From the IMG/VR virus record IMGVR_UViG_3300047409_000416, positions 1-44,584 of that record: 44,584 nucleotides of DNA, one strand, 5' to 3'. Under the pieces are notes generated by a model. The model ran no database searches. It had not been told where the DNA came from and saw nothing but the letters and a program-made list of their open reading frames with translations. Source of the stretch: a virus. A program made the translations under genes and the position numbers. This document shows, one piece after another, positions 1 to 44,584 of this stretch (its first letter is position 1; the number at the start of each line of letters is the position of its first letter).

Positions 1-62
1 GAGAAGGAGAGACGGCAGGGAACTTTGGGAGGCGTCTTGGCTAGAAGGAGGGAGGGAAGGTC

Positions 63-512
63 ATGCGTGAGATCAAAGATTTGGGGCTTACGATCCGGCA
101 ACACGAGGAGGTGCTCGGCGCCGACCCGCTCCTCGTCGCGGCCTGGCTCGACCGGATCGACGACCCCTCGATCGACAACCCCGTAGGGTGGTTCCTGACC
201 GGCGTCCGCTCAGGCATCTTCCCACACCAACTCGCCGACCAGTCCCGCTCCAAGGCGATCCATCTCGCCGAGCGGTTCATCTCGAACGCCGGAATGCTGA
301 TCCCCGACGAGGCGAACCTCCTCCACGAGCTATTCGAGGCGCCGTCGGCGATGCTCCGCTTCTACGCCGACGAGGAGCCCCTCCGCGAGAAGATGCTTCT
401 CCTCTGGAAGCTCGAACGGCCGCGCGGGGAGAAGATCGAGGCCGAGTACGCCGAGCGCGCCGCCCGCTGGCGCGCCGCGCGAGAGAAGGTCGAGGCCCGT
501 GACCCAGCTTGA
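63..512 (+). CDS. Hypothetical protein, possible replication-initiator-like C-terminal segment
   Basis: 149 aa, ATG start behind a purine-rich GGAGGGAGGGAAGG ribosome-binding site. Residues about 38-55 contain a NPVGWFLTGVRSG segment. Similar NPxGxLxxAxRxG segments occur in C-terminal domains of some plasmid and phage replication initiators, so a replication-linked role is possible, but this rests on one short motif. The C-terminal third is charged and helical (KIEAEYAERAARWRAAREK). It overlaps the next gene by 14 nt, so the two are probably translated together. If the molecule is circular, the non-coding 44187-44584 segment lies immediately upstream. Confidence 0.7.
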   Translation: MREIKDLGLTIRQHEEVLGADPLLVAAWLDRIDDPSIDNPVGWFLTGVRSGIFPHQLADQSRSKAIHLAERFISNAGMLIPDEANLLHELFEAPSAMLRFYADEEPLREKMLLLWKLERPRGEKIEAEYAERAARWRAAREKVEARDPA

Positions 513-756
513 CGACGCCCTCGCCGCCACCCTCAAGCCGTTGGTGAAAAAGATGGTGGAGGAGGAGGTCGAGCGGGCCGGGTTCCGCTGGACATGGATG
601 ACGCCGAAGAAAGCGGGGGAGCTTCTCGGGGTCAGCGACTCGGCGATCCGCAAGCGGGCCCGCGCCGGTCGCATCCCCGCCCGGATCGAAGATGGGAGAA
701 TCTACGTGGACATGCGCGCCTACGACGAGCAGCTACAGCGGGCCGAGCAGCTATGA
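499..756 (+). CDS. MerR/excisionase-type helix-turn-helix protein
   Basis: 85 aa, GTG start inside the end of the previous gene. After an N-terminal acidic helix, residues about 33-72 read as a DNA-binding domain of the excisionase/MerR type: MTPKKAGELLGVSDSAIRKR followed by ARAGRIPAR and a short wing (DGRIYVDMRAY). Such domains are used by phage excisionases (recombination directionality factors) and by small repressors. Its position in the run of genes leading to the integrase makes an excisionase role attractive, but a transcriptional role fits equally. The TGA stop is the first codon of the first copy of the repeated linker. Confidence 0.75.
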   Translation: MTQLDDALAATLKPLVKKMVEEEVERAGFRWTWMTPKKAGELLGVSDSAIRKRARAGRIPARIEDGRIYVDMRAYDEQLQRAEQL

Positions 757-799
757 CCGGCCTAGCGGATCAGAACCAGGCTTCTAGGCGGGAAGCGTG
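754..799 (+). repeat. Intercistronic linker copy 1 (40-nt type)
   Basis: Runs from the TGA stop of the HTH gene to the GTG start of the next gene, with exactly 40 nt between the codons. Core GCCTAGCGGATCAGAACC, then TTCTAGGCGGGAAGC before GTGAGC. GCCTAG and CTAGGC form a 6-bp inverted repeat around the core. GGCGGG six nt before the start may act as a weak ribosome-binding site. Confidence 0.85.
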
Positions 800-1039
800 A
801 GCGCGGCAGACCAGGAGGCCGCGATCCGTAAGGCGTTGAGCCGCGAGAAGCCAGGCACGCTTGCCTATGACCGTGACCAGACCGCGCTCGCTGCGCTTGC
901 AGCGTTAGCCGCGCAGATTCCGCAGACACCCGAGGCGTGTCTGACGCGGGCCGTCGAACTGGACGGCAACAGCTGTTTCCCTCACTCGCTAACCGACGAG
1001 ATAGAGCGGTACCTGGTGGAGTGGAAGGTGGCGACGTGA
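797..1039 (+). CDS. Hypothetical small protein in linker array
   Basis: 80 aa, GTG start (GTGAGC) supplied by linker copy 1; TGA stop begins linker copy 2. Helix-rich with an Ala/Leu run (TALAALAALAAQIP) around residues 28-41. No family recognised and no membrane segment. Reality is supported by the precise fit between two linker copies of equal length. Confidence 0.6.
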   Translation: MSAADQEAAIRKALSREKPGTLAYDRDQTALAALAALAAQIPQTPEACLTRAVELDGNSCFPHSLTDEIERYLVEWKVAT

Positions 1040-1082
1040 CCCGCCTAGCGGATCAGAACGAGCGTTCGAGGCGGGAAGCGTG
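1037..1082 (+). repeat. Intercistronic linker copy 2 (40-nt type)
   Basis: TGA to GTG distance is again exactly 40 nt. CCCGCCT and AGGCGGG give a 7-bp inverted repeat, with an inner GAAC/GTTC stem around a GAGC loop. Ends in GGGAAGC-GTGAGC. Confidence 0.85.
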
Positions 1083-1625
1083 AGCCGCGAGGACAACCCT
1101 CGTCTCGTCAGTCGGCAGACCTACTGGATCGAGTTCGCTGCGTGGGCCTCCGGGCAAACCAGCGGCCCGATCTGTACCGAGTGCGCCGCCGTGATGCCGG
1201 ACGCCGAGTTCGTCGGCGCGTTCGTGTGCGAGGAGTGCGCTCCTTATGTCTCGGATCAGAACTGGTGTAAACGGCGGGAAGCACCCGGAAAGATTTACAA
1301 ACAGACCGTTACCAAGACGGCCGATCTCCCCATACCTAATGAAAGGCCCCGCGACGTTGAAGCGTCCGGGGCCCACGACATGACGGAGGTGACCGCCATG
1401 CAAGACAAGACTACTGCCCTTCGCGTCCGGGTCACGTACTCGACCGACTGCCCTGAGTGGTGGCGTATCCAGATTCGCCGGAAGCTCGGAAGGCAAGGAC
1501 TCGCTACGCGCTCTGAATGCGTGGACTGGCTCAGGCGTTACGGCGAGTCCGAGGACGACAACCTTGCCCTCGCATATGAACGCTGGCAGCAGGCTGCCGA
1601 GGAAGGCGAGACGGTCGGTGGCTGA
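1080..1625 (+). CDS. Zinc-ribbon-containing hypothetical protein, possibly two fused genes
   Basis: 181 aa from the linker-supplied GTG. The N-terminal module (residues about 30-58) has paired CxxC motifs (ICTECAAVM and FVCEECAPY), a likely zinc ribbon. Residues about 58-68 are encoded by a decayed linker copy (1251-1284) read in frame. A strong hairpin (GGCCCCG paired with CGGGGCC, about 1346-1372) lies inside the frame, followed by GGAGGTGACCGCC-ATG at 1398. The C-terminal 75 aa could therefore be a separate gene, 1398-1625. The frame is open throughout, so a single translated fusion is possible. Function unknown. Confidence 0.55.
   Translation: MSREDNPRLVSRQTYWIEFAAWASGQTSGPICTECAAVMPDAEFVGAFVCEECAPYVSDQNWCKRREAPGKIYKQTVTKTADLPIPNERPRDVEASGAHDMTEVTAMQDKTTALRVRVTYSTDCPEWWRIQIRRKLGRQGLATRSECVDWLRRYGESEDDNLALAYERWQQAAEEGETVGG
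1251..1284 (+). repeat. Degenerate linker copy 3 inside a reading frame
   Basis: TCGGATCAGAACTGGTGTAA then ACGGCGGGAAGC: a hybrid of the 40-nt and 34-nt linker types. The first nucleotides and the GTGAGC start are missing, and the sequence is translated in frame within the 1080-1625 gene. Looks like a former gene boundary. Confidence 0.7.
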
Positions 1626-1845
1626 CTACGGAAACCCGACCCCGGACGAGGAAGTCGTGCCGCTCGGTCACGCCCTGACGCTGGAGGAGTGGGACGCGCT
1701 CACACCCGAGGCGCAGGACGCCCTGATTGCTAGTGGCTGGCATCCCTACGGGGTAGGCCCGCTAGGCCCACAACCAGGTGAGCCGCCGCCGACCGGGCCG
1801 TGGGCTTGGCACCCGAGCCAGCATACGACGGGCGGGCAGTCGTGA
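1618..1845 (+). CDS. Hypothetical acidic/proline-rich protein
   Basis: 75 aa using GTG at 1618, which overlaps the upstream TGA (1623-1625) and has GAGGAAGG upstream. An earlier start at 1564 would lie entirely in the previous gene. An acidic helical N-terminal half (LTLEEWDALTPEAQDALIAS) precedes a Pro/Gly/Trp-rich tail (GPLGPQPGEPPPTGPWAW). No family recognised. The TGA stop opens linker copy 4. Confidence 0.55.
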   Translation: MADYGNPTPDEEVVPLGHALTLEEWDALTPEAQDALIASGWHPYGVGPLGPQPGEPPPTGPWAWHPSQHTTGGQS

Positions 1846-1882
1846 CTCGCCTAGCGGATTCGAACTGGTGTGAACGGCCGTG
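1843..1882 (+). repeat. Intercistronic linker copy 4 (34-nt type)
   Basis: TGA to GTG distance exactly 34 nt. Core GCCTAGCGGATTCGAACTGG then TGTGAACGGCC and GTGAGC. Shares the first half with the 40-nt type but has a different second half and no GGCGGG. Confidence 0.85.
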
Positions 1883-1999
1883 AGCGCCTCGTTCGCCACT
1901 TCGGAGTGGCCGTTGGTGCTCGGTGCGCTCGTCCCTGTGGCCCCGTTCCTGGTCCTGTTCGCGGTCTACTGGTTCGGCACCCCGAAGGACAAGCGATGA
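1880..1999 (+). CDS. 39-aa single-pass membrane microprotein
   Basis: GTG start at the end of linker copy 4 and TGA stop opening linker copy 5. The translation begins MSASFATSEWP, has one hydrophobic segment (residues about 12-31, LVLGALVPVAPFLVLFAVYW) and ends in a positive tail (GTPKDKR), predicting an N-out/C-in membrane helix. Both ends coincide with linker copies of the standard lengths, which supports a real gene. Function unknown. Confidence 0.65.
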   Translation: MSASFATSEWPLVLGALVPVAPFLVLFAVYWFGTPKDKR

Positions 2000-2042
2000 C
2001 CCGCTTAGCGGATCAGAACTGGCGTTCAAGGCGGGAAGCGTG
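1997..2042 (+). repeat. Intercistronic linker copy 5 (40-nt type)
   Basis: TGA to GTG distance exactly 40 nt. CCCGCTT pairs with AAGGCGGG through a G-U wobble where the other copies have a C-G pair, and GAAC/GTTC forms the inner stem. The hairpin is kept despite base changes. Confidence 0.85.
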
Positions 2043-2321
2043 AGCAGCGTAAGTGTGTTCGCGGTCAGCCAGTTCGGCCCGATTCTCTCCACCCGATCTA
2101 AGGGTGTCCGGGCTGCCGAGGCGCTCTCCGTGTTCGCCGCCGAGCATGACGGGCTGGTCGAGGTGAGTTTTGCGGGATGCAAGGTCGCATCACCGCCCTT
2201 CATGCAGGAGTTGACTAGGGCCTGCCGCTCGCTCGGCGACCGGATCATTTATTCGTGCCTAAACGAGGATGTAAACGCGACTCTGACCTACGTTGAGGCA
2301 ACTTGGAGGCGACTCGCGTGA
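2040..2321 (+). CDS. STAS-like (DUF4325-type) domain protein
   Basis: 93 aa, GTG start from linker copy 5. The pattern resembles STAS-like DUF4325 domains: an N-terminal strand (VSVFAVSQFGPILSTRS), a central LVEVSFAGCKVASPPFMQEL segment where the family has a 'vDFxgVxxxssxFxdeL' motif, then DRIIYSCLNEDVNATL matching the family's strand and NLNxDV-like segment. These small domains occur alone or beside histidine-kinase-like proteins; their function in phages is unknown. The assignment comes from pattern memory only. Confidence 0.6.
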   Translation: MSSVSVFAVSQFGPILSTRSKGVRAAEALSVFAAEHDGLVEVSFAGCKVASPPFMQELTRACRSLGDRIIYSCLNEDVNATLTYVEATWRRLA

Positions 2322-2358
2322 GCCGCCTAGCGGATTCGAACTGGTGTGAACGGCCGTG
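2319..2358 (+). repeat. Intercistronic linker copy 6 (34-nt type)
   Basis: TGA to GTG distance exactly 34 nt and nearly identical to copy 4 over its whole length (GCCTAGCGGATTCGAACTGG, TGTGAACGGCC, GTGAGC). Confidence 0.85.
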
Positions 2359-2535
2359 AGCACCGACCTGCGTGAAGCACTCGCAGACCTCATCGAGGCC
2401 GTCGATTCCGTTTGCCAGTCCGACGTGGCAACCAGCGAGCCGACACTCGAACCACATGCTCGCTCCGTGCTGGAGCTTGCGCTTCAGCGCGCCCGCACCG
2501 CCCTAGCGGACTCGTACTGGTGTTACCGGCCGTGA
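2356..2535 (+). CDS. 59-aa hypothetical protein whose C-terminus is encoded by a linker copy
   Basis: GTG start from linker copy 6. A helical, acidic protein (MSTDLREALADLIEAVDSV near the start). The last 12 residues (ALADSYWCYRP region) are encoded by linker copy 7 read in frame, and the TGA stop is the TGA of that copy's GTGA. No family recognised. It is the last gene before the integrase. Confidence 0.5.
   Translation: MSTDLREALADLIEAVDSVCQSDVATSEPTLEPHARSVLELALQRARTALADSYWCYRP
2499..2535 (+). repeat. Terminal linker copy 7 (34-nt type), read in frame
   Basis: CCGCCCTAGCGGACTCGTAC then TGGTGTTACCGGCCGTGA: matches copies 4 and 6 with several substitutions. There is no upstream stop at its left end, and its GTG would start only a five-codon frame, so it marks the decayed end of the array. 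Confidence 0.75.
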
Positions 2536-2558
2536 CTACGCTACACTGAGTCTCAGCT

Positions 2559-2600
2559 GGGGCCTGGCCCCTTCCGCACGGTCACTCACAACCGAAGGAG
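2559..2600 (+). promoter_or_regulatory. Start-associated composite element (integrase copy)
   Basis: Hairpin GGGGCC-T-GGCCCC (2559-2571), then CGGTCACTCAC (2579-2589) and GAAGGAG (2594-2600) before the integrase ATG at 2608. Same hairpin/motif/SD order as the copies at 34.1-36.7 kb. An upstream TACACT (2542) could be a -10 box, but no convincing -35 was found. Confidence 0.7.
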
Positions 2601-2607
2601 AACGAGA

Positions 2608-3921
2608 ATGGCTCGCCAACCATCTCAGCCTGTCCTCGACGGGCACGGAAACCGCATCAAAGGCCTGAGTTACCGCGAGACCGCGCGTAGCGGCCGCGTC
2701 TACGAGTCCGTCGTCTATGACCACGGAAGCTCCCCGCGGCGCGTCCCGCTCGCCGCCAAAACCCAGAAGGACGCGACCGCCGAGCACAAGGCCTTGCAAC
2801 TCGCCGAGCAGATTCGCAAGGCAAGACCGAGCACACAACCTCGGAAGCGTCTCACTCTCAGCGAGGCCGCCGAGCGCTACTTCACCGCGACCGAGGGGTT
2901 TATCGCCAGAGCCGAGACGGAGGGCATCCCCGACGACTACAAGGGGGTCACGTCAATCGACACCCTCAACGGCTACCGGACGAACTGGCTCAACTGGATC
3001 GAGCCATGGTTCCGCGGCCGGACCCAATGCCGCGAGGTGACGACCGCCAGCTGCCAGGAGTTCTTCGCTCATCTCCGCAGGCAGCCTGGCCGCACCGGCA
3101 AGACGCTCGCCGAGGGGACGATCAACTCGGTCAAGAGCGCGCTCTCCGCGATCCTCGAAGAGGCGAGGGTGGCCGGAGGGCTCGACACCGACCCTCTCGC
3201 CGGGCTCTCAAAGCGGGACCGGCCGAAGACGAAGCCGCGCAAGAGCTACCGCAAGGTGGCCGTCCGGCCCGAGGTTCTGTACGCGATCTTCGAGAACGCC
3301 GCCCGCGGCTACAAGAAAGCTCTTGTCGCGATGGCTGTCTTCACCGGCATGAGGGCGGGCGAGATCGTCGCGCTCAAATGGGAAGACCTCCGCTTCGACG
3401 AGGCCCAGCCCTACGTCTGGATCGCCCACTCGCTCGCCCGTGACGGCTCGCGGAAGGGAACGAAGACCGGGAAGGAGCGGCCGTTCCCACTCAATCCTGA
3501 GACCGTGGAAGCCCTCCAGGCGCATCGTGAGACCGAACGCGAGCGTGGGCTCGGGCGCGACGACGATTACGTCTTCACGCGGCCGTTCGCGCGAGGCGGG
3601 TTCGGCAAGCCCGTTGGTCGCCGCGTCGTCCTCGACGCCGTGGTGGACGCCTGCGAGGGGCTAGGACTCGCCGATGGCAAGGGCGAGCCCATCGCCTCGA
3701 TCGACGTCAGGGCCGCCCGGCGCTCCGTCGCGACCTGGCTCGCGAACGAGCCCTCCCTGCCGCGCAACGTGGCGGCTGGGCAGATGGGGCACTCGGTCGA
3801 GACGGCCGAGCGCGAGTACGTTCAACGCCACCACGACGCCCAGGAAATCGAGATGGTCGGCATGGTGATCCGCCGCCCGACCCTCACGGTCATCGAGGGC
3901 GGGCAGGCTCAGACCGCGTAG
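2608..3921 (+). CDS. int: Tyrosine recombinase, phage integrase
   Basis: 437 aa, ATG behind GAAGGAG. Catalyses site-specific recombination between attP and a host attB. Residues about 1-75 are arm-binding-like, about 80-215 core-binding (LTLSEAAERYF onward), and about 220-437 catalytic. Visible catalytic elements are R249 in FTGMRAGEIVALKW, a Lys in the KGTKTGKERPFPL hairpin, R371 in the box II region, H395 in MGHSVETAE and the nucleophile Y404 in AEREYVQ. The usual box II His (HxxR) is replaced by Arg (R368), a tolerated change in the family. A terminator and attP lie immediately downstream. Length and domain order are typical of phage integrases. Confidence 0.96.
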   Translation: MARQPSQPVLDGHGNRIKGLSYRETARSGRVYESVVYDHGSSPRRVPLAAKTQKDATAEHKALQLAEQIRKARPSTQPRKRLTLSEAAERYFTATEGFIARAETEGIPDDYKGVTSIDTLNGYRTNWLNWIEPWFRGRTQCREVTTASCQEFFAHLRRQPGRTGKTLAEGTINSVKSALSAILEEARVAGGLDTDPLAGLSKRDRPKTKPRKSYRKVAVRPEVLYAIFENAARGYKKALVAMAVFTGMRAGEIVALKWEDLRFDEAQPYVWIAHSLARDGSRKGTKTGKERPFPLNPETVEALQAHRETERERGLGRDDDYVFTRPFARGGFGKPVGRRVVLDAVVDACEGLGLADGKGEPIASIDVRAARRSVATWLANEPSLPRNVAAGQMGHSVETAEREYVQRHHDAQEIEMVGMVIRRPTLTVIEGGQAQTA

Positions 3922-3928
3922 CAGCCGG

Positions 3929-3984
3929 GCGGTATTACCGCCATCAATACCGACCGAGGAGGGCCGCCGAGAGGCGGCCCTTTT
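3929..3984 (+). terminator. Rho-independent terminator after integrase
   Basis: GGGCCGCC-GAGA-GGCGGCCC followed by TTTTCG (3961-3984): a perfect 8-bp stem with a tetraloop and U tract. A smaller hairpin GGCGGT-ATT-ACCGCC (3929-3943) precedes it. Confidence 0.9.
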
Positions 3985-4013
3985 CGTGCCCTGATCCCCG
4001 TCTCGCCCCCAGC

Positions 4014-4046
4014 CTGGCCCCGTCTGGCCCCCTTGTGTCTGGCCCG
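4014..4046. repeat. Left-arm CTGGCCC repeats near attP
   Basis: CTGGCCCC at 4014 and 4024 and CTGGCCCG at 4039, all in the same orientation, 40-70 bp left of the attP core. Candidate integrase arm-binding sites. CTGGCCCC also occurs elsewhere in the window (about 32994), so the assignment is tentative. Confidence 0.4.
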
Positions 4047-4052
4047 AAAACA

Positions 4053-4079
4053 AGAAAAGCCCCTGAGCGGGGCTTTTCT
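4053..4079. terminator. Bidirectional terminator beside attP
   Basis: AGAAAAGCCCC-TGAGC-GGGGCTTTTCT: 11-bp perfect inverted repeat with an A tract on the left and a T tract on the right, able to terminate transcripts in both directions. It separates the integrase from the late minus-strand genes. Confidence 0.85.
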
Positions 4080-4083
4080 ACTT

Positions 4084-4124
4084 AGCGGGTGAAGGGAATC
4101 GAACCCTCATCTCCAGCTTGGGAA
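4084..4124 (-). other. attP: attP core: 3' half of tRNA-Gly(CCC)
   Basis: On the minus strand this reads TTCCCAAGCTGG, then GAGGGTTCGATTCCCTTC and ACCCGCT: anticodon loop with CCC, a full T-arm (GAGGG-TTCGATT-CCCTT type) and the 3' acceptor strand of a tRNA-Gly. The 5' half of a tRNA is absent; sequence beyond the anticodon loop does not pair with the anticodon stem. Phages that integrate into tRNA genes carry exactly such a 3' half so that integration rebuilds the tRNA. Position directly beside int supports attP. Confidence 0.85.
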
Positions 4125-4162
4125 AGTGACTGGACGTAAAACTGGGCGGGCCTCCTGAGGAT

Positions 4163-4396
4163 TCATGCGGGTTTGCGAGGCAGGGCCGTAACCTCGCGGG
4201 CCCCTGCGTGCCCCCCAACCTGGCCCCCATCTAGCCCCTTTAGCCCGTGGAAGAAGCCGAGGATGACGACCTCCTTCTTGTCAGGCGCGATCAGAACGGA
4301 CATCGCCCAGCCCTTCGCGATCATCCTTTTCGTCGGGCCGAGCACCGTCTGGGCGAAGAAGTGATCGACCGGCACCCTCTCGATCCATGTCTTCAT
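4163..4396 (-). CDS. Hypothetical protein
   Basis: 77 aa from the ATG at 4396, chosen because GGAGGGAGAGC lies just upstream; the longer frame has no comparable site. N-terminal part MKTWIERVPVDHFFAQTVLG, then a strand-rich stretch (MSVLIAPDKKEVVILGFFHG) and a Gly/Ala tail. No family recognised. It overlaps the upstream gene by 116 nt out of frame and is the last gene before attP on this strand. Confidence 0.6.
   Translation of the reverse strand: MKTWIERVPVDHFFAQTVLGPTKRMIAKGWAMSVLIAPDKKEVVILGFFHGLKGLDGGQVGGHAGAREVTALPRKPA
4219..4247. repeat. Right-arm CTGGCCC-like repeats near attP
   Basis: CCTGGCCCCC (4219), CTAGCCCC (4231) and TTAGCCCG (4240), about 100 bp right of the attP core and in the same orientation as the left-arm repeats. 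Candidate arm-type sites; this stretch also lies inside the 4163-4396 gene. Confidence 0.35.
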
Positions 4397-4703
4397 GCTC
4401 TCCCTCCAACGCCGAGGCCAGTAGGCGAATCTCTCTGACGATCTTGCGGTGACCACGGAGAGCTTCCCCCTCGGTCTCATAGCGATGCTCCTCACCCGAG
4501 TCGATCGGGCCGAACACGATCGTCTCGAACAGGACCGGCCATTCCGTGTAGCCGAAGCCGTGGTCGATCCCGAGCCAGACCGTCGAGACGAGCACCTCCC
4601 CCACCCTCGTCTGCGCGAGCACCTGATAGTCCCGATCGTGAAACAGCATCATCCACTCGGCTATCGAGATCGGGTTGCCTTTGCGGTCGTAGAGGTCAGG
4701 CAT
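4281..4703 (-). CDS. Conserved phage protein of unknown function
   Basis: 140 aa from the ATG at 4703. The first 95 residues (LYDRKGNPISIAEWMMLF, then DYQVLAQTRVGEVLVSTVWL, GIDHGFG and ETIVFG) match a pattern common in uncharacterised actinophage and mycobacterial proteins, where a RYxTExEALxGH segment follows (here RYETEGEALRGH). The last 40 residues look like low-quality sequence and coincide with the overlap with the next gene, so the functional protein may be shorter. Lies beyond the late terminator and may have its own weak promoter. Confidence 0.65.
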   Translation of the reverse strand: MPDLYDRKGNPISIAEWMMLFHDRDYQVLAQTRVGEVLVSTVWLGIDHGFGYTEWPVLFETIVFGPIDSGEEHRYETEGEALRGHRKIVREIRLLASALEGEHEDMDREGAGRSLLRPDGARPDEKDDREGLGDVRSDRA

Positions 4704-4798
4704 CGTCCCCGCCCTCGATACGAATCGGCCTCTCACCCATGAGCATCCCTCCTCGCCAGGAACCGGATGCCCCACCCGCGGAGAGCATATCCGACCAC

Positions 4799-4827
4799 AA
4801 AAAAAGCGAGGGCCCCGAAGGGCCCTC
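4799..4827 (-). terminator. Late-operon Rho-independent terminator
   Basis: On the minus strand GAGGGCCC-TTCG-GGGCCCTC is followed by GC and seven T residues (plus-strand A run 4799-4805). Perfect 8-bp stem with a UUCG loop, directly after the last late structural gene (4878-5936). Confidence 0.92.
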
Positions 4828-4847
4828 ACGGTCACTCACCCAAGGAG
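4808..4847 (+). promoter_or_regulatory. Orphan copy of the start-associated composite element
   Basis: Read on the plus strand, the terminator hairpin is followed by ACGGTCACTCACCCAAGGAG, the same order as at the early genes, but no start codon follows at a usable distance and no plus-strand gene is evident. Possibly the relic of a lost early gene whose hairpin now serves the opposite strand. Confidence 0.6.
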
Positions 4848-4877
4848 AAGCCGAGGCCTCATCCTCGAACGAGGAGA

Positions 4878-5936
4878 TCAGCTTACCTGGACACCGGGGG
4901 CAGAGACCCCCATGTGAATGTGGTCCGGGGTGCCTGTCCACTTCGCGTAGTTGCCGACGGTGCCGATCGGCGTCCCCGCCCGCACCGTCTCGCCGACCTT
5001 CACGTCCCGGCTGCCGAGATGGGTCATGTAGTAGGTGCGGCCGTTCTGCCCCTGAATGTAGGCCGACCACCCGAAGGGCCCGTGCGGGCCCTCGGTCGGG
5101 CCGTTACTCGGATCGTGGCCTGAGAGCTTGACCACCGTGCCGGTGACCGGCGCCACCACCGGGGAGCCCGCGGGCGCCATGAAGTCATGGGCCGGGAAAC
5201 CAGGGAGACCCTCGGTCGCGTGCAGCCCGCCGACCGAGGTCTGGAAGCGGGCAGGAACCGGGTCGCCCATCTTCACCGTCCCCACCTTCGGGGCCGGGCC
5301 GCCGCTCGGCGCGCCGCCGAAAGGAACCGGGCCCGGCAGCTTCGCCGTCGGCAAAGCGCCGCCGCCCGTCATCAGGCTCCCCATGATCCCGCCGAGCAGG
5401 TTGCCCGACTGGAGCCCCGAGAGAACGCCCATCCCCAGGTTGGGGGAGGGAAGCGAAGGCGCGGGCGGGGCCACGCTCGGCATCCTCGGCGAAGCGCCCG
5501 GAACCGCGGGCTGCCCCGGCGCCGTCAACCCCGAGACACCGCTGCTTGGCGCGCCCCCACCACCGAGAACCTGACTCATCAACGAGCCCGACGTCCCCCA
5601 CGGGGAGCTACCGACCGCCTGCGCGACCGCCTGCGGGCTCGTGCCCTGACGCAAAGCGTTGATGATCGGCTGGTAGCCCGAGGCGTACTGCGGCGCCGTC
5701 AGAGTTTGAATCGTCGCGTCGATCCCCTGTTGCGGCGTCTGGTAGTTGCGGACCCCGGCCGAGTTGTACGTGCTCGTGCCCGGCAGGCTCAGGGTCGTGT
5801 TGAACGGATTGTTGGTCGCCGCCCCACCCTCGGCCCGCTGCCAAGCGTCGAGCGCCGTCATGTTCTGCGGAGTCACCGGAGCCTTGATCGCCTGGAGCAG
5901 CTGCGCCTGCCAGTTCTGCACGCCCGGAGCGGCCAT
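4878..5936 (-). CDS. Virion-associated peptidoglycan hydrolase with M23 peptidase domain
   Basis: 352 aa. Residues about 1-125 resemble a phage lysozyme/glucosaminidase-like module (ALDAWQRAEGGAATNNPFNT, PQQGIDATIQTL). A Pro/Gly/Ala-rich linker spans about 126-225. Residues about 225-350 form an M23-type peptidase domain: GFPAHDFMAPAGSPVVAPV with D251 as a metal ligand, a central THLGS, and the HIHMG motif (H339, H341). The first HxxxD motif is degenerate (Phe at the usual His), as in some phage tail lysins. It probably opens the cell wall during DNA entry. It is the last gene of the late run, with a terminator 50 nt downstream. Confidence 0.88.
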   Translation of the reverse strand: MAAPGVQNWQAQLLQAIKAPVTPQNMTALDAWQRAEGGAATNNPFNTTLSLPGTSTYNSAGVRNYQTPQQGIDATIQTLTAPQYASGYQPIINALRQGTSPQAVAQAVGSSPWGTSGSLMSQVLGGGGAPSSGVSGLTAPGQPAVPGASPRMPSVAPPAPSLPSPNLGMGVLSGLQSGNLLGGIMGSLMTGGGALPTAKLPGPVPFGGAPSGGPAPKVGTVKMGDPVPARFQTSVGGLHATEGLPGFPAHDFMAPAGSPVVAPVTGTVVKLSGHDPSNGPTEGPHGPFGWSAYIQGQNGRTYYMTHLGSRDVKVGETVRAGTPIGTVGNYAKWTGTPDHIHMGVSAPGVQVS

Positions 5937-5945
5937 CGTCCCTCC

Positions 5946-8900
5946 TTACCTGCTCGCCTGCGAGGACTCATAGGCCGCGGAGCGGTTCATCGCGGCCGGA
6001 TCGAACGTGCGCGGCCAGAGCCCGCCCCCGATGAACCGCTGCCACCGTTGCTGATTCGGGAAGCTCTTGCTCGCCATCGGCGTCCCGAGCAGCTTCCGCA
6101 CGATGTCGCCTTGCGGGCCCGGCGCCGACGCGGCCAGCTGCGCCAACGGCAGCTGGCTCAGAAGCTCGTTCCGCAGCTGCACCGGCAGGCTCCCCTTGAG
6201 CGGGAAGTTCCCCGAGTCGCGGCGACGGATCAGATCGACAACTGCTTGCGCGCCCGGCGAGAGGTACTGGGAGGGCGGCGAAGCGCCCCACTTCCCCTGC
6301 GCGAACGCGGCCGCGGTGCGGCCCATGTCGGCGGGGGTCGAGAACGGGTTGAGCGAGGAAAGATCGATCGCGCGCCCGCCGATCGGGACGAGGTTCTGCA
6401 TGTAGCTCGGCCGGTCACCGAACACCTGTTGGTTGCGCTCGGCGCCCATCTGGCCCAGCTGCCCGAGCACCGCCGCCTGGAGCGGATGGTCACGCACGAA
6501 CCGGCCCGTGTATTTCGTCGCGCCCTTCAACCACGGGTACACGAACACCAGTTGGCGGACAAAGTTCTTCTCGACCGGGCCGAGGTCGCCGAAGTCAACG
6601 ATCGCTTCCTTCGCCCGCTGGGTCACCTGCACGAGGTCGCCCATCTTCTCCGGGTCGGTCAGGAGCGAGTGAACCTGATCGGAGGTGCGGTAGCCCTGAC
6701 GGTAGGCCTCGTGAAGCCAGGCGGCGCGGCGAGGCACCTTGTCGGCGATCGTCGTCGCGACCTGGCTGGCGCCCTGGGAGAAGCGCCCGAACGCGCCCTT
6801 GCTCGTCCCGGCCAGCTGCCCGGCGAGGCCCTGCTCGATCGCGTCATCGACCATCATCGCCGTCTCGGGCCCCATCTTCTTGCCGAGCCGGGCGGCGAGC
6901 GCCAGGTTCCGCGGCGCGTAAGCCCCCTGTTGAATCAGGTTGAGCGCGATGTTCGAGAGGCCCTGCACGATCGGGTAGTTCACCTTGAGGTAGATCAGCC
7001 CGAGCTTCTCGAAGTTGTTGACGTTCGAGAGCCACTTCATCTGCGAAAGGTCGGTCGCCGCCATCCCCGCCTTCGGCGCGTCCCGGCCGAGCAGAGCCCG
7101 CGGCACGAACACACCCTGCCCGTTCTCGGCCGCGACCCTCAGAGCCTCGGCCCGGTCCGGGTGCATCTGCCAGCCGCCCCGCAACGGCGTCTCCATCAGC
7201 GCCTTACGCAAAGCCTCCTTGAGCCCGCCCGCTTTCAACTCCTCATCGGAGAAAGCGCGGGTCGCGTTCTCATCGTGGGCCCCCTGGAGAAAGTTCTTCA
7301 CCTCGGGGTCGAGCCGCTCGGTCGAGATGACCTTCCCGTCCGTCCAGAGAAACACGTCGTTCGCGTGGCGCGGCACGGCCGTCCCCGCGCCCTGGAGCCG
7401 ATCCACCATCCGCGACAAATGAGTCAGCCCCGCGGCCTCATACTGGCGCTCGGCGATCAGACGGGTGACGTCGTTCCGCTCCAGGCCCTTGACCCTTGCC
7501 TTGCCGGTGAACTCCTTGAGCGAGCCGCGGTTGCGGGTATGCCCGAGCGTGTTCGAGGAGGTGACGCGCTTCCCAACCCCGAACCGGCGCGGCTGCTCAA
7601 CCGGGCTACCGATGAACGCGGCCTCCGGGTGCGCCTCGACGTCCTCGGCCCCGACGAGCCCCGTCGGTACCCGGTGCGCGTCCGCGCGGCCCTGGAGCCG
7701 CTCAAGCTCGTCACGCGCGACCGAGAGCGCGCTCCCGAGCCGCTGCACGGAAGGATGCTCGGAACGGAACTCGGAGACTGTCCCGTAGTCGGGCTCGCGC
7801 GCCGCGCCGCCAAAGGCCTCCTCCACGCTCGGGGTCAGCGCGTCCCGCAGCTGGTCCATCTCGGAGGTGCGCGCCTTCCACCGCTGGAGGGTCGGATGGT
7901 CAGGGTTCTTCTCGATCGCGTCAGCGACCATCTGGTCGATCAGGGTGCGCCGCTCCTCCTTCACCGTCGGACGGAGGATCGACTTGCGCCCCGAAGCGCC
8001 CGAGCGTCTACCGCTGCGCGTGACCCCCGCCGCCTGGAGCCGGGCCCGCTTGTTCTCCGCGCTCCGGCGCCTGACCTCGCTCATGTCGATCGGGCCGAAC
8101 TTGCCGTGCGCGAGCGCGTCGAGCGCGATCGTATGCTCGCGCTCCAGATCGTCGAGCCGGGCGGCGGCCTCAGTGGCGGTGCGCGGCCGCTCGACCGCGC
8201 CGAAACCCGTCGCCTTGGTCTGAGCGATCCGGCGCTGGAAACGATCCTCCAGAACCTTCACGCGCCTGCTCGCCTCGGCGAGCCCCTTGATGTTCCCGAG
8301 CCTCGCCGCGGTCGGCTTCACGTAGCGCGCCCCCGCGGCCACCCTCGCCACCTTCGTCTTCGCGGCCTGGAAGCTCTCCTCGTCCATGAGGTTGAGCCCC
8401 TTGAGCATCGACTCACGAGAACCGGCCGCCTCCTGCACGAGCCTGGAGGCGTCGGCAAGCTCGGGATGGTCAGGGTGAATCAACGGCCGCCCGGTCGCCC
8501 CCTCCTCGGTGAGGTACTGCCCGGCGTCCCTCGTCCACTGGAGCCTGTCAGCCGTCCCCGAGACCGCGAGGTGCGCCTGGTTGACCGCCTTGCGCAGACC
8601 CTTGATGTGACTCTTGGAGAGGCCGCGCTCCTCCGCGCTCTCCAGCTTCGCCTCGGCCTTGCTCGCCTCCGTGATCGCGTCGGCGTGGTTGCGCTCGATG
8701 GTGCGGAGGGCGCGCGGGTACGGCACCGTCTCGGCAACGATCCTGAGCGCTCTCTGTTGCGCGTCGTCGAGGTTGAGCCGGTGCCCGGCGACGAGCGCAC
8801 GATGCCCGGCCGCCTTGACCGTGGAGTCCTCCACCTTCGCGGCGCGCTCGTTCCACTTCGCCGCGCGGCCGTGGAGCCCGCGCTGCGCGACACGCCCCGC

Positions 8901-9653
8901 TCGCCCTTCGAGGTTCGCGCCGCGCTGGAGCAGCGCGTCGGTTGCCTTTTGGCTCGCCATCCCGATCCCCGAGCGCGAGTAGTTGCCCTCGAATGTCGCC
9001 CGCCCCGCGTCACCGGGAACCGAGATCGTGCGCCTCGACGTCAGCGCCGGGTTCTTCACGAGCGCCCGCGCGACCGCCGCCGTCCGCGAAGCCGCCCCAG
9101 CCTCGACGAGCCCGGCCGCCGCCCGTGAGGCGGCGCCCGCCTCGCCGAGCCCGGCCGCCACCCGGAAGCCCGCGCCCGCGCCGAGGGACGCGACCGCGAT
9201 CGCGTCGAGCGCGGTCAGCCCAGGGTGACGGAGCGGATGGCGAACATCGTGAGCCGTCTGGAGCGCCATCGTCTGGAGCAGACTCCCGGCCGGGTGCAGG
9301 TTGACGTGGCCGAAGTGGGCGGGGTCGATCGGGTTCGCGGCGTAGGCGGCGTTCAATGCCATCGCAAGCCCCGTCGGCGAGGCCTCGGCCGTGTGAATCA
9401 GGTCGGAGCCGAGGCGGTCCATGAAGCTCGACTTTTTCAGTGTCAGCCCCGCCGCTTTCGCTTTCGCCAGGGTCGCCCTCTGAGAAGCGGTCAGCCTCGG
9501 GGCCCGCGGCCCCGTCGGTAGACCGAGGATCGAAGAGGCTGGGCTCGCGCCTGTCGGCGGGGCCGTCGGGCTTGACGGCATCGCGGCCGGGCTGGGCGCC
9601 CCCCGAGCCGGGGAAAGACCCAGGATGTCGGAGGCGGAAGCGGGCCCCGCCAT
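5946..9653 (-). CDS. Very large virion protein, probable ejection/internal protein
   Basis: 1235 aa, the largest gene. The N-terminus (about 1-80) is Pro/Ala/Ser-rich and disordered. An Ala-rich region (about 140-200) contains two near-copies of an AGLxEAGAAS unit. Residues about 240-800 are charged and coiled-coil-like. The C-terminal 400 residues include LGLIYLKVNYPIVQGLSNIA, DFGDLGPVEKNFVRQLVFVY and PWLKGATKYTGRF, a pattern seen in long internal or polyvalent proteins of short-tailed phages. Its place between tail genes and the tail lysin fits a DNA-ejection protein. No enzymatic motif was found. The function is inferred from size and position. Confidence 0.72.
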   Translation of the reverse strand: MAGPASASDILGLSPARGAPSPAAMPSSPTAPPTGASPASSILGLPTGPRAPRLTASQRATLAKAKAAGLTLKKSSFMDRLGSDLIHTAEASPTGLAMALNAAYAANPIDPAHFGHVNLHPAGSLLQTMALQTAHDVRHPLRHPGLTALDAIAVASLGAGAGFRVAAGLGEAGAASRAAAGLVEAGAASRTAAVARALVKNPALTSRRTISVPGDAGRATFEGNYSRSGIGMASQKATDALLQRGANLEGRAGRVAQRGLHGRAAKWNERAAKVEDSTVKAAGHRALVAGHRLNLDDAQQRALRIVAETVPYPRALRTIERNHADAITEASKAEAKLESAEERGLSKSHIKGLRKAVNQAHLAVSGTADRLQWTRDAGQYLTEEGATGRPLIHPDHPELADASRLVQEAAGSRESMLKGLNLMDEESFQAAKTKVARVAAGARYVKPTAARLGNIKGLAEASRRVKVLEDRFQRRIAQTKATGFGAVERPRTATEAAARLDDLEREHTIALDALAHGKFGPIDMSEVRRRSAENKRARLQAAGVTRSGRRSGASGRKSILRPTVKEERRTLIDQMVADAIEKNPDHPTLQRWKARTSEMDQLRDALTPSVEEAFGGAAREPDYGTVSEFRSEHPSVQRLGSALSVARDELERLQGRADAHRVPTGLVGAEDVEAHPEAAFIGSPVEQPRRFGVGKRVTSSNTLGHTRNRGSLKEFTGKARVKGLERNDVTRLIAERQYEAAGLTHLSRMVDRLQGAGTAVPRHANDVFLWTDGKVISTERLDPEVKNFLQGAHDENATRAFSDEELKAGGLKEALRKALMETPLRGGWQMHPDRAEALRVAAENGQGVFVPRALLGRDAPKAGMAATDLSQMKWLSNVNNFEKLGLIYLKVNYPIVQGLSNIALNLIQQGAYAPRNLALAARLGKKMGPETAMMVDDAIEQGLAGQLAGTSKGAFGRFSQGASQVATTIADKVPRRAAWLHEAYRQGYRTSDQVHSLLTDPEKMGDLVQVTQRAKEAIVDFGDLGPVEKNFVRQLVFVYPWLKGATKYTGRFVRDHPLQAAVLGQLGQMGAERNQQVFGDRPSYMQNLVPIGGRAIDLSSLNPFSTPADMGRTAAAFAQGKWGASPPSQYLSPGAQAVVDLIRRRDSGNFPLKGSLPVQLRNELLSQLPLAQLAASAPGPQGDIVRKLLGTPMASKSFPNQQRWQRFIGGGLWPRTFDPAAMNRSAAYESSQASR

Positions 9654-9656
9654 CCC

Positions 9657-11414
9657 CTACGGCGTCCTCTGTCCAGCGGGGCCGCCAAGGATCGAGAAGG
9701 CCGTCCGCGCCAGCCCCGGCGCAGCCTTCCCGAAGGTACGAATCCCGTGCCTCACCTGTTGCAGGACCGGGACGATGTACTGGTCGGGGATCAGGCCGCT
9801 CGCGCGAGTCCGGGTGAGGATGTCGTCGGGAGTCAACCCTGCCGCGAGCCCCGTTGCCACCGTCTGCCTCGCCATTGAGGCCGCCTGCTTGCCCTCATAC
9901 GGGCGCCCGTACTGACCCTGGCTGTAACGAGCGTTCACGATCTGCCTCGCCTTCGCCTGCCAGGTAGCGGTGTTCGGCCCCATCGCAGTCACCTGTTGCA
10001 ACGTCTGGTCGTACGGGACGACCGTGCCGGGGGTGCCCTGATGCGTGACCTTACGGATGTACTGCCCGGTCTTCTGCCCGTTCACGATCTCGGGGACGTA
10101 GGTGAAGCTCGACCCGCTGGTCTTCGGGTTGACCGCCGTATTGACCGCCTTGGTCGCTGTTTCGCTGAGCTTCTGGAGAGCGGCACCCGCCGCCGCCTTT
10201 TGCTTCGCGGTCGCGCTCGACCCCGCCGCCTGGTACTGCGCGATCCGAGCGTTCGAGGCGTCGATCCTCGACTGCGCGACAAGCCCCGAGACGTAGGACG
10301 CATAGCTCACCGGCTGCCCGTTCTGCAAGATGAATCCGGCCATCAGCTTCCCCGTCGCCGGGTCGCGCCCGGTCATCTGCCCGAGGTTCGCCCGGTTCGC
10401 GATGCTCTGCGCCTGCACCTTCCCGGCGATCTGTTTCCCCGCCTGGGCGAGGTAGGTCCTCGCGACGTCCAGGTTGCCCTTCTGGTTCGCGATCGACGCC
10501 TGATCCATCAGATGTTGCTCTGTCGAGGTGACGCCGAACTGTGCCGCGTTCTGCCTCAGGGTGTTGATCTGATTAGTGATGCTGGCCTGATCGACCTTCT
10601 GCGTCTCGCCCATCTGCTTGCCGAACTGGTAGGCGCTCTGCTTCTGAGTCGCCGTGAACTGACGGCCCGACTGCGCCATCTGAGCGGCGTTCTGGAGATA
10701 GTTGGCGCGCTGCCCGGTCAGGCTCGCGAGCCCCTCAAAAGCGTTCTGTCTGAGGCCCTGTTGCGCCTGCAATCCCTGTTGGTAGAGCGCCGGGACCTGC
10801 GCGCGGATCGCGCCCAGCTGCCGCGCGTTGTCGATCGAGGCCTGAGACTGTTGCGCCTGCGTGTTCGCGGCCAGCACCCCGAGTTGGTCAGCCGAAGCGA
10901 CCTGACGGTTGCGCGCGTCGGCGGCGGCGCTCACCGCCATCTCGGCGAGGCCCTGGCCGGGGAGCGCGAAGTTGGTCGTATACCCCGACGACTGGAGCCC
11001 GCTCGGGTCGTAGAGCCCCTGCACCGAGCCCTGGTCGGTCATCCCCGCGGCGGCCGTCTTCGCCTGGTCGGCGGCGGCTTTCCAGTCAGCACCGACGGCG
11101 CCCGTGATCCCCTGCCCGAGGTTGCCCATCGTGTTCGCCGCCTGGAGGTAATCGTTCCGGGCCTGGTCGGCGTTCGGCTGCGACAGCTGCGCCAAGGCGA
11201 GCGAGAAGCCCGTCTGCCTGTTGTAGAGGTTCGAGAGGAGCGCCTGTTGCGCCTGGCTCTGCGCGTTCTGCGCCGCGATCTGCGGCGCGACCAAGCTCTG
11301 CGCGCCCGTCATCGCGGTCTTCTGCATCGCCGCGGGCGAGTACCCGGCGAGGAGCGAGTTCGCCTTCTGAATGATCGCGTTGTAGGGCGCGCCCTGTACC
11401 GAGACCTTCGCCAT
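9657..11414 (-). CDS. Gln/Ala-rich virion protein
   Basis: 585 aa from the ATG at 11414, preceded by GGGGAGGGGCG; an upstream in-frame codon lacks such a site and overlaps the previous gene. Almost entirely helical and rich in Gln, Ala and Asn (QNAQSQAQQALLSNLYN; LQAQQGLRQNAFEGLASLTG), typical of internal or ejection proteins of podoviruses. It lies between another Gln/Ala-rich protein and the 1235-aa protein, suggesting three ejection components in a row. No catalytic motif. Confidence 0.72.
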   Translation of the reverse strand: MAKVSVQGAPYNAIIQKANSLLAGYSPAAMQKTAMTGAQSLVAPQIAAQNAQSQAQQALLSNLYNRQTGFSLALAQLSQPNADQARNDYLQAANTMGNLGQGITGAVGADWKAAADQAKTAAAGMTDQGSVQGLYDPSGLQSSGYTTNFALPGQGLAEMAVSAAADARNRQVASADQLGVLAANTQAQQSQASIDNARQLGAIRAQVPALYQQGLQAQQGLRQNAFEGLASLTGQRANYLQNAAQMAQSGRQFTATQKQSAYQFGKQMGETQKVDQASITNQINTLRQNAAQFGVTSTEQHLMDQASIANQKGNLDVARTYLAQAGKQIAGKVQAQSIANRANLGQMTGRDPATGKLMAGFILQNGQPVSYASYVSGLVAQSRIDASNARIAQYQAAGSSATAKQKAAAGAALQKLSETATKAVNTAVNPKTSGSSFTYVPEIVNGQKTGQYIRKVTHQGTPGTVVPYDQTLQQVTAMGPNTATWQAKARQIVNARYSQGQYGRPYEGKQAASMARQTVATGLAAGLTPDDILTRTRASGLIPDQYIVPVLQQVRHGIRTFGKAAPGLARTAFSILGGPAGQRTP

Positions 11415-11424
11415 CGCCCCTCCC

Positions 11425-12456
11425 CTAGTAGGTGACGCCGTTGTAGGTCCAGCCACCGCCACCGTAGCCAGCCGTCGAAACCTTCTTCGCCTGCGCCACC
11501 GCCGCTTTCACCTTCGCGACGTTCGTGACCGTCTTCGGCGCCGGGCCCGCAGGCGCGCTCGAAATCTGGGTGTTGCCGAGGTTCACCTGTTGGTTCTGAT
11601 TCTGGTTGAGCGCACTCGCGTACGCGGCTTGAGCCTGGGCGGTCGCGATCTGCGCGAGCCTGTTGGCGACGTTCCCCTGAGCCGCGTTCCAGTTCGAGAG
11701 CGCGTTCGCCTGGTTCTGCGCGTAGGTCGAGACGTTGCCGCCGATCGCCTGCGAAAGGTTCTGGAGCGCCGAGTTCGCGGCGACGTCGTACTGGTTCTGG
11801 AGGTTCGCCGCCATGACGTTCGCCGCCCCGGAGCGGGCGGCGCCGCGGGCGGCCAGCTGGTAAGGAACGAAAGCGAGCCCCTTGTTCAACTGGTTTTGCA
11901 GCTGCGCCCGGTCGCTCATCTGGTTCGTGTTCGCGGCGTCGATCGTCGCCTGGTCGATGTCCCCGGAGAAGTCCTGCCCGCCGACATTCGAGAGGTTGAC
12001 CTGGCCCGAGCCCTGCCCTGGCGCCCAGCCGCCCTGAATCACCGCCTGACGGAGCGCGTTCGAGAGCGCGCTCCGGTTCGCGCCGACCTGAGACTGGTAG
12101 GAGGCAAGCCCCGTCTGGTAGAGGGGGTCGCTTGTCAGTTCGCCCATGTACTGGCTCGGGTCGATGCTCGGCATCTGCGGCGCGTTCAGCTGCGGCGCGC
12201 CGCCCACCGTCGAGGAGCCGAGGCTCGCGTAACTCGACGAGGGCGCCACGATCGAGGGGGCCGTGTTCGGAGTCGTCGCGTAATGGACGAGGCTCTGCCC
12301 CGCGCCCGCGGCCGGGTAGTTCCAGCCCGAGCCGGTGTAACCGATCGGCGGCCCCGACGGGACGCTGATGACCGGGGCCTTCTTCGCAGCGGGGATCGAG
12401 AGTCCGGGCAGTTCGACTCCAGGCCCGACGTAGCCGGGCACCTTGGTAATCGCCAC
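11425..12456 (-). CDS. Gln/Asn/Ala-rich structural protein
   Basis: 343 aa. The N-terminal 100 residues are Pro/Gly/Ser-rich; the middle is helical and Gln/Asn-rich (NTNQMSDRAQLQNQLNKG; AQIATAQAQAAYASALNQNQ); the C-terminus ends in a glycine patch and YNGVTY. Composition and gene order suggest a minor tail or ejection component. No known family recognised. Confidence 0.68.
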   Translation of the reverse strand: MAITKVPGYVGPGVELPGLSIPAAKKAPVISVPSGPPIGYTGSGWNYPAAGAGQSLVHYATTPNTAPSIVAPSSSYASLGSSTVGGAPQLNAPQMPSIDPSQYMGELTSDPLYQTGLASYQSQVGANRSALSNALRQAVIQGGWAPGQGSGQVNLSNVGGQDFSGDIDQATIDAANTNQMSDRAQLQNQLNKGLAFVPYQLAARGAARSGAANVMAANLQNQYDVAANSALQNLSQAIGGNVSTYAQNQANALSNWNAAQGNVANRLAQIATAQAQAAYASALNQNQNQQVNLGNTQISSAPAGPAPKTVTNVAKVKAAVAQAKKVSTAGYGGGGWTYNGVTY

Positions 12457-12465
12457 GCAGGCCTC

Positions 12466-13137
12466 CTATCTGATGACAATGAAGTTGAGAACCACGAACG
12501 ACGGGACATCGACCGGCAAGCCGCCCTCGGGGATCGTGTGCGCGTTCGGCCCGTAGTCGGTCAGGACGATGTTGCCGTCGCTAGCCCCGGAGCCCGAAGA
12601 GGTGTTGCCGCTCGCGTCACCGGGCAGCCGGTGAGTGTGCTGAGGGCCTCGGCTCGCGACGGCCACGCCCTCGTTCTTCCCGAGCGTGTCCACACGGCCG
12701 TTCGGCCCGAGCCCCACCGGCACCCGCCCGCGGAGATCAGGGACGTTGAAAGTGTTGCCGTCGGGAGCCCCGTACTTCGTCCCGATCGCGTTGTAGAGCC
12801 GCGCGTCGTTGACGCGGTTATAGCTCGCGCCGTTACAGAGATAGGAGCCGCTCGGTGGGGAGTCGCCCCCGTAGGGAAGGATCAGCCCGGCCGGGAAGAT
12901 GCCGAGCGTTCCCTGCCCCGCCCCCGAAATCCCGAGCGTCTTCTGGAGCCCGAGGATCGAGTTCATCGGCAGCGTGAAGTCGGACGTCTCCAGGTAGGAG
13001 ATCAGCCACGCCTTGAACTCCAACGGGAACGAGAGCGGGTCGGAGAGGAGCCGCTGCAAAAGCTGGAACTCCTGATCGTTCAGCGGCCGGTTATCGACGG
13101 GCTCGGTGCCGCCCCCACCACCGAGGAGGTTGCTCAC
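12466..13137 (-). CDS. Tail collar-domain fibre protein
   Basis: 223 aa. Residues about 80-155 carry a phage tail-collar signature: GLILPYGGDSPPSGSYLCNG, then a Tyr/Asn-rich strand and FNVPDLRGRVPVGLGPNG, followed by a THR-type histidine (QHTHRL). This domain is found at the tips of tail fibres and in microcystin-dependent-type proteins. The N-terminal 75 residues probably attach to the tail. Probable host-recognition role. A second collar protein is encoded at 17660-18283. Confidence 0.85.
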   Translation of the reverse strand: MSNLLGGGGGTEPVDNRPLNDQEFQLLQRLLSDPLSFPLEFKAWLISYLETSDFTLPMNSILGLQKTLGISGAGQGTLGIFPAGLILPYGGDSPPSGSYLCNGASYNRVNDARLYNAIGTKYGAPDGNTFNVPDLRGRVPVGLGPNGRVDTLGKNEGVAVASRGPQHTHRLPGDASGNTSSGSGASDGNIVLTDYGPNAHTIPEGGLPVDVPSFVVLNFIVIR

Positions 13138-13138
13138 C

Positions 13139-14674
13139 CTACAGCCTGCTTCGCTCGGTCCCCTGCGCTTCGAGGGCGAAGTCGAAGACGCGGAGCGCCG
13201 CGGTCTGCGCAGTCTGTTTCACCTGGAAAGCGAGCCCGTAGGGCGCCTGGTTGACGGGGAGCCGGAAGCGTGAGTAGCCGCTCGTCGAGGGCAGCTGCCC
13301 GATCGAGATGTAGCTCGGGTCCTGCGGGGAGCGGATGTAGCCGACGTTGAGCACGGGCGCGTTCTCGTTCGAGATCGTCTCCTCCGGCACCTCGTCTTCG
13401 AGCGGGGCCCGCCACGGCGCCGGGTGCCCGGAGAGAAGCGCGGTCGAGATGCGCGCGTCGTAGGACAGGTACGCGAACCTAATCCGCTTGCGGCCCTCGG
13501 GCCCGAGCCGGTACCACGGAGTCTGCATCTCCGGCATGACCGGGACGCCGTTGTCATCGACGAGGAGCCCCTGGGTCAGGTCGGGGAAGAAGCAGGGGCC
13601 GAGCCGGGCGAGCCGCTGCGTCCCTTTGATCGAGCCCCAGATGCGCTCCATCCCTGAGGAGCCGCCCGAGGCGATCATCGCGATCGAGGCGAGGTTCGAG
13701 AAGCGGAACCACTGGCGCGTGTTCAGGTCGCAGACGAGCGTGTCGGCGATCCCGTCGGAGCGGACGACCGAGATGATGTAGTAGTCGAGAAACACCGTCG
13801 CGGCCAAGCTCGTGCGGTTCTGGTAGAGCGGGCGCCAGTAGGAGGAGATCGAGCCCTGAGTCGCGAGGTTGCGGACGACGGCGCCGTCAGTGATATGGAC
13901 GCCATGCTCGTCGGCAAAGAGCACGTTCTCGTTCCAGTAGGCGATCGCCCGCGCGTCCGAGCAGCCGACACGACGGAACAGCGGCTCCAAGGTCAGGTCG
14001 CCGGGGTCCCCGGCCGCCGTCGAAGGAACGCTCGTGCCGCGGAGCCGCTCGACCGAGGAGGCGTGGAAGACGAGCCCGAGCGAGCGCAGCGCCGCGAGGC
14101 CGGTGATCGCATTGTCCGTCTGTTGGAGGGCGTTGGTGTCCCAGGCGCCGGTCGTCTTCGGGCCCGGCGGTCCGAAGTAGAGCGTGTCCTCGTGGCCGGG
14201 CACGTTGCCGACCATGACGTAGCCGCCCCAGACGGTGCCGTAACGAGCCTTCGCCGCGCTCGCGTCGATCGCGGAGGGGCCGCCTGAGCTTCCTACAACC
14301 TGCGGCGGCTGGAGCCCGTCACGGTCGAACCAGACCGTCGCGTCGAAAACCTGGATCGGGTTCTGGAGCCCGTGCGGGAGCGCGCCGCGATCGGTGACCG
14401 CGAGCGAGACCGGATCGATCTGGGAGAGACGACCGTTCGCGTCCTGCACGAGCAGCTGCTCACCCGCGACGAAGTTCGCGAGGATGCCGGTCTCGACGTC
14501 AGCGCCGAGAGGGTTCGAGCCCCAGCGCCAAGCCCCCCGGCCGGTGAGGGAGGCATCGACGATCTGGGGCACGAAGTCGCACACGTCCCAGAGGTAGCCG
14601 GGCGGCATCGAGTCGCGCGCGAAGTCACGCGCGAACGCGCGCGCGCCGCGGAGCACCGAGATAGGGGCTCCCAC
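13139..14674 (-). CDS. Tail nozzle-like protein
   Basis: 511 aa, strand-rich, with repeated blade-like segments (VWFDRDGLQPPQVVG; YWNENVLFADEHGVHITDGA; RQWFRFSNLASIAMIA) suggesting a beta-propeller. In T7-like podoviruses the gene after the adaptor encodes the nozzle (gp12-type), which has such a fold. Here it directly follows the probable adaptor, its ATG starting at the base adjoining the adaptor's stop. The assignment is by fold pattern and order, not by recognised identity. Confidence 0.72.
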   Translation of the reverse strand: MGAPISVLRGARAFARDFARDSMPPGYLWDVCDFVPQIVDASLTGRGAWRWGSNPLGADVETGILANFVAGEQLLVQDANGRLSQIDPVSLAVTDRGALPHGLQNPIQVFDATVWFDRDGLQPPQVVGSSGGPSAIDASAAKARYGTVWGGYVMVGNVPGHEDTLYFGPPGPKTTGAWDTNALQQTDNAITGLAALRSLGLVFHASSVERLRGTSVPSTAAGDPGDLTLEPLFRRVGCSDARAIAYWNENVLFADEHGVHITDGAVVRNLATQGSISSYWRPLYQNRTSLAATVFLDYYIISVVRSDGIADTLVCDLNTRQWFRFSNLASIAMIASGGSSGMERIWGSIKGTQRLARLGPCFFPDLTQGLLVDDNGVPVMPEMQTPWYRLGPEGRKRIRFAYLSYDARISTALLSGHPAPWRAPLEDEVPEETISNENAPVLNVGYIRSPQDPSYISIGQLPSTSGYSRFRLPVNQAPYGLAFQVKQTAQTAALRVFDFALEAQGTERSRL

Positions 14675-15355
14675 CTAGCCACCCACGTACGAGTCGCTCG
14701 ACGAGACGCCGCGCAGCCGGACACGGCGGCGGGTAGGGATCGAGGTTCCCTTCTTGTTCACGAGCGACCTGATCTGCCCGAGCCGCCCCCCGCGCCCATC
14801 AGACCCTTCATAGAGGGCGCGGTACCGCTCCCCCTGTTGCGAGGTCGCGTCGTCGCCGTAGTCGGCGAGCTTCCAGAGCGCGTACAGGATCAGCGCGTCA
14901 TGAAACTCCGGGGGGATCGCGCCGTAACCCTCGGTGCTCGGATCGTCGGCCGGGTTCGCCATCGGCGCCGTCGGCGCGAGCACCGCCCACACCTGCATCG
15001 TCCCGTCCTCGCTCGGGGCCGGGTTCACCTGGAGGAGGTCGGAGCGGAGCAAGGAGAAGTTCGAGCCCCAGCTACTCCCCATGCGGCTGCCGCGGTAGCG
15101 GCGACGGCTGTTCCCCCACTCGTCGGAGCCGATCTCGGAGTCGATCAGCGCCAGAATCTTGTGGTCGAGAAGGTAGGTGTCCTGGTTCGCCTTGGTCGTC
15201 AGCTGGACGCAGCGCGCCACGCAGCGCGTCCGAGAGAGAAGGTCGAGCGTGCCCTGGTTCAGCCACGTCCCCACCATCGTCGTCTCGTTGTAGGAGTCGA
15301 TGTCTTGGAGGCCGAGGGTCGCCACCACGAAGTTGCTCATCTCACCGAAGGTCAC
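14675..15355 (-). CDS. Head-to-tail adaptor-like protein
   Basis: 226 aa from a GTG at 15355 that overlaps the upstream TGA (GTGA) and has AGGAGGAGAA just upstream; a longer frame lacks support. Begins MTFGEMSNFVVATLG; a helical N-terminal part (ETTMVGTWLNQGTLDLLSR) and a later PPEFHDALILYALWKLADYG helix pair are typical of gp11/gp4-type adaptors of podoviruses. It would form the ring between portal and nozzle. Confidence in the exact family is moderate. Confidence 0.7.
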   Translation of the reverse strand: MTFGEMSNFVVATLGLQDIDSYNETTMVGTWLNQGTLDLLSRTRCVARCVQLTTKANQDTYLLDHKILALIDSEIGSDEWGNSRRRYRGSRMGSSWGSNFSLLRSDLLQVNPAPSEDGTMQVWAVLAPTAPMANPADDPSTEGYGAIPPEFHDALILYALWKLADYGDDATSQQGERYRALYEGSDGRGGRLGQIRSLVNKKGTSIPTRRRVRLRGVSSSDSYVGG

Positions 15356-15609
15356 TTCTCCTCCTTCTCGGGTGGTAGCTCGACGGTCGTCTCGTGCCAG
15401 TTCGGGAGCGCGGTATGCGGCGAATGGAGCGGCTCGGGCCACTCGTTCTCGTCCTCGTCGAAACGGTCGCGCTCGACGTAGAAACCCCAGCGGGTCCGCT
15501 TCACGCCGGGGTCACGGTGCAAGAGCCGGTAGGCGAGGATCATCCCGAGCAGGATGATCGTCAGTACCGAGACCGTGATCTCCCAGTCGATCCCGATCGC
15601 GAAGATCAA
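15352..15609 (-). CDS. Small membrane protein, candidate holin or lysis accessory
   Basis: 85 aa with one N-terminal membrane segment (residues about 7-27, IDWEITVSVLTIILLGMILA) followed by a basic patch (HRDPGVKRTR) and a long acidic tail rich in Glu and Asp. It overlaps the end of the endolysin gene by 4 nt, the classic placement of a holin or spanin-like partner. The single segment and long soluble tail are not diagnostic. Confidence 0.65.
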   Translation of the reverse strand: MIFAIGIDWEITVSVLTIILLGMILAYRLLHRDPGVKRTRWGFYVERDRFDEDENEWPEPLHSPHTALPNWHETTVELPPEKEEK

Positions 15610-16490
15610 GGCTCGGCCACTCGAACGAACACCGTCGATTGGCTGCTCGTCGAGCGGTCGCGGCGCATAACCTGGCCTCCGTCGCTATTGGATGATGTAG
15701 AAGTGTTGCCCTCCAGGGCATCGAAATGGCTGCCGTCCGACCAGCGCTCGAACAGGCCGACGTGATCGAACGTGCCGTCGTAAGCCCAGTCGAAACAGAC
15801 GAGATCGCCGGACAGCGGGCTCGACGTGACCGAGAGCCCGTTCCGCTTCGCGCGAGCGTCCCCGACGATGTAGGGGACATAGGCGTAGTTGAGCCCCTTC
15901 TGGAAGCTCGGGCTGTTGCCCTCCTGCTCATAGCACCAACTCACGAACATCGCGCACCAAGGGCCGAGCATCCCGTACCAGTCGCAGTATTTCGTCTGGT
16001 TCGAGTTCGGCGGCGCCTCCTTCACGCCCAGCTGCGAGATCGCCCGTGAGAGCGCCCGCGCCCGCAAGCTCGTCTCAGGCGGGAGCGGCGGCTCCTTCCC
16101 GAGGAACTCGTCCCACGCCTCGACCAAGAGCGACTGCGCGTAAGCGTCCATCGCGTAGTCGCCCGGCTCGCCGGGCCCGTCGAGGCCCTCGGGAATCTTC
16201 ACCGAGCGCATCAGATTGAAAGTCTTTTCGCCGACCCAGCCGGTATCGTCGAGCTTCGCCTGCCGCTGCATCCCGGCGACCCCGCTCTCGCCCGCGTTGC
16301 CGCCCTTCCCGTGGGAGAAGCCGTTAGAGAACGCGCGGTCGAAGTTGGAGGCCGGGCCCTGCCAGCGGCCCAGCCTCCACACGATCCGTTTGTACGCCTC
16401 GACGTCGGGCCCGTTGACCGACGGCTGCTTACCCTTCTTGGCGGCGTCGGCCGGATAAAGCGGCCGCGGGAAGCCGGGGACGGCGATCAT
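15606..16490 (-). CDS. CHAP-domain endolysin
   Basis: 294 aa from the ATG at 16490, chosen because AAGGGAGGGCCG precedes it; a GTG 13 codons upstream has no such site. The N-terminal region contains a peptidoglycan-binding-like stretch (GMQRQAKLDDTGWVGEKTF, about residues 73-91). The C-terminal half is a CHAP amidase/endopeptidase: GPWCAMFVSWCYEQ with the probable catalytic Cys (about C179), GDLVCFDW, then FDHVGLFE with the probable catalytic His (about H243) and ALEGNTS. No signal peptide, so it needs a holin-type partner such as the overlapping membrane protein. Sits between fibre genes and the adaptor. Confidence 0.88.
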   Translation of the reverse strand: MIAVPGFPRPLYPADAAKKGKQPSVNGPDVEAYKRIVWRLGRWQGPASNFDRAFSNGFSHGKGGNAGESGVAGMQRQAKLDDTGWVGEKTFNLMRSVKIPEGLDGPGEPGDYAMDAYAQSLLVEAWDEFLGKEPPLPPETSLRARALSRAISQLGVKEAPPNSNQTKYCDWYGMLGPWCAMFVSWCYEQEGNSPSFQKGLNYAYVPYIVGDARAKRNGLSVTSSPLSGDLVCFDWAYDGTFDHVGLFERWSDGSHFDALEGNTSTSSNSDGGQVMRRDRSTSSQSTVFVRVAEP

Positions 16491-16525
16491 CGGCCCTCCC
16501 TTGTACGGGGCCTCCCACCAGTCGG

Positions 16526-17035
16526 TCACGGCAACAGCTGAAACAGGAGCACTTGCGGCTCCTCGCCGTCGGCGGCTCTGGCTTCGGGCGGCGGCTCGGA
16601 CTCGCCGACCCGGACCTCCACGAGGTCAGGCATCAGGAACACCCACGGCACCACCCAGGTCGTCAGTTCCGTCTCGGAGACGAACACCGTCGGCTCGAAA
16701 TGGTCATGCCACCAAATCTCGCTCGACTCGGTGAAGCCGCTGCCCATGACGTGCAAGAGCACCGGCTCGGGCGCGTTGATCGAGACCATCGGCGGGAACA
16801 GCGCCGACAGCCTCACCCCCGAGGTGTCACGCCGGTCGTCGTGAATCTCGCTCGCGACGTCGTTCTCGTGCTCGGCGACAGCCTCGACCTCGGCGTCGTG
16901 CTCGTCGTCGCGGACGTCGGCCTGCTCCTCCTCGACGTCGGGGAGCACGCCGTAGTTCAGCCGCCCCGACAGGTCAGGAGTGACGTACCCCGCCTCCGGG
17001 TGCCCCGGTGGAAGGGTGAACAGAGCCTCGGTCAC
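16526..17035 (-). CDS. IPT/TIG-like Ig-fold structural protein
   Basis: 169 aa. The N-terminus has a GHPEAGYVTPDLSG motif shared with the next two upstream genes, then an acidic linker. Residues about 80-150 look like an IPT/TIG (Ig-like) domain: PEPVLLHVMGSGFTESSEIW and then VSETELTTWVVPW with LVEVRVG. Such domains decorate capsids or tails and bind surfaces. Starts with a 4-nt ATGA overlap with the upstream gene. Confidence 0.7.
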   Translation of the reverse strand: MTEALFTLPPGHPEAGYVTPDLSGRLNYGVLPDVEEEQADVRDDEHDAEVEAVAEHENDVASEIHDDRRDTSGVRLSALFPPMVSINAPEPVLLHVMGSGFTESSEIWWHDHFEPTVFVSETELTTWVVPWVFLMPDLVEVRVGESEPPPEARAADGEEPQVLLFQLLP

Positions 17036-17427
17036 TGGCTCGCCTTCGGCCCCGCCGTCGAGGACGACGTGCTGCCCGTGCCGCCCTTCTGTTGCAGCGC
17101 CGCCCGCTTCGCCTTCTCCTGCTCCTCGGCGGCCCGGCCGCGCTCCTCCATCTCCTTGTCGCGCGCCTCGATCTCCTCACGAGCGACCTTGCTCTCGCTC
17201 TCGGCGATCGCCTCGTTCTCCTCCTCGGCGTTCTCGATCCGCTCCTCGCGCCACTCCTGCTCCTCGTCGGGGAGGATGCCGGTGTCCAGTTCGCCGTCGA
17301 GCAGCGGGGCTGCGTACCCGGCCTGCGGGTGGCCGACGGGGAGCGTCCCTACCGTCTGCCGCTTCGCCTCGCGCGAGCGCTTCGCCTCCGACTCCCTGTC
17401 CTTCTCTGATTCCTTCGTGGGCGCCAT
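17032..17427 (-). CDS. Acidic coiled-coil protein with GHP-AGY motif
   Basis: 131 aa. Residues about 28-58 contain TLPVGHPQAGYAAPLLDG and GILPDEEQEW, nearly the same as in the 16526-17035 protein. The rest is a highly charged helix (EERIENAEEENEAIAESE) predicted to be coiled coil. Probably a structural or assembly partner of its neighbours. No family recognised. Confidence 0.65.
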   Translation of the reverse strand: MAPTKESEKDRESEAKRSREAKRQTVGTLPVGHPQAGYAAPLLDGELDTGILPDEEQEWREERIENAEEENEAIAESESKVAREEIEARDKEMEERGRAAEEQEKAKRAALQQKGGTGSTSSSTAGPKASQ

Positions 17428-17437
17428 CTCTCTCCTC

Positions 17438-17650
17438 TCAGTGGGGGCTCTTGGTCAGGTTTGCGTCCGAGCGGGCCTTCTTCCAAGTGGAGAAGCCCAC
17501 CGGGTCCTTCGAGTAATCGACATACCCGGCCGTGGCGACAAACATCCCGCCCGCTTGGTGCTCCCAGCCCTGCGGGTGCCCGGCCTGGAAAGTCAGTTCG
17601 CTTGCGTCGATCGCCGACTGCATCCCGTTCGGCGTGATGATCGGAGGCAT
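17438..17650 (-). CDS. Small protein with GHP motif
   Basis: 70 aa. Contains LTFQAGHPQGWEHQAGGMFV, a third variant of the GHP motif of the two genes that follow, with YVDYSKDPVGF after it. Small spacing to both neighbours (9-10 nt) shows it belongs to the same transcript. Unknown role, probably virion-associated. Confidence 0.6.
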   Translation of the reverse strand: MPPIITPNGMQSAIDASELTFQAGHPQGWEHQAGGMFVATAGYVDYSKDPVGFSTWKKARSDANLTKSPH

Positions 17651-17659
17651 CTCTCTCCT

Positions 17660-18283
17660 TTAGGTCTTGATGATCTTGGTCGCGACGAGGTAGCCCTCAC
17701 TGTCGCTCATACCAGCCACGCCGACGCTGCCGGTAACTCCGAGCGGTCCGGAGTTGGCGATGTTCAACTGGCCGACCCCATCAGCGGAGGCTCCGGTGCC
17801 CTGAAACGAACCCCACGGCCCACCGACCGAGCCGGTCGAGTAGGAAACGCTGTTGGCCGTGCCGCCGTGAGCGTGATCTGCCGCCGACAGAGAGAAGGCG
17901 TGTGAGTGTTTTGGCCTGCGAGTACCGACTGCCGCGCCGTCGTTGAGTCCGACCGAGGCTACGTCGGCGTGGGTGCCGACCCCGACCGTCGTTCTACCGC
18001 GAGAGTCGGGAAGGTTGAAGGTGGTCGAGCCGTCCCCGGCCCCAAACCGGGTCGAGATCACCGCGAAAAGGGCGGCGTAGGTCGTGCGGCTAACGGCGCT
18101 CCCGTCGCAGAGCAAGAAGCCCGTCGGCGCGGTAGTGCCGTAGAAGTCGATCCCCGCTCCAGTGGGGACACCCGCTGCGAGCGCCCCCGACTCCACGGCG
18201 GCGATCCCCGTTTCGATGTGGTTCATGTGCGCGGCATCGACCGGGGTCACGTTGTCTACCCAGGACTGCTGCGCGTAGGTCAA
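17660..18283 (-). CDS. Tail collar-domain fibre protein
   Basis: 207 aa. N-terminal attachment motif QQSWVDNVTPVDAAHMNHIE is shared with two other fibre genes. Residues about 45-110 form a tail-collar domain (FYGTTAPTGFLLCDGSAVSR; TTFNLPDSRGRTTVGVGTH). The C-terminal part is Gly/Ser-rich with KHSHAFSLSAADHAHGG, whose histidines resemble the metal-binding HxH of collar fibres. Likely receptor-binding tip. Confidence 0.84.
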   Translation of the reverse strand: MTYAQQSWVDNVTPVDAAHMNHIETGIAAVESGALAAGVPTGAGIDFYGTTAPTGFLLCDGSAVSRTTYAALFAVISTRFGAGDGSTTFNLPDSRGRTTVGVGTHADVASVGLNDGAAVGTRRPKHSHAFSLSAADHAHGGTANSVSYSTGSVGGPWGSFQGTGASADGVGQLNIANSGPLGVTGSVGVAGMSDSEGYLVATKIIKT

Positions 18284-18311
18284 GCTGCGGCCCTCGCTCT
18301 CTTGAAAGTGG

Positions 18312-19496
18312 TCATAGGCTCCCCGCGGGTTGAAGGTCGAGAACGAGCGTCGGCGGCGGCGCGTGAACGAAGATCGTCTCGCCGACCATCTTCTCGCCGA
18401 CGAGGAACTGGTCGAGGATCGTCTGAGCGCCGGTCAGGCACTCGGTCGCGAGCATCAGGTAGCCGACCCCGCCGCAGAGCGAGCCGTCACCGCTGATCGA
18501 GCCGTCGCCGCAAATCTCCCAGTCCGGCGTCAGACAGTCGGAGAGCGCGAGGTCGAGGTCGAACTCGGACGCGGGCACGTCGAAGGGGCGGCCCCCGACG
18601 ACCGCCTGACCGACCAGGAACTCATTGAGAATCGCCGAGGCGGGCGAGCTAGTGCAGGGCGCGTCGTGGAGCCAGACGAGGTAGGCGCGCATCCCCGCCT
18701 CGGTCGTCCCGAACGCCTGCGCGCTCCCGAGCCCCGCCACCGGAACGGGCTGCCTGTAAACGACGAAGATCGCCCCGAACGCCTGAGCCGAAGGGACACC
18801 CCCGGCCTGCGGCTTGATCGAGCCCTTGATCGTCAGGGCGCCGAACGCCTGGGCGCTGCCGATCCCCGCAACCTGAAAGGCCTGGAGCCAGACCGGCAGC
18901 GGCATCCCGAAAGCCTGCGCCGAGCCGAGCCCGGCGACCGGCTTGGTGAAGCCGGTACGGAAAACAGGGGCACCGAAGCTCTGCGCCGAGCCGAGCCCGG
19001 AGACGTGAAGAACGAACGCGACCCTGAGCGAGCCGAACGCTTGCGCCGAACCGACCCCGGCGACGACCACCGCCACTTTTGTTTTCGTCGCGATCAGGCC
19101 GAACGCCTGCGCAGAGGGGACGCCCGAGCTTGACGAGATGACCCCGCCAATGATCCGGGTGACGATCCCGAACGCCTGCGCGCTGCCGATCCCGACGACC
19201 GCCTTCGACTGCGGGACGCGGGTGATCGTGGTGGTGACCGCGCCGAACGCCTGCGCCGAGCCGATCCCGCTTACCGGCTTCGACTGCGCGAAAGAGGTCT
19301 TGATCGTGACGAGCCCGAACGGCGAGCCCGGCTTGAAGTAGCAGAGGTGGCCGTCGCCGCAGACAGGGCCGCCCGTGATCGCGAGCGTCGAGCCGGTCGG
19401 AGCGACCCCGGTTACAGGAACGACGGGCGAACTGACAGCCCCATCGACGACCGTCCCGTCGTCCACCTTGAAGGTGTCAACGAGAGGCGCAGCCAT
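18312..19496 (-). CDS. Phage tail repeat protein (nine G-SAQAFG repeats)
   Basis: 394 aa. Residues about 75-280 contain nine copies of a 20-24 residue unit centred on GxGSAQAFG (variants GVPSAQAFG and GLGSAQSFG), each followed by two hydrophobic residues and a strand. Repeats of the SAEAFG type are known in phage tail and neck proteins. The N-terminal part has CGDGHLC and the C-terminal part CGDGSISGDGSLCGG. Probably a surface-exposed adhesive fibre. Repeat number may vary between strains by recombination. Its stop is adjacent to the following gene's unit with only a 28-nt gap. Confidence 0.78.
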   Translation of the reverse strand: MAAPLVDTFKVDDGTVVDGAVSSPVVPVTGVAPTGSTLAITGGPVCGDGHLCYFKPGSPFGLVTIKTSFAQSKPVSGIGSAQAFGAVTTTITRVPQSKAVVGIGSAQAFGIVTRIIGGVISSSSGVPSAQAFGLIATKTKVAVVVAGVGSAQAFGSLRVAFVLHVSGLGSAQSFGAPVFRTGFTKPVAGLGSAQAFGMPLPVWLQAFQVAGIGSAQAFGALTIKGSIKPQAGGVPSAQAFGAIFVVYRQPVPVAGLGSAQAFGTTEAGMRAYLVWLHDAPCTSSPASAILNEFLVGQAVVGGRPFDVPASEFDLDLALSDCLTPDWEICGDGSISGDGSLCGGVGYLMLATECLTGAQTILDQFLVGEKMVGETIFVHAPPPTLVLDLQPAGSL

Positions 19497-20138
19497 CTAA
19501 CTCGCCAAACGCTTGTAGATCAAAAGCTGTGAGCCGACCTTGAGGTTCTTTCCCGCCGTGTTCGGAGTCACCTTCAAGCGGGTGATCGCAGCGGTGTTGT
19601 GATACTGGAAGACCTCAAAGTCGAGTACACGCGCCCCGGCAGGCTGCGTGATACCACCCGACAACTCACCGGCCTTCCAGAACGTCGTGCCTGTGTAGTT
19701 CGGGGCCGCGAGCCGCCACGTTGACACGGCACCCGCGACCTGAGAGGCACCCCCCGAGATCACCTGCATCGAGGTGCCCGCGTTGACGCCGCCACCCGTC
19801 ACCGAGGCGTTCGACACGTCCACATAGCCGAGGTCGTAGTTGGCCCCGGTGTCGTTGTTGAACGTGATGTTCACAACCGAGGCCAAAACCGCCTCGTCGG
19901 TGCGGCACATCAGGTACGCCTCCAGCAGGTCGCCGTTCGTCCAGTCGTTCGACCCGGCCTGCGCGACATCGACCCCGGTGTCGATACTGGACTTGTCGGC
20001 TCCTGCGACGGTGTAGCGGTAGACGAGCGAGGTGGCCCCGGCGAGACTCGCGGCGACGATCCCGTCCTCGATGTGGTTCATCGCGACAGCCGTGACGGGC
20101 GTGACGTTCGCCGTCCAGGTCTGCTTCGCGTAGGTCAT
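19497..20138 (-). CDS. Tail fibre/spike-like protein
   Basis: 213 aa. The N-terminal AKQTWTANVTPVTAVAMNHI repeats the attachment motif of the 17660-18283 fibre. The rest is strand-rich, Thr/Val/Asn-rich and Lys-poor (NDTGANYDLGYVDVSNASV; QVISGGASQVAGAVSTW), typical of beta-structured fibre heads. No enzymatic motif. Directly abuts the next gene. Confidence 0.75.
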   Translation of the reverse strand: MTYAKQTWTANVTPVTAVAMNHIEDGIVAASLAGATSLVYRYTVAGADKSSIDTGVDVAQAGSNDWTNGDLLEAYLMCRTDEAVLASVVNITFNNDTGANYDLGYVDVSNASVTGGGVNAGTSMQVISGGASQVAGAVSTWRLAAPNYTGTTFWKAGELSGGITQPAGARVLDFEVFQYHNTAAITRLKVTPNTAGKNLKVGSQLLIYKRLAS

Positions 20139-20142
20139 GGCC

Positions 20143-20559
20143 CTAGAGCTTCGCGATCCAGGGGACGCTGTTTTGCCACTGAATCGTGATGTCGCCCCCG
20201 TTCGGCGTCACCGAGAAACCGTCGATGTAAAAGAGCAGGTTCGAGGTCGCCGGAGTACCCGTGTCCTTGAACACGGCGAGGCAGTCGATCGCCGCCCCCG
20301 AAGGGACAGCGGTGAAAGTCGCGTCGGCCGCGTCGAAACAGCCGGGGTCGGCCCCGGCGCCGTTCGCCGCTTTCGTCCCCAGCGTGACATCGGTAACGAT
20401 CGCGGCGGGTAGAGAGGAAGCGAACTGATGAGCCTGGTTGACCGTGTAGGCCGACGTCCGCATCAGGCGGCACTTCACCGCCGTCCCGGCCGCGGTGAGG
20501 TCGCCGAGCGTCCCCTTCCAGAACTCCTGCAAAGCGAGGTTGAAATGCTGGGAGGCCAT
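20143..20559 (-). CDS. Conserved phage structural protein
   Basis: 138 aa. Starts MASQHFNLALQEFWKGTL and includes AVKCRLMRTSAYTVNQAHQF and GDITIQWQNSVPWIAKL. Similar proteins occur beside head/tail genes of high-GC phages and are thought to be minor structural proteins. Only 4 nt before the next gene. Function not established. Confidence 0.72.
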   Translation of the reverse strand: MASQHFNLALQEFWKGTLGDLTAAGTAVKCRLMRTSAYTVNQAHQFASSLPAAIVTDVTLGTKAANGAGADPGCFDAADATFTAVPSGAAIDCLAVFKDTGTPATSNLLFYIDGFSVTPNGGDITIQWQNSVPWIAKL

Positions 20560-20739
20560 CTAGACACTCACCTGTTGGTGGCCGTCGCGGAGCTTCTCGC
20601 GCTCTCCCTTGTCGATCTTGCGCGAGAGGTCGCCTTCGGCGTAGCCGAGCACGACGAAACGGTCTGACGTCTCGTCGTCGAGGTCGTACTCCTCCCCGGC
20701 GACGTACTCACCCACGGAGTTGACCATCGTTACGTGCAC
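20560..20739 (-). CDS. Small hypothetical protein
   Basis: 59 aa from GTG at 20739, chosen because AGGAGGACGAGC lies directly upstream; a longer frame to 20769 lacks a site. Acidic, with VNSVGEYVAGEEYDLDDETS near the start, a pattern typical of small head-associated proteins. It overlaps the upstream zinc-ribbon gene by 32 nt. Confidence 0.62.
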   Translation of the reverse strand: MHVTMVNSVGEYVAGEEYDLDDETSDRFVVLGYAEGDLSRKIDKGEREKLRDGHQQVSV

Positions 20740-21076
20740 GCTCGTCCTCCTTCCGTCGCCGCTCATCAAGGGTCCCGATCTCCTGCTCCCACGGCAGCCG
20801 CGTCGAGGTGGGCTCCAGCCCGCCGAACTCGTGCTCGAAGTAGGCCGCCTGCTCGGAACGCATCGGCGCCCCGCAGGCCTGGCAGCGCTCCGGCCACGGC
20901 CGCTCGTGCGGCTCCAGGCACTTCGCGCACACGTACCCCTGGCGCATCCGCATAACGTCGTCGTGGCGAAGGGTTAGCTGCACCTCGCCGTGCACCCGCC
21001 CGTCGGGGAGCCAGAGCGCCTGATTCAGCTGCTCGACCTTGAGCGGCCGCACCGGCTCGCGCCAACGCTCAGCCAA
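20708..21076 (-). CDS. Zinc-ribbon structural or accessory protein
   Basis: 122 aa. A CxxC...CxxC zinc ribbon lies at about residues 50-72 (YVCAKCLEPHERPW and ERCQACGAPM). The C-terminal third is charged (EIGTLDERRRKEDERARND). Lies between the capsid-proximal gene and small head genes, so a head role is likely. Overlaps the upstream gene by 8 nt. Confidence 0.7.
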   Translation of the reverse strand: MAERWREPVRPLKVEQLNQALWLPDGRVHGEVQLTLRHDDVMRMRQGYVCAKCLEPHERPWPERCQACGAPMRSEQAAYFEHEFGGLEPTSTRLPWEQEIGTLDERRRKEDERARNDGQLRG

Positions 21077-21638
21077 CGATCTCCTCCATCGCCGCCCCCA
21101 CCGGGGCCTCCTGATCGACGATCAGCTGCTTGAGCGCAGCGATGATCTCCGGGCGGTCCTGCGCCGACTCCTCATAGGCGAGCACCTCATCGAGGTCGTA
21201 GCCGTCCTCAATGACCTTCGTGCAGAGGTCGTTGATCGAGCCGTCATAGACGTCGTAGTTCGGCCACGGCGCCTCGGCGCGAATCCCAACGACGAGCAGA
21301 AGCTCGCTCGGGTTCGCGAGCGCGAGCCGCTCCAACTCCTCCTCGACCGTCTTACGATCCTCGTCCGTCCAGCCCTGCTCGATCTGGGCGGCGCGCGAAT
21401 CGAACAGGCCGATCCGGTAGTCGGGCGCGACCTGAGTCACCTCGTCCTGCTCCTGGTAGAAACCGTTGAACGTCCAGTGGGTGAGCGCCAGTTCGCGCTC
21501 GGCCGGGAGCAGAAGCCCCTCGTGGAAGCGGGCGACGAGCGCCGACTGGATCGTCCGGCTCTGCCCGGTCGCGTAGTGCTCCTGAATGTGGGGCCGAACC
21601 TGCACGGCGTAGCGCCCGTAGCGGGCGATGAAACGCAT
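21069..21638 (-). CDS. Hypothetical head-region protein
   Basis: 189 aa immediately downstream of the major capsid gene. N-terminal RFIARYGRYAVQVRPHIQEH followed by GLLLPAERELALTHW; the C-terminal half is acidic and helical. No family recognised. Position suggests a head completion or accessory protein. Confidence 0.7.
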   Translation of the reverse strand: MRFIARYGRYAVQVRPHIQEHYATGQSRTIQSALVARFHEGLLLPAERELALTHWTFNGFYQEQDEVTQVAPDYRIGLFDSRAAQIEQGWTDEDRKTVEEELERLALANPSELLLVVGIRAEAPWPNYDVYDGSINDLCTKVIEDGYDLDEVLAYEESAQDRPEIIAALKQLIVDQEAPVGAAMEEIVG

Positions 21639-21670
21639 CTCGAATCCTCCCTTGGTCGTCGGTTAGCTCC

Positions 21671-21702
21671 GGGGGCCGGGCCCGACGAGTCGCCCGGCCC
21701 CC
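21671..21702. terminator. Strong GC hairpin after capsid gene
   Basis: GGGGGCCGGGC and GCCCGGCCCCC form a perfect 11-bp stem around a 10-nt loop in the 112-nt gap after the capsid gene. There is no T tract on the minus strand, so it may be a partial terminator or an mRNA 3'-stabilising hairpin that raises capsid mRNA relative to downstream genes. Confidence 0.6.
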
Positions 21703-21750
21703 AGAAGCGATTGAGCCTCCCAACCGGGGAGTCAGTGGCTCAAGCGTGGA

Positions 21751-22974
21751 TCAGGGCGGCGGCGTGACCCCGAACAGAATCCCGTGCGCCCGCTCGTTCG
21801 CGATCTCGTACGTCGCCTCGCAGAGGTACTCCGCGTTGTAGGAGTCCTTCCCTCTGGGCTGCTGGTCGGTCAGGAGCTTCGTGTCGCGGTCCTGCAACGG
21901 CCGCCGCTCCACGTAGTCCATATCGACGAGGAAGGCGTAGGTGCCATACCCCTTGTTGGTGTTCGGGAACTCGGCCCACTCGGTCTTGACGATGACCGGC
22001 AGCCGGTAGCCGAACGCGCCTGAGATGAACGAGTCGATCTTGACCCCGTACACCTTCTCGTCCCCGCTCGGCTGGTAGTAGGTGCCCATCCCCGTCCGCA
22101 GCCAAGTGCTCATGTTCTGCACAAAGAGCGGCGAGGCGAACAGCACCTTGTTCTGGCTCCCGTAGGCCATCGGGCCCGAGACCCAGGCGTCGAAGAAGCC
22201 GGGGGTGAGCGGCCCGTTGACGTCCTGCTTGAACGTCTGCACGAACTCGATCATCCCGCCAGCCGTTCCGCGCGGCTCGTTCTCGGGGGGAACCGCGGCG
22301 GCGAAGGAGCGCATCCCGAAAAAGCCGATCGCCTCCCACTTCCGCTTGTGCTCGCGGCCTTTGCGGACAGCTTCCTTCGCGGGCTCCCGGCCGCCGTACT
22401 TGTTGATCGACGTGTCGGTCGCCGTGAAGCCCCAGGTGGTGCGGGTGATCTGGGTGTAGTTGAACCCGAGCACGCGCTGGAGGTAGCGCGGCGAGGGGAA
22501 GTCCGAGCCCTGCGGCTGCGCGTCGGCAACCACGAGCCAGGCGTCGTTCGCGTTGACCGCGATCCCGTTGCCGCCGCCGATCGCGCCGACGGCACGAGCA
22601 ACGGTCACCGTGTCGGTCGCAACCGAAGCGACCCTGACGCCCTCCCCCGTGCGCATGTTGCGCAGAAGGTCGTTCGCCTGCACGATCTTGCCCTGCCCCG
22701 CCGTCAACGGAATCGCCGTGTCCGTCGCCAGCTGCGCGGTCGTGTTGGTCACGATCCGGGGGAAGTCCTCCTCCTCCAGCCAGTTCACCTTCTCGCGTGT
22801 CGCCGCTCTCGACGACACCCGCGAGGTCATAGTCGTGAACTGGGACTCGTCGGGACGGAGCAGACGAATCCGCTCGTCCATATCGACGATCTTCTCTCCC
22901 TCTGAAACAGAGGCCGAGGTCGGCCCAAGCTGCTCCTCGGTGGAGACGTTGCCCTGAATGATGGTTCCGGCCAT
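21751..22974 (-). CDS. Major capsid protein (SU10/DUF5309-like)
   Basis: 407 aa. Pattern of the SU10-type major head protein family: an N-terminal acidic arm (VSEGEKIVDMDERIRLLRPD), then SQFTTMTSRVSSRAATREKV and NWLEEEDFP, a central GFNYTQITRTTWGFTATDTS, and a C-terminal DMDYVERRPLQDRDTKLLTD typical of the family. It forms the HK97-fold shell. Lies after the scaffold gene as in podoviruses, preceded by a 77-nt gap and followed by a strong hairpin. Confidence 0.88.
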   Translation of the reverse strand: MAGTIIQGNVSTEEQLGPTSASVSEGEKIVDMDERIRLLRPDESQFTTMTSRVSSRAATREKVNWLEEEDFPRIVTNTTAQLATDTAIPLTAGQGKIVQANDLLRNMRTGEGVRVASVATDTVTVARAVGAIGGGNGIAVNANDAWLVVADAQPQGSDFPSPRYLQRVLGFNYTQITRTTWGFTATDTSINKYGGREPAKEAVRKGREHKRKWEAIGFFGMRSFAAAVPPENEPRGTAGGMIEFVQTFKQDVNGPLTPGFFDAWVSGPMAYGSQNKVLFASPLFVQNMSTWLRTGMGTYYQPSGDEKVYGVKIDSFISGAFGYRLPVIVKTEWAEFPNTNKGYGTYAFLVDMDYVERRPLQDRDTKLLTDQQPRGKDSYNAEYLCEATYEIANERAHGILFGVTPPP

Positions 22975-23051
22975 GCGGCCTCCTCAAGACGAAGTGACGT
23001 CTGTCCCTTCGGCCTTGCGGGGTGTCGCCGCCCAGTGGGGCGGGGGCTCGC

Positions 23052-24098
23052 TTATCGGCCTGCTTGTGCTGCGAACTCGGTGTCGAGCGCTTCTTGCGTG
23101 AGGCCCGGCATCAGAAGGCGCGACCGGGGTGTCTCCGCTTGGCTGGGCGAGTTCGATCTGGACGATACCAGGCCTTTTGCGCGCTCGTCGGCCGCCTCCT
23201 GGCGCTTGCGCTGCTTCACTTCGGCCTGCGCGTCGTTCACCGTCGCGGTCGAGGCCCGTGCGATCTCGTAGAGACCGATCAGTCCGCGCATCGCCTCCTC
23301 CGGGTCGGAGGAGCGCGACTCCTGCACGAGCGGGTGGCCCTCGCCGAGCTTCCCCACCACGTCGGTCATCTGCGCGTAGTAGGCGCGCATCTCGGGCATC
23401 GCCCCGTCGAGCGCTTCGAGCACCTGGTCGGTCGAGACGACCGGGGGAGCGTTGGCCGCCTGGTAAGCCTCGACCTCGCGCTCGTTCACCCACTGGCCGA
23501 CCTGGAGCGCGTCGAAGGGGGAGGAGACCGCCCACTCGCGGCAGACGGCGCGGGCAAGCTCGAACTCGCCCTGGTTGGCGGCCTGTTGCACGAACGCGGC
23601 CGGGTTGACCGAGCCTGCGGCGCCCTCGACCCATTCGCGCTGTTGCTCGTTCAGCGGCGCGCCCATCCCGGTCGCGACCGTCTGCGCCTCGACGAGCGCG
23701 GCGCGCAGCTGCGCAGCCTCCTCGTTCGCCCTCGTCAGGTCGCGCGCCTGGCGCCCGAGGAGCCGCGAAAGTTCCGCGGCCCCCTTGAGTGCCTTCTCGG
23801 GATCGTTGCCGTACTTCGAGAGGAACGCCCGAACCTCGGGGTCGGCCCCGGCCTCTACCTCGGCAGCCTCGTCGCCCTCATCGCTCTCCTCTTCGTCTTC
23901 GTCTTCACCCTCCTCGGGCTCCTCTCCTTCGTCGGGCTCAGCCTCGGGCCCGGCCGGAACCTCCTCGCCCTCCTCCGGCTGCTCAGGCTCGGGGGCTGGC
24001 GGCTCGACCTCGGTGACGGCGGTCTCGCTCGGGAGGCTCTCTGCCTCCCAGGCGGGATCGTCGAGCAGAACCGAAGCAGGGTTGATCTCAGGCGGCAT
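23052..24098 (-). CDS. Capsid scaffold protein
   Basis: 348 aa. The first 90 residues are extremely acidic and Pro-rich (EDEDEEESDEGDEAAEVEAG); the middle is helical and coiled-coil-like (ARDLTRANEEAAQLRAALVE), and the C-terminus is basic (AEVKQRKRQEAADERAKGL). This acidic-coil-basic layout directly upstream of the capsid gene is typical of scaffolds that template procapsid assembly. Overlaps the upstream gene by 11 nt. Confidence 0.84.
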   Translation of the reverse strand: MPPEINPASVLLDDPAWEAESLPSETAVTEVEPPAPEPEQPEEGEEVPAGPEAEPDEGEEPEEGEDEDEEESDEGDEAAEVEAGADPEVRAFLSKYGNDPEKALKGAAELSRLLGRQARDLTRANEEAAQLRAALVEAQTVATGMGAPLNEQQREWVEGAAGSVNPAAFVQQAANQGEFELARAVCREWAVSSPFDALQVGQWVNEREVEAYQAANAPPVVSTDQVLEALDGAMPEMRAYYAQMTDVVGKLGEGHPLVQESRSSDPEEAMRGLIGLYEIARASTATVNDAQAEVKQRKRQEAADERAKGLVSSRSNSPSQAETPRSRLLMPGLTQEALDTEFAAQAGR

Positions 24099-24444
24099 CG
24101 CTCTCCTCCATGGTTGTGATTCCGTGTGTCTTGAGGAACCGCTCCAGGGCTCCCTCGGCCTGCTCGGGTGCGGCCGCGAACCACCGCATCCCCGCCGCGA
24201 AGCCGCGAAGATACGCCTGCTTCTCGGGCGACAGATAGACGTCTTCGGGACCGCGCAAGATCGAGCGTGCGATCGTCTTCTCGATGTAGGCCTGCCGCTT
24301 CTCGACCTCGGCGATCAGGGCCGCCCAGGAGTGGTGCTGAGTGAGCGCGGTCAGGTTCGACTGGCGGACGCGGAGATCGCGGGTCTGCGCCTCACTCAGG
24401 CGACTACGCTGGCGCACCGCCACCACCACCGTTATTCGGGCCAC
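24088..24444 (-). CDS. Small head-region protein
   Basis: 118 aa at the widest start; several GTG codons (24444 to 24417) could be used, and the first 41 nt overlap the end of the portal gene. Helical: SWAALIAEVEKRQAYIEKTI, then SPEKQAYLRGFAAGMRWF. Small proteins of this kind sit between portal and scaffold in many podoviruses without known function. Confidence 0.65.
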   Translation of the reverse strand: MARITVVVAVRQRSRLSEAQTRDLRVRQSNLTALTQHHSWAALIAEVEKRQAYIEKTIARSILRGPEDVYLSPEKQAYLRGFAAGMRWFAAAPEQAEGALERFLKTHGITTMEESDAA

Positions 24445-26392
24445 CCTGCATCGAGAGCATCCGCGACATCGCCGCCTCCGGCGAGGAGGTGACGGCGTTG
24501 GACGGTGAGAGCGGGCCCGCGGCTGCCTGCGGATTCGTCATCCCGGCGCCGGGCGGCCCCGACGTCGGCGGCATCCCCGCAGGGGGTCCCGTGCCTGGCG
24601 GCGGCGGCTGCGGAGTTGTCGGCTGGCCGGGGGCCGCCGTCGGCGTACCGGGATGAAGGAAGTACGTCTCTTTGTCGAGGACGTCGTAGGCGTCGAGCGT
24701 CTTCTCCATGAACGCCTTGAGGTTCAACGGGGCGCCCGACTGCGCGAACACCGGGGCCGCCTGCACCGCCATCTGCATCAACGACTGCGCTTCGGCGCGG
24801 CGTTCCTGCCGCATCAGCGAGTCGCTCGTGACGTCGATCATGACGTCGTAGTCGCCCTGAATGTCGAGCGGCGTGATCGTCTTGTAGGCGTGCGCGCCCG
24901 GCACCCCGAGGATGCGGACGACGCGATCCTCGCGGAGGTACTGCTGGTACAGCTGGAGGAACTGCTTGCCGAGCTTCGCGTACGCCCAGAGGTAATGCTG
25001 TTTCCGGGCCTGAATGATCCGCTGCGCGATCGTGGTGATGATCGAGACGCCCGTCGCCGTCTGCTGGTCGATCGTCGAGGAGTCGGCGCCCGAGGCGTAC
25101 GGGAGCCCGCCCATGATGTTCTGGAGGTCGCCCTTGAGAAGCTCCTCGGCCTGCAAGGTGATCGAGGCCACCGTCGGGTCGATCTTGAGCGTGTCCACCT
25201 GGCCGGGGTCCTCGACGAACCACTGAGCGTTGGGCGCCCACTCGAACGCCTCGGGATCATCGACGTCGGAGCGGATCAGAGTGATGAGGTTCGCGAGCAT
25301 CCGCACCACGTCGAGCCGCTGGTTCTGGAGCGTCCACAGCATCTCCTGTAGCTGCGCCAGCGCCTCCACCACCGAGAGCCCTTGCACCTGGAAGGCGTCG
25401 GGCATCGAGGAGCAGACGACGAACGGCATCCGCCCGTTCCAGAGCGGGTTCTTGCGATCTTGGAGCAGCACCGTCCGGTTCGCGACCGTGATGACCCGCT
25501 CCGGCGTCCAGTATTCGAGCACCTCGATCAGGTTGCGGGTGCGGTCCTGGTTGCGGAGCCGCATCTCGCGGCTCGTCAGGTCGGTCGAGACCGCGCCCGG
25601 CGAGGAGCCCGGCGTCTTGTTCTTGAGTTTCTCGACGTTCTTGTACTGGCCCGCGTCCTGCATCCGCTTGAGCGCGTCGTAGGACTCCCAGGTGCGGTGG
25701 ATCAGGAACTCGGCGCTCTCGACGTCCGCGGCCGACCAGGGCCAGAAGAAGTCTCGGACATCGACGACCTCCGAGCAGGCGTCATCCCAGACAAGGGCGT
25801 CCTCGACCTCGACAGGCTCGTGAGTTTGGATCGTGGCGACGGTCGCACCGAAGTCGTCGGAGACCACGAGCGCAGACGGCGCCAGCTTCGTCACCGTGCG
25901 CCGCTCGGTGCGCCAGCGGCTCTTGAGCACGCTGATCCCCGCGATCATGTCCTGTTGCATGAAGTCGCGCTGCTTGGCCGCGAACTCATCGCGGTCGAGC
26001 GCGTAGCGGAGCGTGTCGGAGACCGCATCGACAGCGCTCATCCGGTGGATAACCTCCTCCAGCGGCTCCTCCGGTTTCGGGCGCGGCTTCACGTCGAAGC
26101 GCGGGCTCGGCTCCAGCATCGTCGCCAGCATCCCTTCGCACGTCTGGAGCACGTACGGCGTCGTGATCTCGCTGCGCCAGTCCTCGTCATCGGGGAGATG
26201 GGCCTCGTCCTTCCCCCCGCTCGTCGGCTCGCTCTGCGCCAGGCCACGGTAGGCGAGGTAGCGCTTCTCGACCTTACGGATGAAGGAGTCGTGGTAGGAG
26301 CGCTCGCACTCCTCGACCGCGCGCCGGACGAGGGTTACCGCGTCGGCCGCCTGCTCCTGGCTGTAAGGGATGGTCTCGGTGGCCTGCGCCAC
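24404..26392 (-). CDS. Portal protein
   Basis: 662 aa. Recognised by order and features of P22/SU10-like portals: an N-terminal tyrosine-rich helix (HDSFIRKVEKRYLAYRGLAQ), DWRSEITTPYVLQTCEGMLA with MLEPSPRFDVKPRP, a central RMPFVVCSSMPDAFQVQGLS wing, SVVEALAQLQEMLWTLQNQR and SGADSSTIDQQTATGVS. The C-terminal 70 residues are Pro/Gly-rich and disordered. Forms the dodecameric vertex through which DNA is packaged and connects to the adaptor. Confidence 0.93.
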   Translation of the reverse strand: MAQATETIPYSQEQAADAVTLVRRAVEECERSYHDSFIRKVEKRYLAYRGLAQSEPTSGGKDEAHLPDDEDWRSEITTPYVLQTCEGMLATMLEPSPRFDVKPRPKPEEPLEEVIHRMSAVDAVSDTLRYALDRDEFAAKQRDFMQQDMIAGISVLKSRWRTERRTVTKLAPSALVVSDDFGATVATIQTHEPVEVEDALVWDDACSEVVDVRDFFWPWSAADVESAEFLIHRTWESYDALKRMQDAGQYKNVEKLKNKTPGSSPGAVSTDLTSREMRLRNQDRTRNLIEVLEYWTPERVITVANRTVLLQDRKNPLWNGRMPFVVCSSMPDAFQVQGLSVVEALAQLQEMLWTLQNQRLDVVRMLANLITLIRSDVDDPEAFEWAPNAQWFVEDPGQVDTLKIDPTVASITLQAEELLKGDLQNIMGGLPYASGADSSTIDQQTATGVSIITTIAQRIIQARKQHYLWAYAKLGKQFLQLYQQYLREDRVVRILGVPGAHAYKTITPLDIQGDYDVMIDVTSDSLMRQERRAEAQSLMQMAVQAAPVFAQSGAPLNLKAFMEKTLDAYDVLDKETYFLHPGTPTAAPGQPTTPQPPPPGTGPPAGMPPTSGPPGAGMTNPQAAAGPLSPSNAVTSSPEAAMSRMLSMQGGPNNGGGGGAPA

Positions 26393-26752
26393 TCAGGGGC
26401 CCCCTGGCCCTGGGCCCGGCTGCCCGATCGAGGTTGAGCCGGAAAGGGCGCGGCTCAGACTTTTCGCGTCCCCGGAGGCGACTGACTTCTGATGCGACCC
26501 TTTGAGCCCGAGCACGATCTGGAGCGCCCGGCCCGCGACGGCCCGGTCTTGGTCGTCGGGGTCCATGCGGATGAACTGGTGCAGAGCCTCCTCGGCGACG
26601 TCGAGGGCCTCCATCGAGTTCTCGAACATGTCACCACCACCACCGCCTTGAGAATCGTCGGGAGGGCCGCCGTCGTCGGGCGGGCCCGCGTCGGGCGGGC
26701 CGGGAGGGGGGCCGCCGCCGTGAATCGCGGCGGCCAAATCCATCATTGACAC
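26393..26752 (-). CDS. Small protein between terminase and portal
   Basis: 119 aa from GTG at 26752, chosen because AAAGGAG lies 8 nt upstream, inside the terminase stop region. The N-terminal third is Pro/Gly/Asp-rich and disordered; a helical part follows (SMEALDVAEEALHQFIRMD), then a C-terminal GQPGPGPGGP. The linear order terminase, small protein, portal is common. Function unknown. It abuts the portal gene. Confidence 0.65.
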   Translation of the reverse strand: MSMMDLAAAIHGGGPPPGPPDAGPPDDGGPPDDSQGGGGGDMFENSMEALDVAEEALHQFIRMDPDDQDRAVAGRALQIVLGLKGSHQKSVASGDAKSLSRALSGSTSIGQPGPGPGGP

Positions 26753-26756
26753 GAGA

Positions 26757-28406
26757 TCAACTCCTTTCCCAGCTGTAGCGGTGAGGCTTGCTCCGGCGCG
26801 CACGCACGTCCCGGCGCGCCCGCTTCGGGTGGACGCCGTACAGGCGGTAAAGCTCCAGCCCGATCCCGAACGCCATTACCCGGTCGTCGTTGGAGCCGTC
26901 CTGGGCGCGCGGGCTCGGGAGACTTTTCTGGCGCACGAAGGTTCGGCACTCAGCGAGCAGCGTCGAGGGCATCGCCGGGATCGTCTTCTCACGGATCGCC
27001 TGCTCGATCTGGTTCACGATCAGCGGGCGCGTCTTCGTGTTCATCGGAAAGCCGTAGTTCTTCATCTGGTGGGAGTCGGAGCGGTCGCCGATCGTGTGCC
27101 GGTACAGCTTTGGGTAGTGCGGCCTCCCCTTGCGCCCGTCGCGGAGCGCGATGACGACGGGCTCGCCGTAGCCGCCGCCCATCTCGACCGCGATCCTGGC
27201 GGTGCCGTACCAGCGGCCGAGGTAGTGCAGCTGCTCGGCGTACTCGTCGGCGTCGAGCTTGCCGTGAAGCTCGGCCGCGATCGACATCGCGCTCAGGTCG
27301 ATGACGTACGCGCAGCTGTAGTCGAACCCTCTTCCGGTCGCGACGTCGGCGGCGATCGCGTAGTCGTGCTCGGGCTCGGGCTTCGCGTACACCCTCACCC
27401 ACCCGCGTTCCTGCCAGACGATCTTCGCCCTGGCGCCGGACTCGTTCACGAAGAAGCGCATCCGGCCCTCCTCGCCGAGGAGCCGCTCCGGCTCCCCGTA
27501 CCACGCCAAGGCTTCGAGGTCGAACCAGCATTGGCCGGTGAGGATGAACGCCTCTTCCGGGTTGCGCGGGAACTGCTCGCCGCGGTCGGCCGCGGGGAGA
27601 GCCCGAGCGTTCTTTGCGTACCAGGCTTCGTCACGGTCGGGGTGCAAGTCCCAGGGGAGGAACCGCGCCTCGATCCCGTACTCCTCATGGTTGACCCAGA
27701 GATGGTGAAAGAAGTTGCCTTCGCCGGTCTGCTCGTTCGAGACGCCGTTGCCGGTCGAGATGACGACGATTTGCCCGCCGTTATCCGCGGTCGGAAAGAC
27801 CGCTTTCCACGATTCGCGTGCGTATTCGTGGCGCGCGTATTCGTCGAGCAATACGATCGTGGCGGTCTCACCATGCCCCGCCCGTCTCGTGGAGGGCAGC
27901 CCCACCACCGAGGAGATTCTCCCGTCCGGGTGAGTCAACTCGATCAGCGTCGAGGGCCGCGCGCCGCGGGTCGGCTTCGTGACCTCGGCCTCGAAGCGGA
28001 GATGCTCGGGCAGCGACGAGAACATGTCGAAGATGCGGTTGACGACCTTGATCGCCTCGTCCTCGTTGATCGACACGATCAGCGCCCGCGTGCCCGGCAT
28101 CGTCAGGAGCTTCCAGAGCGCGTACCCCGCGGCGAGCCAGGTGATCCCGATCTGCCTTGCCTTGAGCACGAGGCTCAGCGGGTGCTCGCGCCAGTCGTCC
28201 AGAACCTCGCGCTGCCAGTACCAGCCCGCGTTCTCGTCGTTCAGGGTGAAGGTGAAACGCTCCCCCGTTTTCGGGTCGATACAGGTGACGTGATCGAGTA
28301 GCCCGGCCGGATGCTCCAGCGCGGCGGCGCGCTCATTGAGGCGGCGCGCGTACTCCTTCTTGAACGCGGCCAGGCCGGGTTCGACCGGCGCGATCGTAGT
28401 TGCCAC
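26757..28406 (-). CDS. terL: Terminase large subunit
   Basis: 549 aa, GTG start behind GGGAGG. Packages DNA into the head using ATP and cuts it. ATPase part: Walker A-like KARQIGIT (about 82-89), Walker B LLDE (186-189) followed by a coupling motif (VVISTGNG, about 214-221). Nuclease part: IAADVATG with D354, and DDRVMAFGIGLELY near residue 515 as the last acidic site of an RNase H-like fold. First gene of the continuous late head block. Confidence 0.95.
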   Translation of the reverse strand: MATTIAPVEPGLAAFKKEYARRLNERAAALEHPAGLLDHVTCIDPKTGERFTFTLNDENAGWYWQREVLDDWREHPLSLVLKARQIGITWLAAGYALWKLLTMPGTRALIVSINEDEAIKVVNRIFDMFSSLPEHLRFEAEVTKPTRGARPSTLIELTHPDGRISSVVGLPSTRRAGHGETATIVLLDEYARHEYARESWKAVFPTADNGGQIVVISTGNGVSNEQTGEGNFFHHLWVNHEEYGIEARFLPWDLHPDRDEAWYAKNARALPAADRGEQFPRNPEEAFILTGQCWFDLEALAWYGEPERLLGEEGRMRFFVNESGARAKIVWQERGWVRVYAKPEPEHDYAIAADVATGRGFDYSCAYVIDLSAMSIAAELHGKLDADEYAEQLHYLGRWYGTARIAVEMGGGYGEPVVIALRDGRKGRPHYPKLYRHTIGDRSDSHQMKNYGFPMNTKTRPLIVNQIEQAIREKTIPAMPSTLLAECRTFVRQKSLPSPRAQDGSNDDRVMAFGIGLELYRLYGVHPKRARRDVRARRSKPHRYSWERS

Positions 28407-28573
28407 CGAAGGCGACCTCCCGAAGATTTTACATTGGCTCAGGCAAATCGTTTGCGCGACAGGCCCGCCCGCAAATGAGCTGTTTTTCTGTCGCCATCGC
28501 AGAGAACGCTCGCACCGATCCGGTAAAATGTGTTGGCACGATTGGAACTGTCACTCACGCAAAGGAGTCACAT
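28407..28573. promoter_or_regulatory. Divergent AT-rich regulatory region (putative promoters)
   Basis: 167 nt between the terminase gene (minus) and a small plus-strand gene. Unusually AT-rich for this genome. TAAAAT occurs on the plus strand at about 28523 (GGTAAAATGTG) and again on the minus strand near 28425 (ATGTAAAATC), possible -10 boxes pointing outward on both sides. No good -35 boxes are visible, so promoters are only suggested. Confidence 0.35.
28547..28567 (+). promoter_or_regulatory. Start-associated element without hairpin
   Basis: ACTGTCACTCACGCAAAGGAG before ATG at 28574: the GTCACTCAC motif and a Shine-Dalgarno, but no hairpin upstream. An isolated copy inside the late block. 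Confidence 0.65.
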
Positions 28574-28780
28574 ATGCCCGGCCCGTTCACCGTCGTCACG
28601 TTCACGGACGCAGACGGCGACGAGTTCCCTATCACCCTGATCGGCCACTACGAGACCATGCTCGACGCGATCAGAGACGCCAACGGCGTCCTCACGAAGG
28701 CGATCATGGACGGCCAGCTTCGGCCGAAGAAGCCCATCACGATCGAGGGCGGACCGTTCGAGTGGGGAGGGGGCGCGTGA
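28574..28780 (+). CDS. Small hypothetical protein
   Basis: 68 aa on the plus strand within the minus-strand late block. ATG chosen for the adjacent AAAGGAG and GTCACTCAC element. MPGPFTVVTFTDADGDEFP then HYETMLDAIRDANGVLTKAI; a strand-helix pattern of unknown family. Stop overlaps the next gene's start (GTGA). Probably expressed early, since it carries the early-gene start element. Confidence 0.65.
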   Translation: MPGPFTVVTFTDADGDEFPITLIGHYETMLDAIRDANGVLTKAIMDGQLRPKKPITIEGGPFEWGGGA

Positions 28781-28941
28781 GCGCCTCCTCCAACGCGCTC
28801 GAAGAGGCCGCCCGCTACGCCTGGCGCGTCTGGGGCGGGTGGGCGAAATACACGCGCTGCGCGAAATGCGCGGAGATGCGCCACTGTCGCTCGCGCGGCG
28901 GGCGGCGCTTCCTCTGCCTCGACTGCTTCGACCAGCGCTAA
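28777..28941 (+). CDS. Small zinc-ribbon protein
   Basis: 54 aa, GTG start overlapping the upstream TGA, with GGGGAGGGGGCGC before it. Two cysteine pairs (RCAKCAEM and LCLDC) form a probable zinc ribbon; basic middle (RSRGGRR). Its stop overlaps the stop of the convergent gene 28938-29090. Possibly a nucleic-acid-binding or protein-binding accessory factor. Confidence 0.65.
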   Translation: MSASSNALEEAARYAWRVWGGWAKYTRCAKCAEMRHCRSRGGRRFLCLDCFDQR

Positions 28942-29090
28942 GACGCCTCGTGCCAGGTGTTGCCGCCGCGGTTCGGGACGACGCGAAGCTCGTTCCCGTC
29001 GGCCTGGATCGAGGCGGTCTTGCCCGTGACGATCTCGGTGTCCCAGCCGAGCACAACCACCTTGCGGACGTCCTTCGCGACAACTGTCAT
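28938..29090 (-). CDS. 50-aa hypothetical protein
   Basis: ATG at 29090 with AAGGAGAACGC upstream. Translates to a strand-rich basic protein (MTVVAKDVRKVVVLGWDTEI, then TASIQADGNELRVVPNRGGN). Stops on the opposite strand to the 28777-28941 gene with the two stop codons overlapping. Function unknown; good ribosome-binding site and full use of the gap support it. Confidence 0.6.
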   Translation of the reverse strand: MTVVAKDVRKVVVLGWDTEIVTGKTASIQADGNELRVVPNRGGNTWHEAS

Positions 29091-29106
29091 GCGTTCTCCT
29101 TCTGGT

Positions 29107-29607
29107 TTAGGGCTGGCACGACCACGGGCCCCAGCTGAAACCCGAGTCGGCGAAATAGCGGAACGCGGCCTCGGCCTGCGTCCACGGGTCGGAGCCGTGC
29201 CCGTACTTCCTGCGGGCCGTGTCGCCCATCTGGAAGAGGCCGAGGTACTGGCCGTTCTGGGCGGTCGGCCGGAGCCGCGACTCGCACCACGCGACCCGCA
29301 AAGCCTGGGAGCAGTAGGGCCCGAAGACCCCGCAAATCACGCGCTCGACGCTCGACGGGGCGGCGCGGGCGCCCCGCGCGTTACTGGCGGCGAGGGCGAG
29401 AGTGAGGAGGTAGAGACCAACAAGGATATGAGCGGCATAGCGGATCGCTCCCTCTCCTTTGTTCGCTGACGAGGCCTCGCCCGTAAGAAACAGGGCGGCA
29501 TCGGGTGACTGGCGAACCAACCCCGGAGTCAGGGCGGGCCGTAGAAACAGAGAAGGCCCCGAAGGGCCCTCTCTGGAGATTGCGGGGTTAGTCACGTCCC
29601 GCCCCAC
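29107..29607 (-). CDS. Transglycosylase/lysozyme-like secreted protein
   Basis: Up to 166 aa; the true start is uncertain. A terminator hairpin (29549-29574) lies inside the extended frame, so a start downstream of it (for example TTG at 29520) is more likely. A hydrophobic segment (AAHILVGLYLLTLALAASNA) looks like a signal peptide or anchor. The C-terminal 80 residues resemble transglycosylase-like domains: VAWCESRLRPTAQNGQYLGL with the probable catalytic Glu of WCESRL, then FQM and EAAFRYFADSGFSWGPWSC. It would cut cell-wall glycan, perhaps during lysis. Confidence 0.68.
   Translation of the reverse strand: MGRDVTNPAISREGPSGPSLFLRPALTPGLVRQSPDAALFLTGEASSANKGEGAIRYAAHILVGLYLLTLALAASNARGARAAPSSVERVICGVFGPYCSQALRVAWCESRLRPTAQNGQYLGLFQMGDTARRKYGHGSDPWTQAEAAFRYFADSGFSWGPWSCQP
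29542..29574 (-). terminator. Minus-strand terminator downstream of tRNA
   Basis: AGAGAAGGCCC-CGAA-GGGCCCTCTCT (plus-strand view, one mismatch) followed on the minus strand by GTTTCT. Same loop and core as the 4799-4827 terminator. Would end the transcript carrying the fibre, membrane protein, DUF6496 and tRNA genes. Confidence 0.6.
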
Positions 29608-29707
29608 CTGATAAGCCCTCTCAGGCTAGCAGATGGTGATATCAGCGGAGGGCGACGGAATCGAACCGTAACCGGGGACTAGCCGGTCGCCACACTTATC
29701 AGGTGGG
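29603..29707. repeat. 13-bp inverted repeat spanning the tRNA 3' part
   Basis: CCCACCTGATAAG at 29603-29615 and its exact reverse complement at 29695-29707. The right copy is the tRNA anticodon arm (loop CTGATAA). The left copy lies just beyond the tRNA 3' end. Confidence 0.75.
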
Positions 29708-29735
29708 CCTCGCAACCCAGGCGAGATCACCCTCC
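29646..29735 (-). tRNA. tRNA with GAT anticodon loop and long variable arm (Ile-like)
   Basis: About 90 nt. Acceptor GGAGGGT/GCCCTCC with discriminator G; D-stem CTCGC/GCGAG with a GG-containing loop; anticodon arm CCCAC-CTGATAA-GTGTG with one mismatch, giving GAT in the loop CTGATAA typical of tRNA-Ile; T-arm ACGG-TTCGATT-CCGT. Between anticodon arm and T-arm lies a hairpin ACCGG/CCGGT, a long variable arm normally seen in Ser, Leu or Tyr tRNAs. No encoded CCA. The combination is unusual, so identity is uncertain. Sits between the DUF6496 gene and a terminator. Confidence 0.68.
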
Positions 29736-29772
29736 GCTGCTCACATGATACGCGATCGGTCGGACGACTCCT

Positions 29773-29964
29773 CTACCGCTTGCGGGCCTTCTTCTTCTTC
29801 GCCTGGCCCGACTGGCTCAGCCCGATCGCGACCGCCTGCTTCGGGTTCTTCACGAGCGGGCCCTTCTTCGAACCCGAGTGGAGCGACCCGGCTTTGAACT
29901 CGTCCATCACCGTCTTCATCTTCGCCTTCTGCGCCCGTCGCGTGGTCGGCTTCTTGGCAGCCAT
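29773..29964 (-). CDS. DUF6496-like small basic protein
   Basis: 63 aa from the ATG at 29964, whose first bases overlap the upstream gene's stop (TGATG). Strong match to the DUF6496 pattern: KMKTVMDEFKAGSLHSGSKK then GPLVKNPKQAVAIGLSQSGQ and a Lys/Arg tail (AKKKKARKR). Small proteins of this kind are common in bacteria and phages; function unknown, likely nucleic-acid-binding by charge. Confidence 0.8.
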   Translation of the reverse strand: MAAKKPTTRRAQKAKMKTVMDEFKAGSLHSGSKKGPLVKNPKQAVAIGLSQSGQAKKKKARKR

Positions 29965-30059
29965 CAGTGGAGCCAGTTGAAGCCGAAGAGGAGGAGCAGG
30001 ATGAAGCAGACAGCGATCACGAACACCCAGAACGTTGACTGAGCTAGGAACGGCGGCAT
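29964..30059 (-). CDS. 31-aa membrane microprotein
   Basis: ATG at 30059 with AAGGGAGGGAG-type site upstream; TGA overlaps the next gene's ATG. MPPFLAQSTFWVFVIAVCFI leads into LLLLFGFNWLH: one hydrophobic helix from residue about 9 to 28. It lies in the fibre/tRNA transcript. A lysis or envelope role is possible but not shown. Confidence 0.6.
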   Translation of the reverse strand: MPPFLAQSTFWVFVIAVCFILLLLFGFNWLH

Positions 30060-30076
30060 CGAGGCTCCCTTCCCTT

Positions 30077-30673
30077 TTAGGTTCCGATGAACAGCAGAGT
30101 CCAGTAGTCACCTATGTCGGAGGTCACGTTCGTTCCAGCCGAGAAGTTAACGCTATGCGCCCCGGCCGCAAGATTGGTGAGACGCTTCGCCCCTGGAACG
30201 AGCATGTGCCGTCCGCCCCCAGCGCCGTCTCGATAACTAGCGGCATAAGAAATAGAGCCACCATCGATGTTGAAGCCCACCAAAATCTGTCCCGGCACAT
30301 TGGCAAAACAGCTTCCCCAGCACATCAGGTACCCGTCGATGATGGCGCGGGGAAGGGTGACGTTGAGAGTGAACGGAAACGCGCCGGGGGACTGGATCGG
30401 CCCAGCGTTCGGAATGTAAGGCGTGACAAGGCCACTGATGTCAGCTGACGCGATCGCGCTCCACACCGCCGCCCCGCCCTGGCCTTTCAACCACTGACCG
30501 TTGACGACCGGGGGTATGCCGGTGGGATACGCGGGCAGCTGCGCCACCGGGACCTTCCCGGTCGCGTCGAGCGAAGCGTAGCCGCTCGCGGCCGCCTTCT
30601 CCGATTTCGCCTGGAGCGCGTTCAGGTGCGCCGCGTCAAGCGGAGTCACACCGTCAACGAACGTGGACGACAT
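30077..30673 (-). CDS. Tail fibre/appendage protein
   Basis: 198 aa. The N-terminal STFVDGVTPLDAAHLNALQA is a variant of the attachment motif of two other fibre genes. It is followed by GYASLDATGKVPVAQLPAYP, a typical phage fibre linker, and a C-terminal strand-rich domain (TLPRAIIDGYLMCWGSCFAN; AGAHSVNFSAGTNVTSDIG). Probably a receptor-binding fibre. First gene of the late transcript at this end. Confidence 0.8.
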   Translation of the reverse strand: MSSTFVDGVTPLDAAHLNALQAKSEKAAASGYASLDATGKVPVAQLPAYPTGIPPVVNGQWLKGQGGAAVWSAIASADISGLVTPYIPNAGPIQSPGAFPFTLNVTLPRAIIDGYLMCWGSCFANVPGQILVGFNIDGGSISYAASYRDGAGGGRHMLVPGAKRLTNLAAGAHSVNFSAGTNVTSDIGDYWTLLFIGT

Positions 30674-30683
30674 CCGAACCTCC

Positions 30684-30689
30684 TACAAT
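30684..30689 (+). promoter_or_regulatory. Putative -10 box in divergent gap
   Basis: TACAAT in the 69-nt gap between divergent genes 30077-30673 and 30743-31174. Good match to a -10 hexamer, but no convincing -35 upstream. Confidence 0.25.
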
Positions 30690-30742
30690 GCGGGCGGGTG
30701 GGGCGAGCACGTTCAACCGACGAGAACGAAGGAGCCCTAGAA

Positions 30743-31174
30743 ATGAGCGAGACCGAAGTCCCCGGCGAGTTCGACTCGATCGTCGAGTCGATCCAGAGAG
30801 AAGTAACTCGGCTCGACGCCGAGATCGCGCGCCTCGGCGCGCAACGCACGAAGCTCAGCGAGCGGCGCTCGCGCCTCCGGGCCGCGGTGAAGAACTTGCA
30901 GCCGCCCGCCAAGAGAGGCTCGAAGCCGGTCCACACGGAGACGCCCGAGGAGAACATCGCGGCGGTACAGAAGTTCATCGAGGAACGCAACGGCGAACTC
31001 GCCGACGGCTTCACCGCCACCGAGCTACACCGCCTCATCCTCGCCAACGGCGCCCCCCTCCTCGGCAAGGACGTGGTGCGCAAAAGCGTGCTCAACCTGC
31101 ACGAGCGCGGCGTGATCCGCCTCGACCGCAAAACCCAAGGGGGCGGCAACCTCTACAAGCTCGTCGGACAATGA
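30743..31174 (+). CDS. Coiled-coil plus winged-helix protein
   Basis: 143 aa, ATG behind AAGGAGCCC. N-terminal half is a coiled coil (SIVESIQREVTRLDAEIARL), the C-terminal half a winged-helix-like domain (FTATELHRLILANGAPLLGK, then VRKSVLNLHERGVIRLDRK with a wing). A likely DNA-binding regulator. Start of a three-gene unit coupled by ATGA overlaps. Confidence 0.7.
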   Translation: MSETEVPGEFDSIVESIQREVTRLDAEIARLGAQRTKLSERRSRLRAAVKNLQPPAKRGSKPVHTETPEENIAAVQKFIEERNGELADGFTATELHRLILANGAPLLGKDVVRKSVLNLHERGVIRLDRKTQGGGNLYKLVGQ

Positions 31175-31572
31175 GCGACAAGCACGCATCCCTGTACGAC
31201 TTCCGCGACACGGACATCATGTACCGCCTCGCCGAGAGCGACACCAACGGCGGCGTTCCCACCGCAGAACTCGCAGACCTGCTCGGCTTCGAGGAAGGCG
31301 ACACCCGCAGCGTCTCGATCCGGCTCGCGTGGATGCGCCGCTACGGGATGGTGCTGTTCGACGAGAAAGAACGACACTGGTCGCTCTCACCCGGAGGGCA
31401 GCGAGTCGTCACCGCGCACCTCCACGCCCCAGCATTGAAAGTGGTCGAGACCCTCCCCGACGAAACAATGGTGGAGATCATGGCCCAGGTCACCAGCCGG
31501 TACATGCGCGGCGAGCCGATGCTCGCGCACATGCTCCGACGCGAGTTCCTCTACGGGACGAAGCAGCGATGA
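31171..31572 (+). CDS. Winged-helix-like DNA-binding protein
   Basis: 133 aa, ATGA overlap with the preceding gene. DIMYRLAESDTNGGVPTAEL, ADLLGFEEGDTRSVSIRLAW and MRRYGMVLFDEKERHWSLSP follow a winged-helix pattern (helix-helix-recognition helix-wing), then a helical C-terminus ends in KQR. Likely a transcriptional regulator acting with its neighbours. Confidence 0.68.
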   Translation: MSDKHASLYDFRDTDIMYRLAESDTNGGVPTAELADLLGFEEGDTRSVSIRLAWMRRYGMVLFDEKERHWSLSPGGQRVVTAHLHAPALKVVETLPDETMVEIMAQVTSRYMRGEPMLAHMLRREFLYGTKQR

Positions 31573-31790
31573 GCGAGAAGAAACAGCGGGGCCCGAAGGA
31601 GTACATCGAGGAAGACCTCCGCTCGATCGTCAAAGCCGCCGCACTCATGAGCACCGCGATGAACGAAGGCCGGATCGTCGAAGCGAACGGCTGGCTCAAG
31701 CAGATCAAACAGGCGTGCGGCTCCATCGACGACAACCTCGAAGAACTCCTACAAGCCGAACTGGAAGAGAAGCTCGGGCTCGAACCGTGA
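31569..31790 (+). CDS. Small helical hypothetical protein
   Basis: 73 aa, ATGA-coupled to the previous gene. MSEKKQRGPKEYIEEDLRSI then AAALMSTAMNEGRIVEANGW and an acidic C-terminal helix. No family recognised; probably regulates or binds nucleic acids together with the two genes above. Confidence 0.65.
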   Translation: MSEKKQRGPKEYIEEDLRSIVKAAALMSTAMNEGRIVEANGWLKQIKQACGSIDDNLEELLQAELEEKLGLEP

Positions 31791-31800
31791 CTGTTATATA

Positions 31801-31821
31801 GGGGCCCACTTACCGGGCCCC
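31801..31821. terminator. Convergent hairpin terminator
   Basis: GGGGCCC-ACTTACC-GGGCCCC in the short space between the convergent genes 31569-31790 and 31810-32034, overlapping the end of the latter. Weak U/A tract on the left (TATATA). Confidence 0.5.
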
Positions 31822-32034
31822 GCACAAAGGGCACCAAACCCCCGGCTCGTGCCGGGCGGCGCGCAAACAAACCATCCGCGCGCCGTTCGGCGCGGGCTCC
31901 ACCATCGGCACACCACCCACCACCAGAGTTTTCGCGAGCGACGTCACAGACAGGCCCTTCGCGACAGCCGACGCCTGCAACAGCGCGTACTCACCCTCAT
32001 TCAACCGCACCGTCACCGAGCGCAAACCCACCAC
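31810..32034 (-). CDS. Ribbon-helix-helix-like small protein
   Basis: 74 aa. RSVTVRLNEGEYALLQASAV followed by AKGLSVTSLAKTLVV matches a ribbon-helix-helix DNA-binding pattern (strand then two helices). The C-terminal part has cysteines (VCLRAARH; WCPLCGAR). Possible repressor; opposite strand to the winged-helix genes it faces. Confidence 0.6.
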   Translation of the reverse strand: MVGLRSVTVRLNEGEYALLQASAVAKGLSVTSLAKTLVVGGVPMVEPAPNGARMVCLRAARHEPGVWCPLCGAR

Positions 32035-32248
32035 CCTCGAAACCCTGCATAAAGGATACCCTCACCTCCGACGGGCAAAGGGGACGAACCGAGGATGCGT
32101 CTCGGTTCCCACTCCCGTCAAAGGGGCGGTCGGGGAGTCCCACCCAAGGAGCAAGGCCCCGGCCGCCTCTTATCATCATCCAGACGACCCCACCAGTGTA
32201 GACAGACACAGATGAGAACGCGGGGAAGAAGCAGTCTCCGGGTGGTAA

Positions 32249-32545
32249 CTACCTAGACCCCACCGGCTGCCGCTCAGCCCGCGTCCGACTCTCCGACGCC
32301 GCATAGCCGAAATGCACCCGGAGCACATGCTCCTCCTCATCCGAGAGCGGCGCGAACGGATCGAGCTTCAACAAACGCTCGATCGAGCGCGGCCCAACCG
32401 TAACACCCGGATCAACCGTAACAGGCTCATCCGTAACGATCGGAGCGTCAGGCGTTACGCCCCCAGGCCCCCCAGCGTTACGCTTCCGCTCCCGATAAGC
32501 CCGCTGCCGCTCAGCCGCCGAGTCATACCTCTTCTCCTCAGGCAT
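32249..32545 (-). CDS. Small basic DNA-binding-like protein
   Basis: 98 aa from the ATG at 32545, with GGGAGGGGCG upstream. N-terminal KRYDSAAERQRAYRERKRNA is a basic SAAERQRAYRERK motif common in phage and plasmid small proteins. The C-terminal part is acidic with PFAPLSDEEEHVLRVHFGY. Possibly a DNA-packaging or regulatory accessory protein. Confidence 0.6.
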   Translation of the reverse strand: MPEEKRYDSAAERQRAYRERKRNAGGPGGVTPDAPIVTDEPVTVDPGVTVGPRSIERLLKLDPFAPLSDEEEHVLRVHFGYAASESRTRAERQPVGSR

Positions 32546-33044
32546 CGCCCCTCCCTCCGTTACACAAACCAGGCCAGCCCCCGCGCCTGGCTCGGAAGTG
32601 CAGCGCAGAGGAGTCACGGGCTGCGGCCCCCGCCTGGCCTGGAACCACAAGGCAACCAGGCCTCGGCGGGCCCGCCAGGGGCACGGAGGACGCTCATGAC
32701 CTCAACCCCAGCAGGCCCGCCCAAGCCAGGCCACCACAGCCATCTTCACAAGCAACCAAGCCAAAACCAAGCCCACAGCCACGATCGGGCGCCAGGCTCA
32801 CAGCCAAGCCAAAACTGACAGCCACGATGGGGCGGGGGTACGTAGAGGGGTCCCGTGCGCGCGCGCCCGCGCGGGGGGGAGGGCGGGTGCCCGGCCGGGC
32901 GGGCGCGGAAAAGGCTCGCGCGCAGCCCGCGCGAAAGGCCGCGCGCAAGACGCGCGATCCTCTCTCCCCTCAAAGCCACGAGCCTAGCCCCCACCTGGCC
33001 CCTGCCTCGCAAAGCCTGTATCCATGCGGCCTAGCGGGAGGGCC
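32546..33044. other. Non-coding, repeat- and palindrome-rich region
   Basis: About 500 nt without a credible gene. Contains a near-duplicated unit (AAGCCAAAAC followed by ACAGCCACGATSGGGCG) at 32758-32791 and 32806-32834, then a very GC-rich set of overlapping palindromes (GCGCGCGCCCGCGC, GCCCGGCCGGGC, CGCGCAGCCCGCGCG, GCCGCGCGC) at about 32856-32960. Candidate packaging (cos/pac) or replication-origin region; no function shown. Confidence 0.45.
32758..32834 (+). repeat. Two direct copies of AAGCCAAAAC...ACAGCCACGATSGGGCG
   Basis: Copies at 32758-32791 and 32806-32834, 48 nt apart, differing in the length of the middle part. Iteron-like arrangement. Confidence 0.7.
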
Positions 33045-33725
33045 TCAGCTATCGGGGCTGGGCTCATCGAGCAGCTGCGCTGCTAGCTGCCGCATCTCAG
33101 CCCACCCCATGCCAGCCACGTCAGCCCCATCGGCCGGGATGGATAGCTCGACCGAGGTACTGGCCAGGGGGAACGTCGCATCGAGGGCTCGGAGGGCGGC
33201 CATCTGGCGCTCGATCGGCCCGAGCCCCTCGGCATCGAGAGGGCCGGAGACGATAGCCGTAGCCAGCGCTTCTGCCCGCTCCAGCGCTTGAATCCTGGCG
33301 ATTGCTCGTGGGCTGGCTGCCCTTCTGGGGCCGATGCCAAGGAGTTCACGACGCTGCCGACGTTGGAGCTTGACCGCGTGGGCCTTGCGCGACATCCCGG
33401 CCGCATCGGTCATCCCTCCTCCTCCCCCATGTACCAAGCAGACAGGGAGGGCTCGCAAGCGGGTAGCTTGGCAGCGGCGCCCGTCTGGTCTCACGAGCCT
33501 GCATCGGCCGTCGTCCTCGCCGAGGAGGAGTGAGCCGCCCTCGGGCACTCGATGGCAAGCGGGTAGCTCGAATCCTTGTACCTCTACTCGTGGCTGTAGG
33601 AGGAGCCAAGCTAGCGTCCCTGGCCTCGGGGCCTCCTCGACCTCTGGCGCCTCTAGGGCCTCTTGTGCGGGCTCGGTTGGCTCGCCGGGCTCGACCGGCT
33701 GCCCTTCTATCCCTGTATCCATGCG
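33015..33725. repeat. 14-bp direct repeat flanking the 33045-33722 gene
   Basis: CCTGTATCCATGCG at 33015-33028 and 33712-33725. The right copy contains the start codon of the gene on the minus strand; the left copy lies just after its stop and would encode a 13-codon start remnant (MDTG...). Confidence 0.7.
33045..33722 (-). CDS. Zinc-motif protein, candidate small terminase-like
   Basis: 225 aa, ATG behind GGAGGGCGC. N-terminal 60 residues are acidic and Pro-rich. A Cys/His motif follows (DGRCRLVRPDGRRCQATRLR then VCLVHGGGG), matching small zinc-binding patterns of phage proteins that begin with CxxxxxxGxxC. Next is a basic segment (KAHAVKLQRRQRRELLGI), and the C-terminal half is helical. 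Small terminase subunits sometimes look like this, but the large terminase lies 5 kb away. Flanked by a 14-bp direct repeat. Confidence 0.6.
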   Translation of the reverse strand: MDTGIEGQPVEPGEPTEPAQEALEAPEVEEAPRPGTLAWLLLQPRVEVQGFELPACHRVPEGGSLLLGEDDGRCRLVRPDGRRCQATRLRALPVCLVHGGGGGMTDAAGMSRKAHAVKLQRRQRRELLGIGPRRAASPRAIARIQALERAEALATAIVSGPLDAEGLGPIERQMAALRALDATFPLASTSVELSIPADGADVAGMGWAEMRQLAAQLLDEPSPDS

Positions 33726-34116
33726 CCCTCCATCATCTTGACAGAATCTTTACTACAGCTGCTTTCAGGCTAGGCTACCTTGGTTGACGTCGAGCCGGTG
33801 AGCACTTCCCGGCCGAGGAGATTAGTAGCTCTCCTCCGGGCCCAATAGGACGCCTGTAGACACCGCCCTCGGGATTCAAGAGACCGAGGGACCTGGCGGG
33901 ACTGCGGAGCGATCCTCACACACCGACCCTAGAAATCCTCCTCCTTACAGACTCCACGGAACACTCGCACGAGCCCGGTTGACCCTGACGACTGCCGACA
34001 GGCAGAGCGCGCAAGCGCTGATCGGGCCGGGCTCGGTTACTGCGACCGTGGAGACCGATCGAAAGGGGACAGGTAAGCGGCGCCGGATGCGACGTCGCGA
34101 GCTACTGCCTGCCTTA
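33723..34116 (+). other. Non-coding leader region with hairpins
   Basis: About 400 nt before the early genes, no credible gene. Holds TTGACA (33738), TTGACG (33783) and TTGACC (33979) as isolated -35-like boxes without clear -10 partners. Hairpins: GAGGAGA/TCTCCTC (33815-33836), CCCTCGG/CCGAGGG (33866-33890) and the three stem-loops listed separately at 33992-34060. Probably the promoter and leader of the early operon. Confidence 0.5.
33992..34060 (+). ncRNA. Candidate structured RNA with three adjacent stem-loops
   Basis: CTGCC-GACA-GGCAG (33992-34005) is followed with no gap by AGCGC-GCAA-GCGCT (34006-34019), a GNRA tetraloop hairpin. Directly after lies a two-tier hairpin GATCGG/CCGATC (34020-34060) enclosing CGGT/ACCG. 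All stems are perfect. It lies 87 nt before the first early gene. Could be a leader element or a small RNA; no known family recognised. Confidence 0.4.
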
Positions 34117-34140
34117 GGTCACTCACCCACACAAGGAGGA
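34117..34140 (+). promoter_or_regulatory. Start-associated element (copy before 34147 gene)
   Basis: GGTCACTCACCCACACAAGG then AGGA, six nt before ATG 34147. No adjacent hairpin, but the structured region at 33992-34060 lies just upstream. Confidence 0.75.
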
Positions 34141-34146
34141 ATCACC

Positions 34147-34434
34147 ATGTCTCGCAAAGACCCCGCAACAATGGAAGACCTGCTCCCGGCCGACCCGGCC
34201 GCCGCTACCCGCTCGGCCGTGTACGCGATGCTCCCTGCCAGCCCTGGCGCCGTGCTCGCCTTTATCGGCGCGCTACGGGACGACGCATCCGAGCATTTCA
34301 CCCGGATCGACCATTCGACCTCGGACGAGATGCGCCGCTACTGGCGATCGCTTCGCCGCGATGCGCTCGACCTCGTGCACTCGCTCGAAGGAGCCGAGCG
34401 GATCGCACTCGCCCTGCTCGAAACCCCCTGCTAA
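34147..34434 (+). CDS. Hypothetical early protein
   Basis: 95 aa, ATG with AAGGAGGAATCACC. SRKDPATMEDLLPADPAAAT then a helical C-terminus with MRRYWRSLRRDALDLVHSLE. No family recognised. First gene of the early set; its TAA lies within the hairpin that begins the next composite element. Confidence 0.65.
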   Translation: MSRKDPATMEDLLPADPAAATRSAVYAMLPASPGAVLAFIGALRDDASEHFTRIDHSTSDEMRRYWRSLRRDALDLVHSLEGAERIALALLETPC

Positions 34435-34464
34435 GGGGGGCTCGGTCACTCACCTACAGGAGGA
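34424..34464 (+). promoter_or_regulatory. Start-associated composite element
   Basis: Hairpin CCCCC-TGCTAA-GGGGG (34424-34440), CTCGGTCACTCACC (34441-34454), then CAGGAGGA. Followed by ATG 34468. Confidence 0.85.
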
Positions 34465-34467
34465 ATC

Positions 34468-34686
34468 ATGCCCCGCATCGCAATAAACGACCTTCACCGT
34501 CTCGCCGCGGCCATCTCTGGCCGCTTGAACGGTCTCACCGTGGAAGTCTCGCGCAGGAATGGCGCTACCGCGCTCGACCTGTACGACTCCCGCGGCTGTA
34601 TCAAGCTCCTCGCGATCGGCCCGGCCCGCTCGATCGAGGCCTACCTTCGCGCGATGGACCAGACGCTCGACATCGTGAACCGATGA
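34468..34686 (+). CDS. Hypothetical early protein
   Basis: 72 aa. PRIAINDLHRLAAAISGRLN then strand-rich LTVEVSRRNGATALDLYDS and a C-terminal helix (ARSIEAYLRAMDQTLDIVNR). The N-terminal helix and strand pattern resembles small nucleotide- or protein-binding domains but no family is recognised. Its TGA overlaps the next ATG (ATGA). Confidence 0.65.
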   Translation: MPRIAINDLHRLAAAISGRLNGLTVEVSRRNGATALDLYDSRGCIKLLAIGPARSIEAYLRAMDQTLDIVNR

Positions 34687-34778
34687 TGTCGCGCCTACTC
34701 GACCTACTCGAAATCCCCGCTTGGCCGTTTATTCGGTTCGCCGACTGGCTTATCCGAGTCGCGCCCGATCAGGTCTAA
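34683..34778 (+). CDS. 31-aa amphipathic microprotein
   Basis: ATGATG start overlapping the previous stop. MMSRLLDLLEIPAWPFIRFA then DWLIRVAPDQV: short, amphipathic and Trp-rich, possibly membrane-surface-binding. Position between two coupled elements supports translation. Function unknown. Confidence 0.5.
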   Translation: MMSRLLDLLEIPAWPFIRFADWLIRVAPDQV

Positions 34779-34821
34779 CCCGGTCTCGACCGGGCTCGGT
34801 CACTCACCCAAATAAGGAGGA
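34779..34821 (+). promoter_or_regulatory. Start-associated composite element (ArdC-like gene)
   Basis: Hairpin CCCGGTC-TC-GACCGGG (34779-34794), CTCGGTCACTCACC (34795-34808) and AAGGAGGA before ATG 34828. Confidence 0.87.
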
Positions 34822-34827
34822 TTCACC

Positions 34828-36123
34828 ATGTCTAAGCAAGACGCATACGACCTCGTTACGGCCCGCATCATCGAAGCCCTCGACGCAGGCATCGTCCCCT
34901 GGCATCGCCCCTGGAAGACCGGGCCGAACGCGGGTCCGATGTCCTACTCGACCCGGAAGCCCTACTCCGGCGTCAACGTCTGGGTACTGACCGCTACGGC
35001 CGCCCTACGGAACTACGACTCGCGCTACTGGGTCACGTTCAAGAGCGCGATCGACGCGGGCGGGAACGTACGCAAAGGCGAGAAGGGTACGCCGGTCGTC
35101 TTCTGGAAGATCATCGAGAAGACCGACAAAGCCACGGGCGAGACCGAACGTTTCCCGCTCCTACGCTACTCGACGGTCTTCAACCTCGACCAATGCGAGA
35201 ACGTGGCCGAGCCCGAGACCGTTACAGAGTTCGAGCCCGAGCCGTTCACGCCGATCGAGATCGCCGAGCGGATCGCGAACGCGATGCCGACACGGCCGAA
35301 CGTCAAGCATGGAGGCGACCGGGCCTACTACAGCCCCGCGCTCGACTACGTGCAGATGCCGCTTACCGTGCAGTTCGAGAGCCCCGAGCACTACTACTCG
35401 ACGCTTTTCCACGAGCTAGTGCACTCGACCGGGCACCCGGACCGGATCGGCCGCAAGACCCTCGCCGAGCCCGCACCGTTCGGGTCCGCGGACTACTCGC
35501 GCGAGGAGCTTACCGCCGAAATGGGGGCCGCTTACCTCTGCGGCGCCGCAGGAATCGACGTCAACGTCGAGCACCACGCCAGCTACATCGCCTCATGGCT
35601 CAAAGCCCTGGAAAACGACCGCAAGATGGTCGTGTCCGCGGCCGGTGCCGCACAAAAGGCCGCCGACTACATCATCGGCGAGCCCGCGAAGAAGGAGGAG
35701 GGCTCGCAAGAGCCCTCCGACCTCGGTCACTCAACCTTTAGGAGGAAAACATGCCCTACATGGACACCCACGCCGAGACCGTCAAGCGCTACGACGTCCC
35801 CGGAAAGTGTCACGTCGTCATCTCCGACTGGCCCTACGACTGCCAAGCGAAAGACGACCACCCCGACCACGTTGTCTACATCTGCGAGACGCACCGCGTT
35901 TGGTGGCACGAGCCCGACTGGCAGCCCGCCGACGCTTAGAGGATCGCCCGCCACCCGCGGGCCCTCGGTCACTTACCTAAGGAGGATTCACCATGACAAG
36001 CGAGATGCTCCGCGAGGAGCTATTCGGCCGCACGCAAGGGCTCGTGGCTCGGGCCCGCGATCGCGGACACGACCTGCACCTCTGGCACGCCGACACGAGC
36101 TACTCGCACCACACCGCTTGTAG
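34828..36123 (+). CDS. ArdC-like antirestriction protein with out-of-frame C-terminal extension
   Basis: Open frame of 431 aa. Residues 1-130 match the ArdC N-terminal ssDNA-binding domain (SKQDAYDLVTARIIEALDAG; VPWHRPWKTGPNAGPMSYST; KPYSGVNVWVLT). Residues about 150-295 form a zinc metalloprotease-like domain with FHELVHSTGH (H195, E196, H199) and downstream E231 in ELTAEMGAAYL as a third ligand. ArdC proteins protect incoming DNA from restriction. The natural end should be near residue 290 (AADYIIGEPAKK). Beyond it the frame runs on through the next hairpin element and two other genes with no stop until 36123, giving a low-complexity S/T/R/P tail. A lost stop or a sequencing error is likely. 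Confidence 0.85.
   Translation: MSKQDAYDLVTARIIEALDAGIVPWHRPWKTGPNAGPMSYSTRKPYSGVNVWVLTATAALRNYDSRYWVTFKSAIDAGGNVRKGEKGTPVVFWKIIEKTDKATGETERFPLLRYSTVFNLDQCENVAEPETVTEFEPEPFTPIEIAERIANAMPTRPNVKHGGDRAYYSPALDYVQMPLTVQFESPEHYYSTLFHELVHSTGHPDRIGRKTLAEPAPFGSADYSREELTAEMGAAYLCGAAGIDVNVEHHASYIASWLKALENDRKMVVSAAGAAQKAADYIIGEPAKKEEGSQEPSDLGHSTFRRKTCPTWTPTPRPSSATTSPESVTSSSPTGPTTAKRKTTTPTTLSTSARRTAFGGTSPTGSPPTLRGSPATRGPSVTYLRRIHHDKRDAPRGAIRPHARARGSGPRSRTRPAPLARRHELLAPHRL
35697..35745 (+). promoter_or_regulatory. Start-associated composite element
   Basis: Hairpin GAGGGCTC-GCAA-GAGCCCTC (35697-35718), CTCGGTCACTCAACC (35722-35736), then AGGAGGAAAAC before ATG 35751. The element lies inside the read-through frame of the ArdC-like gene. 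Confidence 0.87.
35751..35939 (+). CDS. Hypothetical early protein
   Basis: 62 aa. PYMDTHAETVKRYDVPGKCH then DCQAKDDHPDHVVYICETHR and WWHEPDW. Cys/His pattern (KCH; CETH) suggests possible metal binding. A close match of starts and elements argues that this gene, not the overlapping ArdC tail, is the real one here. Confidence 0.68.
   Translation: MPYMDTHAETVKRYDVPGKCHVVISDWPYDCQAKDDHPDHVVYICETHRVWWHEPDWQPADA
35946..35985 (+). promoter_or_regulatory. Start-associated composite element
   Basis: Hairpin CCCGC-CACCC-GCGGG (35947-35961), CTCGGTCACTTACC (35964-35977) and AAGGAGGA before ATG 35993. Confidence 0.85.
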
Positions 36124-36211
36124 GGCCTGCGGCGCCCGGCTCGCGGTCGCCGTCACCGTCTCGAAAACCGAGACGATCGACACCGCGGCCAAGCTCGACT
36201 GCCGCACCTAG
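35993..36211 (+). CDS. Small zinc-binding-like protein
   Basis: 72 aa. SEMLREELFGRTQGLVARAR; HDLHLWHADTSYSHHTACRA and CGARL give Cys/His residues (HTACRACGARL) for a probable zinc site. A strand-rich C-terminus follows. Overlaps the ArdC read-through frame. Function unknown. Confidence 0.68.
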   Translation: MTSEMLREELFGRTQGLVARARDRGHDLHLWHADTSYSHHTACRACGARLAVAVTVSKTETIDTAAKLDCRT

Positions 36212-36218
36212 TTTACAA

Positions 36219-36267
36219 CCCCGGCCTAGCTACGGGCCGGGCTCGGTCACTTACCCCCCTAAAGGAG
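36219..36267 (+). promoter_or_regulatory. Start-associated composite element
   Basis: Hairpin CCCGGCC-TAGCTAC-GGGCCGGG (36219-36241), CTCGGTCACTTACC (36242-36255), then AAAGGAGGATTCC before ATG 36274. Confidence 0.85.
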
Positions 36268-36273
36268 GATTCC

Positions 36274-36471
36274 ATGTCAGAAGAAATCTTCACCACCGAG
36301 CGCGACGTCGCGCTCGACGTCCTAGCCGCCCGGGAGAGGTCCGCAGGGACCTGCGGCTCGGACGAGACCGAGATCGAGTCGGTCATCGAGACGAATGTCA
36401 CCAACACCCTTCTCGTCACGCTCTCGAACGGAGACACCTACACGATTCAGATTCGAGAGCGGCTCGTATGA
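36274..36471 (+). CDS. Hypothetical early protein
   Basis: 65 aa. Acidic: EEIFTTERDVALDVLAARER, then GSDETEIESVIETNVTNTLL and a strand-rich end (LSNGDTYTIQIRERLV). TGA overlaps the next gene's ATG. No family recognised; acidity is typical of small phage proteins that bind host proteins, but this is not evidence of function. Confidence 0.65.
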   Translation: MSEEIFTTERDVALDVLAARERSAGTCGSDETEIESVIETNVTNTLLVTLSNGDTYTIQIRERLV

Positions 36472-36701
36472 TCGGCGATCAGGTCCGCTGCTACATCGTC
36501 TCCGTGTCGATGGAAGACGATGATCCGATCGTCTTCGGCCCGTACACGAAACGGAAAGCCCACGAGCTTGCCGACACCTTCAATGCCCGCGTCGAGGCCG
36601 GGCTATTCACCGATCGCGAGTTCGGATGGATTCACGCAGGCGCCCAACGGATCGACAACCCCCAGAGCGTAAAGGGGATGCTGCACGAGTTCGGCAAGTA
36701 A
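36468..36701 (+). CDS. Hypothetical early protein
   Basis: 77 aa, ATGA-coupled. IGDQVRCYIVSVSMEDDDPI then FGPYTKRKAHELADTFNARV, a strand-helix arrangement; C-terminal DNPQSVKGMLHEFGK. No family recognised. Confidence 0.65.
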   Translation: MIGDQVRCYIVSVSMEDDDPIVFGPYTKRKAHELADTFNARVEAGLFTDREFGWIHAGAQRIDNPQSVKGMLHEFGK

Positions 36702-36703
36702 GC

Positions 36704-36742
36704 GGAGGGCCCTCGGCCCTCCTCGGTCAATCACCAAAGGAG
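36704..36742 (+). promoter_or_regulatory. Start-associated composite element
   Basis: Hairpin GGAGGGCC-CTC-GGCCCTCC (36704-36722), CTCGGTCAATCACC (36722-36735) and AAAGGAGGAAAC before ATG 36748. TCAATCACC replaces the usual TCACTCACC. Confidence 0.85.
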
Positions 36743-36747
36743 GAAAC

Positions 36748-37029
36748 ATGAAGATCGAAAGTCCGACCGATCAGGCGCACACGATCGCGAGTCACGCCTT
36801 CGCGCTCGCCGAGCGCGTCGAGGCCTTGGAGGCTGCCAAGCCTACTCTCAAGCTCGCGGGCTCAAAGGAGGCCGCCGAGCTACTCGACGTCCATCCGCAC
36901 CATTTCCACACGCTCAGGAAGCGCAGGCAGCTACCGGCGCCCGTCGCCGAGCTTGCCTGCGGGCCCGTCTGGCGCGTCGAAGACATCGAGGCGTGGGCCC
37001 GCGTGACGACACTACTGAGGGCATCGTGA
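36748..37029 (+). CDS. AlpA/excisionase-like helix-turn-helix protein
   Basis: 93 aa. An N-terminal helix (AHTIASHAFALAERVEALEA), then LKLAGSKEAAELLDVHPHHF and HTLRKRRQLPAPVAEL with WRVEDIEAWARV: a MerR/AlpA-type DNA-binding domain. Resembles the HTH protein near the integrase only in fold type. Possible regulator or excisionase. Its TGA overlaps the next GTG. Confidence 0.75.
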   Translation: MKIESPTDQAHTIASHAFALAERVEALEAAKPTLKLAGSKEAAELLDVHPHHFHTLRKRRQLPAPVAELACGPVWRVEDIEAWARVTTLLRAS

Positions 37030-37241
37030 CGGACCTCACGTTCACCCGTAGCGGCGAGTTCGCGGTCACTCAGATCGAAGCCAACACCGAAGAGGGCACC
37101 GATTTCGTGGACGCCTGGTTGCTCGGCACGATGGAGGTCCTCGACAGCGGCCGAATCATCGTCCCGACCGAAGTGGCCCCCGAGGTCGAAATGTCCGCCC
37201 TCAAGCAGGGCCTCACGATCAACCACGAGACGCGGCCATGA
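37026..37241 (+). CDS. Hypothetical early protein
   Basis: 71 aa from GTG at 37026 overlapping the previous stop. Strand-rich and acidic: TDLTFTRSGEFAVTQIEANT then LGTMEVLDSGRIIVPTEVAP. No family recognised. Couples to the following membrane protein gene. Confidence 0.6.
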   Translation: MTDLTFTRSGEFAVTQIEANTEEGTDFVDAWLLGTMEVLDSGRIIVPTEVAPEVEMSALKQGLTINHETRP

Positions 37242-37399
37242 GCCACCCGAAAGAGAACGCGATGGTGGCGCTATTCGTGGCGGCCGTGATCGTCGTCTTC
37301 GGCCTAGCGGCGCCGCTTCACTCGACCGCCCGGCACATCGAAGCGCTACTCGTGCTCGCGCTACTCGGAATAACCGCGTGGCTCGTGGGCCGGACGTAA
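37238..37399 (+). CDS. 53-aa two-segment membrane protein
   Basis: ATG at 37238 overlapping the previous gene's end. Two hydrophobic segments (about residues 9-25, MVALFVAAVIVVFGLAA, and 35-51, IEALLVLALLGITAWLV) with a short loop containing basic residues. Small two-pass proteins can be holins or membrane anchors; none is identified here. GAGGAGGA downstream of its stop has no gene attached. Confidence 0.58.
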   Translation: MSHPKENAMVALFVAAVIVVFGLAAPLHSTARHIEALLVLALLGITAWLVGRT

Positions 37400-37484
37400 G
37401 AGAGGAGGATTTCTAGGGTCGCGCCGCCCACGACGGCAACCGGCGCCAGCCCGCGAGGGCCATCCGGTACCAGGGATTCTAACC

Positions 37485-38195
37485 TCAAACCGGACCGGCC
37501 GCCCGCTGCTTCTTTTTACGGAGTTTACGCTTCACCACTTCGCGGGTGAGGCCGAGTTCGCGCGCTATCTGGCCGGGGCTCATTCCGCCCTCGGCGAGCC
37601 CCTCGATCGTCTGATTCTCCCGCGCGTTCCCCCGCTCGATCAGCCAGCCCGGAACGCGCACCGTCCGCATCCTGCGCGCGATCAGGACGACGCCGATCCG
37701 AAGCTCGACGCCGGTCAGGTGATCGACCGAGCGGGGCTCGTGATCGACCAGGACGCGCCGCACGAGCAGATACCGGGACGGATGCACGAGCGAAAGCCAG
37801 TCGAGATGTCGGCGAAGCTCTCTATAGGACCCGTGGCGGTCGTAGCGGGCCCGGAGCGCCTCCCAGGCCTCGCCCATCTCCTCGACGTCGCCGAGCCTCG
37901 GAGGGCTCGTGGCGCGCGGCAGCTGATTCGCCTCCTCTAAAGGAAGCTCGATGTAGGCGTCCCACGCGGCCTCGCCGTCGCGCCGTTTCCAGCCCTCGCC
38001 GTCGCAGACCAGGCAAAGTGTCCAGCCTGCCCGGACGCGAACCTCTCCGCGGCGCCTACAGGTCTCGCAGGGGACGTACCGGGAGGGCGATGGGCCCGAG
38101 CCCGGCTCGATTGAGCCCTTCGGCGTCGGATACGGATCGTTCAGCGTTTCGAGCAGCAGGTAGACCCGCTGGGCTCGTTCGGCGAGAGAGAGCAT
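37485..38195 (-). CDS. Zinc-finger plus helix-turn-helix protein
   Basis: 236 aa from the ATG at 38195 (GGAGG upstream); a longer frame lacks support. Residues about 40-70 hold two CxxC pairs (PCETCRRRGEV and LCLVCDGEG), like a DnaJ-type zinc finger. The C-terminal end has GGMSPGQIARELGLTREVVK and a basic tail, a helix-turn-helix. It is on the opposite strand to the neighbouring early genes, facing a divergent 280-nt gap before the SSB gene, so it could regulate that operon. Confidence 0.65.
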   Translation of the reverse strand: MLSLAERAQRVYLLLETLNDPYPTPKGSIEPGSGPSPSRYVPCETCRRRGEVRVRAGWTLCLVCDGEGWKRRDGEAAWDAYIELPLEEANQLPRATSPPRLGDVEEMGEAWEALRARYDRHGSYRELRRHLDWLSLVHPSRYLLVRRVLVDHEPRSVDHLTGVELRIGVVLIARRMRTVRVPGWLIERGNARENQTIEGLAEGGMSPGQIARELGLTREVVKRKLRKKKQRAAGPV

Positions 38196-38277
38196 GAACC
38201 TCCAGGCTCCCTCGCGGCCTCGGTCGCGCCCGAGTCTACCGGAACAGGTTTTCGGGTAGGTTCTCGGCGGGTGGGAC

Positions 38278-38303
38278 GGCAGACGACATCGGTCGTCAGC
38301 CGC
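38278..38303. promoter_or_regulatory. Hairpin in divergent gap
   Basis: GGCAGACGAC-ATCG-GTCGTCAGCC: a ten-position stem with one mismatch, in the gap between the zinc-finger/HTH gene and the SSB operon. Possible operator or leader hairpin. The gap is also where divergent promoters must lie. Confidence 0.4.
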
Positions 38304-38475
38304 CCAGGGCTGGCGACCTCGGTACTGCGGCCTGAGGGGTGATCGAGGGTGCGCCGAGCCGTTTTTCCCGCTATTTGCGAGTTTTTCAGAAGTCATGGAT
38401 TTCAGCCCCGTTCGGGATGGACACGCGCGCCCGAAATCGGCATGATTCCTAGCTTCCCATCTAAGGGGGCCGACG

Positions 38476-39048
38476 ATGGCAGTTCTGGAAGCGAATATCA
38501 CGAAGGTCGAGAAGGACGAATCGACCGGCTGGTACACGATCCGCACCGACGACAGCGAGATAAAGCGGCTCGCGACGAAGCAGGAGAAGCCCGCCCGTGA
38601 GGCGGCCGCGCTCAGGCGCGACAACGTGCGCGCCGCCCTGACCTACACGCAGCGCGACAAGCCGCGCGAAGACGGAGGCGTGTTCAAGAACTACTACCTC
38701 GACAAGGCCGAGCCCGCGGCGTCGAGCAACGGGGCCGCCGACGACGGGATCGAGGTCGTCCGCGGCGCCCCGTCACGGAAGACCGACCCGGACGACGCCT
38801 GGCGGATGTGTCTCAACAAGGGCGGCGAGCTTGCCGTCGGGACGATGCCGCTGATGCCGATCGAGCAGCGCGACTTCGACACCCAGAAACGACTCGCGAC
38901 CGCCTGGGCCCGGTTCTTCTTCTTCACCCCACTACCGGCCGAGGAGGTCCCCGCCGCCGCCGCCCCGGCGAGCCGCGGGCCCGGCGCCTACGACGACCCC
39001 GCCAACTTCGACCCGCCGCCCTCGCCCGACGACGATATCCCGTTCTGA
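38476..39048 (+). CDS. Single-stranded DNA-binding protein-like
   Basis: 190 aa. Residues 1-80 read as an OB-fold-like strand pattern (VLEANITKVEKDESTGWYTI; VRAALTYTQRDKPREDGGV), the centre carries more fold elements, and the C-terminal 45 residues are disordered, ending in DDDIPF (residues 185-190). The SSB C-terminal tip is the classic protein-docking tail of bacterial SSBs. Likely coats ssDNA and recruits partners such as the exonuclease encoded 450 nt downstream. Confidence 0.75.
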   Translation: MAVLEANITKVEKDESTGWYTIRTDDSEIKRLATKQEKPAREAAALRRDNVRAALTYTQRDKPREDGGVFKNYYLDKAEPAASSNGAADDGIEVVRGAPSRKTDPDDAWRMCLNKGGELAVGTMPLMPIEQRDFDTQKRLATAWARFFFFTPLPAEEVPAAAAPASRGPGAYDDPANFDPPPSPDDDIPF

Positions 39049-39050
39049 AA

Positions 39051-39335
39051 ATGACCGTCCCGAGCCCCGCAGACCCGACGATCCCGAGCCCGGCGATGGC
39101 CCTCACCGCCGCGCAGCTGCTCGACAAGATCAGAGAGCGGGGCGGGCGGCCCTACCGGATGGCCGACGAGCGCGCGTTCGTGCTCACCTCGGACGAGAAG
39201 CTCGCCGCGTGGCTACTCGACATCGGCGGGCGGCCCTACCAGGCAAAGAGCACCGCCGAGAACGACTACCCCTCGGACATCTGGATTCACACGATCCCGG
39301 TCACCGGGCCCTCGGTTTGGGAGAGCCTCGGATGA
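39051..39335 (+). CDS. Hypothetical protein
   Basis: 94 aa, ATG two nt after the SSB stop; an internal MALTAAQLLDKIRERGG could be the actual start. Mixed fold (RMADERAFVLTSDEKLAAWL then DIWIHTIPVTG). No family recognised. ATGA overlap with the next gene. Confidence 0.6.
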   Translation: MTVPSPADPTIPSPAMALTAAQLLDKIRERGGRPYRMADERAFVLTSDEKLAAWLLDIGGRPYQAKSTAENDYPSDIWIHTIPVTGPSVWESLG

Positions 39336-39511
39336 GCGAAATCAGCACGACCTACCGCGGCTACACGGTCGTCGTCAAAGGCAAATATTTCACGATCCTC
39401 GACCGCGAAGGGAAAGCGCTCGGGATTCACACCACCCACGCCGCGATGCGGCTGCACGTCCGGCGCCTACTTCGCGCCGAGCGGGAGAAGAGGGCCCGTG
39501 CCGACGCTTGA
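39332..39511 (+). CDS. Small hypothetical protein
   Basis: 59 aa, ATGA-coupled. SEISTTYRGYTVVVKGKYFT and ILDREGKALGIHTTHAAMRL then a basic helix (HVRRLLRAEREKRARADA). Possible nucleic-acid-binding. Overlaps the start of the exonuclease gene by 14 nt. Confidence 0.62.
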   Translation: MSEISTTYRGYTVVVKGKYFTILDREGKALGIHTTHAAMRLHVRRLLRAEREKRARADA

Positions 39512-40364
39512 CGCCTCCCAGTACGAGGTCGCGAGCGCGCTCGCCGAATGGAATCTCGGGCCCTGGCTCGACCACCTCTCCCCTTCCAGTCTTTCCATGA
39601 TCCGGCGCTGCCCGCGGCAGTTTCAGGAGCGCTACCTCCACGGCCGCAAGGAGCGGCCCGCCGAGGCGCCGGTCGTCGGCACCGCCGTCCACGCCGGGCT
39701 AGAGCGCAACTTCGTCCAGAAGATCGCGAGCCACGACGACCTCCCGACCCACGAGCTTCTCGACTGGTACACGGACGAGGGATTCGTCGAGACCGTCCGC
39801 AAGGAACAGGAGAAGTCAGGCACCGAGATTTTCTGGGACACCGACCCGGACGCGGCGATGATCCGCGGCCGCAAGATGCTCGGCGAGTACCGCAACGCCG
39901 TCGCCCCGAGGATTCAGCCGCTCTCGGTCGAGGGCTCGATCTCGGTCGATCTTGGTCTCCCCGTCCCCGTGATCGGCCGCTTCGACCTTCTCAGGGAGAC
40001 GAGCACGATCGACTGGAAGACCGGCAAGAGCGCGAAACGGAAGCCGCAGGAGTCATGGCGGATACAGGCGGCCGTGTACGGCGAGGCGACCGGCAAGCCC
40101 GTCGAGTTCCACTCGGTCTCGGCAACAGCGAAAGGGACCGTGACGATCGTCACCCCTTTGGAAGCCGAGGCCCTGCTCGTGCAGCCGACCGAACGTGAGC
40201 GCGCCCAGATTCGCCGCACCGTTCAAGCCGTCGCCGCCGAAGCCGTCTTTTACATGAGGCTGTACGGGCCGGATGAGTCCTGGCCGACCCACGGCCGCTT
40301 TCACGACTGGGCCTGTGGCTACTGCGGTTTTCGGAACGACTGCCCGGCCTGGGAGGAGGAGTGA
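39498..40364 (+). CDS. Cas4/RecB-type PD-(D/E)XK exonuclease
   Basis: 288 aa, GTG start. Motifs of the PDDEXK nuclease family: SPSSLSMIRRCPRQFQERYL near residues 28-47, then GTAVHAGLE, GRFDLL with D163, and TIDWKTGKSAK with D172 and K174, and QAAVYG. The C-terminus has WACGYCGFRNDCPAW, three cysteines of the type that hold an iron-sulphur cluster in Cas4/AddB-like nucleases. Phage enzymes of this type digest DNA ends for recombination with an SSB or annealing protein. Cotranscribed with the SSB-like gene. Confidence 0.9.
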   Translation: MPTLDASQYEVASALAEWNLGPWLDHLSPSSLSMIRRCPRQFQERYLHGRKERPAEAPVVGTAVHAGLERNFVQKIASHDDLPTHELLDWYTDEGFVETVRKEQEKSGTEIFWDTDPDAAMIRGRKMLGEYRNAVAPRIQPLSVEGSISVDLGLPVPVIGRFDLLRETSTIDWKTGKSAKRKPQESWRIQAAVYGEATGKPVEFHSVSATAKGTVTIVTPLEAEALLVQPTERERAQIRRTVQAVAAEAVFYMRLYGPDESWPTHGRFHDWACGYCGFRNDCPAWEEE

Positions 40365-40471
40365 TCGTGGCCCTCGTCTTCATGGTTGGAGTCGCCTGCG
40401 GAGCCCTTTTGAACGCCCTCTGGGATGACGTGGTGGAGCTACTCGACCTCTACCGGGAGGAGCGGCGATGA
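40361..40471 (+). CDS. 36-aa membrane microprotein
   Basis: GTG start overlapping the previous TGA, with GGGAGGAGGA upstream. One hydrophobic helix (MIVALVFMVGVACGALLNAL, residues about 2-20) then a charged tail (DDVVELLDLYREERR). TGA overlaps the next ATG. Function unknown. Confidence 0.55.
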   Translation: MIVALVFMVGVACGALLNALWDDVVELLDLYREERR

Positions 40472-40845
40472 GCGACGGGCTCTCCTCCTTCCCTGACTTC
40501 GACGGCGAGACGTACAGACGCGCGCTCGACCACGAGCGGCTCGGCGCGCAGCTACTCCGCGTGGCCCGGTTGATGGGGGACGGCGACTGGAGGACGCTCA
40601 AGCAGATCGCAAACGTCACCCTCGACCCCGAGGCGAGCATCAGCGCCCGGCTCCGCGACCTCCGTAAGCGGAAGTTCGGCGGCCACACCGTCGAGCGCAA
40701 GCGGATCGTGGGCGGCCTCTACCGCTACCGGATCGTGCTCGCCGACCGAGCCAACGATGACGACTGGGGAGACGCGAAGCCGATCCCGCCCCCGACCCCG
40801 CCGCCGCCCCCTCCCAAGCCCGTCCAGGTCAGCATCTTCCAATGA
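40468..40845 (+). CDS. Winged-helix protein with possible clamp-binding tail
   Basis: 125 aa, ATGA-coupled. Residues about 25-95 look like a winged helix (DWRTLKQIANVTLDPEASIS then ARLRDLRKRKFGGHTVERKR). The tail is Pro-rich (PIPPPTPPPPPPKP) and ends in VQVSIFQ, close to the beta-clamp-binding pattern QLxLF. Could bind DNA and the host sliding clamp. Confidence 0.68.
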   Translation: MSDGLSSFPDFDGETYRRALDHERLGAQLLRVARLMGDGDWRTLKQIANVTLDPEASISARLRDLRKRKFGGHTVERKRIVGGLYRYRIVLADRANDDDWGDAKPIPPPTPPPPPPKPVQVSIFQ

Positions 40846-41492
40846 CTCTCGCCCCCTCAGAGACCTACAAGGTGCGCGGCCTCAAAGGGCCCGCCTACCA
40901 AGTCGGCCCCGGCTGCTCGAACCCGAACTGCGCGAGCTACGCCGACGACCCGCACCACATCTGGAGCCGCCGCAAGCTCGGCGGGCCCTTCGATTGGGTC
41001 GAGGTCGAGGAGCGCACCTTCGCGAACAAGACCGGCGTCTGCCGCCCCTGCCACGACGACCTGACCGGCCGTGTCGGCGGGCACCGGGCGGCGATCGAGT
41101 ACGAGGACGGCCTCTTCTTCTGGGCGCTCGTGAACGACCAGGGCAGCCAGAGAACCGGGCTCCTCGACCCCCAACCTCCGACTCCTGAGAATCTCTCGCG
41201 GGCCCTCGGTCACAGCCCGGAGTCGGAGGCCTGCCCGTTTTGCGGGCAACCACCGCGGCGGCGAGCCGAGAGGAGCGCCTTGGCTCGCCGTCGCAAGTCT
41301 TGGATCGTGAAGGTCCCCGACGACGCCGAAGACGGAGCCGAGATTCTCGACACCCTCGTGGACGACATCGGGCTCACGATCGGCGTCGATCCCGTGGCGA
41401 GCGGGCGCTACTACATCCTCCTCCCCGCCCTCTACCACGCCTGCCAATCCAAAGCCGCCTTTGTCGAGAGTCTGAAAGGGGTCGGCGGGTGA
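40842..41492 (+). CDS. HNH-like endonuclease, possibly fused to a second small domain
   Basis: 216 aa. Residues about 24-75 form an HNH-like motif: CSNPNCASYADDPHHIWSRR, then ERTFANKTGVCRPCHDDLTG, with the two His of DPHH and CxxC/CxxCH zinc ligands. A Cys pair (ACPFCGQ) and basic segment follow at about 130-150. Inside the frame the DNA keeps a partial copy of the start-associated element (GGGCCCTCGGTCAC, about 41199), suggesting that the C-terminal 70 aa were once a separate gene. HNH enzymes near terminase or recombination genes are common. Confidence 0.75.
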   Translation: MTLAPSETYKVRGLKGPAYQVGPGCSNPNCASYADDPHHIWSRRKLGGPFDWVEVEERTFANKTGVCRPCHDDLTGRVGGHRAAIEYEDGLFFWALVNDQGSQRTGLLDPQPPTPENLSRALGHSPESEACPFCGQPPRRRAERSALARRRKSWIVKVPDDAEDGAEILDTLVDDIGLTIGVDPVASGRYYILLPALYHACQSKAAFVESLKGVGG

Positions 41493-41563
41493 GCGTCGAG
41501 CTTCTGATCGTGATCCTTTTCATGGTCGTCCTGGCCGCCCTCTACTTCGCGAGCAGGCGATGA
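41489..41563 (+). CDS. 24-aa membrane microprotein
   Basis: GTG start overlapping the previous TGA. MSVELLIVILFMVVLAALYF with ASRR: almost entirely one membrane helix. TGA overlaps the next gene's ATG (ATGA). Translation is probable by coupling; function unknown. Confidence 0.45.
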   Translation: MSVELLIVILFMVVLAALYFASRR

Positions 41564-41820
41564 AGCCCCGCTACGTCGTCTCCTCGGTCACCGGCTATCC
41601 GATCATCGAGAGCGGAGCCACCTCGGGAGTCGCCCCGAAGTCGATCTGGTCCGTGCTCGACTCGGCCTTCTGCTTCGAGCCGGTGACGACCGTCCGCCAC
41701 CACTACTCCTACGGCGAGCGCGGCGAGCGCGAAGCCCGCAGACTCGCCGCCGAGTTGAACGCGCTCGACCTGCTCGGGCCGCCGCCGCCGCCCGCCCTCT
41801 GCGCTGGGAACGGCCGATGA
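41560..41820 (+). CDS. Hypothetical protein
   Basis: 86 aa, ATGA-coupled. KPRYVVSSVTGYPIIESGAT then FEPVTTVRHHYSYGERGERE and a helical AARRLAAELNALDLL with a Pro-rich end. No family recognised. Confidence 0.62.
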   Translation: MKPRYVVSSVTGYPIIESGATSGVAPKSIWSVLDSAFCFEPVTTVRHHYSYGERGEREARRLAAELNALDLLGPPPPPALCAGNGR

Positions 41821-42149
41821 CGACCTCCTACAAGGGCCGCCGCGACAAAGGGATCAGAGGCGAGCGCGAAGTCCGGGCGATCCTCGAAGAAGCCGGGTAC
41901 GACGTCCGTGGGCTCGAAGGCCTCGGCGACCACCTCGCCCTGAAACAGCGCACCCCGAAGGTTCTCCCCGAGACGCTCGTGCTCCACGTCGAGGTGAAAC
42001 GACAGGAGACGCTCAGGCCCGACGTCTGGGCCCGCCAGGCGGCCGCCGAGGCCCCGAACGGCGCCACCCCCGTCGTCGCCTACCGCCGCTCCAAGGAGCC
42101 GTGGCGGGTCACGCTCAGCCTCGAAGACTTCCTGGGGCTCATCTCGTGA
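41817..42149 (+). CDS. Holliday junction resolvase-like PDDEXK protein
   Basis: 110 aa. KGIRGEREVRAILEEAGYDV, then GLGDHLAL and LHVEVKRQETLRPDVWARQ: the E...D...ExK arrangement of Hjc/VRR-type nucleases (E in GERE, D in GLGDHLAL, EVK). Followed by PNGATPVVAYRRSKEPW, the strand next to the active site. Such small nucleases resolve branched DNA before packaging. Confidence 0.8.
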   Translation: MTTSYKGRRDKGIRGEREVRAILEEAGYDVRGLEGLGDHLALKQRTPKVLPETLVLHVEVKRQETLRPDVWARQAAAEAPNGATPVVAYRRSKEPWRVTLSLEDFLGLIS

Positions 42150-42412
42150 CCCACCTCCCCGTCCCGGCGCCGTTCGCGATGAACTACACCGCCGCCCTGC
42201 GCGAATCGCCGTTCCTCTCCACCCTCGACCTCGCGTTCAGGTCGAAAGCCGAGGAGTGCAACCGGCTCGGCGCCGAGAACCTCAGGCTCAAAGTCGAGAA
42301 CGAGACCCTCAAGCGCCGCCTCAGAGACGCCCGCCACCGGCAGGAACTCTGGAAGGAACGGCAGCACAGCTGGCGCCAACGCGAAGCCGAGCTACTCGGA
42401 GCGATCGGATGA
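42146..42412 (+). CDS. Coiled-coil protein
   Basis: 88 aa from GTG at 42146 overlapping the previous stop. Residues about 30-85 are a coiled coil (SKAEECNRLGAENLRLKVEN, ETLKRRLRDARHRQELWKER). Small, possibly DNA- or protein-tethering. Overlaps the next ATG. Confidence 0.62.
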   Translation: MTHLPVPAPFAMNYTAALRESPFLSTLDLAFRSKAEECNRLGAENLRLKVENETLKRRLRDARHRQELWKERQHSWRQREAELLGAIG

Positions 42413-42666
42413 TCGTCGGCGGCGAGAAGATCAGCGAGACGGCCGAGCGCGTGCTCTCGAAGATCGACCGCGACGACGTAGCCGACCTCATCGAGGTCGA
42501 TCAGGTCATGGTCATCGTCGCCGTCAACTTCGGCGGTGACGAGGCCGAGGAGAGCGAGACCGGCGCCCTCTACTACCGCTGCACGTCCGCCCGCGGCTAC
42601 GTCCAACGCGGCCTGCTTACCTACGCCGCCGAGGCTGTCCGCTTCAACCGACAGGTCGAAGGATGA
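42409..42666 (+). CDS. Hypothetical protein
   Basis: 85 aa. IVGGEKISETAERVLSKIDR and DDVADLIEVDQVMVIVAVNF, then ALYYRCTSARGYVQRGLLTY. Mixed helix/strand, no family recognised. Coupled on both sides by ATGA overlaps. Confidence 0.6.
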   Translation: MIVGGEKISETAERVLSKIDRDDVADLIEVDQVMVIVAVNFGGDEAEESETGALYYRCTSARGYVQRGLLTYAAEAVRFNRQVEG

Positions 42667-42923
42667 GCGCCCCGAAGAAATACTGGCGGGAGCTACTCCG
42701 GCACCTCCCCGACGGCTACAAGATCGACTACCAACGGGTCCCCGCCAAAGACCGGCAGGCCGCGCGCAGGCTCGGGAAACACCCCGTCGTCTACACCCCC
42801 GACGGCACGATCCTCCGCGCCCACAACGGGCAGCCCGTCACCGTCTCAGGCACCCCCGGCACCCTCTACTCCCTCAAAGCCGACCTCAACGGGATCAAGC
42901 GCGCCGGGGTCCCCGTCAGATGA
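42663..42923 (+). CDS. HicA-like fold protein
   Basis: 86 aa. WRELLRHLPDGYKIDYQRVP then YTPDGTILRAHNGQPVTVSG and TPGTLYSLKADLNGIKRAGV. The pattern (helix, basic strand, PDG, TPG-x-LKxxLxGIKRAG) resembles the HicA/YcfA double-stranded-RNA-binding fold seen in toxins and phage proteins. The conserved catalytic His of HicA is not obvious, so it may bind RNA or protein without toxin activity. Confidence 0.55.
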   Translation: MSAPKKYWRELLRHLPDGYKIDYQRVPAKDRQAARRLGKHPVVYTPDGTILRAHNGQPVTVSGTPGTLYSLKADLNGIKRAGVPVR

Positions 42924-43210
42924 GCGCCGCCGTCCACGCCACCAAGAACTACGTCGTGATCGAACGCAGCGCCGCCACCGCGATCAGCCGCCGCCTCCGC
43001 AAACTCGAAACCCTCGTCCGCGAAATGCACCGCGAGCGCGAAACCAACCGGACGCTGCTCGACACCGCCCTGCTCGAACTCGCCCGCGCCGAAGGCGCCA
43101 AAGACAGACGGCTGTACGCCCGCCGCTGGCTCAGAGAGCGCCGCACGATCGACGAGCAAGGCGTGACCATCGTCCATGCCGCCGCCACCACCAGCGGGGG
43201 GGATGCTTAG
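42920..43210 (+). CDS. Coiled-coil basic hypothetical protein
   Basis: 96 aa, ATGA-coupled. A helical coiled-coil core (SRRLRKLETLVREMHRERET) with a basic segment (KDRRLYARRWLRERRTIDEQ). Probably a DNA-binding or structural accessory protein. Last gene of the coupled run. Confidence 0.58.
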   Translation: MSAAVHATKNYVVIERSAATAISRRLRKLETLVREMHRERETNRTLLDTALLELARAEGAKDRRLYARRWLRERRTIDEQGVTIVHAAATTSGGDA

Positions 43211-43535
43211 ACGAAGACCCCCTCTCGACAAGCGACCGGAGAGCAGAGCACCAGTCTTCGCCGATCGGGGGCCCCCATCCATAGGACTGAGAAGACCTAG
43301 TGGGGGAATCGTACCCGGCTCAGCCGACAGCGGACGTGAGGAAGCCGACGAGCGCACGCACCGCGCGTTGAGACGACCGAAGTGACAAGTGGGGATCGGC
43401 AAGCGCAAGGAATGGGACCGCTGGAAACCTCTGACCGGCCGCCTATACGCCGCCCAGCCTTCGCCGGGGCTGGGCATTCAGACCGTCCTATCAGGGATAG
43501 ACGGACCGACGAGAAAAACGGAGGAAAAAAGCGAG
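43211..43535 (+). other. Non-coding stretch with hairpin upstream of the RAMP-like gene
   Basis: No credible gene, 325 nt. Contains palindrome GGGGGCCCCC (about 43267) and hairpin GCCCAGCC-TTCGCCGG-GGCTGGGC (43452-43475). TATCAGGGATAG near 43490 is the only AT-rich spot. Probably promoter and leader of the next gene; no clear promoter boxes found. Confidence 0.4.
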
Positions 43536-44186
43536 ATGGCAGCCACCAAGAACAAGCCAGTCGAGACCGAGTTCGAGGGCCCCAACGTCTTCGATGACGC
43601 CGTGATCCCCTACAGCGTCAGCTTCACCGTCAAGGGCGTCAAGCGCTTCTTCTTCAACGCGCCAAACGTCGATGCCTACATCCGCGGCGACGAGCGCCGC
43701 AAAGCAGGCGTCAAGCGTCTCCACGAGCCCGACTATGAGGAGAAGGTCTGGAGGGACGACGGAGTTCTCTGCGTCCCCGGCAACGAGTTCATCAAGGCGA
43801 TGAGCGAGATGAGCCGAGGCCTGCCCGATCCGACCAAGAGCGGCGCCCGCTCGATGCGCCCGATCGTTCCGCTCGCGATGGGCGCCCACGAGGAGTTCTG
43901 CCACTTCGCGAACGGCAACGGCGGACTGAAAGCCTGGGACGCGATCGACGAGCGGCTCGGACGGCTCGGGACGAAGATGGGCCCGATCCGTCGGCCGATC
44001 CTGCTTCCCGGCTGGGAGACCACGGTTACGATCGATGTCATCTGGCCCGAGGTTTTCGCGCCCGCCGACATCGCGACCCTGATGACGAGGGCCGGTCAGC
44101 GCGGGATCGGGGACGCGACCAAGATCGGCTACGGCCGCTTCATCGTTCTCTCGGTCACAGAGCCCTCCGAGATCAGCTGGACATAG
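43536..44186 (+). CDS. Unknown phage protein with RAMP/Cas7-like pattern
   Basis: 216 aa from the ATG at 43536 (GGAGG 11 nt upstream); a longer frame is not supported. The layout resembles a phage family in which an N-terminal strand and loop (IPYSVSFTVKGVKRFFFNAP) are followed by DGVLCVPGNEFIKAMSEM. A WETTVTIDVIWPEVFAPADI strand and GIGDATKIGYGRF come after. The FTVKG and late GIGD...GRF elements resemble RAMP-superfamily proteins such as Cas7, but no catalytic or repeat-binding residue is established. It lies last in the plus-strand run, outside the coupled genes. Confidence 0.62.
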   Translation: MAATKNKPVETEFEGPNVFDDAVIPYSVSFTVKGVKRFFFNAPNVDAYIRGDERRKAGVKRLHEPDYEEKVWRDDGVLCVPGNEFIKAMSEMSRGLPDPTKSGARSMRPIVPLAMGAHEEFCHFANGNGGLKAWDAIDERLGRLGTKMGPIRRPILLPGWETTVTIDVIWPEVFAPADIATLMTRAGQRGIGDATKIGYGRFIVLSVTEPSEISWT

Positions 44187-44584
44187 ATGGTGGGCCAGCT
44201 GGTCGGAAGCAGGGCGCGGTGCGTCGGACGGCTGGAGAGAGGCTGGGCCCCCTCGGGGGCTCGGCCTGTCTCTAGGCGGGCTGGTGGATGGGCGATTCGC
44301 TGGGCTCTAGGACGGGGCGAGTGGCGGGAAAAAGGATTACTCGGCAGGGTGGCTCAGCGGACGGGCGGAAGGGCGACGAGGGTGGCGAGGAGCACGGATA
44401 GGAGCAAAGTGAGTGGAGGTTGCGGGGCCGGGAGGTTGGTGGAGCGGCAGGCAGCCTTGAAGGCTGGGCAGAGGCCGAGGCTCATCGAGCTTCGGCCTGT
44501 ACCCGGTCAGGTGGCACGTAGGAAGGCTCGCAGATCGGGTGGGAGGCTCGAACGCCAGTCAGAAGCGGGGTTGGCGAGAAGGAG
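44187..44584. other. Non-coding G-skewed end region with hairpins
   Basis: About 400 nt with G much above C on the plus strand, no credible gene. Hairpins: GCCCCC-TCGG-GGGC-type (about 44248-44264) and GGCCGAGGCT-CATCG-AGCTTCGGCC (about 44471-44495, one G-U pair). The last nine bases GAGAAGGAG are identical to the first nine of the window. May be a terminator/regulatory stretch joining to position 1 if circular. Confidence 0.4.

Follow-up and report, generated by a model that had tools for sequence, protein, structure and literature searches.

Linkers with tRNA-derived, attachment-site-like members probably bound an array of exchangeable single genes in a group of temperate phages

The linear IMG/VR virus record IMGVR_UViG_3300047409_000416 (66–68% G+C), the whole 44,584 nt of which form the window analysed here, carries a row of small genes beside its integrase gene, separated by a repeated linker that runs from the stop codon of one gene to the start codon of the next. 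The questions raised by this locus are what the linkers are and whether they have a part in the turnover of the genes between them. Comparison with related phages, all of the linker-bearing ones being metagenomic fragments, makes it probable in our judgement that the linkers are boundary repeats, derived from attachment sites, of a cassette array in a group of temperate phages, that single genes are exchanged there and that the linkers supply stop and start codons.

Layout of the array and classes of linker

All features of the array lie on the plus strand. It is preceded by an excisionase-like HTH gene (499–756; Pfam HTH_17, E 3e-6; PHROG 66 excisionase, E 1.9e-6), whose TGA opens linker 1. 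TGA stops at 754, 1037, 1843, 1997 and 2319 are followed by GTGAGC starts at 797, 1080, 1880, 2040 and 2356, with gaps of exactly 40, 40, 34, 40 and 34 nt, and the five near-identical linkers of the original prediction, running from TGA to GTGAGC, are correct to the base. The motif TAGCGGATNNGAAC occurs exactly five times in the window, always within the array (chance mean 0.21; at least five occurrences in none of 100 shuffles).

We divide the linkers into classes by the six bases at linker positions 13–18: class 0 (CCGCTG), which lies directly after the integrase gene in relatives, class 1 (CCAGGC or CCAGCG), class 2 (CGAGCG), class 3 (CTGGTG) and class 3c (CTGGCG). In the window, linker 1 (757–796, 40 nt; class 1, core CCAGGC) is followed by an 80-aa cassette gene (797–1039) with a weak DUF4259 match under the cut-off, and linker 2 (1040–1079, 40 nt; class 2, core CGAGCG) by an ORF of 181 aa (1080–1625). 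This ORF reads through linker 3, a degenerate class 3 (CTGGTG) copy at about 1240–1282, and is probably two fused cassettes. The next cassette ORF (1618–1845) has a listed start at 1564, and its GTG at 1618 overlaps the preceding stop. Then follow linker 4 (1846–1879, 34 nt; class 3), a 39-aa membrane-type gene (1880–1999), linker 5 (2000–2039, 40 nt; class 3c, CTGGCG), a 93-aa gene (2040–2321) for which family searches found nothing, linker 6 (2322–2355, 34 nt; class 3) and a 59-aa gene (2356–2535). The last of these ends within linker 7 (2495–2534; class 3), which closes the array and is read in frame, giving the tail LADSYWCYRP and then a stop that is the linker's own TGA. A sixth, degenerate copy within a gene and a seventh at the end of the array had both been predicted, and linkers 3 and 7 bear this out. 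Coding constraint on the tail (LADSNWCYRP) was considered and rejected, as by eye the conserved sites are third codon positions, the opposite of protein constraint. The tyrosine integrase gene follows at 2608–3921 (Pfam PF00589, E 7.7e-15), and downstream of it, at about 4085–4125, lies a candidate attP, an antisense tRNA 3′ half that by eye is tRNA-Gly-like.

Pattern scans of viral contigs yielded ten other contigs, nine of which (G001, G003–G009 and G011) carry the linker; the remaining one, contig L007 (G002), has one short-pattern match, and the profile of the linker finds no copy in it. Over ten contigs the profile finds 46 copies in total: seven in the window, eight in G006, six in G005, five each in G003 and G004, four each in G007 and G009, three in G008 and two each in G001 and G011. 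They follow a 27-bp unit without gaps, TAGCGGA-N3-GAAC-N5-T-N4-GGC. Counted from the linker's T, the ORFs begin at +28 or +34, with the TGA end at −9 or read-through to the linker's GTGA; class 0 and several other copies are conserved although they have no start codon. With G006 treated as a circular permutation, its integrase and class 0 lying at the opposite contig end, the class order is monotone in every contig, and the possible arrangements multiply to 1.4e11, a figure that on related contigs gauges the conservation of order and not a number of independent events.

The linker was missing from 77 further RecT-bearing viral loci, which marks the system as narrow. The class 2 linker had no match among the known phages and plasmids searched, a class 0 pattern had none in 396 genomes of one phylum, and a sequence search for relatives of the integrase found none. 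Rfam gave nothing reaching the gathering score and, at permissive settings, nothing inside linkers. Two further sets of matches were taken as chance: weak enterobacterial phage matches (E about 6) to a class 3 sense query among known phages, and a single match, with no second copy, in a Terriglobia MAG in a scan of genome contigs. Our literature search turned up no account of tRNA-derived repeats bounding phage genes.

Antisense tRNA sequence in the linkers

The original prediction did not include a tRNA-derived, att-like nature of the linkers; it emerged here from sequence comparison, when a pattern search matched a tRNA-Glu gene in antisense to the linker. Searched against 28 Gb of E. coli genomes, the antisense class 3 linker TCACGGCCGGTAACACCAGTTCGAATCCGCTAGGC gave two matches, both of them tRNA-Glu (97% covered, 88.2%), and one of two matches in a plasmid search lies inside a Curtobacterium tRNA-Glu. 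Within a comparison set of 54 tRNAs of 20 isotypes, only four of them tRNA-Glu, tRNA-Glu was the best match for 20/20 class 3 copies, with a mean score of 17.9 in antisense and 10.4 in sense, vs. 10.77 ± 1.38 for 4,000 other 45-mers. As homologs the 20 copies are not 20 independent tests, and the empirical p for the class 3 consensus by itself is 0.0003; the E. coli matches are a line of evidence separate from this scoring. These comparisons identify the class 3 linkers, including linkers 4, 6 and 7 of the window, as derivatives of antisense tRNA-Glu 3′ halves, and the GTGA that holds their start codon is TCAC of the anticodon loop read in antisense.

The class 0 linker of G006 and G008, AGCGGTTCGAATCCGCTAGGCGCC, reads in antisense as T-stem, T-loop, T-stem and acceptor (in G006, AGCGG-TTCGAAT-CCGCT plus the acceptor), and this is also the layout of the Ms6 attP core AGGGGTTCGAATCCCCT... 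(PMC1762012). Its anatomy matches that of a T-loop attP core. As in Ms6, an antisense tRNA 3′ half stands just downstream of int, with a T-stem, a 7-nt T-loop and a T-stem; unlike Ms6, the phages described here, known from sequence alone, have many diverged tandem copies with genes between them, and the array linkers have no matching right arm. Symmetric 5-bp arms around the 7-mer pair at 5/5 positions in class 0, except in the class 0 copy of G007 with 3/5, and at 1–4/5 in array linkers. An antisense tRNA 3′ half near the integrase, the usual mark of a tRNA-type attachment site, is thus seen both in class 3 and in class 0 of G006 and G008. The tRNA likeness of classes 1, 2 and 3c is not significant; the left half TAGCGGA that they have in common suggests that classes 1 and 2 may likewise come from tRNA 3′ halves.

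Replacement of single genes between linkers

An all-against-all comparison of inter-linker segments across the contigs indicates that the genes there are nearly all unrelated; only two segment pairs share a gene. One is a phrog_12600 gene of G009 and G005 (59%), in the same class 2-to-class 3 slot in both. The other is the window's 39-aa gene (1880–1999), which is 90% identical in G006, where it lies one slot further on, vs. 47% for the best long gene shared by these two phages; the upstream junction of this cassette is at the linker end, not at its centre. Among the cargo genes are one for a Dam-type methyltransferase in G009, one for a Mom-like DNA modification protein in G005 and many that encode small unknown proteins, and PADLOC gave no match among the seven proteins tried. 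We also note that one G006 cassette (64 aa, third-position G+C 0.88) is probably on the reverse strand.

The linkers themselves behave quite differently. In nucleotide comparisons G003, G004 and G009 are 84–98% identical in long aligned stretches outside the array, and inside the arrays similarity is confined to the linkers. In G003 and G009, for example, a stretch of 1,021 nt in the integrase region matches at 93% identity and one of 2,019 nt downstream at 84%; between the two, the only parts that align are the linkers, one short conserved ORF and the class 0 region. The window and G009 are identical at 49 of 49 nt (window positions 1035–1083) at the class 2 linker, and the best of the long genes that they share has 61% identity. 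Between G006 and G007, G009 and G004, similarity begins 3–4 nt before the class 0 TAG and is about 55–70 nt long, behind integrases that are unrelated or distant. Similarity that starts and ends at linkers is what exchange at linkers predicts.

The same linker with different genes in relatives was the outcome named in advance as support for interchangeable modules, and it is clearly what these phages have. Comparison of the contigs shows, at the level of their sequences, single genes between successive linkers replaced as units. We infer that the exchange occurs by recombination at linkers, and that part of the original prediction has comparative support, since similarity does not extend past the linker ends and one cassette has changed slot. 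It has been noted that integration usually leaves its trace as tRNA fragments next to integrases (Islander, PMC4383910), and the linkers might by this token be inert relics of repeated past tRNA-gene integrations with no ongoing exchange; this is very improbable, as inert repeats would decay and 49/49 nt at about 61% protein identity points to constraint or recent exchange.

Possible routes of exchange and known repeat systems

The explanation that we prefer, that of an att-derived cassette array, would run as follows. The linkers would bound an array common to a group of temperate phages, their commonest class and the integrase-adjoining copy in relatives having come from antisense tRNA 3′ halves, and an ordered, conserved linker set would carry different cargo in each phage. 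Exchange would take place by recombination at or beside linkers, most likely through the phages' own annealing and exonuclease systems acting on 40–50 nt of identity, with integrase action at att-like sites as a less likely variant. Each linker would give its cassette a TGA stop and a GTG start, in class 3 where the tRNA has its anticodon loop, and an exchanged gene could be expressed at once. General or annealing recombination fits best because it is independent of which integrase is present, and because RecT-like annealing proteins are encoded downstream of the array in four relatives (G003, G004, G008 and G009) and the window encodes an exonuclease and a RusA-like resolvase. Some points weigh against this explanation: exchange is deduced by comparison, with no parent and product pair among the contigs; descent, with genes replaced in some other way, could also explain why the order is conserved; and the non-significant tRNA likeness of classes 1, 2 and 3c, the end position of the junction shared with G006 and the 77 RecT loci that have no linker sit less easily with it.

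We regard as unlikely a more specific mechanism, in which the linkers are working att sites and T-loop integrases of these phages, of satellites or of co-resident prophages insert, excise and exchange the cassettes, the central bases deciding which sites pair, much as in a phage-borne integron. The attP-like anatomy and tRNA derivation of the linkers, the gapless 27-bp unit with its class-specific centre, the perfect 5-bp arms around a variable 7-mer in class 0 beside the integrase, and the one tyrosine integrase in each linker-bearing relative except the short G001 (7.4 kb), that is, in 8/9 by Pfam, all speak for it. However, the same linkers accompany unrelated or distant integrases. That of the window has no BLASTP similarity (E ≤ 0.01) to those of the relatives, which themselves form several groups (G003, G007 and G009, 86–96%; G006 and G008, 83%; G004, G005 and G011, mostly about 25–37% to others). 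A separate attP candidate belongs to the window's integrase, and in G011 too an antisense tRNA 3′ half follows the integrase; array linkers have no symmetric right arm; the common 7-mers are found with all linker classes; and no circular cassette was seen. The role originally suggested for the neighbouring tyrosine recombinase is weakened by the first two of these points, yet the att-like character of the linkers keeps part of it alive. A bolder form, which we think quite unlikely, is cassette exchange independent of integrons, in which tandem tRNA-derived att sites with class-specific centres might serve as ordered docking sites where T-loop integrases swap accessory genes slot by slot. On that reading the genes swapped between temperate phages would include the DNA methyltransferase, the Mom-like modification gene and others.

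The array does share with integrons its single-gene cassettes between repeats, an adjoining tyrosine recombinase and starts just after the repeat, and its tandem single-gene cassettes vary between relatives. It is unlike them in its fixed class order and tRNA-type sites and in having neither an integron integrase nor attC boxes: the best of six integrases scored 78.9 bits against TIGR02249 (IntI type, cut-off 265 bits), the window's integrase had no listed match to that model, and attC sites with R″ (RYYYAAC) and R′ (GTTRRRY) boxes were found in 0/46 linkers. On these two grounds we reject membership among integrons.

A further alternative, as unlikely as that of working att sites, is that the linker is a start-associated regulatory or translation element and that gene turnover is ordinary phage mosaicism in which it has no part. 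Its exact positions (TGA at −9, GTG at +28 or +34) agree with this, as does the somewhat better pairing with the 16S 3′ end of the 20 nt before array starts (−6.56 vs. −4.34 kcal/mol for random DNA). Similar start-linked repeats are known from actinophages: the SAS and ESAS of Cluster K and Cluster EF phages, whose function is unknown (PMC3203893, PMC7302621), have one orientation, lie at starts of small non-structural genes and are kept while the genes differ. The linker, too, is a conserved repeat of one orientation directly before the starts of different genes. It differs from them in being much longer (about 40 nt), in running from stop to start codon, in having a tRNA-derived main class, ordered classes and non-start positions, and in sequence from the 13-bp GGGATAGGAGCCC-type SAS at the ribosome site (PMC3203893). 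Against a regulatory element, class 0 and several other copies, all start-less, are conserved too, the tRNA-Glu origin accounts for the class 3 GTGA without translational selection, similarity stops at the linkers, and there is no stem covariation. The CCCGCCT/AGGCGGG stem, said in the original prediction to be kept despite base changes, is perfect only at 1046 and has a G-U pair at 2006; pairing across 43 copies is at chance (192 paired cells vs. 189.4 ± 5.0 in shuffles), linker copies have no advantage over shuffles in folding (z −0.30, −1.67 and +1.07), and we reject a conserved RNA stem. A promoter or terminator element is rejected as well, with no promoter-like site (sigma-70 type only) and no terminator-like site in the linkers. 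Translational coupling, the simpler alternative offered at the outset, is plausible; it is not the main cause of linker conservation, as start-less copies are kept and the RNA stem is unsupported, and may be a by-product, since linkers with no start codon at all are conserved too.

Two other phage repeats invite comparison with the att-derived boundary repeats that we favour. The PeSLs of T4-type phages (Arbiol 2010; Comeau 2014, as cited in PMC4503421) are said to mediate small-gene shuffling. As described there, they too are repeated intergenic elements, and gene shuffling at the element between relatives is also what we find; they consist of a promoter plus a stem-loop, whereas in the linkers neither a promoter nor a terminator match was found and a stem is not supported. 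The 17-bp repeats of Cluster O mycobacteriophages (PMC4351075) are intergenic, and deletions and insertions have been ascribed to recombination between copies; unlike the linkers, they are palindromic, scattered genome-wide and untied to starts.

Several actinophage clusters have start-linked repeats, which were reported without an explanation. Here one family of start-linked repeats is traced to tRNA attachment-site sequence and bounds genes that are replaced singly. In this way temperate phages may acquire and shed small accessory genes, DNA modification genes among them, with the neighbouring genes and their translation left unbroken, and the origin of cassette arrays may have a parallel here.

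Class 0 sites and the position of the array

At the class 0 linker sites, which include L028:5959 (L028 being the sequence of relative G003) and further sites in L029 and L035, the arms AGCGG/CCGCT are constant and the 7-mer between them is variable. This 7-mer is ATTGTTT in G003 but AACAGTT in relative G009, despite their integrases being 96% identical. A small membrane-type ORF at about 40370-40485 of the window adjoins an exonuclease gene and lies far from the array, whereas its homologs in relatives lie directly past the array, and thus the array is placed differently in the window.

Other features of the window

A GC-rich, hairpin-like non-coding element (CCAGGCC...GGCCTGG) at 32560-32657 is kept in two relatives (L032:8597-8683, and L028:11333-11418 on the minus strand). 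It folds well in both of them (z -3.0 and -3.3) and has no good fold in the window (z -0.54); neither the window copy nor that of L028 reached an Rfam gathering score. The gene at 34828-36123 strongly matches phrog_7245 (E 2.5e-78), annotated in PHROG as anti-restriction protein.

Repeats and fragments elsewhere

The repeat GCTTCTACCGCTACGGAG at L072:1407-2040 (3300047160_007951), not related to the window linkers, codes for recurring protein tails (..ASTATE..), and two gene ends there show GTGA stop/start overlaps; it is possibly an independent stop/start linker. On plasmid pGD21-1 of Mycobacteroides abscessus, the segment L125:295-335 (GTAACACCAGTTCGAATC) resembles a truncated 3′ half of tRNA-Glu; ARAGORN made no call for it, and it may be an att fragment.
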